A stretch of DNA of 64,000 nucleotides, from the NCBI RefSeq assembly GCF_947503125.1, contig NZ_CANNCR010000021.1, positions 1-64,000 of the forward strand, given 5' to 3'. The notes below the pieces were generated by a model. That model ran no database searches. It was not told the DNA's origin and was given only the letters and a program-made list of their open reading frames with translations. Of the stretch, positions 1 to 64,000 are shown in pieces (within the stretch, counting starts at the first letter, position 1; each line of letters starts with the position of its first letter). Position numbers and translations under genes: made by a program. This stretch comes from an uncultured Metabacillus sp. (GTDB lineage: Bacteria > Bacillota > Bacilli > Bacillales > Bacillaceae).

Positions 1-68
1 TGAGATTACTATTTGGTGTTAGTGAAATTTGGAGAATACACGAGTATTAGCGAGAAAATTAAACTTTA

Positions 69-281
69 TTGAGGGAGGAGATAGAAATGATGTATTTAGA
101 CCGAAAAAACTTGCCGCCAACTTTCGGTGAATTGATCAAATTAGAAAGAGAAGAAGGATTAAAAGAAGGACTAAAAAATGGCCTGAGAAAAATCGCAAAA
201 AACATGCTTAAAGAGGGGTTCCCAATTGAAATGATAGCGAGGTTGACGGAGCTATCAGAAGAAGAGATTCGGAAGTTGTGA
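69..281 (+). pseudogene. C-terminal fragment of an Rpn/YhgA-family nuclease (transposase-like)
   Basis: The 70-residue frame has the tail typical of the Rpn family of PD-(D/E)XK recombination-promoting nucleases: a Glu/Lys-rich repeat (EGLKEGLKNGL) followed by a short helical motif ending in LSEEEIRKL. The catalytic N-terminal domain is absent: the same frame is closed by a TAA at 60-62 and no other frame in bases 1-60 restores it. A good AGGAGG-like site (72-79) precedes ATG 87, so a short peptide could still be translated, but a decayed remnant is the simpler reading. Family assignment rests on the tail motif only. It lies just upstream of the flagellar operon and has no obvious link to it. 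Confidence 0.5.
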
Positions 282-495
282 GGAGAGGGTGCGGGGAGAG
301 AACCGATTTCATGATCAAGTAAAAATAACTTCTACAATCAAGCAACCCATTCGCCAACACCGCGTTATACACTAGAAATATTCTTATGTCACTGTACATC
401 ATCTACAATTTCAATTTTCCTAAAGCTCCTATTACTTTACATATAGACACCTCTAACTTTACCTTATTCACTATAAAAATAGTTCACTCAACCCC

Positions 496-522
496 TAAAC
501 ATTCCCAAACAAAAACCGATAA
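496..522 (+). promoter_or_regulatory. Sigma-D (flagellar) promoter for flaG-fliD-fliS-fliT
   Basis: TAAA (496-499), a 15-nt spacer, then ACCGATAA (515-522) fits the sigma-D consensus TAAA-N15-GCCGATAT with one mismatch at each end of the -10 element. It lies 36 nt before the flaG start, and the downstream genes are late flagellar genes, the expected sigma-D targets. Confidence 0.7.
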
Positions 523-557
523 AAAAAGTAGACAACTACCCAATAGGAGTGTTACCC

Positions 558-950
558 ATGACTGTTGAAAACCTTTCTTCACAGCCTACACTTCATCGTA
601 AAGACAAAAACCATAAAATCGGCTCCATGGAGACCTTAAACAAACGTTTAATTGAAAATCAACAAGCAGCAAATCAGCCGTCTAAAGAAGAACTTGAAAA
701 GGTAGTTAAAAGCTTAAACGACTTTATCGATTCCTCAAGGACACATATTCAATTCAAATTACATGAAAAGCTAAACGAATACTATGTCACAATTGTAGAC
801 GACCAAACGCAGGAAGTTGTCCGCGAAATTCCATCAAAGAAGCTTCTTGATGTCTATGCAGCGGTGACAGAGTTTATCACAATCTTAACGGGCAGTAAAG
901 CCCCCACGTCAAGATTCAAGAGAAGCTCAAAGAAGATAAGTGGAGGCTAA
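558..950 (+). CDS. flaG: FlaG-family flagellar protein
   Basis: FlaG (YvyC-like) proteins are encoded just before fliD and influence flagellar filament assembly or length. The core block IQFKLHEKLNEYYVTIVDD through VVREIPSKKLLDVYAA is the FlaG signature; the first ~60 residues are a variable linker. A GTG at 549 would overlap the Shine-Dalgarno TAGGAG (544-549), so ATG 558 (MTVENL) is chosen. The product is 130 residues, about 20 longer than B. subtilis YvyC as I recall it, because it ends in a basic tail (RFKRSSKKISGG) instead of the usual short acidic end. It is first in a run with fliD, fliS and fliT under a sigma-D-like promoter. Confidence 0.85.
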   Translation: MTVENLSSQPTLHRKDKNHKIGSMETLNKRLIENQQAANQPSKEELEKVVKSLNDFIDSSRTHIQFKLHEKLNEYYVTIVDDQTQEVVREIPSKKLLDVYAAVTEFITILTGSKAPTSRFKRSSKKISGG

Positions 951-981
951 CTGCCCGTAAAGATCTGATAAGTCTCGCTAA

Positions 982-1015
982 CCATCAGTGGGAGATGGAG
1001 AAACCCCCCTGATGG
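982..1015 (+). repeat. Intergenic hairpin between flaG and fliD
   Basis: CCATCAGTGGG (982-992) and CCCCCTGATGG (1005-1015) form an 11-bp stem with one mismatch and a 12-nt loop. No T-run follows, so it is not a standard terminator. It may be a processing or stability element that uncouples flaG from fliD expression, or an intergenic palindromic repeat. Confidence 0.5.
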
Positions 1016-1072
1016 AAGTCTCGCTTTATCGGATTAATCGTAGATAAAAAAATATAGGAGGTGCTTGCGGAC

Positions 1073-2632
1073 ATGGCAATTCGAATCGGCGGTTTAGCCA
1101 GTGGCATGGACATTGACACCATTGTGAGTGATTTAATGAAAGCGGAGCGTATGCCATTGGATAAGCTCACCCAAAGAAAACAGATTTTAGAATGGCAGCG
1201 AGATGATTACAGAGACATGAATAAGCTGTTAAAAGAGCTGGATGACATGCTGTTCATTAATCAAAACAGTGTTGGCAGGGAAGCGACTTTTTTAAAGAAG
1301 TCTGTTACAAGCTCTGATGAATCAAAGGTAACGGCAAAAGCAGTTAATGCGCAAACCAATGTTTCTGCCACGATTGACGTCTTAAGTTTGGCCAGTTCTT
1401 CTACATGGAAAACATCAGGCGATATTAACTACACCGCACAGGACATTGAATTAAAGTTTAAGGTAAAAGATCCTGGTGCGAATGAATATCGTTATACCTC
1501 GGTCAAACTTTCAGCAACCGATACATTAGATAATGTGATCAATAAAATTAATGCTTCGGGTCTTGGCGTAACCGCGATGAAGGAAAACATCAAAGTACCG
1601 AATACAGACCCTGCAGTCTACCAAGATACCATTGTTTTTACGAATAATAAAACAGGGGCTGGAGTAGAAATTGCAGTAGATGAACGTGATGCAGCTTTTG
1701 CGACCGCGACGAAAGACTTTATGAGCAGTCTTGGTTTTTCTTGGGGAGGAACCTCAGGCAATTTGTTAATAACCGACCAAAATGGACAAGACGCTACGAT
1801 CAAAGTAAACGGCTACGAAATGCAAAAAAGCTTAAATACCTTTACCATCAATGGCATTGAATACACTGCTAAAGGAGTCACAACACAAACAGTGGATGGT
1901 GTAACGACTTCAAGCCCTGTATCCGTCTCATCATCCACTGATGTCGATAGTATTTTTGATTCCATTGTCCAATTTGTTAATAAATACAATGAAGTCATTG
2001 AAAAAATAAACAATGAGCTATCGGAAGAACGCTATCGCGATTATCATCCCCTTACCGATGAACAAAGGGAGGCAATGGATGAGAAAACCATTGAGCTTTG
2101 GGAAGAAAAAGCCAAAAGTGGTTTGTTGAAAAATGATTCCATCCTTTCCAGCGGGTTAAATCAAATGCGAATGGACTTTTATACACCAGTTACCAATTCA
2201 ACCAATATCGAAGGATTCACACAGTTAGCCGAAATCGGAATCAGTACGTCCTCTAACTATTTAGAAAAAGGGAAATTAATCATCGATGAAGCCAAATTGC
2301 GGGAGAAGATTCAGGAAAACCCTTCTGCCATTTATCAATTATTCAATGCGGCTGGAGGGACAGAAGAGACGACCGGAATTGCTAAACGACTCCGTGAAAC
2401 AATTGATGGAACGATCAAAAACATTGAAGAAAAAGCGGGTAATTCGTTAAAAGTGAACAACCAGTTTACCATCGGACGAACTCTTAACTCGATCGAAGAC
2501 CAAATCGACCGTTTCGAAGACCGTCTCATCCAAATCGAAGACCGTTACTGGCGTCAATTCACTGCAATGGAAAAGGCGATACAGCAATCAAACTCGCAAA
2601 TGTCATATCTGATGCAGCAATTCTCAATGTAG
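1073..2632 (+). CDS. fliD: Flagellar filament capping protein FliD
   Basis: FliD (HAP2) forms the cap at the distal end of the filament and guides folding of exported flagellin. The N-terminus (MAIRIGGLASGMDIDTIVSD) and the following LMKAERMPLDKL block are the FliD_N signature. The C-terminal ~250 residues are the FliD_C domain with a helical end (LIQIEDRYWRQFTAMEKAI) that packs in the cap. The product is 519 residues, normal for Bacillaceae. The upstream GTG at 1061 lies inside the AGGAGGTG ribosome-binding site (1056-1063), so ATG 1073 is taken. It is followed after 18 nt by fliS, the flagellin export chaperone. Confidence 0.96.
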   Translation: MAIRIGGLASGMDIDTIVSDLMKAERMPLDKLTQRKQILEWQRDDYRDMNKLLKELDDMLFINQNSVGREATFLKKSVTSSDESKVTAKAVNAQTNVSATIDVLSLASSSTWKTSGDINYTAQDIELKFKVKDPGANEYRYTSVKLSATDTLDNVINKINASGLGVTAMKENIKVPNTDPAVYQDTIVFTNNKTGAGVEIAVDERDAAFATATKDFMSSLGFSWGGTSGNLLITDQNGQDATIKVNGYEMQKSLNTFTINGIEYTAKGVTTQTVDGVTTSSPVSVSSSTDVDSIFDSIVQFVNKYNEVIEKINNELSEERYRDYHPLTDEQREAMDEKTIELWEEKAKSGLLKNDSILSSGLNQMRMDFYTPVTNSTNIEGFTQLAEIGISTSSNYLEKGKLIIDEAKLREKIQENPSAIYQLFNAAGGTEETTGIAKRLRETIDGTIKNIEEKAGNSLKVNNQFTIGRTLNSIEDQIDRFEDRLIQIEDRYWRQFTAMEKAIQQSNSQMSYLMQQFSM

Positions 2633-2650
2633 GAAAAAGGAGTGTCAACT

Positions 2651-3052
2651 ATGGCCATGAATAACCCATACGCAGCCTACCAGCAAAATGCCGTCACAAC
2701 CGCTTCTCCAGGTGAGGTAACACTCATGCTGTACAATGGCTGTCTAAAATTTATTAAGCTTGCGGGTCAAGCGATGGAACATAAACAAATTGAAGTGAAA
2801 AACACAAATATCCAAAAGGCGCAAAAAATTATTACAGAACTGATGGTCACGTTAAATATGGATCTTGAAATCTCGAAAAATATGCAATTGATGTATGATT
2901 ACATCAATTACCGTTTAACCGAAGCGAATGTAAAGAATGATCTGTCCATCCTGCAAGAGGTTGAGGGGCTTGTTGTTGAGTTCCGTGATACGTGGAAGCA
3001 GGTTATTCAATTGGCGCGTGCGCAGCAGCATGCTCAAGGTGGACAAGCGTAG
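2651..3052 (+). CDS. fliS: Flagellar export chaperone FliS
   Basis: FliS binds the C-terminal helix of flagellin in the cytoplasm, prevents premature polymerisation and hands it to the export gate. The MNNPYAAYQQN N-terminus and the TLMLYNGCLKFIKLA helix are diagnostic. The product is 133 residues, a four-helix bundle size. A GTG at 2642 overlaps the AGGAG (2638-2642); ATG 2651 has 8-nt spacing and is preferred. The stop codon overlaps the start of fliT (TAGTG), which points to translational coupling. Confidence 0.95.
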   Translation: MAMNNPYAAYQQNAVTTASPGEVTLMLYNGCLKFIKLAGQAMEHKQIEVKNTNIQKAQKIITELMVTLNMDLEISKNMQLMYDYINYRLTEANVKNDLSILQEVEGLVVEFRDTWKQVIQLARAQQHAQGGQA

Positions 3053-3405
3053 TGAGCTCTATAGAAAAGGTATACGGCATAACCAAACAGTTATTTGAAC
3101 TCATGTCTCATCCGGTCATAAAAGATACAAGAGATGACGTGATTCAACGGATCACATCCATGCTTGATCACCGTGAAGAGCTTTTAAAAGAGGTTCAACC
3201 TCCTTTTACAGAAAACGATAAGCGAGCTTTCGAGCAAATCGTAGCGTGGAATAAAGTGATCAACACCAAATTTACCGATCTTAAACAGCAAATTCAGCTC
3301 GACATGGTGCAATTAAAAAGGGCAAAGTCATCGAAGCAGCAATATGTTAATCCATATCAGCATGTCTCCACATCTGACGGCATGTTCTATGATAAGCGAA
3401 AATAG
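3052..3405 (+). CDS. fliT: Flagellar protein FliT (FliD chaperone type)
   Basis: This 117-residue, mostly helical and charged protein occupies the fliT position directly after fliS. FliT proteins act as export chaperones for the FliD cap protein. The start is GTG 3052, which shares its first G with the fliS TAG stop; a longer frame reaches back into fliS but overlaps it by 60 nt and has no ribosome-binding site. Sequence similarity within FliT is low, so the call leans on position and size. The C-terminal QQYVNPYQHVSTSDGMFYDKRK resembles the tails of Bacillus FliT. Confidence 0.8.
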   Translation: MSSIEKVYGITKQLFELMSHPVIKDTRDDVIQRITSMLDHREELLKEVQPPFTENDKRAFEQIVAWNKVINTKFTDLKQQIQLDMVQLKRAKSSKQQYVNPYQHVSTSDGMFYDKRK

Positions 3406-3415
3406 GTGAAAACCC

Positions 3416-3802
3416 ATGGTATCCTTAACAAATGATCAATATGAAATGCTTCACTACTATTACACTCTATTGAATACCATTGAAGAAGGCTTTGATTATG
3501 TCATTGAAAGCTTTACGAATTTAGAGTTAACAGAGGGTGATAGTCTATTTAAAGATATCCTATCGGCCTTTTATCATATCGACTTATCACACCTGACATT
3601 ATATGCTTTTTTAGAGGAAGAAACCGGGATGATTGAGGAAATGCAGAAGTTCGATCAGGTGATTTTAACATTAGATCGGGAGGCTGCCATCTTTACAACG
3701 ATTGAACAGCACCATGATTTTGTAAAAAATCAATTATTTCCTGCATTTTTAGCCTGGAAGGAAATGGTCCAAGCCAAGCTGCAGCCATATATTGTTCATT
3801 AA
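3416..3802 (+). CDS. Uncharacterised small helical protein at the end of the flagellar operon
   Basis: A 128-residue acidic, predicted all-helical protein begins 10 nt after fliT and is closed by a terminator, so it should be cotranscribed with flaG-fliD-fliS-fliT. I recognise no named domain. Hydrophobic and aromatic residues recur in heptad-like spacing (MLHYYYTLLNTIEEGFDYVI; FLAWKEMVQAKL), consistent with a small helix bundle like FliS or FliT. A role as a further flagellar chaperone or export partner is inference from position only. The ribosome-binding site (AGGTGAA) is weak. Confidence 0.75.
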   Translation: MVSLTNDQYEMLHYYYTLLNTIEEGFDYVIESFTNLELTEGDSLFKDILSAFYHIDLSHLTLYAFLEEETGMIEEMQKFDQVILTLDREAAIFTTIEQHHDFVKNQLFPAFLAWKEMVQAKLQPYIVH

Positions 3803-3832
3803 AAAACTCGTCATTACCGTGGCGAGTTTTTT
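3802..3832 (+). terminator. Terminator of the fliD operon
   Basis: AAAACTCGTC and GGCGAGTTTT form a stem around the loop ATTACCGT-G, ending in a T-run. It ends the flagellar operon before the separately promoted hpf gene. Confidence 0.85.
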
Positions 3833-3935
3833 CATATCCATTCATGTAGGCGCATATATTATTACACTTAATCCTGTATTTACAAAAATTAAACAAATCT
3901 CAACAATTTTCACAAAAAAAATATGAAAATTTTAC

Positions 3936-3971
3936 GTTTAAGCAGGAGACGAGCAAGGGAATATAGAATTA
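3936..3971 (+). promoter_or_regulatory. Overlapping sigma-B-like and sigma-H-like promoter of hpf
   Basis: GTTTAA (3936-3941), 15 nt, GGGAAT (3957-3962) resembles the sigma-B consensus GTTTAA-N12-14-GGGWAW with a spacer one base long. GCAGGAGAC (3942-3950), 12 nt, ATAGAATTA (3963-3971) resembles the sigma-H consensus. B. subtilis yvyD/hpf is known to be under sigma-B and sigma-H, which supports the reading; both matches are imperfect. Confidence 0.55.
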
Positions 3972-4008
3972 AGTATACATAGCTTTATCATAAAGGAGGA
4001 GTTCAATC

Positions 4009-4569
4009 ATGAGATATAACGTCAGAGGGGAAAACATTGAAATAACTCCAGCATTACGAGAGTATGCAGAAAAGAAAATTGGTAAGCTTGAGAAATACTT
4101 TGAAGAGTCAGTTGAGGCAAATGTGAATGTCAATCTTAAATTTTATAATGATCAAGAGTCTAAAATAGAGGTAACGATCCCTATGACAGATCTTGTGCTA
4201 CGTGCAGAGGAGCACCATGAGGATATGTACGCAGCCATCGATCTTGTTGTCAATAAATTAGAACGTCAAATTCGTAAGCATAAAACAAAGGTCAACCGCA
4301 AGCTGCGCGAGCAAGGTGCTCCAAAGTTTGTGTTTAGCAATAATCAATCAGAGGAAGAAAGTGCAGCTGTCTTAGACTTGGAAGAGCCACAAGAGGTTGT
4401 CCGGACAAAGCGATTTAACTTAAAGCCGATGGACAGTGAGGAAGCGATTCTGCAAATGGACATGCTTGGACATAACTTCTTCGTCTATACAGACTCAAAA
4501 ACAAATAAAACAAATGTAGTTTATAAACGAAAAGACGGGAAATACGGCTTAATTGAGCCTTACGTATAA
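4009..4569 (+). CDS. hpf: Long-form ribosome hibernation promoting factor
   Basis: Long HPF binds the 30S decoding region and, through its C-terminal domain, dimerises ribosomes into inactive 100S particles in stationary phase or stress. Residues 1 to ~100 are the S30AE/RaiA domain (MRYNVRGENIEITPALREYAEKKIGKLEKYF start), then a linker, then the long-form dimerisation domain (KRFNLKPMDSEEAILQMDML to IEPYV). The 186-residue length matches the long form. A strong AAAGGAGGAG precedes the ATG. It stands alone between two terminators and just upstream of secA at the usual Bacillus locus, with only the rbsK insertion between. Confidence 0.96.
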   Translation: MRYNVRGENIEITPALREYAEKKIGKLEKYFEESVEANVNVNLKFYNDQESKIEVTIPMTDLVLRAEEHHEDMYAAIDLVVNKLERQIRKHKTKVNRKLREQGAPKFVFSNNQSEEESAAVLDLEEPQEVVRTKRFNLKPMDSEEAILQMDMLGHNFFVYTDSKTNKTNVVYKRKDGKYGLIEPYV

Positions 4570-4575
4570 AAAGCG

Positions 4576-4604
4576 ACAGCGCCTAACGGGCGCTGTTCTT
4601 CGTT
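4576..4604 (+). terminator. Terminator between hpf and rbsK
   Basis: ACAGCGCC (4576-4583), loop TAACG, GGCGCTGT (4589-4596) is a perfect 8-bp GC-rich stem followed by TCTTCGTTT. The T-run is weak, so some readthrough into rbsK (16 nt downstream) is possible. Confidence 0.65.
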
Positions 4605-4619
4605 TAGAAAGGAGAAAAG

Positions 4620-5525
4620 ATGAACAAACCAAAAATTACCGTTATCGGAAGCATCAATATGGATTTGGTAACGAAAACAAATAAGATTCCAAAGATCGGG
4701 GAGACCGTTATAGGCGACTCCTTTTTCACCATACCAGGCGGGAAAGGTGCGAACCAGGCAGTCGCCGCAGCAAGACTGGGTGCTGAGGTTACGATGCTTG
4801 GATATGTAGGAGAGGACGCCTTTGGCCAAGAATTAAAGCAGCATCTTTCTGCCGAAGGAATCAATAGCGAGCATATCCAAACTATCCCTGCCACCTCAAC
4901 AGGCATTGCCGCGATCACATTATCAGAAGGGGATAACAGCATAATCGTCGTTCCCGGTGCTAATTCTCACGTAACATCTGAATTCGTTCGCCAGTCTGAA
5001 AGTCTAATTGCCAAAAGTGATATCATCATCCTCCAGCTTGAAATTCCTTTGACATCAGTTATCGAGGCTATAACAATCGCGAAAAAACATCATGTGTCCG
5101 TGATCTTAAACCCAGCACCGATTCAACAACTGCCGAAAAGCCTTGTGCTACAAGCTGACTACATAACCCCTAATGAGCATGAAGAAGAGCAGCTTTTATC
5201 AGCCAATGATTTAACGAAAGAAGAGATAAGGGAACTCAAGCAAAAATGCATCGTCACAAAGGGTGCAAAAGGCGTCCAGCTTTATCAGGATGGTAAAGAA
5301 CTAATCCCGGGCTTTCAAGTAAATGCAATTGACTCAACTGGCGCCGGCGACTGCTTCAACGGAGCATTAGCCGTTTCCATCAGCAAAGGTGCAACTCTAA
5401 AAGCAGCCTGCCAATTTGCCAATGCCGCCGCAGCACTTTCCGTAACAAAGCTCGGCGCACAATCAGGCTTGCCAACTTTAGAAGAAGTTGAGTCGTTTTT
5501 GGGTGAAAGTCTCCGACAGGTTTAA
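4620..5525 (+). CDS. rbsK: Ribokinase (PfkB-family sugar kinase)
   Basis: Phosphorylates D-ribose to ribose-5-phosphate with ATP. The N-terminal KITVIGSINMDLVTKTNKIPKIGETV and the PGGKGANQAVAAARLGA motif match ribokinases; the PfkB signature with catalytic Asp is in DSTGAGDCFNGALA (about residues 238-251). The length of 301 residues is typical. In B. subtilis rbsK lies in rbsRKDACB; here it stands alone between hpf and secA, with no ribose transporter or rbsR in the window. ATG 4620 follows AGAAAGGAG closely. No promoter of its own is obvious, so it may depend on leak through the weak terminator after hpf. Other PfkB pentose or nucleoside kinases are possible but less likely. Confidence 0.88.
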   Translation: MNKPKITVIGSINMDLVTKTNKIPKIGETVIGDSFFTIPGGKGANQAVAAARLGAEVTMLGYVGEDAFGQELKQHLSAEGINSEHIQTIPATSTGIAAITLSEGDNSIIVVPGANSHVTSEFVRQSESLIAKSDIIILQLEIPLTSVIEAITIAKKHHVSVILNPAPIQQLPKSLVLQADYITPNEHEEEQLLSANDLTKEEIRELKQKCIVTKGAKGVQLYQDGKELIPGFQVNAIDSTGAGDCFNGALAVSISKGATLKAACQFANAAAALSVTKLGAQSGLPTLEEVESFLGESLRQV

Positions 5526-5624
5526 TAGCTGAAAATAAGAAGGTTCGGTAAATGACGGACAGCCTCAAAAAATTGGGGACTGTCCCCATCTATAGATGTC
5601 CTCCTCCTTAGACACTTGCCATTG

Positions 5625-5653
5625 TTGTACCTCCCCATAAATAGTGCTAAAAT
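5625..5653 (+). promoter_or_regulatory. Sigma-A promoter of secA
   Basis: TTGTAC (5625-5630), 17-nt spacer, TAAAAT (5648-5653) with an extended TGC just before the -10. It lies about 70 nt upstream of the secA start. Confidence 0.6.
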
Positions 5654-5721
5654 AAAGAAGAGTTTATTTTAATTAACGTAGGAAATGAATTATTCACTCT
5701 ACACACAGAGGAGCGTTATGA

Positions 5722-8232
5722 ATGCTTGGAATTTTAAATAAGGTGTTTGATTTTAACAAACGAGTGTTAAATCGTTATGAAAAGATGGCTGATCAGATTG
5801 ATGCCTTAAGCGGTAAGATGAGCAGCTTATCAGATGAAGAGCTTAAAGCAAAAACAGAAGAATTTAAAGGTCGTTTAGCGAAAGGCGAAACGCTTGATGA
5901 TCTATTAATAGAGGCTTTTGCTGTTGTGCGTGAAGCAGCGAAGCGTGTGCTAGGCTTATATCCTTACAAGGTTCAGCTTATGGGGGGAATTTCCCTTCAT
6001 GAAGGAAATATATCGGAGATGAAAACAGGGGAAGGGAAAACCTTAACTTCTACAATGCCTGTTTATTTAAACGCGCTTTCTGGCGAAGGTGTGCATGTTG
6101 TAACTGTCAATGAATACTTAGCAGGCCGTGATGCACGTGAAATGGGACAAATTTTTGAATTCCTTGGCATTACTGTTGGTCTTAACTTAAATTCCTTAAA
6201 CAAGGATGAAAAGCGTGAAGCCTATGCAGCAGATGTTACCTACTCAACAAATAATGAGCTTGGCTTCGATTATCTTCGTGACAATATGGTGCTTTACCGT
6301 GAGCAAATGGTACAGCGTCCGCTCAACTTCGCCATCATTGATGAGGTTGACTCGATCTTAGTCGATGAAGCGAGAACACCGCTTATCATTTCGGGACAAG
6401 CTGCAAAATCCACTAAGCTTTATCTTCAAGCAAATGGATTTGTCCGTCAACTTAAGCAAGAAGAGGACTATACGTACGATGTAAAAACAAAGGCCGTTCA
6501 GCTGACAGAGGACGGAATTACAAAGGCTGAAAAGGCGTTTGGCATTGATAATCTATTTGATATTTCTCATGTAGCATTAAATCACCATATCAACCAAGCA
6601 TTAAAAGCCCACTTCGTTATGCAGCGCGACGTGGATTATGTTGTGGAAGAAGAGCAGGTTGTCATCGTTGATTCCTTTACGGGTCGTCTCATGAAGGGCC
6701 GCCGCTACAGTGATGGTCTCCACCAAGCGATTGAAGCAAAAGAGGGTCTTGAAATTCAAAACGAAAGCATGACACTTGCAACAATTACATTCCAAAACTA
6801 CTTCCGGATGTATAAAAAGCTTGCCGGTATGACCGGTACAGCGAAAACAGAGGAAGAAGAGTTCCGCAATATTTATAATATGCAGGTTGTTGCAATCCCG
6901 ACGAACAAGCCGGTTACCCGTGATGACCGACCTGATTTAGTTTACCGTACAATGGAAGGGAAATTCCGTGCGGTTGTTGAGGATGTTAAGCAGCGACATG
7001 ACCTTGGTCAGCCTGTATTAGTTGGTACGGTTGCTGTTGAAACCTCTGAATTAATTTCCCAGCTTCTGAAGAAAAAGGGTGTACCGCATCATGTATTGAA
7101 TGCGAAAAACCATGAAAAAGAAGCGGAGATCATCGAAAATGCCGGTCAGCTTGGTGCTGTAACTATTGCTACCAATATGGCAGGCCGTGGTACTGATATT
7201 AAGCTTGGCGACGGTGTTCGTGAAAAAGGCGGTCTTGCCGTTATCGGGACAGAGCGCCATGAATCACGCCGGATTGACAACCAGCTCCGCGGACGTTCTG
7301 GACGTCAAGGAGATCCTGGTGTGACGCAATTCTACCTTTCAATGGAAGATGAGCTGATGCGCCGCTTCGGTTCAGAAAATATGATGAATATGATGGACCG
7401 TCTTGGCATGGATGATACTCAGCCAATTCAAAGCAAAATCGTTTCACGTGCGGTTGAATCTGCGCAAAAACGTGTTGAAGGAAACAACTTTGATGCCCGT
7501 AAGCAGCTTCTCCAATATGACGATGTCTTGCGTCAGCAGCGTGAGGTTATTTATAAGCAGCGCTTTGAGGTTCTTGACTCTGAAAACCTGCGTGATATTG
7601 TCGAAAAAATGCTTGTGTCAACAATTGAGCGTACCGTAGCTTCCTATATGCCGCAGGATGAGGATGAGGAAAACTGGAACTTAGATGGCATTGTTGATTA
7701 TATGAATGCTAATATTCTTCAAGAGGGCGACCTTGAGTTAAATGACCTTCGCGGCCAGGACCCTGAAGAAATCATTGAGATGATCACCAAAAAGGCAAAA
7801 GACTATTACGATCAAAAAGAAGAGGATTTTGGTCCTGAGCAAATGCGTGAGTTTGAAAAGGTTATTCTTCTTCGCGCGGTTGATTCAAAATGGATGGATC
7901 ACATCGATGCGATGGATCAGCTTCGCCAAGGGATTCATTTACGTGCTTACGGGCAGACTGATCCGTTGCGTGAATACCAAATGGAAGGATTTGCGATGTT
8001 TGAAAACATGATTGCCGCAATTGAGGAAGATGTGGCGAAATACATCATGAAGGCGCAAATCCGCAATAACCTTGAGCGTCAAGAAGTGGCAAAAGGCCAG
8101 ACAGCCGTCCATCCAAAAGAAGGCGATGAAAAGCCAAAGAAAAAGCCGGCTCGCAAGGTCGTTGAAATTGGCCGAAATGAGCCATGCATCTGCGGCAGCG
8201 GCAAAAAATACAAAAACTGCTGCGGCCAATAA
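5722..8232 (+). CDS. secA: Preprotein translocase ATPase SecA
   Basis: SecA is the ATP-driven motor that pushes secretory preproteins through SecYEG at the membrane. The 836-residue product begins [21 protein letters not shown], has Walker A in MKTGEGKTL (about residue 100), the DEAD-like [14 protein letters not shown], the second nucleotide-binding fold with [13 protein letters not shown] and [21 protein letters not shown], and a C-terminal zinc-binding tail [13 protein letters not shown]. Length and order of domains are normal. AGAGGAGCG precedes ATG 5722. It has its own promoter and a terminator, followed by prfB as in B. subtilis. Confidence 0.99.
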
Positions 8233-8254
8233 AAGCAAATAGAGATGAAAAAAT

Positions 8255-8285
8255 GAGAGAGGTGACCACCGCCTCTCTCTTGTTT
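8255..8285 (+). terminator. Terminator or hairpin after secA
   Basis: GAGAGAGG (8255-8262) pairs perfectly with CCTCTCTC (8272-8279) across a 9-nt loop, followed by TTGTTTG. The T-run is poor, so readthrough to prfB is likely. Confidence 0.6.
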
Positions 8286-8433
8286 GCGAAATATAAGAAT
8301 AAAAAGTAGTCGGTGCTCATCGGTCGCACCGATTCTGGCATCTGACCTCTGACTTCAGCACGAGAGTTATCTCAAAGTGAGAGGTTATGTTGATGCGAAA
8401 TAAATTATACAATTTAATCCTGAGGTGACGGAA

Positions 8434-9535
8434 ATGGAATTAGTAGAAATTCGACAAGAGTTAGAAAAAACAGCTAAACGTTTAGCGGACTTTAGGGGGT
8501 CTCTTTGACCTCGATATTAAGGAAGCACGCATTCAGCAGCTTGAAGGACAAATGACTGCCCCGGATTTCTGGGACAACCAAAATGCCGCACAAGCTGTGA
8601 TTAATGAAACAAATGCGTTAAAAGAGATGGTAGATCAGTTCCATAACTTAAATGAAACCTATGAAAACCTGCAATTAACCTATGACCTGGTAAAAGAAGA
8701 GCAAGATGAGGACCTGCAAGCAGAGCTTGTTTCTGAATTAAAGGACCTGGTCGATCAGTTAAATGACTTTGAGCTTCAGCTTTTACTAAGTGAGCCATAT
8801 GATAAAAATAATGCGATTTTAGAGCTGCATCCAGGTGCCGGCGGTACGGAATCTCAAGATTGGGGCTCCATGCTGCTTCGCATGTACACACGCTGGGCTG
8901 AGAAAAAAGGCTTCAAGGTTGAGACCCTTGATTACTTGCCAGGTGACGAAGCAGGGATAAAGAGCGTTACCCTTTTGATCAAAGGGCATAATGCTTACGG
9001 CTATTTAAAGGCAGAAAAAGGTGTTCACCGTCTCGTCCGGATCTCACCGTTCGACTCATCAGGCCGCCGTCATACTTCATTCGTATCATGTGAGGTTATG
9101 CCGGAATTTAATGAAGAAATCGATATTGAGATCCGCACAGAGGATTTAAAAATTGATACGTACCGTGCAAGCGGAGCTGGCGGCCAGCATATTAACACAA
9201 CCGACTCGGCCGTACGGATTACTCACATCCCAACGAATATCGTGGTAACGTGTCAAACAGAGCGCTCACAAATTAAAAACCGTGAACGTGCGATGAAAAT
9301 GCTTCAAGCAAAGCTATATCAAAAACGAATTGAAGAACAAGAAGCAGAGCTTGCCGAAATCCGAGGCGAACAAAAGGACATTGGCTGGGGAAGCCAAATC
9401 CGTTCCTACGTGTTCCACCCATATTCAATGGTAAAGGACCACCGCACAAACACCGAAATCGGCAACGTTCATGCCGTCATGGATGGCGAATTAGACCCAT
9501 TCATCGACGCCTTCCTACGTTCAAAATTATCATAA
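8434..9535 (+). CDS. prfB: Peptide chain release factor 2 (programmed +1 frameshift)
   Basis: RF2 recognises UGA and UAA stops and triggers peptide release. The gene starts at ATG 8434; after 24 codons the zero frame hits TGA at 8506-8508, and ribosomes must skip T8506 to continue with GAC (L-D-I-K-E). The downstream frame has the stop-recognition motif SPF ([16 protein letters not shown]) and the catalytic GGQ ([15 protein letters not shown]). The joined product is about 366 residues, normal for RF2. A reading from ATG 8552 alone would lose the first ~40 residues and is not the true gene. A terminator follows at once. Confidence 0.98.
8494..8509 (+). promoter_or_regulatory. RF2 autoregulatory frameshift site
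   Basis: AGGGGG (8494-8499) acts as an internal Shine-Dalgarno, then TCT, the slippery CTT (8503-8505) and TGA C (8506-8509). This is the canonical prfB arrangement: low RF2 slows termination at UGA and promotes the +1 slip. Confidence 0.97.
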
Positions 9536-9544
9536 AATCAAAAA

Positions 9545-9567
9545 AACAACCTGAGATGGGTTGTTTT
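9545..9567 (+). terminator. Terminator of prfB
   Basis: ACAACC (loop TGAGAT) GGGTTGT with a long T-run; a clear intrinsic terminator 10 nt after the stop codon. Confidence 0.9.
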
Positions 9568-9750
9568 TTTGTGCTGCAAAATAAATATCTAAAAGAAGTT
9601 GCTAGAAAATCACTTAAAGTTGCAAAATAACGGTCATAAGTCTCGAATTACGTAAGAAGTGAAAAGACACTTGCAATAATTCTTCCCAACAAGCAAACAC
9701 TAAACAAAAAAACATTTACTTTACCTCATTACCACGTTATTTTGCTGTTA

Positions 9751-9779
9751 TTCACAGATGAAATAACGAATGCTATACT
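9751..9779 (+). promoter_or_regulatory. Sigma-A promoter of the YitT-family gene
   Basis: TTCACA (9751-9756), 17-nt spacer, TATACT (9774-9779) with extended TGC. It lies about 57 nt upstream of ATG 9836. Confidence 0.6.
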
Positions 9780-9835
9780 CATTTTTGGCATCTTGAGAAA
9801 TCATATAAATAGCACAAATGGAGGTACACATATTT

Positions 9836-10702
9836 ATGAATGTTAGAAGGAAAAATCATCTCTCCCATCTTAAACAGGGACATCTGATTGAATACATATA
9901 TATCTTGATCGGCTCATCATTCGTTGCCCTCGGTTTCAATTTATTTTTGCTGCCGAATCGGATTGCTTCAGGAGGGGTGAGTGGGATCAGCACGATTTTT
10001 GCTGTACTCTTTGGTTTTGAACCCGCCTATGTGCAGTGGTCTTTTAATATTCCATTGTTTATCGCTGGAGTGATTTTATTGGGCAAACAATTTGGCATCA
10101 AAACCCTAATTGGCACGATTTTTGTTCCGTTTGTTGTGTTCTTAACGAGAAATTGGGAGCCGGCGACAATGGATCCATTGCTGGGCTCATTATTTGGCGG
10201 AATTGCGATTGGGCTTGGATTAGGGATCGTGTTTAGAGGCAAGGCGTCAACAGGGGGAACAGATCTGGCTGCGCAAATTATTCATAAGTTTACAGGACTT
10301 TCCCTTGGGACATGCGTTGCCTTAATTGACGGATTAATTGTGTTTGCAGCAGCGTTTGTATTTGATGTGGAACGTGCCCTTTATGCACTGATAGGTTTGT
10401 ATGTGACAAGCAAAACCATTGATATTGTCCAAATTGGCTTGGGACGGTCGAAGATGACAATGATCATTACAAATAAACAGCAGGAGATCCAAGAAGCAAT
10501 TCTTCAAGAAATCGATCGCGGAGTAACAAGATTAACCGCACATGGAGGCTTTACAAACAATGAACGACCTGTATTAATGTGTGTGGTCGATCAAACAGAA
10601 TTCACAAAGTTGAAACAACTAGTTAGAGGCATTGATCCACAAGCATTTGTTACGGTAACTGACACATCAGAAGTTCTTGGAGAAGGTTTCAAACGGGCGT
10701 AG
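9836..10702 (+). CDS. yvjA: YitT/DUF2179-family membrane protein (YvjA-like)
   Basis: A 288-residue integral membrane protein with about five to six hydrophobic segments in the first ~210 residues (including LIEYIYILIGSSFVALGF and GGIAIGLGLGIVF) and a soluble C-terminal DUF2179 domain (MTMIITNKQQEIQEAILQEI onward). Several Bacillus paralogues exist and their function is not established. The position between prfB and cccB matches yvjA of B. subtilis. ATG 9818 lies inside the GGAGGT ribosome-binding site (9820-9825), so ATG 9836 is the start. The PNRIASGGVSGISTI and GKASTGGTDLAAQI blocks are conserved in the family. Confidence 0.88.
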   Translation: MNVRRKNHLSHLKQGHLIEYIYILIGSSFVALGFNLFLLPNRIASGGVSGISTIFAVLFGFEPAYVQWSFNIPLFIAGVILLGKQFGIKTLIGTIFVPFVVFLTRNWEPATMDPLLGSLFGGIAIGLGLGIVFRGKASTGGTDLAAQIIHKFTGLSLGTCVALIDGLIVFAAAFVFDVERALYALIGLYVTSKTIDIVQIGLGRSKMTMIITNKQQEIQEAILQEIDRGVTRLTAHGGFTNNERPVLMCVVDQTEFTKLKQLVRGIDPQAFVTVTDTSEVLGEGFKRA

Positions 10703-10769
10703 TTAGGTTATAATATCCTTGACTTTAGAAATTTGGCCTACATAATCGATTAAAAGGAGGATGTTCATC

Positions 10770-11111
10770 GTGAAGGGAAAATTACTTGCACTATTACTTG
10801 GAACATCAGTAATTCTCGGAGCCTGCGGCGGTGCAGAGGAGCCGCAAGATGATGCTGCAAATACAAATCAAGGTGCGGAAGGTGAAACAGCTGCCGGTGA
10901 TGCAGAACAAATCGTCCAGCAAAACTGCATCAGCTGCCATGGTGAAAACCTTGAAGGCGGAGCAGGTCCTAATTTAACAGAGGTTGGGGCAAAGTACGAT
11001 AAAGAAGAAATTAAAAATATCATTATTAATGGACAAGGAACCATGCCAAAGGGCATTTTAAATGAATCAGATGCTGATGTCGTTGCAACATGGCTTGCAG
11101 AGAAAAAATAA
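10770..11111 (+). CDS. cccB: Cytochrome c-551 lipoprotein (CccB-like)
   Basis: A small membrane-anchored c-type cytochrome that carries electrons outside the membrane, probably to a terminal oxidase. The signal peptide ends in a lipobox (SVILGACGG), so the mature protein is a diacylglycerol-anchored lipoprotein. An acidic linker follows, then haem-binding CISCH (Cys53, Cys56, His57) and a methionine ligand in GTMPKG. The product is 113 residues from GTG 10770; the ATG at 10761 abuts the AAAGGAGG site and is too close to it. Position next to yvjA and ftsE matches B. subtilis. Confidence 0.93.
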
Positions 11112-11148
11112 CGGCTGTACTTCGTAAACTTATTTAAGCAGCAATGAA

Positions 11149-11190
11149 AACGAGGCTGTCTCAAAAGTACTGAGATAACCTCGTTTATTA
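11149..11190 (+). terminator. Terminator of cccB
   Basis: AACGAGG...TCTCA (11149-11163) pairs with TGAGA...CCTCGTT (11171-11185), with wobble in the middle, followed by TATTATTTT. Confidence 0.8.
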
Positions 11191-11412
11191 TTTTAAGTGC
11201 ATGACATTTGTCTTTAATTTATCTTGCAAATTTAGTCAGAAAGTTCTAAAATTTTCATAGATAAGTAAAGCGCTTTCAAAAAATGTATACAATTTTGTCA
11301 CATTATGCCAAGATCCTTCTTAAAACCCTTTTTAAAACAGGGCTTTTCCTCCACTTAATATTACTGAAATAAAATTGTAATATAAATTTAGTCACCTTTT
11401 GCCGAAATTTGA

Positions 11413-11421
11413 TGGTATAAT
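11413..11421 (+). promoter_or_regulatory. Extended -10 promoter of ftsEX
   Basis: TGGTATAAT is a consensus extended -10 element about 107 nt before ftsE. No good -35 is visible 17 nt upstream. The 337-nt gap 11191-11527 otherwise shows only AT-rich sequence with no ORF. Confidence 0.5.
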
Positions 11422-11527
11422 GAGTTTTGTAATTTAGAAGATACGGTATTTTTCTGTCTGTTCTGTCGACAATTTACGACAACGACTGACAATTTTTCGA
11501 AAAAACACAACTATTAGGTGGGTTTTT

Positions 11528-12214
11528 ATGATTGAAATGTCCGAAGTATATAAAACATACCCAAATGGTGTATTAGCCATAAATGGGATTGATATTAAAA
11601 TAGAGCAAGGTGAGTTTGTCTATGTCGTTGGACCTAGTGGCGCCGGTAAATCAACCTTTATTAAAATGATGTACCGCGAGGAAAAACCTTCAAGCGGTAA
11701 AATCATTATAAATGGTGTTGACTTATCTACTTTAAAGGAATCGAAAGTGCCTATGTTAAGACGTAATATTGGCGTTGTATTCCAGGATTTCAAGTTGCTG
11801 TCAAAGCTAACAGTGTTTGAAAATGTGGCATTTGCCTTAGAAGTTATTGGTGAAAATCCAAAAAATATAAAAAAGAGAGTACTAGACGTACTAGATTTAG
11901 TTCAGCTCAAACATAAAGCACGTTTCTTCCCTGATGAGCTTTCAGGCGGGGAGCAGCAGCGTGTTTCTATTGCACGTTCAATTGTGAACAATCCCGCGGT
12001 TATGATTGCTGATGAGCCGACAGGTAACCTTGACCCTGATACATCTTGGGAAATTATGAACCTATTTGAGGAAATTAATAATCGCGGAACAACGATCGTT
12101 ATGGCAACACATAATAAGGAAATCGTCAATACGTTGAAAAAGCGTGTCATCGCAGTCGAGGATGGAAAGATTGTACGTGACGAAGCAAGAGGGGAGTACG
12201 GTTTATATGATTAA
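11528..12214 (+). CDS. ftsE: Cell division ATP-binding protein FtsE
   Basis: FtsE is the ABC ATPase of the FtsEX complex, which at the membrane activates a cell-wall hydrolase rather than transporting a substrate. Walker A is GPSGAGKST (about residues 36-44), the signature LSGGEQQR, Walker B VMIADEPTGNLD and the switch His in MATHNKE. The 228-residue length is typical. The gene overlaps ftsX by 8 nt. The next gene encodes a secreted coiled-coil M23 peptidase, a plausible FtsEX-activated hydrolase. Confidence 0.97.
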   Translation: MIEMSEVYKTYPNGVLAINGIDIKIEQGEFVYVVGPSGAGKSTFIKMMYREEKPSSGKIIINGVDLSTLKESKVPMLRRNIGVVFQDFKLLSKLTVFENVAFALEVIGENPKNIKKRVLDVLDLVQLKHKARFFPDELSGGEQQRVSIARSIVNNPAVMIADEPTGNLDPDTSWEIMNLFEEINNRGTTIVMATHNKEIVNTLKKRVIAVEDGKIVRDEARGEYGLYD

Positions 12215-13097
12215 TACTCTTGCTCGTCATTTTCGTGAAAGCTTAAAAAGTTTAGCTAGAAATACGTGGATGACGTTTGCATCAATTAGTGCAGTAACTG
12301 TGACTTTGATTTTAGTTGGTACATTTTTAGTTATCATGATGAACTTGAACAATGTAGCGGATAATCTAGAAAACGATGTAGAAATCCGCGTTCTGATCGA
12401 TGTAACGGCAAATGAGGATGCACAAGCAAAGCTTAAGAGCGAGATACAAAAAATAGAAGAGGTCGATTCGATCACCTATTCGTCTAAGGAACAAGAGCTT
12501 GATAATTTAATAGAGAGTTTAGGAGAAGAAGGTGAATCCTTCGAGCTCTTTGAACAGAACAATCCATTAAACGATGTATTTATTGTAAAAGCAGCGGACC
12601 CGCAAGATACAAAAGTCGTTGCAGATAAAATTGCCAAGCTTGAAAATGCATCAAAAGTAAAATATGGACAAGAAGAAGTAGAGAAGCTATTTGATGTCAT
12701 CTCTATTTCAAGAAACATTGGAATTGCTCTTATTATTGGACTTCTCTTTACAGCGATGTTCTTAATTTCCAATACGATTAAAATTACGATTTTTGCTCGT
12801 CGACGTGAAATTGAGATCATGAAGCTTGTCGGAGCTACAAATGGGTTTATCCGCTGGCCGTTCTTCCTTGAAGGATTATTCCTTGGAGTTCTTGGAGCGG
12901 TGATTCCGATTACGCTCATTATCTCCGTCTACCAATCACTATATAAATGGGCATTGCCAAAGCTTCAAGGCTCGTTTGTCGAGTTCCTGCCATTCAACCC
13001 ATTTGTTTTCCAAGTATCAGCGATCCTTCTATTGATCGGTGCATTAATCGGTGTATGGGGAAGCTTAATGTCTGTCCGTAAATTCTTAAAAGTGTAA
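12207..13097 (+). CDS. ftsX: Cell division protein FtsX
   Basis: FtsX is the membrane partner of FtsE; its large extracellular loop contacts cell-wall hydrolases. It has an N-terminal membrane segment (TFASISAVTVTLILVGTFLV), an extracellular domain of about 130 residues, and three C-terminal membrane segments (IALIIGLLFTAMFLISNTI; FLGVLGAVIPITLIISVY; FQVSAILLLIGALIGVWG). The start ATG 12207 overlaps the ftsE stop (translational coupling); a longer frame into ftsE has no support. Length is 296 residues, as in Bacillus. A strong terminator follows. Confidence 0.97.
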   Translation: MINTLARHFRESLKSLARNTWMTFASISAVTVTLILVGTFLVIMMNLNNVADNLENDVEIRVLIDVTANEDAQAKLKSEIQKIEEVDSITYSSKEQELDNLIESLGEEGESFELFEQNNPLNDVFIVKAADPQDTKVVADKIAKLENASKVKYGQEEVEKLFDVISISRNIGIALIIGLLFTAMFLISNTIKITIFARRREIEIMKLVGATNGFIRWPFFLEGLFLGVLGAVIPITLIISVYQSLYKWALPKLQGSFVEFLPFNPFVFQVSAILLLIGALIGVWGSLMSVRKFLKV

Positions 13098-13137
13098 ACT
13101 AGCAATCTTTTGATTGCTAGTTTGCTAGCTTTTTTTA
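13097..13137 (+). terminator. Terminator of ftsEX
   Basis: AACTAGCAATC (13097-13107) and GATTGCTAGTT (13112-13122) form a perfect 11-bp stem with a TTTT loop, then a T-run at 13131-13137. Confidence 0.9.
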
Positions 13138-13211
13138 CATATAAACAAGAGTCTGGCTCAGGCTCCTTATCAAAAAGAAAAATGCTTACATAATGTATGG
13201 GAGGAGACATG

Positions 13212-14549
13212 ATGAAAAGAAGATTAGTATCGTATAGCCTGGCCGCAGTCATTGGGACAAGCGGGTTGTTGCTTCCGTATAACAATCTTGTCTCTGCTGA
13301 ATCGTTAGAGGAGAAGAAGCAGGAGATTCAAGAAAAGCAATCAAGCGTTTCGTCAAGTATTGAGAAAAAAGAAGGTGAAATTGCGAATTTAGAAGCGGAA
13401 AAAGCAAAGCTTGATGAAGAAATCAAAAATTTGGACTTCAAGGTTTCGGATACGAACGAAAAAATTAGCGAAAAGGAAGCCAGCATTGAAGAAACAAAGA
13501 AAAACATTGAAGAGTTAAAGGCAAAGATTGAAGAAGTAAAAGCTAGAATTGAAGAGAGAATGAAATTACTAGAAGAACGTGCCCGTTCCTTGCAGGAGAG
13601 CGGAGGAATGGTCAGCTATTTAGATGTGCTTCTAGGTGCTCAGGATTTTGGTGACTTAGTGAGTCGCGTAAGTGCCGTTACAACGATTGTTGAGGCTGAC
13701 CAAGAGATTATGAGAGCCCATGAAGAAGATAAAAAACTGCTAGAGCAAGCAGAGGCAGATCTAAAAAGCGAGCTTAAAAAGCTGGAGGACTCTTTATCTG
13801 AATTAGAAACGCTCAAGCAGCAGTTGAATGTCCAAGTTAAACAAAAGCAAGATCTCTTGAAGGAAGTAGAGGGCAATCATAATGAAGCTGTTCACGAAAT
13901 GCATGAGCTTGAAGATGAACAAGCATTTTTGGCTGAACAGAAAAAGGCGATTGAACTAGAAGAACAACGACAAAAGGAGGCAGCAGCAAGAGCGGCAGCA
14001 GAAGCAGCAGAGGCTGCAAAAAGAAAAGCTGAAGCGGCTGCAAGTTCATCGAGTTCATCAAGTTCGTCAAGCTCATCTAGCTCTTCAGACTCATCAAGCT
14101 CTACTAGCGCTGCTTCATCAGAAACACCAGCTGTTACAAGCGGAGGCTTCATGTGGCCTGCATCAGGTACCTTTACATCTGGATATGGTACTCGTGTCCA
14201 CCCTGTTACAGGACAAACAAAGCTGCATGCAGGTATAGATATTGCCAATAGTACAGGTACTCCAATTGTTGCGGCAGCAAGCGGAACAGTCATTCGTTCT
14301 TCTTATTCAAGCAGCTATGGAAATGTAGTGTACATTTCTCATAAAATTGATGGACAAGTTTATACCACGGTATATGCACATATGAATTCTCGTCTTGTAG
14401 GTTCAGGTCAATCAGTGTCTAAAGGCCAGCAAATAGGAACTTTGGGGACTACTGGCCGTTCGACAGGTCCGCATTTGCATTTTGAAATTCACAAAGGTGG
14501 ATGGAATGGTTCAGCAAATGCAGTGAATCCTTTAAACTATTTACCATAA
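13212..14549 (+). CDS. Secreted coiled-coil M23 peptidase (EnvC/CwlO-like murein hydrolase or activator)
   Basis: A 445-residue exported protein: signal peptide (MKRRLVSYSLAAVIGTSGLL to VSAES), a long coiled coil (about residues 30-260) rich in Lys/Glu heptads, a Ser-rich linker, and a C-terminal M23 peptidase domain. The zinc ligands are visible as HAGID and HLHFEIH, with YAHM between, so the domain looks catalytically complete. Coiled coil plus hydrolase directly after ftsEX suggests activation by FtsEX, as for B. subtilis CwlO, although CwlO carries an NlpC/P60 domain instead. ATG 13212 is best spaced from GGGAGG (13199-13204); ATG 13209 is possible. Confidence 0.9.
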   Translation: MKRRLVSYSLAAVIGTSGLLLPYNNLVSAESLEEKKQEIQEKQSSVSSSIEKKEGEIANLEAEKAKLDEEIKNLDFKVSDTNEKISEKEASIEETKKNIEELKAKIEEVKARIEERMKLLEERARSLQESGGMVSYLDVLLGAQDFGDLVSRVSAVTTIVEADQEIMRAHEEDKKLLEQAEADLKSELKKLEDSLSELETLKQQLNVQVKQKQDLLKEVEGNHNEAVHEMHELEDEQAFLAEQKKAIELEEQRQKEAAARAAAEAAEAAKRKAEAAASSSSSSSSSSSSSSSDSSSSTSAASSETPAVTSGGFMWPASGTFTSGYGTRVHPVTGQTKLHAGIDIANSTGTPIVAAASGTVIRSSYSSSYGNVVYISHKIDGQVYTTVYAHMNSRLVGSGQSVSKGQQIGTLGTTGRSTGPHLHFEIHKGGWNGSANAVNPLNYLP

Positions 14550-14560
14550 CGATACCCATT

Positions 14561-14596
14561 AAAAAACCTCTGAAACATTTGTTTTTAGGGGTTTTT
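14561..14596 (+). terminator. Terminator of the M23 peptidase gene
   Basis: AAAAAACCTCT (14561-14571) pairs with AGGGGTTTTTT (one G-T) and ends in the T-run. Confidence 0.8.
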
Positions 14597-14747
14597 TGAC
14601 GTTTTTTATATATCTTCTTAGTACCGTTCTAGCCCAGACGCTTTCGCTTTTACTTTTTTACATGATTTGTACAAGCTCCGCATATACTAAAAAAAGTCGA
14701 ATCTGTTTTTGCATAAACCTGGCTACGCTGGAAAGAGGAGGTACATG

Positions 14748-16217
14748 ATGAATCAGAAATTAACCGCATTGTTAGTCGCACTAGGCTTAGTAGTTGGCGC
14801 AGGTGGAATGTATGTAGGGATGGAGTACATAGAAATTGGTCATGATGCTCCTCAACAACAAGCTGAAGCCGTCCCGACAATGGGCGATATGTTCCGTGTA
14901 GAGGATGATGCTTCCGAAATTGAGGGGTTTGATAAATTTAAGCAGGCGCTCGAGCTGATTTCTACCAAGTATGTCGAAGAGGTTGATGAGAAAGAGCTGT
15001 TAGAAGGTGCGATTCAAGGGATGCTATCAACCTTGGATGATCCATATTCTGTGTATATGGACAAAGAAACCGCACAGCAATTCTCCCAGTCCCTTGATTC
15101 TTCCTTTGAGGGAATCGGGGCAGAGGTTGGGATGAAAAACGATCACGTCACCATTGTTGCTCCATTTAAAGGCTCTCCTGCTGAAAAGGCAGGGCTTCAA
15201 CCGAATGATCAGATTGTCAGCATAAATGGTGAAAGTGTTGAAGGTCTTGATCTGCATCAAACTGTGTTAAAAATCCGCGGCAAAAAAGGTACAAAAGTCG
15301 CGATCGAGGTTGTTCGTCCGAATTCCCGTGAAAAGCTCACCTTTACTGTCGTTCGTGATGAAATTCCGCTTGAAACGGTTTTTGGCTCGATGAAGGAGTA
15401 TAAAGGGAAAAAGGTCGGGTATATTCAAATCACCTCGTTTTCTGAAAACACTGCAAAGGACTTTGAAAAGACTTTAGTAAAGCTTGAAAACGATGAAATG
15501 GATGGTCTCGTTTTAGATGTCCGGGGAAATCCCGGGGGGTATCTCCAAAGTGTTGAGGAGATCCTCAAGCAATTTGTGACAAAGGATCATCCATATATTC
15601 AAATTGAAGAGCGCAGCGGTGATAAAAAGCGTTATTTTTCCACTTTATCGAAGAAAAAAAACTATCCAGTATCTGTGCTAATCGATAAAGGCAGCGCATC
15701 TGCTTCGGAAATCCTTGCTGGCGCTTTAAAAGAGGCTTCCGGCTATGATATTGTCGGTGTGACCTCATTTGGTAAAGGAACTGTTCAGCAGGCGGTGCCA
15801 ATGGGTGATGGCAGCAACATTAAATTAACACTTTACAAATGGTTAACACCAGATGGGAATTGGATCCACAAAAAAGGTGTTGAGCCGACCGTAAAAGTAG
15901 AGCAGCCAGAGGTCTTTCAGGCAAGCCCGGTTCAAGTGAAGGAAAGCCTTGAGCCTGATATGAATAACGAACAGGTGAAAACTGCTCAAGTTATCTTAAA
16001 GGGGCTTGGCTTTGAGCCTGGCCGAGAAGATGGCTATTATAGCAAGGAGACAGCAGCCGCGATAAAGGAATTCCAAGAAGAAAATGAACTGCCGATAAGC
16101 GGAAAAATCGATCTGCAAACAGCAGATACACTCAATCAAAAAATCAAAGAATACAAAGAAAACGAAAAAAATGATCTTCAATTAAAAACGGCCATAAAGG
16201 CATTGTTTACTAAATGA
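14748..16217 (+). CDS. ctpB: Carboxy-terminal processing protease CtpB (S41)
   Basis: A secreted or membrane-anchored serine protease; in B. subtilis CtpB cleaves SpoIVFA to advance pro-sigma-K processing. Order: N-terminal signal anchor (ALLVALGLVVGAGGMYVG), S41 N-terminal region, PDZ domain (GIGAEVGMKNDHVTIVAPF...), S41 catalytic core with Ser in KGSASASEILAGAL and Lys in FGKGTVQQ, then a C-terminal peptidoglycan-binding domain (VKTAQVILKGLGFEPGREDG). The product is 489 residues. ATG 14748 is five bases after AGGAGGT; an upstream start at 14709 lies before the ribosome-binding site. Position between the ftsEX region and swrA matches B. subtilis yvjB. Confidence 0.94.
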   Translation: MNQKLTALLVALGLVVGAGGMYVGMEYIEIGHDAPQQQAEAVPTMGDMFRVEDDASEIEGFDKFKQALELISTKYVEEVDEKELLEGAIQGMLSTLDDPYSVYMDKETAQQFSQSLDSSFEGIGAEVGMKNDHVTIVAPFKGSPAEKAGLQPNDQIVSINGESVEGLDLHQTVLKIRGKKGTKVAIEVVRPNSREKLTFTVVRDEIPLETVFGSMKEYKGKKVGYIQITSFSENTAKDFEKTLVKLENDEMDGLVLDVRGNPGGYLQSVEEILKQFVTKDHPYIQIEERSGDKKRYFSTLSKKKNYPVSVLIDKGSASASEILAGALKEASGYDIVGVTSFGKGTVQQAVPMGDGSNIKLTLYKWLTPDGNWIHKKGVEPTVKVEQPEVFQASPVQVKESLEPDMNNEQVKTAQVILKGLGFEPGREDGYYSKETAAAIKEFQEENELPISGKIDLQTADTLNQKIKEYKENEKNDLQLKTAIKALFTK

Positions 16218-16222
16218 AATGA

Positions 16223-16270
16223 TGGGAAAGTCCCTCACTGTTATTAAGCGGTGGGTGACTTTCCTTATTT
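16223..16270 (+). terminator. Terminator after ctpB
   Basis: GGGAAAGTC...CTCAC (16223-16239) pairs with GTG...GTGACTTTCC (16250-16264), followed by TTATTTTGTTTT. Confidence 0.7.
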
Positions 16271-16314
16271 TGTTTTGTGTTAGGGACGTAAAATCCCACA
16301 CAATTCCGAATTAG

Positions 16315-16320
16315 TATAAT
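16315..16320 (+). promoter_or_regulatory. Possible -10 of swrA
   Basis: A consensus TATAAT lies 108 nt before swrA; no clear -35 is seen at the right distance. B. subtilis swrA has sigma-A and sigma-D promoters; no sigma-D match was found here. Confidence 0.35.
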
Positions 16321-16428
16321 GGTAAGAGATATGAGATGACGTACTGCCTGGAATGATGATAGGTAGAGAGGCCTAAGTAAATAGAAGAAACATATACAGA
16401 TTAGAGGAGAAGAACGGGGGGTTACAGC

Positions 16429-16776
16429 ATGAAAAAGTCCAGTTACCAAAAGGAACAGGTTTATCAAGGCTTACTATCTGAATTGAGCGAAAAACATCTA
16501 GAAGCTCAATCCTATGCAAGCTTTAGCAAATGGATTCGATTATTCTGTATGTACCTGGCAAATTATACATCCATAAAAGAAATTGACCAGGTCGATGAAG
16601 CATGTGTTCAAGAGTACTTTTCCTATTTAATTAATAATCATAAGCGGTTGTCGCTTAGTTTAACAGATATAAAGAAGTCGATGCAAATGATCGAAGAGCT
16701 TTTACAAATAGAAGTAGACAGTTCATTAAGTGATTTTTCTCTATCAAATACGAGTCTATGGAACAACTTAAAATAA
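16429..16776 (+). CDS. swrA: Swarming motility regulator SwrA
   Basis: SwrA works with phosphorylated DegU to raise fla/che transcription and flagellar number, enabling swarming. The 115-residue sequence (LLSELSEKHLEAQSYASFSKWIRLFCMYLANY...) and its place between ctpB and minJ match B. subtilis swrA (yvzD). The gene is intact: B. subtilis 168 is inactivated by a frameshift in an A-tract near the start, and no comparable long A-run is present here after the opening codons (ATGAAAAAGTCC). The helical fold resembles the SAM-like N-terminal domain of phage integrases. The start is ATG 16429; the upstream GGGGGGTTA is a modest ribosome-binding site. Confidence 0.88.
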   Translation: MKKSSYQKEQVYQGLLSELSEKHLEAQSYASFSKWIRLFCMYLANYTSIKEIDQVDEACVQEYFSYLINNHKRLSLSLTDIKKSMQMIEELLQIEVDSSLSDFSLSNTSLWNNLK

Positions 16777-16856
16777 GCATACTCAATTCCTCATTGAGAT
16801 GGTAAAATATGAGTAACTTATAGATATGCGTAGAAACAGTAAGGTGGGGTTCTGTT

Positions 16857-18044
16857 TTGATTGATAATTGGTTGCTTGAGTTGCTTTGGGCTGTTGGACG
16901 CTTCTTTATTCATCCACTCTTTTATTTGTTCTTCCTCTTAACACTAGCATACGGTTCGATTCGTATAAAACGGGAAAGGAAGTCTTTTCATATACGTGTT
17001 CATGACATCTATGATGAAATGAAATTCACCTATACAAAGGGTTTGATTGCAGGGGGCATCGCATCACTCGTCCTGTTTGGGATCGGCTTAATCTTGCCCT
17101 TTGGCACCATAGTTTTATTAACGATTGTGACAGCTGTTTTAGGGTTAACGTGTCGGATGCGGTGGCTTTCCCCTGCATTTTCAATCGGTATCACCCTTTT
17201 TGCAGTCGCGATCATCACAAGTGGACAAGTTGATACGCTTGAAGCGTTTTTTGTAGGAATAGCGGAAACAAACTATGCTTCACTAAGCCTATTAGCAGGT
17301 CTTATGATCATTGCAGAAGGCATTTTAATTCAGCGTACGGCACATAAACATACATCACCATTTATAAAAACAAGTACAAGGGGTTTACCAATAGGTACCC
17401 ATGAAGCAAATCGCACATGGATGTTGCCGTTGCTATTTCTTGTACCAGGTGGCCAGCTTACCTCATCATTGCCATGGTGGCCTGTCCTAACGATAAATGG
17501 AGAAACATTCCTATTAATGTTTGTTCCATTTTTCATCGGCTTTCAACAGCGAGTACAAGGTTCGCTTCCACAGGAAAGTATTCAAGTTACGGGAAAACGT
17601 GTGATTTGGCTCGGAGTTGTAACATTAGTTGTTTCGGTTATCAGCATTTGGTTTACAGTTGCTGCTTTTCTTGCACTCATTATGGCCATCGCCGGGCGTG
17701 AATTTATTACCATTCGTCAACGGATCAATGACGATTCCGCTGCATTTTTCTTTTCAAAACGAGATAAAGGCTTAATGATCCTGGGAATCCTTCCACAATC
17801 TCCGGCAGAAAAAATGAATCTTCAGGTCGGTGAAATGGTAATGAAGGTAAATGGCGATAGTGTAAAAACTGTTGAGGAATTTTACCAATCTCTTCAAAAA
17901 AATGGCGCGTATTGCAAGCTTGAAGTCATCGCCCTTAACGGAGAAATCCGCTTTGTGCAACGGGCACTTTATGAGGATGAGCATCATGAGCTTGGGATTC
18001 TGTTTGTTCAGGATGAGAAGAAATGGGAGACGGAAGCGGTTTAG
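16857..18044 (+). CDS. minJ: Cell division topological determinant MinJ
   Basis: MinJ bridges the polar scaffold DivIVA to MinD so that MinCD blocks division near poles and new septa. The 395-residue protein has about seven to eight membrane segments in its first ~280 residues (including FFIHPLFYLFFLLTLAY and LVLFGIGLILPFGTIVLLTI) and a cytoplasmic PDZ domain at the C-terminus (MILGILPQSPAEKMNLQVGE... FYQSLQKNGAYCKLEV). Start TTG 16857 follows AAGGTGGGG at proper spacing; no ATG fits better. Context after swrA matches B. subtilis yvjD/minJ. It is the last conserved core gene before the accessory region. Confidence 0.92.
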   Translation: MIDNWLLELLWAVGRFFIHPLFYLFFLLTLAYGSIRIKRERKSFHIRVHDIYDEMKFTYTKGLIAGGIASLVLFGIGLILPFGTIVLLTIVTAVLGLTCRMRWLSPAFSIGITLFAVAIITSGQVDTLEAFFVGIAETNYASLSLLAGLMIIAEGILIQRTAHKHTSPFIKTSTRGLPIGTHEANRTWMLPLLFLVPGGQLTSSLPWWPVLTINGETFLLMFVPFFIGFQQRVQGSLPQESIQVTGKRVIWLGVVTLVVSVISIWFTVAAFLALIMAIAGREFITIRQRINDDSAAFFFSKRDKGLMILGILPQSPAEKMNLQVGEMVMKVNGDSVKTVEEFYQSLQKNGAYCKLEVIALNGEIRFVQRALYEDEHHELGILFVQDEKKWETEAV

Positions 18045-18157
18045 TTTGTAAATTTTCAAAATCCCGTGGAATATGTTCATCATTTTCCGGAATGAATTTT
18101 CATAATCCTACAGAATGGTAAATTATATAAAAGAAAAAGTCTAACTGAATAATTTTT

Positions 18158-18188
18158 AGAGAAACGATTTATTCGTTTCTCTATTTTT
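18158..18188 (+). terminator. Terminator after minJ
   Basis: AGAGAAACGA (18158-18167) and TCGTTTCTCT (18173-18182) form a perfect 10-bp stem followed by ATTTTTAT. It lies 114 nt after the stop. The rest of 18045-18338 holds no gene I can support. Confidence 0.75.
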
Positions 18189-18338
18189 ATATAGAATGGA
18201 ATAAAAAATTAGCCTCTAAGATGTTTTTTGAAATCAAAGGCTGCTGAAGGTGGCTCATACTTATTGAACTCTAGCAACCCATTAGTTCAAATCCGACGAC
18301 TATTCAAGTATTAATTTCTATTGTACTTTTTATAATCT

Positions 18339-18554
18339 TTAAAGACTTTTTCGGGATTTCCCATCATGATAGTCTTCCCATAGTGGGCCGATGTATTTTT
18401 CTAATGTTTTAACAATAACATCTCTTTGGCTCTCTTCGATATTTCCAATATCGTTTGCAATATCATTTCTGACTCGTATGAGCACATATAAAGGGGGGAA
18501 GTCAGTCTCACGGAAAGCCTTAATCAGTGATTCTTCTTGTGGTGTAATATACAT
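18339..18554 (-). CDS. Small hypothetical protein
   Basis: A 71-residue acidic soluble protein (MYITPQEESLIKAFRETDFPP start) without a recognised domain. A ribosome-binding site AAGGAAGAG precedes the ATG on the minus strand by about 9 nt, and codon use looks natural, so it is probably a real gene. It is isolated, oriented opposite to minJ, and 180 nt beyond the end of the MerR-VOC gene in the same direction, so it could be distally cotranscribed. No function can be proposed. Confidence 0.5.
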   Translation of the reverse strand: MYITPQEESLIKAFRETDFPPLYVLIRVRNDIANDIGNIEESQRDVIVKTLEKYIGPLWEDYHDGKSRKSL

Positions 18555-18733
18555 TAAGCATTCTCTTCCTTTCCAGTTAGATTATAAACAACTCTTAGAT
18601 CATTAGGAACCGGCTGCAGCATGTATCGATCGATACACTTCCGAATACTTTAGCGATCCAGACGTTCTCGAGATAATCTCATTCCGTTAGGGTCAAGTGA
18701 AAATAAGTGATGACTAATGTAGCACTAAATGAT

Positions 18734-19597
18734 CTACTTAATTCGTCTGGAAATTGGATGATCTTCATTAAACTCCAGAAGGTCCCACAAATTACCGTAT
18801 AAATCTTTAAATACAGCAACCATTCCATATGATTGCTTTTTGGGTTCTCTAACAAATTCTATTCCTCTTGAGACCATTTCATTATAATCTCTCCAAAAGT
18901 CATCGGTACTTAGAAAGAGAAACACCCTACCACCCGTTTGGTTACCAATAAATGGTTCTTGTTCAGGTTTCGATGCTCTTGCAAGTAAAATTGTAGTGCC
19001 AGCCGAGCCTGGAGGAGATACTACTACCCATCGTTTATCTTGCTCGGGCTGGTATGTATCTTCAACTAAAGAAAAATTTAGCTTTTTTGTATAAAACTCT
19101 AATGCCTCATCATAATCTCTTACAACTATAGCAATATGAACAATGGATTGAATCAAAAGGAAATCAGCTTGTTCTTTTTTTTGCGGGGTATTAGAATTTA
19201 TTGACTCCCATTCTTTAGGATTCGTATCATCTGGGACTACACCATTGATAATATCAAGGTAGTGATTTGCTTTTTCTTCCATATATTTAGCTCTTTGTTT
19301 TGCCTCCTCTAACTGAGTCAGAGCGATGGCTTTTTGTTTCATAATGATATCATAGCGTTCATGAATGGTAGAACGTCCTTCCAAACACAGGTCTACATAG
19401 GATTTAATGTCTTCCACTGACATACCACATTGTTTTAGATATTTAACACCTATAAGCCAACTGATTGATTCTTCATCAAAAAGTCGATTATTGTTTTTGT
19501 CTCGCTGTACACTTGGAACTAATCCTTTATCCGTATAGAAACGAACGGTATGTTCAGTCAGATCAAGTAGCTTGGACACTTCCTTCACAGTACGCAT
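18734..19597 (-). CDS. MerR-family regulator fused to a glyoxalase/VOC domain
   Basis: Residues 1 to ~70 are a MerR winged-helix DNA-binding domain (MRTVKEVSKLLDLTEHTVRFYTDKGLVP), then a dimerising coiled coil to ~115 as in AdhR-like regulators. Where a short effector tail is expected, residues ~150-285 form a complete vicinal oxygen chelate (glyoxalase/dioxygenase-like) domain: HIAIVVRDYDEALEFYTKKLNF, then GIEFVREPKKQSYGMVAVFKDLYGNLWDLLEF. It starts at ATG 19597 (GTG 19606 overlaps the ribosome-binding site AGGAAG). The VOC domain may sense or convert a reactive aldehyde such as methylglyoxal; that is inference. It is divergent from an aldo/keto reductase gene and shares a MerR-type operator with it. 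Confidence 0.9.
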   Translation of the reverse strand: MRTVKEVSKLLDLTEHTVRFYTDKGLVPSVQRDKNNNRLFDEESISWLIGVKYLKQCGMSVEDIKSYVDLCLEGRSTIHERYDIIMKQKAIALTQLEEAKQRAKYMEEKANHYLDIINGVVPDDTNPKEWESINSNTPQKKEQADFLLIQSIVHIAIVVRDYDEALEFYTKKLNFSLVEDTYQPEQDKRWVVVSPPGSAGTTILLARASKPEQEPFIGNQTGGRVFLFLSTDDFWRDYNEMVSRGIEFVREPKKQSYGMVAVFKDLYGNLWDLLEFNEDHPISRRIK

Positions 19598-19643
19598 TTT
19601 AACCACTTCCTAAAAATTTTTCATTAAAACTTTTTAAAATCCC

Positions 19644-19674
19644 TTGCCTTCGTGTTGCTCGAAGGTGATAGGAT
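19644..19674 (+). promoter_or_regulatory. MerR-type promoter/operator with 19-bp spacer
   Basis: TTGCCT (19644-19649) and TAGGAT (19669-19674) are separated by 19 bp, the overlong spacer typical of promoters that MerR proteins activate by DNA distortion. The spacer region carries the palindrome CCTTCG-N7-CGAAGG (19647-19665), the likely operator. It drives the aldo/keto reductase gene 104 nt downstream and abuts the divergent regulator. Confidence 0.75.
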
Positions 19675-19744
19675 TATCATAGTTCAAGTTACTGAAATTG
19701 TAAATCACCATAGAGGCCTAAATGGGATAAAATCAGTAATTTAA

Positions 19745-20629
<885 letters not shown>

Positions 20630-20644
20630 TGTTATTTATTACTG

Positions 20645-20680
20645 AAAAACCGAATTTCCAAATTTGGAAATTCGGTTTTT
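20645..20680 (+). terminator. Perfect palindromic terminator after the aldo/keto reductase
   Basis: A 36-bp perfect palindrome (AAAAACCGAATTTCC-AAATTT-GGAAATTCGGTTTTT) 15 nt after the stop codon, with A- and T-runs on both sides. Confidence 0.9.
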
Positions 20681-20718
20681 CCTTTTTGAAGACATTAATA
20701 TTAAGGGGGAAAAACGCA

Positions 20719-21852
20719 ATGAGAAAGAATTTCAGGAACAAATCAATCAATGATACTTTTATAAAAGAAGCTAACTGCTCTGCGGTTGTAGTTGGTGCGT
20801 CGCTTTCTGGACTAATGACAGGGATTGCTCTTTCACGAGCTGGACTGAAGGTTACTATTTTAGAGAGAGCTGGGGCGAAACCACGTAGTGGTGCTGTTCT
20901 TCAAGTTGACAGTGGGGAAATTGATCGAACAAAAACAGCTAAATTCTTGAGAAAACTTGCTTCTGGTGGAATTAGGTCGGCTGAGGCTTGGTCATCTATA
21001 CAGTTTCGATTACGCACAGAAGCCGAAGCTGATTCCAGAATTGACTTATGTTATGATAACCGTGTTCAAATTGTTAATCAGGATGACAACTCTGCTTGGG
21101 TTGTGACGGATAAGGGTGAAACATTCCACGGAGATATTTTGATTGGTGCTGATGGTCACCGTAGTATTGTGTGACGTTATGTTTCACCGCATAAACCGAA
21201 CGTCACTTTTGCGGGATACTTGATATGGGTAGCTATTGTAGATGAGAAAGACATACCTGAAAAACACCGACCTAGCCTCAATGCCCCGAAGTTTACTATG
21301 CCAGATGGTATCGGTGACTTTTTACTGGGTTCCATTATTGCTGGAGCAGACGGTTCTACAGCTCTAGGAGATCGACGACTGGGATGGGCCTGGTACGATA
21401 ACACTCAAAATGATTTGTTACGTCGTCTTGGATGTGTTGAAGGAGACGTTGTGCAATATTCGCTTCATGCACCTGACATCCCTGAACAGACATTGATTGA
21501 GCTAGCTGAAAAGGCTTCTGATAGATGGGCTCAACCTTGGTTGGACGCAATCCTCCATAGTATTCAAACACGTAATCTTATCGGAACACCGATTGCTGAG
21601 TACGTTCCTGAAAATCTAGTGAAAGGACGTATAGCAATCGTTGGAGATGCTGCACATCTACCTACACCACTAACTGCGTCAGGATTTAATGCTTCCTTAC
21701 AAGATGCTTCTACCTTAGCTGAATGTGTTGCAAAGGGGATACAAGGAACTGGAGCATCTGAGGCTCTTCTGGAATATGAGTCTTTCCGTCTAAAAAATGC
21801 ACGTCAAATTGTGCAATCTGGACAATCTTTTAGTCAATCATTTGGACGATAA
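20719..21852 (+). pseudogene. FAD-dependent monooxygenase interrupted by one in-frame TGA
   Basis: The first part (MRKNFRNKSIND start, 151 codons) has the Rossmann FAD-binding motif VVVGASLSGLMTGIALSRAGL and ends GADGHRSIV-stop at TGA 21172-21174. The very next codons, in the same frame, continue RYVSPHKPNVTFAGYLIW and run through the second FAD motif GDAAHLPTPLTASGFNASLQDA to a TAA at 21852. Without the TGA the protein is 377 residues, the usual size of PHBH-type flavin monooxygenases. The likely ancestral codon is Arg (CGA or AGA), so a single substitution broke it. The TGA is followed by C, a context known to be leaky. AAGGGGGA precedes ATG 20719. Confidence 0.9.
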
Positions 21853-21968
21853 ATGTGGAGTATACAGCATACGATAATTTGTGAAGCATTACACTTAAAC
21901 TATCTGGCTTTAGTTCAATAATGATCTTCAACAATCAAGCGCGATTGTGGCATAATGATTGTTTTTTT

Positions 21969-22115
21969 AAACGACTTTATTGTTACTTCCATGAGTTCTT
22001 ATTCGGCAATTGTACCAAAAATTAAACGGCTTTATTTTTACACCGTCCATTTGCGGACGGTGTAATTGCAGCTTTGAAATAAAGTTGCACCGTTTTAAAC
22101 AAAGTTTAACCGTTT
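21969..22115. repeat. Cluster of AAACGG / CTTTATT motifs with an internal hairpin
   Basis: In the 497-nt gene-free gap 21853-22349, AAACGACTTTATT (21969-21981) and AAACGGCTTTATT (22024-22036) are direct copies, and AATAAAG-N5-CCGTTTT (22078-22096) and ACAAAG-N5-CCGTTT (22099-22115) are inverted, split versions. ACACCGTCC/GGACGGTGT (22040-22063) forms a perfect 9-bp hairpin between them. The layout resembles the termini of a small non-coding mobile element or a recombination site, but no transposase is present. Confidence 0.4.
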
Positions 22116-22131
22116 ATAAAAAAGTTTGATC

Positions 22132-22158
22132 AAAAATCCTGTATTGCAGGATTTTTTT
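22132..22158 (+). terminator. Intrinsic terminator
   Basis: AAAAATCCTG (22132-22141), short loop, CAGGATTTTT (22147-22156) with a longer T-run. It ends any transcript crossing the gap after the broken monooxygenase. Confidence 0.75.
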
Positions 22159-22349
22159 CTATACAACAAAGGGCCAGATTGTCGTATAACGGATGATGAA
22201 TATTTTGCTAAAGTAGAAAGGGTTTTTGAAGGCGTGTTAATAACCTTTAGGGTAGCTCAATAAAAAACTAATTAGGTGTAATGATAATGTAAATTGGTGT
22301 ATAGTAAAAAGAAAAATTTCCCTTTTTATCTAAGGGGTTGGAGGATGCT

Positions 22350-22853
22350 ATGGAAAAGATAGAATATGAATGGGTAAAACAAACACGTCAGATTTTATTA
22401 GACCAGTGTAGAGAATTGGATGAAGATGATTTTACTAAAGAGTTTGAATTTGGTTTTCAGAGTATTAGAGATTCTTTAGTTCATGTGGCAGGTTGCTATC
22501 ATGCTTGGTTAGGTTCTTTTGTACTTTCAGAAACATCATCCCCATTATTTACGAAGGAAGTAATTAATAATATGAAAATAGATGATATTCAACGCTATTT
22601 TCAACAAGCTGATGTATATGTAGAGAGTGTATTTGAACAATTCACAAACAAATTTGATGAGTTTATTGAAAAAGAGCCTTCTTGGAGAGCAGGCAGTGGG
22701 CTTATAAGAAAAACGCCACATCAATTACTAATCCATTCAATTACTCATGAATCACATCATAAAGGGCAAATTGTCGCAATGCTACGTCTACTTGGTAATA
22801 TACCTAAAAATACAGACATATTGGGGTTGCCTGAAAAGGAATTCGCTAAATAA
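22350..22853 (+). CDS. DinB-family protein
   Basis: DinB/YfiT-type four-helix-bundle protein of 167 residues, a family of metal-dependent thiol transferases or uncharacterised stress proteins. The expected metal-binding histidines are present: one in SLVHVAGCYHAW (about residue 45) and two in the C-terminal THESHHKGQ. Start ATG 22350 is 6 nt from GGAGG; a TTG at 22338 precedes that site. It stands alone with a promoter-like AT-rich region upstream. The substrate is unknown. Confidence 0.88.
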   Translation: MEKIEYEWVKQTRQILLDQCRELDEDDFTKEFEFGFQSIRDSLVHVAGCYHAWLGSFVLSETSSPLFTKEVINNMKIDDIQRYFQQADVYVESVFEQFTNKFDEFIEKEPSWRAGSGLIRKTPHQLLIHSITHESHHKGQIVAMLRLLGNIPKNTDILGLPEKEFAK

Positions 22854-23333
22854 TAAGGAAGTCTTCCACATTCGGGCGAGATTGTTTAACAAGAAGGAAA
22901 TGATCCTACATATTTACATTTAATTTAATATGTACTAAAAATGGGGAAGTATTTTTTCTGGAAGTTTATGAATAATTGTGGAACAATTGATGATTTTTTC
23001 AAGTCATTCCGGGGAATTATCAAAAAAGTTCAAAATTACACATTAATATTACCATGTTCCATTCCGAAAGATTATGAAAAATTACATAGTTGTAAATTTT
23101 CATATCCTGAAGCAAGTTAATAGGATGGCTTTTTGTTTTAGGAAGGTTTGCCTCATACTCAGGCTCCTGATTAAATATTTAGGAAAAAAGATATTGGGGG
23201 TTTTTTCTGCTTTAGTTATTTTTTTGAATCGCCTCCTTGTTACCAGCGATATAGAGAACATAATGAAAACCTGAATGGTTTGAAACAGAATAGGTGAAAT
23301 TAAGCTATATATGAAAAGGAGGGGTTTTTGAAC
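22854..23333. other. Gene-free or unresolved stretch
   Basis: No gene is convincing here. A 50-codon frame (22968-23120, MNNCGTIDDFF start) has no ribosome-binding site and no family I recognise, and the remaining open frames are hydrophobic AT-rich translations. It may hold decayed coding sequence. Confidence 0.4.
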
Positions 23334-23630
23334 ATGTACAATCGAATTGAAGCATTGAGAAACAACCTTCCAGAAGGACACAAAGATATTGCTGTATTAA
23401 CCCGGCATATATTTGAGGCGTTTGATAAGTTAATTGAAGAACACAGAAGATTGATGGGGATCAGTTCTACTGCAAAAATTAAGCCAGATCCAATTGAAGA
23501 AAGAACGTTCTTTGAAACGATAAATGAAGTAAAGAAAATCATCCTTTCAGAATTAGAAAAAACAACCGCAGACATTGAACATCTTGGTGATAAGCATTGG
23601 GAGAAAAATTATAAAGACGGCATCGAATAG
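23334..23630 (+). CDS. Small hypothetical helical protein
   Basis: A 98-residue charged, predicted helical soluble protein (MYNRIEALRNNLPEGHKDI start) without a domain I recognise. AAAGGAGGGG (23315-23324) lies 9 nt before ATG 23334, an excellent translation signal, and a perfect terminator follows the stop at once, so it is a genuine monocistronic gene. The heptad-like EAFDKLIEEHRRL suggests oligomer formation. No function proposed. Confidence 0.75.
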   Translation: MYNRIEALRNNLPEGHKDIAVLTRHIFEAFDKLIEEHRRLMGISSTAKIKPDPIEERTFFETINEVKKIILSELEKTTADIEHLGDKHWEKNYKDGIE

Positions 23631-23670
23631 CTGTCTCAAAAGGGCACAGTTCCTTTTGAGACAGTCCTTT
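23631..23670 (+). terminator. Terminator after the small helical protein
   Basis: CTGTCTCAAAAGG (23631-23643) and CCTTTTGAGACAG (23652-23664) form a perfect 13-bp stem, followed by TCCTTT. Confidence 0.8.
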
Positions 23671-23726
23671 AAGCTGTTTGGATGTAGAGCAGAATCAATT
23701 TTCATAAAAAACGATAAGAAATATTA

Positions 23727-23773
23727 TTGACAATGAAGAATAATTGTAATATTATTATCTCGTATTAAAGATA
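23727..23773 (+). promoter_or_regulatory. Promoter plus MhqR-like operator upstream of doxX
   Basis: TTGACA (23727-23732), 17 nt, TATTAT (23750-23755) is a near-consensus sigma-A promoter. TATCTCG-N5-AAGATA (23756-23773) directly abuts the -10, and CGAGAT follows at 23782-23787. The motif resembles the B. subtilis MhqR box (ATCTCGAA-TTCGAGAT type), which controls quinone-detoxification genes. Confidence 0.65.
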
Positions 23774-23875
23774 TTTTATATCGAGATTATTGGATTTAAT
23801 CAATTTTGGAGGTGGTTCATTAAGAAGTTGACTGTTGAAGCTTTGTTGTAAAGATGGGTTAGGTACTTTGCTTAG

Positions 23876-23924
23876 TTGAAATAATAAATCATTTTTATTA
23901 AACATATATCTCGAATTCAAGATA
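23876..23924 (+). promoter_or_regulatory. Second promoter and MhqR-like box before doxX
   Basis: TTGAAA (23876-23881), 17 nt, TAAACA (23899-23904) is a weak promoter, followed by TATCTCGAATTCAAGATA (23907-23924), a close MhqR-type palindrome just before the gene's ribosome-binding site. Confidence 0.6.
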
Positions 23925-23946
23925 AAACCAAATAGGAGGAATGAAA

Positions 23947-24342
23947 ATGTTGAATATTGGATTATTAATTATTAGACTTGTTATTGGAGTATTATTCATT
24001 GGTCACGGTGCACAAAAATTGTTTGGCTGGTTTGGCGGTTATGGATTAAAAGGAACTGGCGGCTGGTTTGAATCAATTGGTATGAAACCAGGAGTAACGA
24101 TGGCTCTTTTCGCAGGCTTAGCAGAACTTATTGGCGGACTATTGTTTGCTTTAGGATTCTTAACTCCACTTGCAGGAATTATCATAGCAGGAACGATGGT
24201 GATGGCAATTGTGAAAGTACATGGCCAAAACGGATTATGGGCAACAGCAAATGGTTATGAATATAATTTAACCTTGCTGGCGGTTGCAATAGGAATCGCT
24301 TTAATAGGTGCTGGTCAGTACAGTGTAGATGCTTTTCTATGA
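23947..24342 (+). CDS. DoxX-family membrane protein (MhqP/CatD-like)
   Basis: A 131-residue protein with four membrane segments, typical DoxX ([44 protein letters not shown]...). In B. subtilis, DoxX proteins MhqP and CatD are induced by catechol and quinones, and MhqP is controlled by MhqR. The two MhqR-like boxes upstream and a third just after the gene support that regulation here, although no mhqR lies in the window. ATG 23947 is 7 nt from AGGAGG; ATG 23941 is too close to it. Biochemical function is not established for the family. Confidence 0.88.
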
Positions 24343-24372
24343 TAAAGTATCTCGAATTCGAGATACTTTATC
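24341..24372. promoter_or_regulatory. 32-bp perfect palindrome containing an MhqR-like box
   Basis: GATAAAGTATCTCGAA joined to its exact reverse complement TTCGAGATACTTTATC. The core ATCTCGAATTCGAGAT is an ideal MhqR-type operator. It overlaps the end of the DoxX gene. It can act as an operator for the downstream genes, as a hairpin in the mRNA, or both; there is no T-run for termination. Confidence 0.6.
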
Positions 24373-24376
24373 AACT

Positions 24377-24526
24377 ATGAAACTGAATGTTAGAGAGGCT
24401 GCAAATGGGCAATATACTTTTTGAATAGCGACAGACACTCAAGGCTTTGTTCATGATGAATGCTACCTGTACAATATGAACAGTTTAGATGACAGATTGA
24501 ACAAAGTTTACTACCATTTGAGGTAA
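24377..24526 (+). pseudogene. Short ORF interrupted by TGA
   Basis: From ATG 24377 the frame reads MKLNVREAANGQYTF, then TGA (24422-24424), and continues in the same frame as IATDTQGFVHDECYLYN...YYHLR to TAA at 24524-24526 (49 codons overall). A Trp (TGG) at the stop would join them. There is no clear ribosome-binding site and no family I recognise. It sits between the palindromic operator and the flavin reductase gene. Probably the remains of a small gene. Confidence 0.35.
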
Positions 24527-24559
24527 GAGAATTAAATAATACGTAAAGGAATGATTACG

Positions 24560-25168
24560 TTGCTATCAATTGACCCTGCCAAAAATACTGAAAGAGAAAA
24601 TTATAAATTTCTAACCGGCAGCATCATCCCTAGACCGATTGCTTTTGTCACAACAAGTTCAAAGGATGGCGTTTTAAATGGGGCACCATTCAGCTATTTT
24701 AATATTGTTTCCTCAAATCCTCCGATGATTTCCATATCCATTCAGCGATCGGAAGGAAGGCAGAAGGATACAGCAAGAAACATCATCGATTCAAAAGAAT
24801 TTGTGATTCATATCGTTGATGAACAAAATGTAGAAAAAATAAATAAAACAGCTGCTAGTCTTCCTCCTGATCAAAGTGAAATCGAGTTAGCAAAATTAAC
24901 ACCGGTTGAAAGCGAGAAAATTTCGGTGCCAGGTGTAAAAGAAGCAAAAATCCGCATAGAATGCATCCTGGAGCAATCTTTAGAATTGGGTGGTTTGGAT
25001 GCACCTGGGTGTGATCTTATCATTGGAAAAGTTGTTCAATTTCATATTGAAGAGAACCTTTATGAAAAAGGAAGAATTGATCCAAAGGGCTTAGCAGCTG
25101 TTAGTCGGTTAGCTGGTACCAATTATGCGAAAATAGGTGAAATTTTTTCGATTGAACGCCCTAATTAA
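24560..25168 (+). CDS. Flavin reductase / flavoredoxin-family protein
   Basis: A split-barrel FMN-binding protein of 202 residues that reduces or carries flavin. The signature FLTGSIIPRPIAFVTTSSKDGVLNGAPFSYFNIVSSNPPMISIS is clear, with the second half GCDLIIGKVVQFHIEENL... GLAAVSRLAGTNYAKIG. TTG 24560 lies 9 nt after AAAGGA, whereas ATG 24551 immediately abuts that site, so TTG is preferred with some doubt. Downstream of the MhqR-like palindrome and near a nitroreductase, it could supply reduced flavin for quinone or aromatic detoxification; this is inference. A strong terminator follows. Confidence 0.88.
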   Translation: MLSIDPAKNTERENYKFLTGSIIPRPIAFVTTSSKDGVLNGAPFSYFNIVSSNPPMISISIQRSEGRQKDTARNIIDSKEFVIHIVDEQNVEKINKTAASLPPDQSEIELAKLTPVESEKISVPGVKEAKIRIECILEQSLELGGLDAPGCDLIIGKVVQFHIEENLYEKGRIDPKGLAAVSRLAGTNYAKIGEIFSIERPN

Positions 25169-25289
25169 TGTTATAAACAGAAGCATGAAAAGTATGGAGA
25201 AGTACGCAGCACAGGGTATCTACAATTGTAATTAAATTAATTTTCCTCAACTTAGAGATTAAGAAATGGATTGTTTAATAGGTGATTAG

Positions 25290-25327
25290 AAAAAACACAC
25301 CACAGTCAATGATATGGTGTGTTTTTT
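25290..25327 (+). terminator. Terminator of the flavin reductase gene
   Basis: AAAAAACACACCA (25290-25302) and TGGTGTGTTTTTT (25315-25327) form a perfect 13-bp stem with A- and T-runs. Confidence 0.9.
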
Positions 25328-25366
25328 CAAAGTTTAAAAAAGTATAACTTTTTGTACTTAGTTTTT

Positions 25367-25486
25367 GTGTCTAGCTCCAGCGCCTAGCCCCTCTAGGGTC
25401 TAGACGATTTAGAATTGAAAGCAAAGAACGCCTTCTATTCTAAATCGTCTTATTTGCCCTAGGCTGATCAAGGCGCTTGCGCTTTT
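25367..25486 (+). repeat. Dispersed nested-hairpin repeat, type A (copy 1)
   Basis: Begins TGTCTAGCTCCAGCGCCTAG and ends GGCGCTTGCGCTTTT. Outer arms AGCGCCT (25379-25385) / AGGCGCT (25471-25477); inner arms GACGATTTAGAAT (25403-25415) / ATTCTAAATCGTC (25437-25449), 13 bp perfect. Further copies occur at 35524 and 39466, with a shortened variant at 51384. Confidence 0.9.
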
Positions 25487-25536
25487 CTAATAATATCAGA
25501 ATTTATATATTTTCTTAACATAGCTTGCGTTTCTGA

Positions 25537-25657
25537 ATCTAGCTCCAGGCGCCATCGGCTCGAGGTCATAAGTCAAACAGGAATTGAAGGTAAAGTACAC
25601 CTTCTATTCCTGTTCGCCTTATGCTTGTCGCCGATAGGCAGGCGCCTTGCGCTTTTT
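25537..25657 (+). repeat. Dispersed nested-hairpin repeat, type B (copy 1)
   Basis: Outer arms GGCGCC and CGGC (25548-25559) pair with GCCG and GGCGCC (25629-25646); inner arms AACAGGAAT (25576-25584) / ATTCCTGTT (25606-25614); ends GCGCTTTTTTT. It lies 50 nt after the type A copy, joined by a spacer that recurs at 35.6 and 37.4 kb. Confidence 0.9.
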
Positions 25658-25675
25658 TTATTACATTAGTAATAT

Positions 25676-26269
25676 TTATTCATTTGAAGTATCATTCATA
25701 AAACTACCTTCAAAAAGAGATTCATTCAATGGGCGGCGGTCGCTCGGCTGTTCACGCTCCTGAAGATTCTCTGGAAGAACCTCTTTTTCCCCTTGATAGC
25801 CAATGGCGATGACAGCATGAAGGTCATAATCTACAGGTACGTTTAAGACTTCGCGGGCTTTTTCTTTTTCAAATCCTCCCATAGCATGGGTGACTAAACC
25901 TTTGCGATGCGCTTCTAAAGCAAGATATCCCCAAGCTGTACCTGTATCAAAAGCATGCCAAGCGTTAAATCCGCGTTCAGTGGTTGTTTTCGAGATAATG
26001 ACAGCTAATACAGGAGCCTTTTTACACCATATCAGGTTCCCCGGCATGATGAAGGAATGAAATTTTTCACGGTCTTCTTGCGTGCGTGCGATAATAAAAC
26101 GCCATGGTTGCTGATTTGAAGCGGATGGAGCCCAACGTGCTGCTTCAAAAACACCGAAAAGGACCTCTTCAGGTACCTCTTTTTCCAAGAAAGACCTAGG
26201 GGACCAGCGATTTAAAAATTGAGAGTCTATTTCGAAATCAGGTTTACGTATATCTGCGACATTCACCAT
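25676..26269 (-). CDS. Nitroreductase-family protein (MhqN-like)
   Basis: An FMN-dependent NAD(P)H nitro/quinone reductase of 197 residues. The RWSPRSF start of the fold, the FMN-binding AARWAPSASNQQPWRFI, and the GTAWGYLALEAHRKGLVTHAMGGF helix are family signatures. It resembles the B. subtilis YdfN/MhqN and YodC group. On the minus strand ATG 26284 lies inside the GGAGG site, so the next Met (26269) is the likely start. It converges on the flavin reductase gene. A conspicuous inverted repeat lies in its upstream region at 26301-26337. Confidence 0.9.
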   Translation of the reverse strand: MVNVADIRKPDFEIDSQFLNRWSPRSFLEKEVPEEVLFGVFEAARWAPSASNQQPWRFIIARTQEDREKFHSFIMPGNLIWCKKAPVLAVIISKTTTERGFNAWHAFDTGTAWGYLALEAHRKGLVTHAMGGFEKEKAREVLNVPVDYDLHAVIAIGYQGEKEVLPENLQEREQPSDRRPLNESLFEGSFMNDTSNE

Positions 26270-26300
26270 TTTTTTATCCTCCATAATTGAGATAGCAATA

Positions 26301-26337
26301 GTTTAACATTTTTTACCTTAAATGAAAAATGTTAAAC
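26301..26337 (-). promoter_or_regulatory. Inverted repeat upstream of the nitroreductase gene
   Basis: GTTTAACATTTTT (26301-26313) and AAAAATGTTAAAC (26325-26337) are perfect 13-bp arms around 11 nt, 32 nt before the nitroreductase start. The place suggests an operator for an unlinked regulator. It is not an MhqR box. Confidence 0.5.
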
Positions 26338-26460
26338 ACGAGTGGGATTCAAACGTTCTTGGTTACGCTGTTAAACAACGGCATTCAGCAGTCCTTTTCT
26401 ATCATTTACAGAAAAATCCTATCTACCCTTGACATTTAGAGAAAAATAAGTAAAAATATT

Positions 26461-26476
26461 AGTAAAATATTTTACT
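26461..26476 (+). promoter_or_regulatory. Putative GanR operator before ganR
   Basis: AGTAAAATATTTTACT is a perfect 16-bp palindrome 50 nt upstream of ganR. The half-site AGTAAAA recurs three times before ganS, suggesting that GanR binds both places and autoregulates. Confidence 0.6.
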
Positions 26477-26526
26477 TATGCAGATTCGTTGAAAAGTAAA
26501 GGATATAACTAATGGAGGTGGGGAGA

Positions 26527-27519
26527 ATGGCGACCATTAAAGATGTTGCAGAGGCATCGGGGTTTTCAATTTCTACAGTATCTCGTGTTTTAAATAATGA
26601 TCTTAGCCTTTCTGTTCCAGATGAGACAAGGGACAAAATCTATGAGGTAGCAGATAAACTCAATTATAGAAAAAAGATGATCAGGCATTTAGTGAAAAAT
26701 ATTGCGTTTTTATACTGGCTGACAGATAAAGAAGAGTTAGAAGATGTCTATTTTAAAACAATGCGGCTAGAACTCGAAAAGCTGGCAGGAGAATGTAATG
26801 TAGAGCTAACAACCTATAAAATTACGGAAGGGATTTCAAAAATTCCTGACAATATAGAAGGATTTATTGCAGTAGGTTCGTTTTCGGATAAAGAATTAGC
26901 TTATCTTAGAGGAATAACGACAAATGGTGTCTTCATTGATACGACGCCGGACCCGGATCATTTTGATTCTGTAAGGCCAAATCTTTCGCAAATTACGAAA
27001 AGAACAATCGACTTTTTAATTGAAAAAGGACATCGTGAAATCGGATTTGTTGGGGGGACTTATCACAACCCTAACACCGATAAAGATGAAATGGATATTC
27101 GTGAACAAACCTTCCGTCAATATATGATGGAAAAGGATTTATTAAACGAAAACTATCTTTTTATCCATAGAGGATTTTCTGTGGAGAATGGCTATCAGCT
27201 GATGCAAAAGGCGATTAAAGACTTAGGGGAGGATTTGCCAACTGCTTTCTTTATAGCGGCTGATCCAATTGCTGTTGGCTGTCTTCAGGCCTTGAATGAG
27301 AATGGCATCGCAATCCCGAATCGAGTAAGTATTGTTAGCATCAATAATATTAGTGTTGCAAAATATGTATCACCGCCGTTAACAACCTTCCACATTGATC
27401 TGCATGAAATCTGCAAAAATGCGATCGAGTTATTGCTGGAACGGGTAGTAAAAAAACGTAAAATCGTGAAAACATTATACCTCGGATCAGAATTAGTTGT
27501 TCGAAAGAGTACAAACTAA
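26527..27519 (+). CDS. ganR: LacI-family repressor of galactan utilisation
   Basis: An N-terminal LacI helix-turn-helix (MATIKDVAEASGFSISTVSRVLNND) is followed by a periplasmic-binding-protein-like effector domain (330 residues total). It is the first gene of a set with the exact B. subtilis order ganR-ganS-ganP-ganQ-ganA-ganB, so it should repress the cluster until galactobiose or a related galactooligosaccharide is present. ATG 26527 follows GGAGGTGGGG; ATG 26512 lies before that site. A terminator separates it from ganS. Confidence 0.9.
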   Translation: MATIKDVAEASGFSISTVSRVLNNDLSLSVPDETRDKIYEVADKLNYRKKMIRHLVKNIAFLYWLTDKEELEDVYFKTMRLELEKLAGECNVELTTYKITEGISKIPDNIEGFIAVGSFSDKELAYLRGITTNGVFIDTTPDPDHFDSVRPNLSQITKRTIDFLIEKGHREIGFVGGTYHNPNTDKDEMDIREQTFRQYMMEKDLLNENYLFIHRGFSVENGYQLMQKAIKDLGEDLPTAFFIAADPIAVGCLQALNENGIAIPNRVSIVSINNISVAKYVSPPLTTFHIDLHEICKNAIELLLERVVKKRKIVKTLYLGSELVVRKSTN

Positions 27520-27532
27520 AAAAAGTGAAAGA

Positions 27533-27565
27533 AAAATAACTTAGGTTTCCTAGGTTATTTTTTTG
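27533..27565 (+). terminator. Terminator of ganR
   Basis: AAATAAC-TAGG (27534-27545) pairs with CCTA-GTTATTT (27549-27560) with short bulges and a long T-run. Confidence 0.8.
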
Positions 27566-27604
27566 CGTTTAAATGAATGATGAATCATAGTTTTCGCAGT
27601 TTTC

Positions 27605-27690
27605 GTAAAAAGTTTTACTCAAACTAGTAAAATAGTTGTTTACAAATTTTCTTCAAGATGCTATATTATTTTTAGTAAAACGCTTGCAAT
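27605..27690 (+). promoter_or_regulatory. ganS promoter with GanR-like boxes and a cre-like site
   Basis: Promoter TTTACA (27639-27644), 17 nt, TATATT (27662-27667). GTAAAA-AG-TTTTAC (27605-27618) and AGTAAAATAG (27625-27634) match the half-site of the palindrome before ganR. GTAAAACGCTTGCA (27677-27690), just downstream of the -10, matches the CcpA cre consensus at 12 of 14 positions and also carries the AGTAAAA half-site. Confidence 0.6.
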
Positions 27691-27716
27691 TATTTTATTT
27701 GAAAGGATGTATTTCC

Positions 27717-28994
27717 ATGAAGAGCTATAAAAAAATATTTGGAGTAGTAAGTGGTTTTGCATTAAGTTTAGCTTTAGTTGGCTGCGGACCTCAGGAAGAC
27801 AGTGGACAAGGTTCGGCAAACAATGAAGCAACGGAAACGAAAGAATTAATTGTTTGGGAAGATATAGAGAAATCAGCTGGTATTGAAGAGGCGATTTCAA
27901 AATTTGAAGAAGAGCATGATGTAACGGTTAAGGTTGTTGAAAAGCCTTATGCGAAACAAATTGAAGACTTGCGTCTAGATGGACCTGCCGGAACAGGACC
28001 TGATGTGCTGACAATGCCTGGCGACCAAATTGGAACCGCTGTTACAGAAGGGTTAATTAAAGAATTAAATGTCAGCGAAGAAGTTCAAGGTCTTTATACA
28101 GAAGCTGCGATGCAATCTCAAAAGGTCGATAACAAAGTGTATGGATTACCAAAAGCTGTTGAAACAACAATGCTTTACTATAATAAAGACATTATTTCCG
28201 AGGATCAATTACCTAAAACATTGGATGAATGGTATGAGCTTTCTAAGGAATTAACAAACGGTGAAAATTATGGATTATTAGCGTTATTTGATCAAATCTA
28301 TTATGCACAAAGCGTTATGAGCGGTTATGGCGGTTATATTTTTGGAACAGATGAGAATGGCAGCTATAATCCGGCAGATATCGGATTAAATAATGAAGGT
28401 GCGATTGAAGGCGCAACATCGATTCAAAAGTTTTATAAAGAAGGATTGTTCCCAGCAGGGATCATTGGGGAACAAGGAATTAACGTACTAGAATCACTCT
28501 TTACAGAAGGAAAAGCTGCTGCTGTCATTTCAGGTCCGTGGAATATTGAGCCATTCAAAAAAGCAGGAGTGAATTATGGGGTAACCAAATTACCAGAGCT
28601 ATCTAATGGTAAAAACATGAGCTCATTTATTGGGGTAAAAAGCTATAATGTCAGCGCTTATTCTAAAAATGCTGAGTTAGCAGAAGAATTAGTTGTTTTC
28701 TTAGCGAACGAAGAAAACTCGAAAAAGAGATATGAAATTACTCAAGAAGTTCCAGCTGTACAAGCTTTAGCTAATGATCCAGTTGTTACGGAAAGTGAAG
28801 CAGCAAAAGCGGTTGCGGAGCAATCTCAGTTCTCCGTATTAACGCCAAATATTCCTGAGATGAATGAAGTGTGGCTGCCAACTGATGCAGCATTACAAAC
28901 CATTGCAACAGGAAAAGCAGAACCGAAGCAAGCTTTAGACCAGGCAGTTGAGACCATTAAGGGTCAAATTCAAGCGAAACATGGCGGTAAATAA
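27717..28994 (+). CDS. ganS: Galactooligosaccharide-binding lipoprotein
   Basis: The extracellular solute-binding lipoprotein of the Gan ABC importer. The signal peptide MKSYKKIFGVVSGFALSLALVGC has a clear lipobox (LVGC), so the mature protein is membrane-anchored through Cys. The rest (425 residues) is a type 1 SBP of the maltose/multiple-sugar family (LIVWEDIEKSAGIEEAISKFEEEHDVTVKV; KAAAVISGPWNIEPFK). ATG 27717 follows GAAAGGATG; a long upstream frame is not preceded by a site. A hairpin after the stop probably attenuates transcription into ganP, giving more binding protein than permease. Confidence 0.93.
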   Translation: MKSYKKIFGVVSGFALSLALVGCGPQEDSGQGSANNEATETKELIVWEDIEKSAGIEEAISKFEEEHDVTVKVVEKPYAKQIEDLRLDGPAGTGPDVLTMPGDQIGTAVTEGLIKELNVSEEVQGLYTEAAMQSQKVDNKVYGLPKAVETTMLYYNKDIISEDQLPKTLDEWYELSKELTNGENYGLLALFDQIYYAQSVMSGYGGYIFGTDENGSYNPADIGLNNEGAIEGATSIQKFYKEGLFPAGIIGEQGINVLESLFTEGKAAAVISGPWNIEPFKKAGVNYGVTKLPELSNGKNMSSFIGVKSYNVSAYSKNAELAEELVVFLANEENSKKRYEITQEVPAVQALANDPVVTESEAAKAVAEQSQFSVLTPNIPEMNEVWLPTDAALQTIATGKAEPKQALDQAVETIKGQIQAKHGGK

Positions 28995-29042
28995 GTTAAT
29001 TTTGCAGCCTTTAAAAAGAATATATTGCCGTAAATAAAAATG

Positions 29043-29083
29043 GATAATGGTGTCAGCCGTTAGTTAGGCTTGACACCATTATT
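29043..29083 (+). terminator. Hairpin between ganS and ganP
   Basis: AATGGTGTCA (29046-29055) pairs with TGACACCATT (29071-29080), extended inward by GCC/GGC. No long T-run follows, so it likely acts as a partial terminator or 3' stabiliser of ganS mRNA. Confidence 0.65.
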
Positions 29084-29123
29084 ATAAGGGCGAAAGAAAC
29101 GTATCGACAAAGAGGTGAAAAAG

Positions 29124-30380
29124 ATGCAACATCGTAAAATTGCCTTACTTTTATCAATCATTCCCGGGCTCGGCCAATTTTACAATAAGCAATGGGTCAA
29201 GGGGCTGATGTTTATCATTCTTGGTGCTGCGTTTTTTATCGTGTTTGGAGATCTCTTAAATATGGGCTTTTGGGGACTCTTTACACTTGGAACAGAAGTA
29301 CCGCGGGATAATTCCATCTTTTTATTGGCTGAGGGGATTATTGCCGTTATTGTGACATGCTTTGGACTTGCTGTTTATTATTTGAATTTAAAGGATGCCT
29401 ATAAAACTGGGGAACTGCGTGACGAAAAGAAAGAGTTAAGCTCTCTCAAGGAGCAGTATCATAATTTAATTTCTCAGGGCTATCCATATGTTGTGAGTGG
29501 TCCATCATTATTCATATTAATTTTTGCAGTTATTTTTCCAATCTTATTCAGTTTTGCCTTAGCGTTTACCAATTATGATTTATACCATTCTCCGCCTGCT
29601 AATTTAACAGATTGGGTTGGTTTCGATACATTTTTGCAAATTTTCACAGTGGATATTTGGCGTTCTACCTTTTTCGATGTATTAGGGTGGACGGTTATTT
29701 GGACACTTGTCGCATCTTCGCTTCAAGTTGCCCTTGGTATTTTATTGGCTGTTGTGGTCAATCAAAAAGAGATTCGGTTTAAAAAGTTCTTCCGTACCAT
29801 CCTTGTGTTGCCATGGGCTGTACCAGGGTTTGTGACGATCTTAATTTTTGCAGGGCTATTTAATGATAGTTTTGGGGCGATTAACAATGATATTTTAGCC
29901 GCATTTGGGATTGATCCGATCCCGTGGATGACAGATGCAGGCTGGACAAAATTAGCCCTGATTCTGATGCAGGGGTGGTTGGGATTCCCTTATATCTTCC
30001 TTGTAACAACAGGTGTTCTGCAATCGATTCCTGAGGATCTCTATGAAGCCGCGACCATTGATGGCGCCTCGTTTTTTGCGAAATTTAAGCATATTACGAT
30101 GCCGATGATTTTAATTGCGATGGCTCCGATCATCATTACTCAGTTTACCTTTAACTTTAATAACTTCAATATTATTTATCTTTTCAATGGCGGTGGTCCT
30201 GCTGTTCCTGGATCGACAGCTGGCGGAACCGATATTTTAGTTTCGTGGATTTATAAATTGACGATGCAATCAAGTCAATATTCTTTAGCAGCAGCATTAA
30301 CGATTTTGTTATCTGTCTTTGTTATTGCCATCGCATTATGGCAGTTCAGACGGACAAATTCTTTTAAAGAGGGGGCTTAA
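29124..30380 (+). CDS. ganP: Galactooligosaccharide ABC transporter permease (MalF type)
   Basis: A 418-residue MalF-like permease. It has N-terminal membrane segments with an inserted cytoplasmic stretch, then the binding-protein-dependent transport domain with the EAA loop EDLYEAATIDGASFFAKFKHITMPM that docks the ATPase. GTG 29115 lies inside the AGAGGTG ribosome-binding site; ATG 29124 is preferred. No ATPase gene is in the cluster: as in B. subtilis, a shared multitask ATPase such as MsmX is probably used (inference). Confidence 0.93.
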   Translation: MQHRKIALLLSIIPGLGQFYNKQWVKGLMFIILGAAFFIVFGDLLNMGFWGLFTLGTEVPRDNSIFLLAEGIIAVIVTCFGLAVYYLNLKDAYKTGELRDEKKELSSLKEQYHNLISQGYPYVVSGPSLFILIFAVIFPILFSFALAFTNYDLYHSPPANLTDWVGFDTFLQIFTVDIWRSTFFDVLGWTVIWTLVASSLQVALGILLAVVVNQKEIRFKKFFRTILVLPWAVPGFVTILIFAGLFNDSFGAINNDILAAFGIDPIPWMTDAGWTKLALILMQGWLGFPYIFLVTTGVLQSIPEDLYEAATIDGASFFAKFKHITMPMILIAMAPIIITQFTFNFNNFNIIYLFNGGGPAVPGSTAGGTDILVSWIYKLTMQSSQYSLAAALTILLSVFVIAIALWQFRRTNSFKEGA

Positions 30381-30383
30381 GCG

Positions 30384-31235
30384 ATGCTGACAGATATGAA
30401 GAGAGCGAAATTTATTCGGCTTACTTTCTCGTATTTATTATTGCTATTCATGACGGTCATCATCATTTACCCCTTACTTTGGACCGTTGGAGCAAGCTTT
30501 AATCCTGGTAACAGTTTAATCAGTACGTCGATTATTCCTAAAAATCCAACATTGGATCATTATAAAGAATTATTTGCAGGGAAGGAAAGTTTGCAATATG
30601 GCCAGTGGTATGTAAACTCTCTAAAAATCAGTTTGTTTACGATGCTTGGGACAATCTTGAGCGTTTCCTTTACCGCGTATGCTTTTTCTCGGTTTCGTTT
30701 TAAAGGGAGAAAAAATGCGCTAACGCTATTTTTATTGCTGCAAATGATTCCGCAATTTTCAGCGTTAATCGCCCTTTTTGTTCTAGCACAAATTCTAGGG
30801 CTTATGAATAGTCATTGGCTGTTAATCCTCCTGTATATCGGCGGACAAATTCCAATGAACACCTATTTGATGAAAGGCTATATGGATTCGATTCCGATTG
30901 CTTTAGATGAAAGTGCCAAGATCGATGGTGCAAGCAATAACCGTATCTTTTGGCAGATCATTATGCCATTATCAAAGCCGATGATCGCCGTTGTTGCGAT
31001 GAATGGCTTTACCGGCCCGCTTGGAGATTTCGTGTTGTCATCGACCATCTTGAGAACGCCGGAATCATATACATTGCCAATCGGATTATACAATCTCGTA
31101 AATGAGGTAATGGGAGCAAGCTACACGACCTTTGCGGCTGGTGCGATTTTAATCAGTATTCCAATTGCGATTATCTTTATCTTGTTACAAAAGAACTTTG
31201 TTTCTGGATTAACGTCAGGTGGAACGAAGGGGTAA
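30384..31235 (+). CDS. ganQ: Galactooligosaccharide ABC transporter permease (MalG type)
   Basis: A 283-residue MalG-like permease with six membrane segments and the EAA loop ALDESAKIDGASNNRIFWQI. It begins 3 nt after ganP with GAGGGGGC as the ribosome-binding site, so the two permeases are translated as a unit. It forms the heterodimeric channel with GanP that accepts sugar from GanS. Confidence 0.93.
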   Translation: MLTDMKRAKFIRLTFSYLLLLFMTVIIIYPLLWTVGASFNPGNSLISTSIIPKNPTLDHYKELFAGKESLQYGQWYVNSLKISLFTMLGTILSVSFTAYAFSRFRFKGRKNALTLFLLLQMIPQFSALIALFVLAQILGLMNSHWLLILLYIGGQIPMNTYLMKGYMDSIPIALDESAKIDGASNNRIFWQIIMPLSKPMIAVVAMNGFTGPLGDFVLSSTILRTPESYTLPIGLYNLVNEVMGASYTTFAAGAILISIPIAIIFILLQKNFVSGLTSGGTKG

Positions 31236-31274
31236 AAAAGTTGCTAGATTACATGAAGTTAGAAGGAGAGTATT

Positions 31275-33338
31275 ATGTCAAAACATGAAAAGTCTTATCT
31301 CACAAAAGCGAAATTTATGCTCCACGGAGGAGACTATAATCCTGATCAATGGTTAGACAGACCTGATATTTTAGCAGATGATCTTAAATTGATGAAGCTT
31401 TCCCATACCAATGCGTTTTCCGTTGGCATCTTTGCTTGGAGTGCGCTTGAACCCGAAGAAGGAGTCTATACCTTTGAATGGCTGGATGAAATCTTTAACA
31501 ATATCTATAAAAATGATGGCCGCATTATTTTAGCAACACCAAGCGGCGCCCGTCCTGCATGGTTGTCGCAAAAGTATCCAGAGGTTTTACGTGTCAATCA
31601 AAACAGGGTAAAGCAATTACACGGCGGAAGACATAACCATTGCTTTACTTCAAAGGTTTATCGTGAAAAAACTCAGAAGATTAACCGATTGTTAGCGGAA
31701 CGATACGGAAACCACCCAGCTTTAATCATGTGGCATATTTCCAACGAATTTAGCGGTGAATGTCATTGTGATCAATGTCAGGATGCGTTCAGAGACTGGC
31801 TGAAAGTAAAATATAATCACGATTTAAACGCATTAAATGAAGCATGGTGGACTCCATTTTGGAGCCATACGTACAGTGATTGGTCACAGGTTGAATCTCC
31901 TTCACCAATAGGAGAAAGCGGTGTGCATGGCTTAAATCTGGATTGGCGTCGCTTTGTTACCGATCAAACGATTTCTTTCTATGAAAATGAAATTGTTCCG
32001 TTACGGGAAGTAACACCAGATATCCCGATTACAACAAATTTCATGGCGGATACCCATGATTTAATCCCATTTCAATCACTTGATTACAGCAAATTTGCGA
32101 AGCATTTGGATGTGATCAGCTGGGATGCGTATCCTGCTTGGCATAATGATTGGGAAAGCACCGATGATTTAGCGATGAAGGTCGGCTTTATTAATGATTT
32201 ATACCGAAGCTTGAAGCAGCAGCCGTTTTTATTAATGGAATCAACACCAAGCGGCGTCAATTGGCATGATATCAATAAAGCAAAACGTCCAGGAATGCAC
32301 CTGCTTTCATCGATGCAAATGATTGCCCATGGCTCGGACAGTGTCCTTTATTTCCAATGGAGAAAATCGCGCGGTTCCTCGGAGAAATTCCATGGTGCGG
32401 TTGTCGATCATGATAATAGCCCTGAAAACCGTGTGTTTAAGGAAGTAGCAAAGGTTGGGGAAACGTTGGAAAAGCTGTCTGATGTAGTAGGGACAAATCG
32501 TCCAGCAGATGTCGCGATTCTTTATGATTGGGAAAACAATTGGGCGATCAATGATGCACAAGGGTTTGGCATGAAAACGAAGCGTTACCCGCAAACGTTG
32601 CAGCAGCATTATCGCACCTTCTGGGAACAGGATATTCCAGTTGATGTCATCACGAAGGAGCAGGATTTTTCAGCCTATAAATTATTGATCGTTCCAATGC
32701 TTTATTTAGTAAGTGAAGAAACAATTGCTCGCTTAAAGTCATTTGTTGCAAACGGCGGTACATTGGTGATGACCTATATTTGCGGAATTGTGAATGAGCA
32801 TGATTTAACGTATACCGGCGGCTGGCATCAGGATCTGCAAGAGATCTTTGGTATGAAGCCTGTTGAAACCGATACATTATATCCGAACGACAAAAACTAT
32901 GTACGCTACAAAAATGAAACCTATCAATTGAAGGATTATGCAACGGTGATTGATGTGGGTTCAGCAATGGTTGAAGGAATCTATCAAGAAGACTTTTATG
33001 CCAACACACCAGCCGTGACAAGCCATCCATATCAACTAGGTAAAACCTATTATATTGGAGCGCGATTGGATGATTCCTTCCATCGCCATTTCTATCATGA
33101 ATTAATCAAAGAGTTATCGTTACAAGCAAATGTACCGGTAAGGCACTGTCAAGGTGTATCTGTTCAGGTTAGACGTGATGCGGAAAAGGACTATCTATTT
33201 GTAATGAATTTTACCGAAGAAAAACAGCCGGTCGTTTTTGAATCAGCCGTTACAGATTTGGTGACCGGAGAGCAATTGAAGGGTGAGGTCACCTTGGATA
33301 AGTATGAAGTTCGAATCGTGGCGAAACAAACGGTTTAA
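31275..33338 (+). CDS. ganA: GH42 beta-galactosidase
   Basis: Cytoplasmic beta-galactosidase that hydrolyses imported galactooligosaccharides to galactose. The acid/base Glu is in HISNEFSGEC (about residue 157), next to a zinc-binding cysteine cluster (CHCDQC). The nucleophile Glu is in LLMESTPSGVNWH (about residue 320). The trimerisation (domain B) and C-terminal domains complete the normal 687-residue length. It begins 39 nt after ganQ with AGAAGGAGAG. There is no signal peptide, which agrees with an intracellular role. Confidence 0.95.
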   Translation: MSKHEKSYLTKAKFMLHGGDYNPDQWLDRPDILADDLKLMKLSHTNAFSVGIFAWSALEPEEGVYTFEWLDEIFNNIYKNDGRIILATPSGARPAWLSQKYPEVLRVNQNRVKQLHGGRHNHCFTSKVYREKTQKINRLLAERYGNHPALIMWHISNEFSGECHCDQCQDAFRDWLKVKYNHDLNALNEAWWTPFWSHTYSDWSQVESPSPIGESGVHGLNLDWRRFVTDQTISFYENEIVPLREVTPDIPITTNFMADTHDLIPFQSLDYSKFAKHLDVISWDAYPAWHNDWESTDDLAMKVGFINDLYRSLKQQPFLLMESTPSGVNWHDINKAKRPGMHLLSSMQMIAHGSDSVLYFQWRKSRGSSEKFHGAVVDHDNSPENRVFKEVAKVGETLEKLSDVVGTNRPADVAILYDWENNWAINDAQGFGMKTKRYPQTLQQHYRTFWEQDIPVDVITKEQDFSAYKLLIVPMLYLVSEETIARLKSFVANGGTLVMTYICGIVNEHDLTYTGGWHQDLQEIFGMKPVETDTLYPNDKNYVRYKNETYQLKDYATVIDVGSAMVEGIYQEDFYANTPAVTSHPYQLGKTYYIGARLDDSFHRHFYHELIKELSLQANVPVRHCQGVSVQVRRDAEKDYLFVMNFTEEKQPVVFESAVTDLVTGEQLKGEVTLDKYEVRIVAKQTV

Positions 33339-33346
33339 TTAGTAAA

Positions 33347-35442
<2,096 letters not shown>

Positions 35443-35451
35443 GTGAAAGAA

Positions 35452-35486
35452 AAGAGGAGTGAAAATGATTCACTTCTCTTTTTTTA
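35452..35486 (+). terminator. Terminator of ganB
   Basis: AAGAGGAGTGAA (35452-35463) and TTCACTTCTCTT (35469-35480) with an AATGA-type loop and a T-run. Confidence 0.9.
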
Positions 35487-35523
35487 TAAGTAAAGAAAGC
35501 CATAAAATTTGAACTTAGTTTTA

Positions 35524-35643
35524 GTGTCTAGCTCCAGCGCCTAGCCCCTCTAGGGTCTAGCCAAATTGGAATTGAAGGCAAAGGACGCCTTCTATTCCAA
35601 TTCGTCTTATTTGCCCTAGGCTGAGCAAGGCGCTTGCGCTTTT
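35524..35643 (+). repeat. Nested-hairpin repeat, type A (copy 2)
   Basis: Same frame as the copy at 25367, but the inner arms are AATTGGAAT / ATTCCAATT: both arms have changed together. It ends GGCGCTTGCGCTTTT. Confidence 0.9.
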
Positions 35644-35693
35644 CTTATAATATCAGAATTTATATATTTTCTTAACATAGCTTGCGTTTCTGA

Positions 35694-35812
35694 ATCTAGC
35701 TCCAGGCGCCATCGGCTCTAGGGTCTAGTCAAACAGGAATTGAAGGTAAAGTACACCTTCTATTCCTGTTCGCCTTATGCTTGTCGCCGATAGGCAGGCG
35801 CCTTGCGCTTTT
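35694..35812 (+). repeat. Nested-hairpin repeat, type B (copy 2)
   Basis: Almost identical to the copy at 25537, with the same inner arms AACAGGAAT / ATTCCTGTT, and joined to the preceding type A copy by the same 50-nt spacer. The A-spacer-B composite is therefore duplicated at 25.4 and 35.5 kb. Confidence 0.9.
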
Positions 35813-35834
35813 TTTATTTGAAGGGATTTATAAA

Positions 35835-35874
35835 TTGACAGTGAAGCGCTATCACAAATATAATTGACCGGTCA
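35835..35874 (+). promoter_or_regulatory. Promoter and TetR-type operator of the DHA2 transporter
   Basis: TTGACA (35835-35840), 18 nt, TATAAT (35859-35864), directly followed by the palindrome TGACCGGTCA (35865-35874). Such GACC/GGTC operators are typical of TetR-family repressors. No regulator gene is adjacent. Confidence 0.7.
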
Positions 35875-35931
35875 GTATAGGAAAACAATTTTTTACAGAT
35901 AGATCATGGTAAATAAGAGAGGAGAATGTGT

Positions 35932-37383
35932 GTGAATGCAAGTGCAACCGTATCTGCACCGAAAAGTGCGGATAAAGAGTATAAGGTTATTCCGATTTTG
36001 GCTGCATTTTTAATCAGTGGGTTTATTGGCTTATTTAGTGAAACTGCCTTAAACATTGCGTTAACTCAGCTTATTGAAGTGTTTAACACGACTGCAGCTA
36101 CTGTTCAATGGTTAACAACCGGTTACTTATTAACATTAGGGATTTTGGTTCCTGTTTCAGGACTTTTGCTGCAATGGTTTACGACAAGGCAGCTGTTTAT
36201 CACCTCGTTAGTTCTATCGATTATCGGCACGTTTATTGCTGCGGTGGCGCCAAGCTTTGAGGTGTTAATGGTAGCGCGTGTTTTTCAAGCGATGGGTACA
36301 GCATTGCTTTTGCCGTTAATGTTTAACACGATCTTGTTGATCATTCCTCCAGAAAAGCGTGGAGGTGCGATGGGAATGATCGGGCTGGTCATCATGTTTG
36401 CGCCAGCTGTTGGTCCGACGTTTTCTGGATTAGTACTTGAAAACTTATCTTGGCACTGGATTTTTTGGTTATCCCTGCCGTTTTTAGGCATTGGTTTATT
36501 AGCTGGTATTCTTTATATGGAAAATGTATCTGAAGTGACAAAGCCAAAAATTGATGTGCTCTCTGTTGTGCTATCAACAATCGGTTTTGGCGGTGTTGTC
36601 TTTGGCTTTAGTAGTGCTGGAGAGGGAACTGAAGGCTGGAGCAGTCCGAAAGTGATCGGCTTTTTAATCGCGGGAATTGTTGCATTGATTCTATTTTGTT
36701 GGCGCCAATTAAAAATGGAGCAGCCGATGATTAATCTGCGCGCCTTCCGCTATCCAATGTTCACATTGGGCGTAGTCCTTATTTTTATTTGTATGATGGT
36801 CATTTTGTCATCAATGCTTCTTTTACCATTGTATTTACAAGGCGGCATGATGCTGACTGCGTTTGTAGCTGGCCTTACTCTTCTTCCAGGCGGTGTAATT
36901 AATGGGTTATTGTCGCCTGTTATGGGAAGATTGTTCGATCAATACGGTCCGAAGTGGCTTGTCATTCCGGGATTAATTATGACAGCGGCTGTCCTTTGGT
37001 TTTTATCAAATGTTACAGCAACATCAACAATTGCTGTTATCGTACTGCTTCATATTTTCTTGATGATCGGGATTGCAATGGTAATGATGCCAGCTCAAAC
37101 AAATGGATTGAATCAATTGCCGAAGCAATATTATCCAGATGGTACGGCAATCATGAATACACTTCAGCAGGTGGCTGGTGCGATTGGAACAGCAATTGCA
37201 GTAAGTATTATGTCGGCAGGCCAGAAGGATTATTTAGCAACCGTACAAGATCCAACAGATCCGAGTAATATCGCTCCTTCCCTCACTGCGGGAATTCAGG
37301 ACGGCTTTATTTTTGCATTGATTGCTGCTGTCCTCGCGTTAGTTTGTGCATTCTTTATTAAACGAGTAAAAGTTGAGCATTAA
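35932..37383 (+). CDS. DHA2-family multidrug MFS transporter (LmrB/EmrB-like)
   Basis: A 483-residue drug:H+ antiporter with about 14 membrane segments. Family motifs are visible: TTGYLLTLGILVPVSGLLLQ with the adjacent loop WFTTRQLF, and the antiporter motif C region in MGMIGLVIMFAPAVGPTFSGLVLENLSWHWIFW. It resembles the LmrB/QacA group. GTG 35932 has better spacing from GGAG than ATG 35926; either is possible. It has its own promoter with a TetR-type operator. Substrates cannot be inferred from sequence. Confidence 0.9.
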   Translation: MNASATVSAPKSADKEYKVIPILAAFLISGFIGLFSETALNIALTQLIEVFNTTAATVQWLTTGYLLTLGILVPVSGLLLQWFTTRQLFITSLVLSIIGTFIAAVAPSFEVLMVARVFQAMGTALLLPLMFNTILLIIPPEKRGGAMGMIGLVIMFAPAVGPTFSGLVLENLSWHWIFWLSLPFLGIGLLAGILYMENVSEVTKPKIDVLSVVLSTIGFGGVVFGFSSAGEGTEGWSSPKVIGFLIAGIVALILFCWRQLKMEQPMINLRAFRYPMFTLGVVLIFICMMVILSSMLLLPLYLQGGMMLTAFVAGLTLLPGGVINGLLSPVMGRLFDQYGPKWLVIPGLIMTAAVLWFLSNVTATSTIAVIVLLHIFLMIGIAMVMMPAQTNGLNQLPKQYYPDGTAIMNTLQQVAGAIGTAIAVSIMSAGQKDYLATVQDPTDPSNIAPSLTAGIQDGFIFALIAAVLALVCAFFIKRVKVEH

Positions 37384-37388
37384 AATAC

Positions 37389-37425
37389 GGAGTTAAAGCC
37401 GATGTGCTTTAGCTCTTTTTTTATA
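37389..37425 (+). terminator. Terminator of the DHA2 transporter gene
   Basis: GGAGTTAAAGC (37389-37399) pairs with GCTTTAGCTC (about 37406-37415) and a T-run follows. Confidence 0.8.
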
Positions 37426-37468
37426 CTATCAGAATTTATATATTTTCTTAACCATAGCTTGCGTTTCT

Positions 37469-37590
37469 GAATCTAGCTCCAGGCGCCATCGGCTCGAGGT
37501 CATAAGTCAAACAGGAATTGAAGGTAAAGAACACCTTCTATTCCTGTTCGCCTTATGCTTGTCGCCGATAGGCAGGCGCCTTGCGCTTTT
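37469..37590 (+). repeat. Nested-hairpin repeat, type B (copy 3)
   Basis: Same as the type B copies at 25537 and 35694 (inner arms AACAGGAAT / ATTCCTGTT), preceded by the same spacer but without the type A partner. It ends GCGCTTTTTT. Confidence 0.9.
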
Positions 37591-37813
37591 TTATAAAGAA
37601 ACAGGGAGCGGAATTTGTCGAATGCAAGAATAAATCGGAAAGTTGCCATATTGATTGAGAGTTGCAATATTCCTCATTAAAGCTGCTCAATTTAGTCTTA
37701 CCCTCAACCTAAGTCCGAATTAGTTTACGTATAAAACCCCTACTTCTTTCCAAAATTAATCCTGTCAACATTTCATTCGACAAAATCGCATTTTCTTTAA
37801 ATTGTTTCTTAGC

Positions 37814-37827
37814 TGAAACCGTTTTAT
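37814..37827 (+). promoter_or_regulatory. cre-like site before mtlA
   Basis: TGAAACCGTTTTAT matches the CcpA cre consensus at 12 of 14 positions, 34 nt before mtlA. Mannitol operons of Bacillus are catabolite-repressed, which fits. Confidence 0.5.
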
Positions 37828-37860
37828 CATAAAGGCATGATAGAAAAAGGGGTGACTCAA

Positions 37861-39309
37861 ATGGAAGAAACACAAAACAAATCTGACTTTCGCGTGAAGA
37901 TTCAACGCTTTGGAAGTTATTTAAGCGGCATGATTATGCCAAATATAGGTGCATTTATCGCATGGGGTATTATTACAGCATTATTCATTCCAACAGGCTG
38001 GACGCCGAATGAACAATTGGCATCATTAGTTGATCCAATGATTAAGTACTTATTGCCATTATTAATTGGTTATACAGGCGGAAAAATGATCTATGATGTC
38101 CGCGGTGGTGTCGTTGGAGCAACCGCGACAATGGGGGTTATCGTTGGTGCGGAAATCCCGATGTTCTTAGGTGCCATGATTATGGGTCCGCTTGGCGGAT
38201 ATTTAATTAAAAAGCTTGATGGTTTATTAAAGGATAAAGTAAGATCAGGCTTTGAAATGCTTGTCAATAACTTTTCAGCAGGTATTTTAGGTGCACTGTT
38301 AACAATAGCAGCACTTCTAGGAATTGGTCCTGTTGTCGAAGGATTAAACAAAATATTAGCAGGTGCGGTTCAAGCGATTTTTAACGCGGGCTTACTTCCA
38401 CTTGCAAGTATTTTCATTGAACCAGCAAAGGTTTTATTCTTGAACAATGCTATCAACCACGGAATTTTAAGTCCGATCGGAATTGAACAGGCATCAAATG
38501 CAGGGAAGTCTGTTTTATTCTTATTAGAATCAAATCCAGGACCAGGTCTTGGTATTTTATTAGCATATATGTTCTTTGGAAGAGGAACAGCAAAGCAAAC
38601 AGCACCTGGAGCAGTGATCATCCACTTCTTAGGTGGTATTCATGAAATCTATTTCCCATATATCTTAATGAAGCCAATGCTGATCCTTGCTGCGATTGCC
38701 GGTGGAATTAGCGGTGTGTTTACTTTTACTGTTTTCAATGCGGGTCTTGTTGCTAGTCCATCACCAGGAAGTATCATTGCTTTACTTGCAATGACACCAA
38801 AAGGTAATTATACCGGTGTGATTTTAGGTGTTCTTGTCGCTGCGGCTGTTTCTTTTGCAGTTGCTTCCCTCATTCTAAAAACAAGCAAGCAAAAAGAAGA
38901 GGATATCACAGCTGCAACTGAAAAAATGGAATCATTAAAAGGAAAGAAAAGCGCTGTAAGCAGTACATTAACTGCTCAACCTGCAACAGAAACTGTAGAA
39001 ACAACAACTGCTGCAGAGGAATTTGATTTTAAAAATGTGAAAAAGGTTATCTTTTCATGTGACGCAGGAATGGGTTCAAGTGCTATGGGTGCTTCCATCC
39101 TTCGAAATAAAGTTCAAAAAGCAGACATAAAGGATGTCGAGGTAACAAATACTTCAATTAATAACATCCCGAATGATGCTGATATCGTGATTACTCATAA
39201 GGACTTAACTGATCGGGCGAAAGCGAAGCTGCCAAATGCCCATCATGTGTCTGTTGATAATTTCCTTAACAGCCCGAAATATGACGAGATCGTAAATAAG
39301 TTAAAATAA
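37861..39309 (+). CDS. mtlA: Mannitol-specific PTS enzyme IICB
   Basis: Membrane EIIC domain (residues 1 to ~340) that transports mannitol, joined to a cytoplasmic EIIB domain that phosphorylates it to mannitol-1-phosphate. The EIIC start (GSYLSGMIMPNIGAFIAWG) and the FLGGIHEIYFPYILMKP loop are mannitol-type; the phosphorylated Cys of EIIB is Cys400 in IFSCDAGMGSSAMGAS. A 482-residue IICB without an EIIA domain fits the separate mtlF downstream. ATG 37861 follows AAAGGGGTGA. A terminator and a dispersed repeat separate it from mtlR. Confidence 0.95.
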   Translation: MEETQNKSDFRVKIQRFGSYLSGMIMPNIGAFIAWGIITALFIPTGWTPNEQLASLVDPMIKYLLPLLIGYTGGKMIYDVRGGVVGATATMGVIVGAEIPMFLGAMIMGPLGGYLIKKLDGLLKDKVRSGFEMLVNNFSAGILGALLTIAALLGIGPVVEGLNKILAGAVQAIFNAGLLPLASIFIEPAKVLFLNNAINHGILSPIGIEQASNAGKSVLFLLESNPGPGLGILLAYMFFGRGTAKQTAPGAVIIHFLGGIHEIYFPYILMKPMLILAAIAGGISGVFTFTVFNAGLVASPSPGSIIALLAMTPKGNYTGVILGVLVAAAVSFAVASLILKTSKQKEEDITAATEKMESLKGKKSAVSSTLTAQPATETVETTTAAEEFDFKNVKKVIFSCDAGMGSSAMGASILRNKVQKADIKDVEVTNTSINNIPNDADIVITHKDLTDRAKAKLPNAHHVSVDNFLNSPKYDEIVNKLK

Positions 39310-39313
39310 ACAG

Positions 39314-39347
39314 AAAAGGGGGATGCTGCTTAAATGCATCCCTTTTT
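39314..39347 (+). terminator. Terminator after mtlA
   Basis: AAAAGGGGGATGC (39314-39326) pairs with GCATCCCTTTTT (39335-39346). Confidence 0.85.
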
Positions 39348-39387
39348 GGTTGCTTAGCAAAAATTATTAAATTTTTGAACTGTGGTT

Positions 39388-39574
39388 AGGCGCTTTGACA
39401 TCCAGCTCCGAAGCACAGGATGTGCAAGTGCAGTCAGTGCGACAGGACGTCGCGTTTTTGACTGCCAGCGCCTAGCCCCTCTAGGGTTTAGCCAATTTAG
39501 AATTGAAGGCAAAGAGCGCCTTCTATTCTAAATCGTCTTATTTGCCCTAGGCTGAACGAGGCGCTTACGCTTTT
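39388..39574 (+). repeat. Nested-hairpin repeat, type A with a different 5' extension (copy 3)
   Basis: From 39466 it matches type A (CAGCGCCTAGCCCCTCTAGG) with inner arms ATTTAGAAT / ATTCTAAAT. Upstream, 39388-39465 carries GGCGCTTTGACATCCAGCTC and GC-rich inverted segments not in the other A copies, but its start is shared with the copy at 51384. It ends GCGCTTACGCTTTT. Confidence 0.85.
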
Positions 39575-39701
39575 ATTCTATTAATTAAAAAATGTCAGGA
39601 ACTCTTTTGAAAAAAACGCGTTTTCATTGTTTTGATTCATAGATTCTCTCACCCTTATAATTAAAGTATGTCAATAACTCATTTGAAACGAGTTGATCAT
39701 T

Positions 39702-41807
39702 ATGATTGTTTCGGCTAGGGAACGTCTTATTCTGCAATTTTTATTGGATGAGGCAAACCAGGAAGTGACAATTAAAGAACTCGCTGATCACATTGATGTC
39801 AGCGAACGTACGATTCATCGCGATTTAAAAAATATCGAGCCGCTGCTAGACGATTTTCAGCTAAAGCTTGTAAAGCGAGCCGGCATTGGCATAAAAATCG
39901 TTGGCAGTGAGAAGGATTTACATGAGCTGAGAATTGCGATTCAAAAGCTGGATTACAAAGAATATACACCTGATGAGCGGATGATGATTGCTCTTTGCAC
40001 ACTATTAGATCAGCATGAGCCAATAAAGCTGCAAACCCTGGCAAGTGATTTAGGTGTAACAACGGCAACCATCAGTCATGATTTAGATCGAATGGAGCCG
40101 TTTGTTCAAGAATATGGCTTAACACTTATTAGAAGAAGAGGCTATGGAATTGAATTGATAGGCTCTGAGGAAGCAAAGCGCAGAGCGATTCGCAGTCTGA
40201 TTTCCAATCAGTTTGATGTGCCTGACTTTTTAAAGATGGTCAAGGAAAATATTGAAAGGAAATCATCCAATAAAATTGATTCGATCTCAGAGCGGCTTTT
40301 AGGTCTTGTGCAAAAAGAAAAGCTGTTGATAATTGAGAATCTGATTAATCAAATGAATTCCCGGCTTCCCTATCCTTTAGCTGATAGCTCATATGTCGGA
40401 TTGGTTGTTCATCTTGCGTTAGCAATGGAACGGATCCAGCGCGGTGAGAACATTACAATTAAAACAGAATATTTAACACAGCTTAGGGCTTCAAAAGAAT
40501 TTCACTTTGCCGAAGAAATCGCGAAAATGCTTGAAGAAACCTTTCAAATAGCGATACCGGAAGAAGAGGTCGGTTATATCACAATGCATTTGCGGGGAGC
40601 TAAGCTGCGCTTCGAAGGTAAAGTGGATATCGAGGATGAAAATGTAGAAATTGCCTATTTGGTCAGACGATTAATCGAGCAGGTTGAACAACTCTCGGGA
40701 ATGAGCTTGTCGCACAATTCATCCTTGTTTCAAGGCTTATTAGCCCATCTCCAGCCTGCCGTTTATCGGTTGAAGCAAGGGATGAAAATTACAAATCCGC
40801 TTCTTGCTGAGATTAAAAGGGATTATAAAGAGTTGTTTCAGATTATTACTGAAGCGGCAGCTGCTGTGTTTCCGTTTAAGTCTGTACCTGAAGAAGAAAT
40901 CGGTTATCTCGTTTTGCACTTCGGGGCCGCGATCAATGAGCAGCAGGTAAGAACGAAATTAAAGGCATTAATTATTTGCTCAAGCGGGATCGGAACCTCG
41001 AAGATGCTGGCAACACAGATTAAAAATCAATTCCCGGACATTGCCGAGCTTAAAAATGTTTCAGCCTTTGAGCTGCAGGATATGGACGTTAATGACTATG
41101 ATATGATTCTCTCGACAATCCCGATAGAAGACATATCAGCAGATTATTTGCTTGTCAGCCCGATTTTAACCGCTAATGAGATGGATTTGATAAAAGAGTA
41201 TATTCATAAAAAGGGATTGATTTTAGCAAATGCGAAGCAAGATGCACAGCCTGACTATAATACGGAAATCGATATAAGCTTTGAGCAGTATAAAACATTT
41301 ATTGGTCAATCAGCACTTTTAGTTGATTTACTAGAGAAGATGGAAACTTTTCAGATTGATGAATCAGCAACGACAAAGGAAATTCTGCATATTGTTTGTG
41401 ACAAACTGTTAAGTAAAGGACTTATTACAAATCGTGCTGAGCTAGTTAAAGCATTGCTGCAACGCGAGCAAATCGGGGGATTAGCGATTCCCGGCACAAA
41501 GCTCGCTCTGTTTCATACAAGAAGCGCGGTGATCACTCAGCCAAGCTTTCATACCATTGATTTGAAAACACCTATGACATTAAAAGCAATGGATAATGAA
41601 ATGATCACCGTCAGCCGGATTTTATTGTTGCTGGCACCAGAACAGGCACCGCCTGATCAGCTTGAGCTTATGAGCTTTATTAGTGCAAGCATTATTGAAT
41701 CCCAAGCAAGTATTGAAATGTTTGAAACAGCGTCTAAAAGCAGCTTAATTCAAGCAATCAGTCAACATTATTTTAAAAACTTTGTTCAACAATTAAGGAG
41801 TGTATAA
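39702..41807 (+). CDS. mtlR: Mannitol operon transcriptional activator MtlR
   Basis: A PTS-controlled activator of mtl genes (701 residues). Order: two N-terminal helix-turn-helix domains (SARERLILQFLLDEA; TTATISHDLDRMEP), two PRD domains with regulatory His (about 190-400), an EIIB-gat-like domain with Cys in LIICSSGIGTSKML, and a C-terminal EIIA-mtl-like domain with His in LALFHTRSAV. Phosphorylation at these sites couples activity to mannitol and glucose supply. ATG 39702 is chosen over TTG 39693; the ribosome-binding site is poor. It is followed after 3 nt by mtlF. Confidence 0.94.
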   Translation: MIVSARERLILQFLLDEANQEVTIKELADHIDVSERTIHRDLKNIEPLLDDFQLKLVKRAGIGIKIVGSEKDLHELRIAIQKLDYKEYTPDERMMIALCTLLDQHEPIKLQTLASDLGVTTATISHDLDRMEPFVQEYGLTLIRRRGYGIELIGSEEAKRRAIRSLISNQFDVPDFLKMVKENIERKSSNKIDSISERLLGLVQKEKLLIIENLINQMNSRLPYPLADSSYVGLVVHLALAMERIQRGENITIKTEYLTQLRASKEFHFAEEIAKMLEETFQIAIPEEEVGYITMHLRGAKLRFEGKVDIEDENVEIAYLVRRLIEQVEQLSGMSLSHNSSLFQGLLAHLQPAVYRLKQGMKITNPLLAEIKRDYKELFQIITEAAAAVFPFKSVPEEEIGYLVLHFGAAINEQQVRTKLKALIICSSGIGTSKMLATQIKNQFPDIAELKNVSAFELQDMDVNDYDMILSTIPIEDISADYLLVSPILTANEMDLIKEYIHKKGLILANAKQDAQPDYNTEIDISFEQYKTFIGQSALLVDLLEKMETFQIDESATTKEILHIVCDKLLSKGLITNRAELVKALLQREQIGGLAIPGTKLALFHTRSAVITQPSFHTIDLKTPMTLKAMDNEMITVSRILLLLAPEQAPPDQLELMSFISASIIESQASIEMFETASKSSLIQAISQHYFKNFVQQLRSV

Positions 41808-41810
41808 ACG

Positions 41811-42242
41811 ATGAGTATTTTAAATGAAGCGAATATCCTATTAAATCAAAAATTAGCAAATAAAACAGAAGCGATTAAAGCAACAGGCCAAATTCTTGTT
41901 GACCGCGGCTATGTAAAAGCAGAATATATTGAGGCTATGCTTCAAAGAGAAGAAATGTCATCTACTTATATGGGGAACTTCATCGCGATTCCTCACGGTA
42001 CTGAAGAAGCAAAAGCAGCGGTTCTGGAATCAGGTCTTTCCGTTATCCAAGCTCCAGAAGGTGTTGATTTTGGCGGCGGCAATATTGTCAAAATCTTAAT
42101 CGGTATTGCGGGTAAAGGCAATGAGCACTTAGATATTCTTTCGAAAATCGCGATTGTTTGCTCAGAGGAAGAAAATGTTGAGAAATTAGTCCAAGCTGGA
42201 TCAAAAGAGGAAATTCTTCAACTCCTTAGCGAGGTGAACTAA
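41811..42242 (+). CDS. mtlF: Mannitol-specific PTS enzyme IIA
   Basis: Accepts phosphate from HPr and passes it to the EIIB domain of MtlA. A 143-residue PTS EIIA type 2 domain with the phosphorylated His62 in FIAIPHGTEEAK. AAGGAGTG precedes ATG 41811. It lies between mtlR and mtlD with 3-nt and 1-nt gaps, so the three genes form one operon separate from mtlA. Confidence 0.95.
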   Translation: MSILNEANILLNQKLANKTEAIKATGQILVDRGYVKAEYIEAMLQREEMSSTYMGNFIAIPHGTEEAKAAVLESGLSVIQAPEGVDFGGGNIVKILIGIAGKGNEHLDILSKIAIVCSEEENVEKLVQAGSKEEILQLLSEVN

Positions 42243-42243
42243 G

Positions 42244-43380
42244 GTGAAAGCAACGCATTTCGGAGCCGGAAATATCGGCAGAGGCTTCATCGGTCTTTTG
42301 CTGCAGCAATCTGGCTATGATGTAGCTTTTGTTGATGTTAATGCAGAGCTTATTAATGAAATCAATAAGGAAAAAGCATATCGCGTCATTCTAGCTAATG
42401 AACAAAAACAAGAGTTTCAGGTTAACGGGGTTTCAGGGATTAACAGCCAGCAACACCCAGAGGCTGTGATTGAAGCTATTGCAACTGCTGACCTTGTGAC
42501 AACAGCGGTAGGACCGCATATTTTAAAATTTATTGCTCCACTTATTGCTGAAGGGCTAAAAAAACGAATGCAAGCAGCTAGTCAGCCTGTTAATATCATT
42601 GCTTGTGAAAACATGGTTGGCGGAAGCAGCGAGCTGAAAAAACATGTTCTTGAAGCATTAACTGAAGAGGAAGCAGCATGGGTACAGGAGCATGTTGGTT
42701 TTCCAAATTCAGCGGTAGACCGGATTGTACCGAATCAGCAAAATGAAAGCCCGCTTGACGTGTTAGTTGAGCCATTCCACGAATGGGTCATTGACTCCAC
42801 TGCACTGAAAGGGGCAAAGCCTGAAATGAAGGGAGCACTTTTTGTCGATAATCTGCAGGCGTATATTGAGCGAAAACTATTTACTGTTAATACAGGCCAC
42901 GCATCAACCGCCTATCTTGGAAATGCAGCAGGGTATGAAACCATTGCTGAAGCAATCAGTGATGAATCGATCAAGCAAAACGTGTTAGGCACACTTGAAG
43001 AAACGGGCAAGGTTCTAATAGCCAAATATGGTTTTGATCAAAGTGAACACGAGAAATACATTGAAAAAATCATCGGCCGTTTTTCCAACCCGTATATCGT
43101 TGACGACGTGAAACGTGTCGGCCGGGCCCCGCTTCGCAAGCTTGGCGCGAAAGATCGTTTGGTATCACCAGCACTTGAATACATGAAGCAATTCGATCAA
43201 GTGCCACAGCATTTAGTGAATGTGATCGTAGCAGCCCTTAAATTTGTTTCTGAGGAAGATCAGGAATCACTGACACTTAAAGAAATGGTTGAAGAAAAGG
43301 GAGCAGCCGCAGCATTTAGCGAAATCGCAGACTTAGCACCAGATCACCCGTTAGTTGTGAAGGTTGCTGAACAATCGTAA
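42244..43380 (+). CDS. mtlD: Mannitol-1-phosphate 5-dehydrogenase
   Basis: Oxidises mannitol-1-phosphate to fructose-6-phosphate with NAD+. The N-terminal Rossmann motif is HFGAGNIGRGFIGLLL. The long-chain polyol dehydrogenase catalytic segment KLFTVNTGHASTAYLG carries the active-site Lys/Asn/His set. 378 residues, typical. The start is GTG 42244, one base after the mtlF stop, with GAGGTG as the coupled ribosome-binding site. A terminator follows. Confidence 0.96.
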   Translation: MKATHFGAGNIGRGFIGLLLQQSGYDVAFVDVNAELINEINKEKAYRVILANEQKQEFQVNGVSGINSQQHPEAVIEAIATADLVTTAVGPHILKFIAPLIAEGLKKRMQAASQPVNIIACENMVGGSSELKKHVLEALTEEEAAWVQEHVGFPNSAVDRIVPNQQNESPLDVLVEPFHEWVIDSTALKGAKPEMKGALFVDNLQAYIERKLFTVNTGHASTAYLGNAAGYETIAEAISDESIKQNVLGTLEETGKVLIAKYGFDQSEHEKYIEKIIGRFSNPYIVDDVKRVGRAPLRKLGAKDRLVSPALEYMKQFDQVPQHLVNVIVAALKFVSEEDQESLTLKEMVEEKGAAAAFSEIADLAPDHPLVVKVAEQS

Positions 43381-43387
43381 AAATATT

Positions 43388-43414
43388 GATCCACCGTATA
43401 GGTGGATTATTTTT
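43388..43414 (+). terminator. Terminator of the mtl operon
   Basis: GATCCACC (43388-43395) and GGTGGATT (43401-43408) with a GTATA loop and a T-run. A second stem AACCCTAGG/CCTAGGGTT follows at 43426-43448. Confidence 0.85.
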
Positions 43415-43444
43415 ATGAAAAAGAAAACCCTAGGCTTGGCCTAG

Positions 43445-43576
43445 GGTTCCAAAAAGATTGGTATAGTAGCATTCCTATTTGTCATGAAGTTTGTTCCAGA
43501 AACAAAAGGTAAAACATTAGAGGAAATTGAAGAAGAAATAACATCGAAAAAATCAAAAGTTCCAAAAGTATCATAG
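43445..43576 (+). pseudogene. 3' remnant of an MFS sugar transporter (IolT/sugar-porter type)
   Basis: The frame from 43445 reads GSKKIGIVAFLFVMKFVPET and continues KGKTLEEIEEEI to TAG 43574-43576. PETKGKTLEEIE is the hallmark that follows the last membrane segment of sugar-porter family transporters. The rest of the gene (over 400 codons) is missing; the remnant abuts the second hairpin after mtlD. It lies directly before iolE and a sugar epimerase gene, so the lost transporter probably carried their substrate, for instance an inositol. Confidence 0.85.
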
Positions 43577-43624
43577 TGGTCTTTGGAGTATAGTATTTCT
43601 ACAAATAAGAAGGAGTAAAAAGAG

Positions 43625-44521
43625 ATGTTCGAGCATAACAAAATACATTTAGGAATTGCACCACTCGGGTGGAGCAATGATGATATGCCTGAACTTGGCC
43701 GTGATAATACGTTTGAACAGTGTATTAGTGAAATAGCACTTGCTGGTTTTGAGGGAACGGAAGTCGGCGTTAAATTTCCTGAAGATTCTGATATATTAAA
43801 GAGATATTTAGGAGTAAGGGGACTTCGTATAGCAAGTCAATGGTTTAGTTCGTATCTTTGTTCATCTTCATATGAAGAAAATGAAAAAGAGTTTTTGAAA
43901 ACGCTAGACTTTTTAGAAAAGGTTGGCGCGAATAGAATTAATGTTTGTGAATTAACTCATTGTTTATTTGCTTCAGAACAATCAATGTTTGGGAAGAATA
44001 AGCCAATGGCAACAGATGAAGAATGGGATATGTTATGCACAGGTCTAGAACGACTCGGAAAAATAGCGAAAAATAGAGGTTTTACTTTATGTTATCACCA
44101 TCATATGGCTACCATTGTTCAAACTATAGATGAAACGAAACGATTATTGGACCACACAAATCCCGAGTATGTTTCCCTTTGTTTTGATACCGGACATTTT
44201 GCATTTTCGAATGAAGATCCGAGAGAAGCTGCGAAGATGTTTGGAAAACGTATTGGTCATGTTCACTTAAAGGATATTCGCAAAGAAAAAATTGAAGAGG
44301 CAATAGAAGCCGGCTTTGGATTCAGAAAATCAGTTTTAGAAGGGTGTTTCACGATACCAGGAGACGGAAAGGTCGATTTTAAAAGCGTATTAAAGATAGT
44401 GGACGATTATGGGTATGAAGGATGGCTTATTGTAGAAGCAGAACAAAATCCAGCAATTGCTAACCCGTTTGAAAACGCTCTAAGAGCAAGACAGTTTATA
44501 AAGAAACTCATTCATATATAA
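43625..44521 (+). CDS. iolE: Myo-inosose-2 dehydratase (IolE-like)
   Basis: Dehydrates 2-keto-myo-inositol to a diketo intermediate in the inositol pathway. The N-terminal LGIAPLGWSNDDMPELGRDNTFEQCISEIALAGFEGTEVG is nearly diagnostic, and the metal-binding residues of the AP-endonuclease-2-like TIM barrel are in LCYHHHMATIV, CFDTGHFAFS, HVHLKDI and LIVEAEQNP. 298 residues, usual for IolE. No other iol catabolic genes (iolB, iolC, iolD, iolG) are in the window, so its physiological role here is uncertain. AGAAGGAG precedes ATG 43625. Confidence 0.88.
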   Translation: MFEHNKIHLGIAPLGWSNDDMPELGRDNTFEQCISEIALAGFEGTEVGVKFPEDSDILKRYLGVRGLRIASQWFSSYLCSSSYEENEKEFLKTLDFLEKVGANRINVCELTHCLFASEQSMFGKNKPMATDEEWDMLCTGLERLGKIAKNRGFTLCYHHHMATIVQTIDETKRLLDHTNPEYVSLCFDTGHFAFSNEDPREAAKMFGKRIGHVHLKDIRKEKIEEAIEAGFGFRKSVLEGCFTIPGDGKVDFKSVLKIVDDYGYEGWLIVEAEQNPAIANPFENALRARQFIKKLIHI

Positions 44522-44565
44522 ATTGATTTAATTAAATAAGAGATCATTAGTTGGGAGGAAATTAA

Positions 44566-45393
44566 ATGAGCAGAGATTATGGTTTATGTTTATGGCCGTT
44601 TGGGGATATTTCTGTTGAAGACAAATGTAAAATAGCGAAAGAGATTGGTGTAGATGGCGTAGAGGTTCAAGGAGATTTAACACAGGATCCGAAAGAACTA
44701 GCAAATATATTGTCCAGATATGAGTTAAAGGTCTTATCTGTTACGCCTGATAATGTGGATATTTCTTGTGCGAATGAAGATACGAGATTAAAAGCAGTAC
44801 AATACTTTTTAGACTTATTAGATTGGGCGAGCGATTTAGGTGCAAATAGAATCTGTTTACATGGAGATGTAGGTAAAACAGCTGGATGTGGAGACCTTGA
44901 TAAGGATTGGCAGCTTCTTGTAGAGAGTTCTAAAACAGTGATGGAGAAAGCAGAAGCTTTAAACATTGAAGTAGTATTTGAGGTGTTAAATCGCTATGAA
45001 AACCATCAAATTGTAACCAATCAAGAAGCTTTATGCTTAATCGATGCTGTAAATAGCCCGAATTTATTTGTTCTATTAGATGCCTATCATATGAATATAG
45101 AAGAAGCGGATCCGATTGACGCATTAAGAGAAGCAGGAAGTAAGTTGGGTGTTTATCATGTAGCAGATTCCAATCGTCAAGGCATAGGAAATGGCCATGC
45201 CAATATAAAAGCCCAGATAGAGGCATTACATGAAATAAATTATACTGGGCCAATCATTATGGAGATGATGGCAGAAGGTCCAAATCCTTTTACAGCAGTT
45301 AAAGGAGAAGATTATCTTCAGGTTCTCACCAATTATTACAAAACTTCTTTAGAAAAACTAAAAGCATGGGATCATTCAAAAATAGTAAGTTAA
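44566..45393 (+). CDS. Sugar isomerase/epimerase (TIM barrel, tagatose/psicose 3-epimerase-like)
   Basis: A 275-residue AP-endonuclease-2-family TIM barrel. The likely metal ligands follow the D-tagatose 3-epimerase pattern: Glu in VVFEVLNRYENH, Asp in LLDAYHMNIEEAD, His in VYHVADSNRQGIGNGHA, and Glu in IIMEMMAEG. It could interconvert ketoses or act on an inosose like IolI. It follows iolE by 44 nt with GGGAGGAAA, so the two are cotranscribed. The substrate cannot be told from sequence. Confidence 0.85.
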   Translation: MSRDYGLCLWPFGDISVEDKCKIAKEIGVDGVEVQGDLTQDPKELANILSRYELKVLSVTPDNVDISCANEDTRLKAVQYFLDLLDWASDLGANRICLHGDVGKTAGCGDLDKDWQLLVESSKTVMEKAEALNIEVVFEVLNRYENHQIVTNQEALCLIDAVNSPNLFVLLDAYHMNIEEADPIDALREAGSKLGVYHVADSNRQGIGNGHANIKAQIEALHEINYTGPIIMEMMAEGPNPFTAVKGEDYLQVLTNYYKTSLEKLKAWDHSKIVS

Positions 45394-45500
45394 TAGATTA
45401 CTGAAAAAGATAAAAATACTTAGATTTTAAAACGACTTATTGCTAAATTTTTATAGTGTAGTGAAAGATCTTTCTTCCAAAATAAAACAACTATATTTTT

Positions 45501-45528
45501 AACCCCGTCCTAAATTTAGAACGGGGTT
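45501..45528 (+). terminator. Palindromic hairpin after the iolE-epimerase pair
   Basis: AACCCCGTCCTAAA / TTTAGAACGGGGTT is a 28-bp palindrome with one mismatch, followed by ATTCACTTT. It probably ends the iolE transcript. The remaining gap 45529-45927 shows no gene and no antiterminator (RAT) sequence that I can recognise. Confidence 0.7.
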
Positions 45529-45903
45529 ATTCACTTTACATTTTGAAGATAAAATCTCGATTACGAAGATAAATCGTCAAAAACTTACACTAATCCTGGT
45601 TGTAAAGCACTAAATTAAAAATAGCAATCTTTTGAAAATAGCTATGTTAATATTCATTGTTGATTAAAGCGGAACTCAACAGGCTTGTTTAACCGAGTAA
45701 TTATTCATTCATTTTAGCACAATGGCATCCTAAGTTACACTGTGTTACGTCTAAGAAACAAATCACTTCCGTTGTTACGATTAACTAGATATACCTGAAT
45801 TATTTACGATTCATTTTCTGACCGGTAAGATGTCTAATATAGTCTCTTTGAAAGAAAAAATGGTTATAAATTTACACAACAAACAAATGCTAATCATTAT
45901 TAG

Positions 45904-47364
<1,461 letters not shown>

Positions 47365-47457
47365 GAAAAAGGTTAGTGTTGTGATTTTTAAATAACATAT
47401 CAGGACTCTTAGGATTCTACTAGAACCTCTACCTTTCTTAATATAAACCTAAATGAA

Positions 47458-47483
47458 AACATCCTTCGGGGTGTTTTTTGTTT
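47458..47483 (+). terminator. Terminator after the 6-phospho-beta-glucosidase gene
   Basis: AACATCC-TTCG-GGGTGTT with a T-run, a tight tetraloop terminator. The rest of 47365-47749 shows no gene I can support. Confidence 0.85.
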
Positions 47484-47749
47484 TTATGAGAGGAGAAAAA
47501 TGGTGTTTCATTCAACAAAAGGGCCAGATGGAACTTAAATTGGATATTTATACAAAAAATAGATATAGTGAAGGGGTATACTTTGGAATAGCACTGCTCT
47601 GAAATGATCTCTTTTGATGCAATAAAAATTACAAAGGGATATACTATTGAATTTAATTTCATTATACTCGAGTTGAGCATTTGTAGGGAAATTCCCAATG
47701 ACTCTGTCACAATCTGCTGAACAGTTACTTAAGGAGTGGAGTGATTATA

Positions 47750-48952
47750 ATGGCACGCGTTTTATTTATTAATGGTGGTGCAGAAGGACATATCAATCCA
47801 ACGATTGGAGTTGTGCAAGAGCTTATTTCGCGTGGAGAAGAGGTCGTGTACTTTACGACAGAAGCTTTTCGAGAACGTATTGAGAAGACAGGAGCTACTG
47901 TACGAACATTTGACGGTGAAAAATTTATCCAAGCTTTTATCTCAGGTGGAAGAAATTATTTAATCGAAAGAATCAATGGTCTTTTGCGTACGGCAGATAT
48001 CATGATACCTAGTGTCCTGGAGCAAATCAAGGGGGAATATTTTGATTATATCATTCATGATTCCATGTTTGGGTGCGGACGTTTACTTGCCCAAATACTT
48101 AAACTTCCGGCCATTAATTCATGTACCTCATTTGCACAGACAGAAGCATTATTTGATAAAATGCTGAAACATCTTTCACAAAATATCCCAACAGAAATTG
48201 AAAAAAAGATAAATGATGATTATCAAAACCTGAAAACAACTATTGAAGAAAAATATGATGTTGAAATCCGGTCTCCCTTTGACGTTTTTTGTAATCCTGC
48301 AGCGCTCACAATTATTTATACAACTAGGGAGTTTCAACCCTCTGGAGAAACATTTGATCAAACATACAAATTTGTAGGTCCATCCATCTCTTTACGATCA
48401 TCGCAAGCAAACTTCGACCTTGCAGCAATCAAGGGAAAAAGCTTAATTTACATTTCTCTGGGTACTGTCTTTAACCAAGCAATTGATTTCTATAAGCTTT
48501 GTTTTAAGGCATTTGGGAGTACTGAACATACCGTTGTCATGTCAATTGGGAATCAAACCCAAATAGTTGAATTGGGAGAGATCCCCTCAAACTTCATTGT
48601 GGAAAATTACGTTCCACAAACCGAAGTACTAAAATACACTAAATTATTTATCACACATGGAGGAATGAACAGTACCAATGAAGGTTTCTATTATGGGGTA
48701 CCGCTAATTGTTATCCCGCAAAGTGCGGATCAGCCGATCATCGCCGGGCAAGTTGCCAAAATCGGAGCAGGTATTCAATTACAAATGCAAAATTTGACGG
48801 CAAATCAATTATATGAAGCTGCAGATCATGTGTTAAACCACCCATCTTTCTATAAAGCTGTTGCAAATATGAGGGAATCCTTTCAAAAATCGGGTGGATA
48901 TCTCCAAGCTGTTGATGAGATTTTCAAATTTAAAAATGAATATGATATCTAA
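47750..48952 (+). CDS. Macrolide-family UDP-glycosyltransferase (GT1, YjiC-like)
   Basis: A soluble GT-B glycosyltransferase of 400 residues in the OleD/Mgt/YjiC group that transfers glucose to macrolides, flavonoids and other hydroxylated small molecules. The N-terminal acceptor domain starts [21 protein letters not shown] with the conserved catalytic-type His. The C-terminal nucleotide-sugar motif is [42 protein letters not shown] precedes ATG 47750. The next gene encodes an ABC-F ribosome protection protein, which makes antibiotic inactivation a reasonable guess, but many Bacillus YjiC-like enzymes act on plant phenolics. Confidence 0.9.
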   Translation: [400 protein letters not shown]

Positions 48953-49171
48953 AGACTAATCGTTCAATAGGCGAGTCCTCTTGTATTGAGCCATAAAAAA
49001 ATTGAACAGTTTTGTTTTTTAGTACTGCCTTTTTGCGATTGATCCGTGAAACTGAATCACAAATCTTAACAATTGTATTATTTTCTTAAAATGGTAGTCG
49101 GAACCCCCTTGAAAAATGAAAGTAAAGGGAATAAAATGGAAGAGAATAATCATGAACGGAGGTGGGGAAGG

Positions 49172-49288
49172 ATGTTAAATCAAGCTGTTTTAGTGCACGG
49201 TTTCTGGACGGAATTTTTATATCTTAACCGTGCAAAATTTGCTGCATCAATTGTTAACGGGATACGTATGCCCTTTTTTAGCAATTGA
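49172..49288 (+). CDS. Putative leader peptide of the ABC-F gene
   Basis: A 38-codon ORF (MLNQAVLVHGFWTEFLYLNR start) with a strong ribosome-binding site (GGAGGTGGGGAAGG, 49158-49171). It lies in the 515-nt leader between the glycosyltransferase and ABC-F genes and is followed by two intrinsic terminators before the ABC-F start. This is the arrangement of antibiotic-responsive attenuators, in which drug-stalled ribosomes on the leader ORF prevent terminator formation. The peptide matches no family I know. Confidence 0.5.
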   Translation: MLNQAVLVHGFWTEFLYLNRAKFAASIVNGIRMPFFSN

Positions 49289-49344
49289 ATAGCAAATCTA
49301 AAACGGTGAAAACATCTCTTAACCCACATTATATCAGGACAGGT

Positions 49345-49376
49345 AAAGGAGAGCTTTTTCATGCTCTCTTTTTTCA
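49345..49376 (+). terminator. First attenuator-like terminator upstream of the ABC-F gene
   Basis: AAAGGAGAGC (49345-49354) pairs with GCTCTCTTTT (49363-49372) across an 8-nt loop, then TT. It starts 56 nt after the leader ORF stop. Confidence 0.75.
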
Positions 49377-49403
49377 TGCCATCATAAGTCCTAATTCTTT
49401 GAG

Positions 49404-49435
49404 CCATGGGAGGTTGTGTCTTCCCATGGTTTTTT
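49404..49435 (+). terminator. Second attenuator-like terminator, directly before the ABC-F ribosome-binding site
   Basis: CCATGGGA (49404-49411) and TCCCATGG (49422-49429) form a perfect 8-bp stem followed by six T residues. The ABC-F ribosome-binding site begins only 17 nt later, so the terminator would block that gene unless antitermination occurs. Confidence 0.85.
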
Positions 49436-49467
49436 GTGTACTTTTTTATTCAAGGAGGAAAATGAAC

Positions 49468-51345
49468 ATGATCGCATGCAGTGTATACCAAGCAGGTAAA
49501 ATGTGTGGTGGGACTTCCATTTTTGAAAATATATCATTTGAAATTCACGAAAAGGATCGGGTTGGTTTAGTCGGGAAAAATGGAAGTGGGAAAACAACGT
49601 TATTTCGTTTACTAGCTGGTGAAGAAAAACCTGAATCGGGCCAAATACATTGGAAAAAAGGAATTGAAATTGGCTATCTTGAGCAAATTCCAAACTTTCC
49701 TGGAGAATCAACGACTAAGGATGTTTTGAAAACAGCTTTTTCAGAACTTTTCCAAATAGAAGAAAAAATGAAGAAACTTGAGGTTGAAATGGGGAAGGAA
49801 ACAAACGGAGAGAAACTACAAAAATTAATCGATGATTATGGGAATCTCCAGGACCATTTTGCATTAAAAGGGGGATATGAAATCGAGGCAAATATTGAGA
49901 AAATTGTTAACGGTCTAAACATTCATGATCTACTTGATAATTTATTTGGCAAATTAAGCGGCGGAGAAAAAACGAAGGTTGGCTTAGCCCTTATGCTTCT
50001 CAAAAAACCAGACTTTTTATTATTGGATGAACCGACCAATCATTTAGATTTAATGGCGGTGGAATGGCTTGGCGGCTTTTTGCAAGATTATAGTGGAACG
50101 GTTGTCGTCATTTCTCATGATCGCTATTTTCTTGATGAGGTTGTAAATAAAATATTGAATTTGGAGGATGGAGAAATTGAATGCTATCCTACAGATTTTT
50201 CTGGCTTTGTGAAAGAAAAAGAGGAACGGCTTCTAAGAGAATTCCAAGCATATGAAGAGCAGCAAAAGAAAATAAAGAAAATGAAGGAAGCTATTAAACG
50301 GCTAAGAGAGTGGGCGAACAGAGCCAATCCACCTAATGAAGGTCTTCATAAACGTGCGAGAAATATGGAAAGAGCATTAGAAAGAATGGAAAAACTGAAT
50401 CGTCCCAAATTAAATCGAAAGAAAATGAATCTTGAGATGGATGCTTCTGATCGAAGTGGAAATGACGTCATTATGCTTACTGGTATATCAAAATGTTTTG
50501 GAGAAAAACCATTGTTTGAAAAAGTCCAAATGCATGTGACTTATCAAGAACGAGTTGCTATTGTCGGAGAGAATGGAACGGGAAAATCAACTTTAATCAA
50601 ACTTATTATGGGGCACCTGCAAGCTGATGGAGGAGAAGTAAGGTTAGGTAGTAACGTAAAGATTGGTTACTTATCTCAAAACATTTTTTCTGATATTGAA
50701 AATGAAACAATCATTGAGGCATTTCGCAATGAGGTCAGGGTGACAGAGGGGGAAGCAAGACATATCTTGGCTAGGTTTTTATTTTATGGCCATATGGTTT
50801 TTCGAAAAGTTTCTCAGCTCAGTGGAGGGGAAAAAATGAGGCTACGCTTAGCCCAACTTATGTATCAAGACATTAATTTGCTCATTTTAGATGAGCCAAC
50901 TAACCATTTAGATATTGAATCTCAAGAAGTTTTAGAAGAAACTCTTGAAGATTATAACGGAACGATATTAGCCGTCTCTCACGATCGTTATTTCCTGAAT
51001 AAGTTATTTGAGAAGATTTATTGGATTGACTCAAATGAAGTTCATTGTTTCAAAGGGAACTACAATTGGGCTAAGGAGAAGATGGTCTTGAGAAAAAGCA
51101 GGACGAGACATGTAACAGTAGAAAAAAATAAAAAGAAAGCACCTGCTTTGAAGAACACGATAGATCAAAAGAATGTCAAGTATGAATACGTGGAAAAGGA
51201 TTTAGAAAGGGTAGAACAAAAGATTTCAGAGTTGGATAGAAGGTTAGAGGAAATTCAAGAATTGGAGCATTTACAACAACTATATAAAGAAAAGGAGGAA
51301 CTTGAGAGGCAGTGGGAAGAACTTTATGAACAACTTGATAAATAA
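49468..51345 (+). CDS. ABC-F ATPase, likely antibiotic ribosome protection protein
   Basis: A 625-residue protein with two ABC domains and no membrane segments. First Walker A GKNGSGKT (~36-43), signature LSGGEKTK (~165), Walker B DFLLLDEPTNHLD; an interdomain linker rich in Lys/Arg (~245-310: RLREWANRANPPNEGLHKRARNMERALERM) that in this family enters the ribosomal E/P site; second Walker A GENGTGKS (~367), LSGGEKMRLRLAQ and LILDEPTNHLD; and a C-terminal coiled coil. It resembles Vga/Lsa/VmlR-type resistance factors against lincosamides, streptogramins or pleuromutilins, but housekeeping ABC-F proteins are alike. The start is ATG 49468, nine bases after AGGAGG; a long upstream frame runs through the terminators and is not real. 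Confidence 0.9.
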   Translation: MIACSVYQAGKMCGGTSIFENISFEIHEKDRVGLVGKNGSGKTTLFRLLAGEEKPESGQIHWKKGIEIGYLEQIPNFPGESTTKDVLKTAFSELFQIEEKMKKLEVEMGKETNGEKLQKLIDDYGNLQDHFALKGGYEIEANIEKIVNGLNIHDLLDNLFGKLSGGEKTKVGLALMLLKKPDFLLLDEPTNHLDLMAVEWLGGFLQDYSGTVVVISHDRYFLDEVVNKILNLEDGEIECYPTDFSGFVKEKEERLLREFQAYEEQQKKIKKMKEAIKRLREWANRANPPNEGLHKRARNMERALERMEKLNRPKLNRKKMNLEMDASDRSGNDVIMLTGISKCFGEKPLFEKVQMHVTYQERVAIVGENGTGKSTLIKLIMGHLQADGGEVRLGSNVKIGYLSQNIFSDIENETIIEAFRNEVRVTEGEARHILARFLFYGHMVFRKVSQLSGGEKMRLRLAQLMYQDINLLILDEPTNHLDIESQEVLEETLEDYNGTILAVSHDRYFLNKLFEKIYWIDSNEVHCFKGNYNWAKEKMVLRKSRTRHVTVEKNKKKAPALKNTIDQKNVKYEYVEKDLERVEQKISELDRRLEEIQELEHLQQLYKEKEELERQWEELYEQLDK

Positions 51346-51383
51346 CTAACCAAATTGATTTAACAAAAATGGCAGAAGCAGAA

Positions 51384-51497
51384 AAGCGTTTGACATCCAG
51401 CATCGACTCCTAGCCCTCGGGAATAGAAGGTAAAGAATACCTTCTATTCCGAGCGCCTTATTTGCCCTTGGCCTGAGCAAGGTGCTTGCGCTTTTCT
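51384..51497 (+). repeat. Nested-hairpin repeat, shortened variant (copy 4 of the family's type A)
   Basis: Starts AAAGCGTTTGACATCCAGC like 39388 and ends GGTGCTTGCGCTTTT. The inner arms are GGAATAGAAGGTA / TACCTTCTATTCC, again complementary, while the loop and outer arms are shortened. Confidence 0.8.
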
Positions 51498-51653
51498 TGA
51501 TGAAGGAATCTCTAAAATCTTTGTACTTTGGAGGGGGACTGGTGCTACTCTTCATATCCTATGTAAATGAAATAAAGAACAGTTATTTGTATATGGTTGT
51601 AAATTATTTCAATTAGTTGTATTTTATTGTTATAAGGTGATAGGAGTGGGGCT

Positions 51654-52418
51654 ATGTTTGCACAGCAACGGTATAATGATATTTTAGATCTCCTGAATGA
51701 AAACGGGTCAGTGAAAGTTTCGGCCTTAATAAAACGTTTTGGAGTTTCGTTTGAAACAGTAAGAAGAGACTTAGAATATCTTGAAAAAGAAGGATATTTA
51801 AAACGGGTTCACGGCGGTGCCGTCTTAGATGAGGTAAACAGTGTTGAGTTGACCTTTACAACGCGTGAAACGAAATATACTGCAGAAAAGAAGGAGATTG
51901 CGGAGATCGCTACAAGGTTTGTTTCGGAAGGCCAATCGATTGCAATGGATGTTAGTACAACGAACACTGAGATTGCTAAAGCTTTCAAAAAAAAGTTCGA
52001 ACGATTGACCATATTAACGAATTCATTACCCATTGCGAATGAGTTGGCAGAGATGCCGAATTATACAATCATTCTCCCTGGAGGAGTTTTAAGAAACCAA
52101 GAGCTTTGTCTAGTAGGAGATATGGCTGAAAAATTTATTTCTCAATTTTTTATTGATACGTTTTTTATGAGTATGAGCGGTGTTTCTTTGACACAAGGAC
52201 TAACAGATTATGGTATAGGTGAAATCCAATTAAAAAGTCAAATGTTAAAACAGGCTCAAAAAGCAATTGTTGTTGCAGACAGCAGCAAGTTTGATGTTGT
52301 TTCGCTAATGAAAGTATGTGACATTGACCAAGTTGATTCCATCATAACGGATTCAAATTTAAGTGAGAAAATCCGAGATAAGTATATAAATAATGGAATC
52401 CAAATCATAAATAAGTAA
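51654..52418 (+). CDS. DeoR-family transcriptional regulator
   Basis: An N-terminal DeoR helix-turn-helix (RYNDILDLLNENGSVKVSALIKRFGVSFETVRRDLEYLEKEGYLKRVHGGAV) and a C-terminal sugar-phosphate sensor domain (DeoRC), 254 residues. DeoR proteins respond to phosphorylated metabolites. It precedes a Tat-exported metallophosphoesterase and a HAD phosphatase in the same direction, though a terminator separates it from them, so it may regulate those genes. TAGGAGTGGGGCT precedes ATG 51654. Confidence 0.9.
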   Translation: MFAQQRYNDILDLLNENGSVKVSALIKRFGVSFETVRRDLEYLEKEGYLKRVHGGAVLDEVNSVELTFTTRETKYTAEKKEIAEIATRFVSEGQSIAMDVSTTNTEIAKAFKKKFERLTILTNSLPIANELAEMPNYTIILPGGVLRNQELCLVGDMAEKFISQFFIDTFFMSMSGVSLTQGLTDYGIGEIQLKSQMLKQAQKAIVVADSSKFDVVSLMKVCDIDQVDSIITDSNLSEKIRDKYINNGIQIINK

Positions 52419-52434
52419 AAATAGCAGAATGATA

Positions 52435-52466
52435 AGCCTCCCAACAATGGCGGGAGGCTGTTTTTT
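52435..52466 (+). terminator. Terminator of the deoR-type gene
   Basis: AGCCTCCC (52435-52442) and GGGAGGCT (52452-52459) with a T-run. Confidence 0.9.
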
Positions 52467-52691
52467 ATATGCAAATGTTGAATTGGTTGTGTTTAATTGA
52501 AATTTAATGTTTATTTAGAATAAATTTACATAGAATTCACAATAAATGCACATTCTTTCGATAATATGTACTTAATTAATAGATTAACTAATTAGGTGGG
52601 TGTTGCTCCTTAAAGATTGATAAGGTATTAGATCCATTCTTTTTTAAAGAGATTTATCATAAGAAAAATTTTTGATAGGGGATTTTAAAAA

Positions 52692-54401
52692 GTGGCAAAT
52701 GAATTTGAATTTCAAGATGAACAGATCGAATCAAAAGAAAAGAAATTTACCAGGCGAAAATTTTTAGAGGGAACAACAAAGGTTGCAGGGCTTTCTTTAG
52801 GAATGGCGTTGGTTAATCCAATGAGCAATTTAACCGTTTTTGCTGCTGATGATAAAGAGAAGGGTGATCATCGCAATAAGCCTATTCTTGTGTTTCCTGT
52901 CATAAGTGATGTACATATTAAAAAGACTGGTACGAAGGATATACAGAAGTTTAGCAATACCCTTCAGCAGTTGAATGAAGTTGTACCTAAGCAAGATGCT
53001 TTCGTTGTTGTCGGTGATTTAACTGACAATGGATTTACAGAAGAATACGATCGATTTATGTCTGTATATAATGCCGGAAAACAACCACAAGCAGTTTCTT
53101 TAATGGCCATTGGAAACCACGATTACTGGAATGGATTATCCGTAGCTGATGCGCAAAAGCTTTTCTTTAAGAAAACAGGGATGGAATCGATTTATTTCCA
53201 TAAAGTGATTAAAGGATATCATTTTATTATTCTCGGAACTGAGGATGGAAATACAGAGGGGACTTTTTCCGTAAAGCAAATTAACTGGCTCGGTGAAAAA
53301 TTAAAGCAAGCAAAAGCCGAGGATCCTAAAAAACCAATTTTTGTTTTCCATCACCAGCCAATTAAAGATACGATTTATGGTAGTGAGTGGGGCTTCTCAG
53401 AAAATAGAGATCTTTTTTACAACACATTAAAGGAATATCCGCAGGCGATCACGTTTTCTGGTCACACCCATTATCCATTAGATGATCCAAGAATTATTCA
53501 TCAAAAAGATTTTACAACTGTAGGTACTTCTACAGGCTCTTATATATGGCTTGATGCTGGAAGAATTCAAGGGGAAGTGCCTGAGGGTGCTGATTTTCTT
53601 AATCAAGCTCTCATTGTAGAGGTATATTATAACAAAGTCATCATTAAACGTCGTGATATCCATAACAATGACTGGACAGGTGAGCCGTTTGTTATTAGCT
53701 CTCCTGCCGATAAGAATAAGTTCCTTTATACTGAAAAAAGAGCGGATAAAACGGCTCCCTACTTTGAAAAAGATGCAAAGCTTACGATCGTCCAACCAAC
53801 TTTAACGGGATTAACGATCGCTTTTAGCCAAGCGAAAGACAATCTTCTTGTCCATGATTATAAAATCGTAGCCAGAAACTTGGGGACTGGAAAAGCAGAG
53901 AAGGAATTCCTTGCCTTTTCAGAATTCTATAAAGATTTTGTGCCAAATCCGTTAGTGCTAAATCTTGAAGGATTAAAACCTAATACTAAATATGAGCTTG
54001 AAGTACAAGCACTTGATGCCTATGGAAATGGAAGTAAGACTTCATTAAAAGCAACAGGTAAAACCCTGCAAGGAGAAGTGGAGGAAGTATCGATCACCTT
54101 ATCAAAAGACTCATTAAATGGAACAGCGGATACAGTAGAAGTCACGGTAGAAAATGCTCGAGTTCCTCAAAGTGACTGGATCGGATTATATGAAGTAAAT
54201 GAAGAGCCGGGAGGTCCAGCTTCCATCTGGTGGATGTATACAAAAGTAGAAAATGGAACCTTTAAAGTAACGTATAATCCAAAAGATAATAAATATCCAG
54301 ACCGATACAAGGAAGGTTCAACCTATAAATTCGTTTATTTCTATGGCAGTGGTTATGATGCTGTTGCTTCAGCCACATTTACTGTTGGCAGCAAAGGATA
54401 G
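52692..54401 (+). CDS. Tat-exported metallophosphoesterase with C-terminal fibronectin-like region
   Basis: A calcineurin-like phosphoesterase of 569 residues. The N-terminus carries a twin-arginine signal (FTRRKFLEGTTKVAGLSLGM... FAAD), so it is folded in the cytoplasm and exported by Tat. Metal ligands are in VISDVHI, VVGDLTDNGF, AIGNHDYW, VFHHQP and SGHTHYP, in family order. After ~360 residues come an FN3-like domain (KAEKEFLAFSEF... YELEVQALDAYGNGSKT) and a beta-rich C-terminal domain. The start is GTG 52692; no ATG fits. It may release phosphate or a phosphorylated moiety outside the cell; the substrate is unknown. Confidence 0.88.
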   Translation: MANEFEFQDEQIESKEKKFTRRKFLEGTTKVAGLSLGMALVNPMSNLTVFAADDKEKGDHRNKPILVFPVISDVHIKKTGTKDIQKFSNTLQQLNEVVPKQDAFVVVGDLTDNGFTEEYDRFMSVYNAGKQPQAVSLMAIGNHDYWNGLSVADAQKLFFKKTGMESIYFHKVIKGYHFIILGTEDGNTEGTFSVKQINWLGEKLKQAKAEDPKKPIFVFHHQPIKDTIYGSEWGFSENRDLFYNTLKEYPQAITFSGHTHYPLDDPRIIHQKDFTTVGTSTGSYIWLDAGRIQGEVPEGADFLNQALIVEVYYNKVIIKRRDIHNNDWTGEPFVISSPADKNKFLYTEKRADKTAPYFEKDAKLTIVQPTLTGLTIAFSQAKDNLLVHDYKIVARNLGTGKAEKEFLAFSEFYKDFVPNPLVLNLEGLKPNTKYELEVQALDAYGNGSKTSLKATGKTLQGEVEEVSITLSKDSLNGTADTVEVTVENARVPQSDWIGLYEVNEEPGGPASIWWMYTKVENGTFKVTYNPKDNKYPDRYKEGSTYKFVYFYGSGYDAVASATFTVGSKG

Positions 54402-54408
54402 GAGGAAT

Positions 54409-54483
54409 ATGTCTTTATTTAAAGAAGACTATGAAAATAAGAATGGAAAGCCTGCTCGAAAAAAATATTTGAGGGTTGAATAA
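54409..54483 (+). CDS. 24-codon ORF with a strong ribosome-binding site
   Basis: MSLFKEDYENKNGKPARKKY-LRVE begins 7 nt after the metallophosphoesterase stop, behind a perfect AGGAGGAAT. It is too short for a domain call: either a translated micropeptide or the 5' stub of a deleted gene. The HAD gene starts 65 nt later. Confidence 0.35.
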   Translation: MSLFKEDYENKNGKPARKKYLRVE

Positions 54484-54548
54484 AAGGATAAAACAACCAG
54501 TCATCTGAACGTGGGCAGAGCAACTTGAAAAGGCTGGTATAAATTAAG

Positions 54549-55331
54549 ATGAACAAAATAAAAGGAATCTTATTCGATAAAGATGGAACTCTCATTGATT
54601 TTCATTCAATATGGGTACCCGTTGCATTAGACCTAGTTGATCAGTTATTAGTTAAAGTTGCAGCGGATAAGAACGATGATTTGAAAAGGGACTTATTAAA
54701 ATCGATCGGGGTTGAAGAGGAGCTCATTTCCGCTGATGGTATTTTAGCTTCAGGTACAACTCGCGACATCACTCATGCATTTGAGGCTATTCTTCAAAAA
54801 CATGGTTTTGTTTTCCGTTCTTCTCAGTCATTATACGAGTGGACAACGGAAAGATTGTTGGCTTCAACAAGGAATCACGTTGAAAACATTCAACCGGCTG
54901 CAGACTTAAAATCATTACTACAAGGACTTACTGATCGAGGGGTTGCAATAGGAATTGCAACAGCAGATGATTATGAAACAACAAAAATCTGCTTAGAGAA
55001 GCTTCAAGTTGAACAATACTTTGGGTTTATTGGAACATCAGATCGATATGAGAAAAAACCTAATCCATTCATGTTAGAGGCATTTTGCAGCCAATTTCAG
55101 TTGATGCCGGAGGAAGTGGTGATGGTTGGTGATACAATCGTAGATATATTGTTCGCAAAAAATGCGGCTGCAGGACTGGCAATTGGCGTTTTATCAGGAG
55201 CAAGCAAGAAGGAGCACCTTGAGCCTGAGGCAGACATGATTCTTCCATCTGTACGTGACCTTATTACTGTAGATGGCCGGCTTGTCTGGGATACGCTAAC
55301 AAGTGAATCGATCTCGGTCAAGAACTCGTAA
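54549..55331 (+). CDS. HAD-family phosphatase (phosphoglycolate phosphatase-like)
   Basis: A 260-residue haloacid dehalogenase-type hydrolase. Motif I FDKDGTLIDFHS has the nucleophile and acid/base Asp (residues 9 and 11); motif II is in GIATADDYETT; motif III Lys in RYEKKPNP; motif IV in MVGDTIVDILFA. A helical cap lies between motifs I and II. It could act on the product of the upstream phosphoesterase or on a phosphorylated metabolite sensed by the DeoR regulator; this is inference. The ribosome-binding site is weak. Confidence 0.88.
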   Translation: MNKIKGILFDKDGTLIDFHSIWVPVALDLVDQLLVKVAADKNDDLKRDLLKSIGVEEELISADGILASGTTRDITHAFEAILQKHGFVFRSSQSLYEWTTERLLASTRNHVENIQPAADLKSLLQGLTDRGVAIGIATADDYETTKICLEKLQVEQYFGFIGTSDRYEKKPNPFMLEAFCSQFQLMPEEVVMVGDTIVDILFAKNAAAGLAIGVLSGASKKEHLEPEADMILPSVRDLITVDGRLVWDTLTSESISVKNS

Positions 55332-55337
55332 ATTGAA

Positions 55338-55367
55338 ATGGGGCTGACCAATTGGGTCAGCCTCATT
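55338..55367. terminator. Bidirectional terminator between the HAD and aminotransferase genes
   Basis: ATGGGGCTGACC (55338-55349) and GGGTCAGCCTCAT (about 55354-55366) form a long stem; it can serve both convergent genes. Confidence 0.8.
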
Positions 55368-55371
55368 CTAT

Positions 55372-56664
55372 TTATTGCAGGTCTGCTGCACCTTTTGCAA
55401 TTAGATCAAATAATTCCTCAATATCAGATTCCTCTACACAAGAGAAGGCGATGCGAAGATCTGTAGAGTTGATTGAGATTGTTCCAACACCGTATTTGTC
55501 TAAAAGGTGGACACGAAGCTCTTCAGCATCAATGTTGTGAAGCTTTAAGCACATAAAGTAGCCTGAATTGAATGGATAATAAGTCCAGTATTTTTTGTAA
55601 TCCTCTTTTGCAAGAACCTCTTTTGTTTTATCGGCTCTGCTTTTCATTAGCTCAAACTTTTGTTGTTTTTCATTTTGGAACTCATTGGATTGCAATGATT
55701 GCAGAATAATTGTTTGTGAAGGGTGTGAACCGCTTGAAATCGTTCCGCGAATAATTCCTTTTGTTTTTTGCTCCAATGCGTTCAGAATCGCAGCGCTTTT
55801 GCTTGCATAAGTGATAAAGCCTACACGGAAGCCCCATACGTAGTTTTCCTTTGTCGCCCCATCTACTTTAACCGCGAGAATGCGCGGGTGAGCATCTGCT
55901 AATAAGCTAAAGATCGATTCCTTCATTGAATCCTCGTAAAATAATCCGAAATACGCATCATCAATCAGTGTAATAATGTTTAAGCCATCTTCTGCCGCTT
56001 CTTTAAGAACAGCTGCAATTTCCTGTGCTTCTGATTCAAGAGGTGTATAGCCAGTTGGGTTGTTCGGGAAGTTTAATAACACGACAACTTTCCCAGCTGC
56101 CTTTTGCGCTTGAATCGCTTCTTTTAAGCCGGCCACATTAAAGCCTTCCGCTTCATTAAATAGAGGGAATGTATTCATTGTTCCGCCGCGGCGAACTTTG
56201 AACGTAATATTATAGTTTCCCCAATATTTGTCCGGTACGATAACAGGAGTGCCTTCATCAACAAATAAGTCAGCAACAATACTTAAACCATGTGTTAGAG
56301 CATTTGTAACAATCGGTGTTCCCATTACTTCTTCATTCAAGCTTGGATTGTCAGCGAGAATTTTTTTCTTCCATGCGCTTCTGAGGTCCTCTTTTCCTTG
56401 CGGAGCAGCGTAAGGAAAAAGATCTTTAGGCGCTACTTTATCACCGAACATGTCTTGAATGTGTTTAAAATGCATCGGCTGATTGTTTTCCGTTGCGATC
56501 CCGATCGTTGCATTAAAACGATGAGCTTTTTTACCTGCTTCCGCAGATTGGCTCAAAATTCCCTTTGGATAAAATAATTCTTTCCCAAGCTGGGACAGCA
56601 TATCATAGACGTATTCGTTATCTTCTTTAATTGCATTATTTAATGCTTGTGCTAACTCATTCAT
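55372..56664 (-). CDS. Pyridoxal-phosphate aminotransferase (class I/II)
   Basis: A fold-type I aminotransferase of 430 residues. The PLP Schiff-base Lys is Lys272 in VDGATKENYVWGFRVGF, with NFPNNPTGY (about 199-206) and the PLP-contacting DDAYFG (235-240). It is longer at the N-terminus than usual aspartate aminotransferases and most resembles the tyrosine/aspartate aminotransferase-like enzymes of Bacillus. The amino donor and acceptor are not predictable. The start on the minus strand is preceded by AGGTGAAAACAAGGA. The 324-nt gap 56665-56988 up to the divergent cls gene holds no ORF, only AT-rich promoter-like sequence and a short GGGG/CCCC hairpin near 56942-56962. Confidence 0.88.
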   Translation of the reverse strand: MNELAQALNNAIKEDNEYVYDMLSQLGKELFYPKGILSQSAEAGKKAHRFNATIGIATENNQPMHFKHIQDMFGDKVAPKDLFPYAAPQGKEDLRSAWKKKILADNPSLNEEVMGTPIVTNALTHGLSIVADLFVDEGTPVIVPDKYWGNYNITFKVRRGGTMNTFPLFNEAEGFNVAGLKEAIQAQKAAGKVVVLLNFPNNPTGYTPLESEAQEIAAVLKEAAEDGLNIITLIDDAYFGLFYEDSMKESIFSLLADAHPRILAVKVDGATKENYVWGFRVGFITYASKSAAILNALEQKTKGIIRGTISSGSHPSQTIILQSLQSNEFQNEKQQKFELMKSRADKTKEVLAKEDYKKYWTYYPFNSGYFMCLKLHNIDAEELRVHLLDKYGVGTISINSTDLRIAFSCVEESDIEELFDLIAKGAADLQ

Positions 56665-56988
56665 TCCTTGTTTTCACCTCTATGGAAAATTAAATGTTTT
56701 GAAAATTCATTAAGAGATATTTTATCATACTAAAGATTGTTCTCACAGTGTATTCAAAAAAATTTAATACGGAAAGTTTTGTTGGATTCACATTAACATT
56801 TAATGGCAAGTCTAGTTACCTTAACTTTTATTTCACGTTATACTAATAGGGGGAAACTATAAGTGAATATTCCTTAGTATACTCCTATTGAGTACAGAGT
56901 GGGATATACTAGAGATCATTTTTATGAAACAATTTTGAACATGGGGCAGTTTCCTACCCCTTAATTCAGACGCAAATGAGGAATAGAC

Positions 56989-58437
56989 ATGCATATTATC
57001 TCAATTTTACTAGGAATTATTATCTTTCTTAACATCGCTTTTGCCGTTGTCATGATTTTTCGTGAACGAAGAGATGCATCCTCATCATGGGCATGGCTGC
57101 TCGTGCTATTTTTTATCCCGTTGCTGGGCTTCGTCCTCTATCTCCTATTCGGGCAAAATTTAAGCCGCTACCACATGTTCCAGTGGGAGGACCGGAAAAA
57201 GCTTGGAATCGAACGGTTGTTAAGCAGTCAATTGGAGCAAATTCGCAATGATACATTTGAGTTCCGCAATGAAACCGAGCGAGATTACAAGCAGCTTATT
57301 TATATGCATTTAATGAATAATGATGCGGTGTTAACAAAAGACAATCTTGTTGATGTCTTTACTGATGGGAATAAAAAGTTTGCGAAGCTGCTGGAGGATA
57401 TTGAACAGGCAAAGGATCATATCCATCTGCAATATTATATTTTTAAAAAGGATCAGCTTGGCAAGCAGCTTCTGGAGGCATTAACGAAAAAGGCGAAGCA
57501 GGGTGTGAAGGTACGAATTTTATATGATGATTTGGGTTCGAGAGGATTGCGGCGCTCCTTTTTTGCTAAGCTAAGAGCGGCTGGCGGAGAGGTTGAAGTG
57601 TTTTTTCCATCAAAGCTAAGGTGGATCAACCTGCGCCTTAACTATCGTAATCATCGGAAATTGGTCATCATTGACGGTCAAATTGGCTATGTTGGCGGCT
57701 TTAATGTTGGTGATGAGTATCTTGGGCTTGATCCGAAGTTCGGCTATTGGCGTGACACACATTTAAGGATTCAGGGTCCTGCCGTATATGCTGTGCAGAC
57801 CCGATTTATCTTAGATTGGAATCAGGCAGCACATAAACGGAAAATTCCTTACTTGCCAGAGCATTTTCCAGAGCCGGTGCGAAAGGGAGATAGCAGCATA
57901 CAAATTGTCACTAGCGGCCCTGATTCAGAATGGGAGCAAATAAAACACGGCTATATCAAAATGATATCTACCGCGAAAAGAACAATTTGCATTCAGACGC
58001 CGTATTTTATTCCTGATGCCAGCTTGCTTGATGCCTTGAAAATTGCCTGCTTATCTGGTGTTGAGGTTAAGCTGATGATTCCGAACAAACCTGATCACCC
58101 ATTTGTTTATTGGGCAACGCTGTCCTATGTCGGAGAAATGCTCAGCTCAGGTGCACGAGTATTTATTTATGATCATGGATTTATCCATGCAAAAACAATT
58201 GTCGTTGACCATGAAATCTCATCTGTCGGCACAGCAAATATTGATATGAGAAGCTTCCGATTAAATTTTGAAGTCAATGCGTTTCTTTATGATCCTGAGA
58301 TTGCGAAAAAACTCCATGATGTCTTTCATGACGATATCGCATTATCTCGTGAGCTGACACTAGAGGACTATGATCAGCGTTCAAAACTGATTCGATTTAA
58401 AGAATCAATTTCACGATTGCTTTCGCCAATATTATAA
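56989..58437 (+). CDS. cls: Cardiolipin synthase
   Basis: Condenses two phosphatidylglycerols to cardiolipin and glycerol at the membrane. Two N-terminal membrane segments (IISILLGIIIFLNIAFAVVMIF; WAWLLVLFFIPLLGFVLYLLFG) are followed by two phospholipase D HKD motifs: HRKLVIIDGQIGYVGGFNVGDE (~222) and HAKTIVVDHEISSVGTANIDMR (~400). The 482-residue length is standard. A terminator with a 12-13-bp stem follows the stop. Confidence 0.96.
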   Translation: MHIISILLGIIIFLNIAFAVVMIFRERRDASSSWAWLLVLFFIPLLGFVLYLLFGQNLSRYHMFQWEDRKKLGIERLLSSQLEQIRNDTFEFRNETERDYKQLIYMHLMNNDAVLTKDNLVDVFTDGNKKFAKLLEDIEQAKDHIHLQYYIFKKDQLGKQLLEALTKKAKQGVKVRILYDDLGSRGLRRSFFAKLRAAGGEVEVFFPSKLRWINLRLNYRNHRKLVIIDGQIGYVGGFNVGDEYLGLDPKFGYWRDTHLRIQGPAVYAVQTRFILDWNQAAHKRKIPYLPEHFPEPVRKGDSSIQIVTSGPDSEWEQIKHGYIKMISTAKRTICIQTPYFIPDASLLDALKIACLSGVEVKLMIPNKPDHPFVYWATLSYVGEMLSSGARVFIYDHGFIHAKTIVVDHEISSVGTANIDMRSFRLNFEVNAFLYDPEIAKKLHDVFHDDIALSRELTLEDYDQRSKLIRFKESISRLLSPIL

Positions 58438-58441
58438 AAGG

Positions 58442-58490
58442 AGGTTGTCTCAAAAAGGTCTAACCTTTTGTTTTGAGGCAATCTTTTTTT
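58442..58490 (+). terminator. Terminator of cls
   Basis: GGTTGTCTCAAAA (58443-58455) pairs with TTTTGAGGCAATC (58472-58484) with a G-T/A-C irregularity, followed by a long T-run. Confidence 0.85.
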
Positions 58491-58561
58491 TAGGTTTAAA
58501 AGAGTACGCATAAAAATGGGATGCTATTTTGCAAAACAAACGAAAGCAGCCTCTCGTTTTA

Positions 58562-58583
58562 TGATATAATGAAAGCGTTTTAG
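58562..58583 (+). promoter_or_regulatory. manA promoter with a cre-like site at the start
   Basis: Extended -10 TGATATAAT (58562-58570), overlapped by TGAAAGCGTTTTAG (58570-58583), which matches the CcpA cre consensus at 12 of 14 positions. A cre at the transcription start would repress manA on glucose. Confidence 0.6.
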
Positions 58584-58668
58584 ATAAATTATTTTTACAT
58601 AATAGATTCATAGAACGGGTCAAAAGAATGACACAAGCATGAGAATATTATACAAAGGAGGAGACCGT

Positions 58669-59616
58669 ATGAGCAGGCTGCTTAAGCTAAAACCTGTTTT
58701 TAAAGAACGGATTTGGGGCGGAACCGCATTAAAAGATTCATTTAGCTATGAGATTCCTAGCGACCAAACGGGAGAGTGCTGGGCGATAAGCGCTCATCCA
58801 AATGGCAACAGTATCATCGAGAACGGTCTATTTGCAGGCAAGGAGCTAAGCTGGCTTTGGGATCATCATCGCGAGCTCTTTGATCAATATGAAGCAGATC
58901 GTTTCCCGTTATTGACCAAAATCCTTGATGCGAAGAAGGATTTAAGTGTTCAGGTACACCCTGATGACCACTATGCCAAGGAACATGAACATTCAGAATT
59001 AGGGAAGACAGAGTGCTGGTATATTATTGATTGCCAGGAAGATGCTGAGCTGGTCATCGGCCATCATGCCCGTTCAAAAGCACAGCTTGTGCAAATGATT
59101 CATTCTGGCGGCTGGGAAGAACTGCTTAGGAGAGTAAAAATAAAACCTGGTGATTTTTTTTATGTGCCAAGCGGAACCATTCATGCGTTATGTGAAGGAA
59201 CATTGGTGCTTGAAACCCAACAAAGCTCAGATACGACCTATCGTGTCTATGATTATGATCGGTTGGATCAAAATGGAGAAAAACGAGAGCTTCACTTGAA
59301 AAAAGCAATTGATGTCATAACAGTCCCTGACACCATCCATAAATCAAGTCCTCATACATATGACCATGGCCCGGCACGGGTAACAACCTATATTGAGGAC
59401 AAGTACTTTTCTGTTTATAAATGGGATGTTTCAGCCAATTATCATGTGAAACGCCATGCACCGTTTTTATTATGCAGTGTCATAAATGGACAAGGTGAGA
59501 TAAAGTCCGAACAGGAAATACTTTCGATAAAGAAAGGTGATCATTTTATTATCACCTCTCATGCATCAGACATCATTCTTTCAGGAAAGCTTGAGCTTAT
59601 CGTTTCCCACCCTTAA
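58669..59616 (+). CDS. manA: Mannose-6-phosphate isomerase, class I
   Basis: Interconverts mannose-6-phosphate and fructose-6-phosphate; a zinc cupin enzyme. The start LKLKPVFKERIWGGTALKD and the zinc-binding block LSVQVHPDDHYAKEHEHSELGKTECWYII (about residues 90-118) are diagnostic; the catalytic Arg region is in SGTIHALCEGTLVLETQQSSDTTYRVYD. 315 residues, the short Bacillus form. ATG 58669 follows AAAGGAGGAG; the upstream frame start at 58639 precedes that site. No mannose PTS lies nearby. Confidence 0.95.
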   Translation: MSRLLKLKPVFKERIWGGTALKDSFSYEIPSDQTGECWAISAHPNGNSIIENGLFAGKELSWLWDHHRELFDQYEADRFPLLTKILDAKKDLSVQVHPDDHYAKEHEHSELGKTECWYIIDCQEDAELVIGHHARSKAQLVQMIHSGGWEELLRRVKIKPGDFFYVPSGTIHALCEGTLVLETQQSSDTTYRVYDYDRLDQNGEKRELHLKKAIDVITVPDTIHKSSPHTYDHGPARVTTYIEDKYFSVYKWDVSANYHVKRHAPFLLCSVINGQGEIKSEQEILSIKKGDHFIITSHASDIILSGKLELIVSHP

Positions 59617-59619
59617 CTT

Positions 59620-59640
59620 AAAAGGGGAAAGTCCCCTTTT
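59620..59640. terminator. Bidirectional terminator between manA and tetR
   Basis: AAAAGGGG-AAAGT-CCCCTTTT: a perfect 8-bp stem with A- and T-runs, serving both convergent genes. Confidence 0.9.
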
Positions 59641-59645
59641 AAGCT

Positions 59646-60500
59646 TTATTCATTCCCCAAATGAAAAAACTTTTCAATCAATGTTTTTACGTTTTCTAAG
59701 TCAGGCTCATTTTTTAGATTTCCCAGCATACCAGAGATCACTGGAATCCGTGGGTCCTCTCTTTCTATTTCAGCCTCTAACACCTCTAATGTGATTTTTA
59801 GATCTTCATTCTCTATTTGCTCTTTCGTATGATGTATTTTTCTTAGTACATCCTCTTTAGCGGGTTCAGGGTAAAGCTCAGACAATCTTTCCACATAATC
59901 TGCGGTTAAAATAGGCTCTTCATTTGAGCGGATAAAGCCTGCTGCAAGATCATCCATTCTTTTTAGGATAAAGTGTGAGAGCCTGTGCAAATCAAAGGAA
60001 GCCTTATCGAAAATGATCAGCTTTAAGTAAGAATGGACAATGCCCTGTAGAATGATGTTTAAATCATAGATAAACGGATTGATTGGCGAACCGTATATTT
60101 TTATTAATGACTCATGATAAAAACTGCTAATTTCAGCACTGATTTTCCTAATGAAAAGCTCGACTTCCGAATTGATCGGGATTGTCTGTTCACGAATTTG
60201 CATGATAATAAATTCTTTGTTTTTTTGAATTTCCTCCAGTTGTGCTACTAATTGGGCAATAAATGTCTCCCGTGGCGTTAAATCCTTGATCTTCAACGAA
60301 TCTAGTTTTGATTGAATTGATTGGAATTGATATTTAAAGGCTGCCAGTAAGAGAGCCTCTTTTGATTTGAAATATAGATAAAATGAACCTTTAGAAATAC
60401 CGCAAGCATCAACAATTTCTTGGATTGATGTGGAGGAATAGCCCTTTTTAGCAAAAAGACTCATACCTGCTTCAATAATCTTCTTTTCTTTGTCTTTCAT
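59646..60500 (-). CDS. TetR-family regulator of the adjacent RND pump
   Basis: An N-terminal TetR helix-turn-helix (EKKIIEAGMSLFAKKGYSSTSIQEIVDACGISKGSFYLYFKSKEALL) and a long all-helical ligand-binding domain; 284 residues, longer than the usual ~190-220. On the minus strand AAGGAGAA lies 8 nt before ATG 60500; a further start at 60527 precedes that site. It is divergent from swrC, and the intergenic region holds two matching palindromes, so it probably represses swrC and itself. In B. subtilis swrC (yerP) is next to the TetR gene yerO; this is likely the equivalent. Confidence 0.9.
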   Translation of the reverse strand: MKDKEKKIIEAGMSLFAKKGYSSTSIQEIVDACGISKGSFYLYFKSKEALLLAAFKYQFQSIQSKLDSLKIKDLTPRETFIAQLVAQLEEIQKNKEFIIMQIREQTIPINSEVELFIRKISAEISSFYHESLIKIYGSPINPFIYDLNIILQGIVHSYLKLIIFDKASFDLHRLSHFILKRMDDLAAGFIRSNEEPILTADYVERLSELYPEPAKEDVLRKIHHTKEQIENEDLKITLEVLEAEIEREDPRIPVISGMLGNLKNEPDLENVKTLIEKFFHLGNE

Positions 60501-60612
60501 CTTATTCTCCTTAAGATTGATAGCCAAATTAATGGTTATACTTTAAATAAATTGACCATTTGTTCACATTTACAAAAAATTAAAGTCTAAATATTATCGG
60601 AATCATTGACTA

Positions 60613-60659
60613 TGACTAATCGGTCATTTATATTATTAATTGTTGTGACCAATTAGTCA
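60613..60659. promoter_or_regulatory. Pair of TetR operators in the tetR-swrC intergenic region
   Basis: TGACTAATCGGTCA (60613-60626) and TGACCAATTAGTCA (60646-60659) are near-palindromes with consensus TGACYRATYRGTCA, 33 bp centre to centre, about three helical turns. The second ends 20 nt before the swrC start codon. Confidence 0.75.
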
Positions 60660-60678
60660 AATGCGTTTGGGGGATAAT

Positions 60679-63600
60679 ATGAATAGCATAATTAATTTTG
60701 TCTTAAGAAACAAGTTTGCTGTATGGCTTTTAACCATTATTATAACCGCAGCCGGACTGTATTCGGGGTTAAATATGAAGCTAGAAACAATACCAAATAT
60801 TAATACCCCGATTATAACGGTAACGACCGTTTATCCAGGAGCAACACCTGAAGAGGTTGCAGATAGTGTGACAGAGCCGATTGAACAGATTGTTCAAAAT
60901 CTTAATGGCGTAAATGTCGTTAGCTCGAATTCGATGCAAAATGCCTCCTCGATCCAAATTGAATATGATTTTGAAAAGAATATGGATGAGGCTGAGGACG
61001 AGCTGAAAGATAGCTTAGAAGAAATTGAATTACCTGAAGGGGTGAATGAGCCGGATGTAGCAAAGTTAAGCATCAATGCCTTTCCGATTCTAGCCCTTAG
61101 TATTGCAAATGAAAACCAGTCTCTTGCAGAGCTGACAACAGTTGTTGAGGAAGAAATTCTGCCAAAATTAAAGGGTGCAGATGGTGTTTCTTCCGCTCAG
61201 ATTGCTGGACAGCAAGTGGAGGAAGTTCAGTTTACATTTAATGATGAAAAAATGCAGGAATACGGGCTCGATGAGGAGACGGTGCAAAATATCATCAAGG
61301 GGGCAGATGTTAAGCTCCCGCTTGGGCTATATACATTAGATGACACAGAAAAATCTGTTGTTGTTGATGGAAATATTATGAGCATTGATGATCTGAAAAA
61401 TATTGAAATTCCTGTGACACCTTCCACTCAAGGTGCAGCACAGGGAGCGATGCAAGGGAATCAAGCTGCTGGTATGACCGGTCAGTTGGAACAAAATGCT
61501 CAAGCATCTCCAGGACAAAGAGCTGCACAAACTGCTCAGGCAACACAAGCGATGGAGCTTCCCACTGTCAAGCTTTCGGAAATTGCCGATATCAAATTGG
61601 TGGGCAAGGCTGAGTCAATTTCACGAACAAATGCGAAAGAGGCAATTGGTATTCAAATTGTCAAAGGAACGGATGCGAATACCGTTGATGTTGCGAATGA
61701 AGTTAAAGAGGTATTGTCTGAGTTTGAAGATGAAATCGATGGACTCGAGGTTATTTATACGTTAGACCAAGCAACTCCGATTGAAGAGTCTGTCGAAACG
61801 ATGTTAAGTAAGGCATTGTTTGGAGCGTTATTTGCTGTCGTGATTATTCTCTTATTCTTAAGAGATATTAAATCAACGTTGATTTCTGTCATCTCGATTC
61901 CATTATCATTATTAATTGCGATTATCCTATTAAATCAAATGGATATTACACTGAACATGATGACGCTTGGTGCGATGACGGTTGCAATTGGCCGCGTGGT
62001 GGATGACTCGATTGTCGTCATTGAAAACATTTATAGAAGAATGTCACTTAAAGGTGAACCACTGAAAGGAAAAGCGTTGATTCGTGAAGCAACGAAGGAA
62101 ATGTTCATCCCGATTATGTCGTCAACGATTGTTACGATTGCTGTATTCCTTCCGCTCGCATTAGTAAAAGGAATGATCGGTGAATTATTTATGCCATTTG
62201 CTTTAACAATGGTTTTCTCCCTGTTAGCGTCATTGTTCGTGGCGATTACCATTGTTCCAATGATGGCCCACAGTTTATTTAAGAAAAACCTTTATGGTGA
62301 AGGCAAAAAAGTGAAGCACAATGAGCATAAGCCAGGCCGATTTACTAGTGCTTATCGCCGCATTTTAAATTGGACGTTAAATCATAAGGTCATTACATCG
62401 TCTATTGCGATTCTGATGCTTGTTGGAAGTTTATTCTTGGTTCCAGTCATTGGGGTAAGCTTCATGCCATCTGAAGAAGAAAAAATGATGATGGTGACAT
62501 ATTCACCAGAGCCGGGGGAAACAAGAGAGCAAGCTCAGAAGAATGCTGAAATCGCTGAAGATATTTTCTTAGATCGACCTGATGTCAAAACTGTTCAATA
62601 TTCATTGGGCAGTGAAAACCCAATGAACCCTGGAGATACGAACAGTGCGGTATTCTTTGTGGAATATGAAAAGGATGCAAAGAATTTTAGCAAGGAAAAG
62701 GAAGAGGTTGTAAAAGACATTCAAGCTGCTGCTGAAGGCGGCGGAGAGTGGACGTCACAAAACTTTGCTATGACTGGAGCAAGCAACGAATTAACGATGT
62801 TTGTCTATGGCAACAGCATGGAAGAGATTGAACCAGTTGTAGAAGAGATCCATACGATCATGGAGGACCATGATTCTCTGGATAAGGTTGAATCAAGTAT
62901 GGCGGAAACTTATGAGGAATATACATTTGTTGCTGACCAAGAAAAGCTCAGCAAACTTGGTCTAACTGCAGGACAAATTGGCATGGATCTAAGCCAAACG
63001 AGAGTGCGTCCGATTTTAACAAAGATTGAAAAGGACGGCAAGGAATTAAATGTTTATCTGCAGGTTGAGGAAGAAACAGTTGAGACGGTTGAAGATCTGA
63101 CTGAGCGAACCATTCAATCACCGCTTGGAACAGAAGTAAAAATTGGTGATGTGGTGGAAATAAAAGAGGGTGAAACCTCTAATACTGTCACAAGACGTGA
63201 TGGCAAAATCTATGTACAAGTATCTGGAGAAATTAAAACGAATGATGTAGCCAGCGTCTCAGCAGATATTCAAAAAGAAATTGACGACCTAGATGTTCCT
63301 TCATCCATCGATATTAATATGGGTGGGGTAACCGAGGATATTCAAGAATCCTTTACACAGCTTGGGCTTGCGATGCTTGCAGCCATTGCGATTGTATACT
63401 TCATTCTAGTCGTTACCTTTGGCGGCGGTTTAGCACCGTTTGCGATTCTGTTCTCACTTCCATTTACAGTCATTGGTGCACTTGTCGGCTTGTACATTGC
63501 TGGTGAGACCGTTAGTGTCAATGCGATGATGGGTGCTCTCATGCTGATCGGAATTGTTGTCACGAATGCGATTGTTTTAATTGACCGAGTGATTCACAAG

Positions 63601-63870
63601 GAAAAAGAAGGATTAAGTACTCGTGAAGCATTGCTTGAGGCTGGTGTAACCCGTTTGCGACCAATTCTCATGACAGCCATTGCGACAATCGGAGCTTTAA
63701 TCCCTTTAGCTTTAGGCTTTGAAGGCAGCGGGATCATTTCGAAGGGACTTGGAGTAACCGTTATTGGCGGTTTAACAAGCTCAACCCTGTTAACACTTGT
63801 GATTGTCCCAATTGTCTATGAACTGTTAAGCAAACTGCGCCGCAAAAAAGTGGCAGTGGAAGAAGAATAA
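60679..63870 (+). CDS. swrC: RND efflux transporter SwrC (YerP)
   Basis: A proton-driven resistance-nodulation-division pump of 1063 residues in the cytoplasmic membrane; B. subtilis SwrC confers self-resistance to surfactin and supports swarming. It has the duplicated RND layout: membrane segment 1 (FAVWLLTIIITAAGLYSG), extracellular porter domain, six segments with the proton-relay motif GRVVDDSIVVIENIYRR, and a repeat of this in the second half (LIGIVVTNAIVLIDRV). The first porter domain contains a Gln/Ala-rich insert (about residues 253-295). ATG 60679 is used; ATG 60661 lies before the GGGGGAT site. It is divergent from a TetR gene with shared operators. Confidence 0.94.
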   Translation: MNSIINFVLRNKFAVWLLTIIITAAGLYSGLNMKLETIPNINTPIITVTTVYPGATPEEVADSVTEPIEQIVQNLNGVNVVSSNSMQNASSIQIEYDFEKNMDEAEDELKDSLEEIELPEGVNEPDVAKLSINAFPILALSIANENQSLAELTTVVEEEILPKLKGADGVSSAQIAGQQVEEVQFTFNDEKMQEYGLDEETVQNIIKGADVKLPLGLYTLDDTEKSVVVDGNIMSIDDLKNIEIPVTPSTQGAAQGAMQGNQAAGMTGQLEQNAQASPGQRAAQTAQATQAMELPTVKLSEIADIKLVGKAESISRTNAKEAIGIQIVKGTDANTVDVANEVKEVLSEFEDEIDGLEVIYTLDQATPIEESVETMLSKALFGALFAVVIILLFLRDIKSTLISVISIPLSLLIAIILLNQMDITLNMMTLGAMTVAIGRVVDDSIVVIENIYRRMSLKGEPLKGKALIREATKEMFIPIMSSTIVTIAVFLPLALVKGMIGELFMPFALTMVFSLLASLFVAITIVPMMAHSLFKKNLYGEGKKVKHNEHKPGRFTSAYRRILNWTLNHKVITSSIAILMLVGSLFLVPVIGVSFMPSEEEKMMMVTYSPEPGETREQAQKNAEIAEDIFLDRPDVKTVQYSLGSENPMNPGDTNSAVFFVEYEKDAKNFSKEKEEVVKDIQAAAEGGGEWTSQNFAMTGASNELTMFVYGNSMEEIEPVVEEIHTIMEDHDSLDKVESSMAETYEEYTFVADQEKLSKLGLTAGQIGMDLSQTRVRPILTKIEKDGKELNVYLQVEEETVETVEDLTERTIQSPLGTEVKIGDVVEIKEGETSNTVTRRDGKIYVQVSGEIKTNDVASVSADIQKEIDDLDVPSSIDINMGGVTEDIQESFTQLGLAMLAAIAIVYFILVVTFGGGLAPFAILFSLPFTVIGALVGLYIAGETVSVNAMMGALMLIGIVVTNAIVLIDRVIHKEKEGLSTREALLEAGVTRLRPILMTAIATIGALIPLALGFEGSGIISKGLGVTVIGGLTSSTLLTLVIVPIVYELLSKLRRKKVAVEEE

Positions 63871-63879
63871 CAATTGATT

Positions 63880-63908
63880 AGGGTCTGACTTTTGTCAGAT
63901 CCTTTTTC
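63880..63908 (+). terminator. Terminator of swrC
   Basis: AGGGTCTGAC and GTCAGATCCTTTTT around a TTTT loop, with one G-T pair. Nothing further is recognisable in 63909-64000. Confidence 0.85.
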
Positions 63909-64000
63909 GCATTTGTGGTATGATTTACTTTTTACCCATGTAGCCTTCATAATATGGAGTATGAATCAAATATGAAGTCTTTGTAAACTTTTCGACAAAA

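Follow-up and report, generated by a model that had tools for sequence, protein, structure and literature searches.

The window, by which we mean the whole 64,000-nucleotide stretch of Metabacillus DNA analyzed here, carries an ABC-F gene for a protein of 625 amino acids, 3' of a leader open reading frame (ORF) and two terminators (Table 1). The protein scores 494.4 bits against NF000355, a general "ribosomal protection-like ABC-F" model with a cut-off of 380, and reaches none of the curated NCBIfam cut-offs for Vga, Msr, Lsa, OptrA, Sal, CplR, or VgaF. A first-pass annotation of this DNA had named the 38-codon ORF with its strong ribosome-binding site (RBS), the two terminators, and the ABC-F gene, and all are confirmed by coordinates and scans. 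Directly upstream on the same strand lies a gene for a macrolide-family glycosyltransferase (47741-48952; TIGR01426, 382.7 bits, cut-off 260), which scores under the cut-off of the macrolide-inactivating subfamily. The promoter-like site ahead of the leader is at chance level (11 scan matches found in this region versus 11.3 expected). Rfam 15 gave no match in the window, the best sub-threshold score being 16.9 bits against a gathering cut-off of 92.6.

Table 1. Features of the leader region and the ABC-F gene, in window coordinates
Feature	Position	Strand	Remarks
Promoter-like TTGAAA-17-TAAAAT	49109-49137	+	10/12 matches; similar site visible by eye in L001
Leader ribosome-binding site, GGAGGTGGGG	49158-49167	+	outer 5' strand of P1 at 49162-49166
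P1 5' strand (leader RBS and start)	49162-49176	+	pairs with 49311-49327; z -8.8
Leader ORF, 38 codons plus stop	49172-49288	+	38-residue peptide, MLNQAVLVHGFWTEFLYLNRAKFAASIVNGIRMPFFSN
N1 strand	49184-49193	+	pairs with 49298-49307; z -10.3
SL1 arm	49194-49234	+	49194-49202 with 49226-49234; z -4.8
P2 arm	49237-49297	+	49237-49243 with 49291-49297; z -6.1; encloses PH
PH	within P2 arm	+	49249-49257 with 49278-49286; z -8.1
Shared 22-nt module, ACGGGATACGTATGCCCTTTTT	49257-49278	+	inside leader ORF; hairpin 49259-49273, T-run (TTTTTT) 49274-49279
P1 3' strand, candidate antiterminator strand (aSD)	49311-49327	+	covaries with leader RBS/start
Terminator T1	49348-49369	+	-10.6 kcal/mol; covaries, z -10.3
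Terminator T2	49401-49432	+	-20.4 kcal/mol; covaries, z -14.9
ABC-F ribosome-binding site, AAGGAGGA	about 49452-49459	+	start codon at 49468
ABC-F gene	49468-51345	+	625 amino acids

Among the best 80 of 525 relatives in the orthologue search, two loci (L009 and L067) have less than 131 nt of upstream sequence, leaving 78 that could be assessed. The leader is found in 77 of these 78 (76 by pattern and L039 with one change), and sequence comparison indicates that both the ORF and its RBS are conserved across the orthologue loci. In Pontibacillus litoralis (L034:1-549), an apparently decayed leader stands before the ABC-F gene, with the ORF lost and pieces of both strands left. A covariance model built from 30 leaders matches 127 of 398 genomes of the class at E <= 0.01, with about four expected by chance. 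At 57 of the 69 model matches that we opened (L083-L151), the next ORF is similar to the window ABC-F (36-77% identity); of nine more ABC-F proteins beside model matches that were compared with the general ABC-F model, six reach it at a strict E-value. In the genome that contains the window, the leader occurs as a single full copy. The leader appears to belong to a family of ribosome-mediated transcription attenuators conserved in Bacilli, for which we propose a mechanism below.

A simple consensus scan listed T2 and missed T1. With a cut-off of -8 kcal/mol, 100 dinucleotide-preserving shuffles of 49329-49467 contained zero, one, or two terminators in 66, 33, and 1 cases, respectively; the real stretch contains two. 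At least two terminator-like matches occur in all 78 leaders scanned (the 77 loci and the window; cut-off of -6 kcal/mol). The first match in L045 lies off the usual T1 place, and this leader was excluded from later T1 tests. The first-pass annotation had not recognized the leader peptide and had regarded the pair of tandem terminators as unusual. Its ORF, terminators, gene, and stall-type mechanism stand, whereas the peptide proves to be a member of a widely conserved leader family and the doubled terminator is the rule here. The steep or two-step drug response that it had suggested the terminator pair might give finds no support in this analysis.

Positions 49156-49332 fold at -58.2 kcal/mol (z = -5.63), and none of 200 shuffles is as stable. 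We divided 48 non-redundant leaders into 18 segments and compared pairing energy within and across leaders for 152 segment pairs. Seven pairs covary (Table 1), the next z value being -3.4 and the median 0.04; these z values include relatedness, and the other 145 pairs are a guide to that background. Because one leader has an empty T1up segment, the values of T1up pairs are unusable. Five leader helices are predicted to nest as a three-way junction around the ORF, with P1 and N1 as the closing stem and SL1 and P2/PH as the arms, and the closing stem would bury the RBS and start codon of the leader ORF itself. In 30 aligned leaders, paired cells amount to 89.0%, compared with 41-50% in slid versions, over which the structure is favored because it was taken from the window's own fold; shuffles already give 86.5%, since many columns are invariant. 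Sixteen pairs changed on both sides versus 7.7 in shuffles (0 of 500 as high). RNAalifold on a MAFFT alignment recovered only the PH tip because the RBS/start helix was misaligned, apparently in two registers in two halves of the family; per-sequence duplex tests were used in its place.

Selection on the ORF was assessed in 30 of the 78 leaders, obtained by making non-redundant the 44 with an Arg codon at codon 20 and aligning them by codon. Over the whole ORF, pN/pS is 0.83. The ratio is 1.23 in codons 2-8, 0.58 in codons 9-10, 0.41 in codons 11-18 (pS 0.57), 0.35 in codons 20-25 (pS 0.24), and 3.42 in codons 28-35 (pS 0.05). The ratios of 1.23 and 3.42 suggest that codons 2-8 and 28-35 are conserved for their nucleotides. 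In the middle of the peptide, from G-F/Y-W-x-E-F-L-Y to R-A-K-F-A, constraint seems to act on the amino acids, and most plainly so at codons 11-18, which lie within the SL1 loop, where synonymous change looks free. We infer that a drug-dependent stall would fall within codons 9-25, with codons 11-18 the likeliest site.

Missing from the first-pass account was a 22-nt pause-like element within the ORF, which is the most widely shared part of the leader; codons 29-36 of the ORF read ACGGGATACGTATGCCCTTTTTT. Among 398 Bacilli genomes, 93 contain the pattern ACGGGANNMGTNTGYCCNTTTT and none contains its reversed form. A search across the phylum gives 6 of 398 genomes with the pattern; two, G452 and G618, lie outside the class, and in both the site follows an ErmD-type leader peptide. 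We sorted 108 distinct module sites by clustering the next ORF of each, and 87 of them precede ABC-F, Erm, RlmA/TlrB-like, Cfr, Mph-like, Mef-like, or FexA-like genes. The ABC-F cluster holds 73 sites, with L236 (a single ABC domain match) left out of the 87; the others are Mef-like (four), RlmA/TlrB-like (four), FexA-like (three), Erm (two), Mph-like (one), and Cfr (one). One or two members of each non-ABC-F cluster were tested with NCBIfam. Cut-offs were passed by L141 (FexA), L177 (Cfr), and L147 (Erm), while L153, L149, and L155 have their best match, to Mef, RlmA, and MphL, respectively, under the cut-off. The other 21 sites comprise L236, three in an unnamed MFS cluster (of which L159 has no NCBIfam match), three that are acetyltransferase-like, eight single genes, and six without an ORF by the rule used. 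Some of them are probably resistance loci too; at L100, the next ORF is an ABC-F by similarity to that of the window. For others, such as L191, L176, L232, and L244, a link to resistance is not obvious.

Several sites show other surroundings. A second module copy in the window's genome (G000:C73:839-860; L082, L160) precedes an MFS transporter gene; the rule used finds no leader ORF there, and a terminator-like hairpin follows the module. In NCBIfam, the gene matches an H+ antiporter model and falls below the Mef cut-off. At L229, L230, L231, and L221, the module is enclosed by a long hairpin (TCGTAATG...CATTACGA or similar), a terminator-like hairpin comes next, and the genes behind are acetyltransferase-like or unknown. 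These hairpins are perhaps another kind of attenuator. At L176, L232, and L244, no leader ORF was seen, and the module adjoins TGTGGATAA repeats, which we take to resemble DnaA boxes.

A leader ORF runs through the module at 67 of the 108 sites, in one frame at 58, a second at five, and the third at four; at 16 further sites, an ErmD-type leader peptide ends 38-42 nt before it. These assignments were made by a script that left 25 sites unassigned and a few, such as L126, ambiguous. Its nucleotides are conserved whether they are read in any of the three frames or left untranslated, so the module is predicted to act as RNA or DNA. Counted from the leader start, the module lies 80-91 nt away in the ErmD-type group; elsewhere the span is 55-98 nt, with 67, 82, 73, and 85 as the commonest values. 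An A at -1 flanks the module at 92 of the 108 sites; A5, G9, U10, U12, and G13 are invariant, but are fixed by the search pattern itself.

This arrangement can be compared with the published geometry of NusG-dependent pauses, described as TTNTTT at -11 to -6 and a hairpin 11-12 nt upstream of the RNA 3' end (PMC12288461). The window module has the same order of hairpin and TTNTTT, and the strict TTNTTT is present at 54 of the 108 sites, the rest having ATTTT or a shorter T-run. The module fits a NusG-type RNA polymerase pause site with a predicted 3' end at about 49284. It may resemble the E. coli ops element. We lean, by a modest degree, toward a broader reading in which the module is a portable, sequence-specific nucleic-acid element that holds RNA polymerase back for the leader ribosome. 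In Bacilli it would have been joined to leader peptides of unrelated kinds and to resistance genes of at least seven unrelated families, and the limited range of distances from start to module would time polymerase against ribosome.

How termination might be relieved is suggested by the strand at 49311-49327, a likely antiterminator that would first pair with the leader's own RBS and start and alternatively with both terminator 5' arms. Its mean pairing energy is -8.2 kcal/mol with the T1 5' arm and -9.4 with T2, compared with means of -4.1 and -5.0 for 44 other terminators, of which one and two, respectively, are as good. The T1 arm is purine-rich in 47 of 48 cases, compared with 7 of 39 for other terminators. 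In the segment tests, the antiterminator pairings showed no covariation (aSD:T1, z = -1.6 and -1.9; aSD:T2, z = -1.4). The U-rich strand of the module pairs with the T1 arm at -10.3 kcal/mol, better than 49311-49327 does. When a ribosome mask was moved along the ORF, T1 and T2 still formed at equilibrium at every position; therefore, the switch must be kinetic.

We consider the following model probable as a whole. RNA polymerase would pause at the module with the RNA 3' end near 49284. During the pause, the leader RBS and start would be exposed, because their partner strand is still unmade, and a ribosome could load. Without drug, this ribosome would finish the ORF and depart, and the three-way junction would close; the closed P1 would bury the leader RBS and start and hold 49311-49327, T1 and T2 would form, and transcription would stop. 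With a ribosome-stalling drug, the ribosome would be held on the leader, possibly with a second queued at the start, keeping P1 open. The freed strand could then pair with the T1 5' arm and afterward with the T2 5' arm and loop, disarming both terminators, and polymerase would read through into the ABC-F gene. The conservation, the seven helices, the constraint on the module's nucleotides, and its wide sharing are seen directly in the sequences compared here; induction by a drug, the pause, the stall, and the switch at T1 are deduced, and the way past T2 is the least certain step. Relief of termination by a drug-stalled ribosome, as first proposed for this locus, is the best-supported class of mechanism.

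We considered whether T1 alone is regulated, with T2 a constitutive but leaky second terminator whose effect is to reduce basal expression. T2 lacks a covarying antiterminator, and relay pairing of its 5' arm with a T1 3' arm set free is weak (z = -2.15, within background) and was rejected. However, no scanned leader lacks T2, whose hairpin is the more stable of the two, and its arm and loop are complementary to 49311-49327 to an extent that few other terminators equal, making this reading unlikely. A single event would account for the bypass of two terminators if the module recruited NusG or another factor, in the manner of the ops or LoaP hairpins, so that a modified polymerase passed T1 and T2 while the leader ribosome merely acted as a gate. 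LoaP is described as reading through several terminators (PMC12691694), and the module loop is conserved beyond simple pairing at the pattern-fixed positions and at A -1. On the other hand, the module differs from the UNCG hairpin described for LoaP (PMC12691694), and pairing by 49311-49327 gives a simpler route. The window's genome (G000) encodes a single NusG-domain (PF02357) protein and no paralogue, for which reason LoaP itself was dropped, and we judge such processive antitermination improbable. We give least credence to a leader that senses something other than a drug (e.g., the general translation state or amino-acid supply) ahead of a housekeeping ABC-F factor: the ABC-F passes no named resistance family and B. 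subtilis-type ABC-F proteins are described as including housekeeping factors (PMC10201436), but the genes that follow this module elsewhere include Erm, Cfr, RlmA-like, Mph-like, Mef-like, and FexA-like ones.

Ribosome-mediated attenuation, the class proposed here for the window leader, is a known kind of control. Published accounts of leader ORFs, pauses, and attenuation cover tlrB, vmlR, msrD, ermK, and mef (PMC6851288, PMC9226507, PMC10314930, PMC4335068, PMC5418344), with single NusG pauses in the leaders of tlrB (PMC6851288), vmlR (PMC9226507), and msrD (PMC10314930). Like B. subtilis tlrB (yxjB), the window leader has a leader peptide, a pause (predicted here) before an RBS-burying structure, and a terminator; the tlrB pause is described as NusG dependent and as letting the ribosome load (PMC6851288). 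The tlrB peptide is the 9-residue MIIQFIRYR, stalled by tylosin at RYR, and that leader has one terminator and also buries the tlrB RBS (PMC6851288), whereas the window leader has 38 codons and two terminators and would bury its own leader RBS. The vmlR gene of B. subtilis and vmlR2 of N. vireti likewise combine an upstream ORF, a pause hairpin with a T-rich motif, a terminator, and an ABC-F gene (PMC9226507, PMC10201436). Their ORFs are of three codons, MIN or MK[L/Q] (PMC10201436), compared with 38 in the window, and one leader terminator is described for vmlR, compared with two here. Leader peptides and intrinsic terminators are shared with msrD (MsrDL) and mef, and msrDL has a TTNTTT pause site, but the msrD and mef peptides are short (MYLIFM and MTASRLR-type), and the stalled msrD ribosome is described as covering the terminator arm itself (PMC10314930, PMC4335068). 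The Bacillus ermK/ermD leaders also act by transcription attenuation, and the 22-nt module is also present at loci with ErmD-type peptides; their 14-codon peptide, MTHSMRLRFPTLNQ, ends before the module, and its RLR arrest motif is absent from the window peptide.

Of all the parts of the leader, the shared module most deserves testing. In the open-licence literature searched, we found no account of the leader family or of the module as a shared element. Descriptions of inducible resistance mostly treat one gene at a time, with each leader peptide responding to a drug of its own; the shared element hints at a common way of switching on unrelated resistance genes. If this is true, inducible resistances to many ribosome-targeting drugs share one transcription-level timing part that could be studied once. 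The module's sequence would also help to find inducible resistance genes that lack annotation, and its natural variants could be used for testing the sequence needs of a NusG-type pause.

One locus (L191:1339-1522) has the module immediately after an FMN riboswitch aptamer. The gene behind it is presumably ribD. As a general part of FMN leaders the module was rejected, being absent above shuffles in all 24 orientable FMN loci of 30 fetched, with L191 the single case. A NusG pause is known in B. subtilis at an FMN-riboswitch-type leader before ribD (PMC12288461). The fexA leader region with the module is present on 161 plasmid records, mostly from Enterococcus and Staphylococcus, of which one was opened. 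On an Enterococcus hirae plasmid (L252:2522-2683), the annotation lists the ORF of this region as a hypothetical protein.
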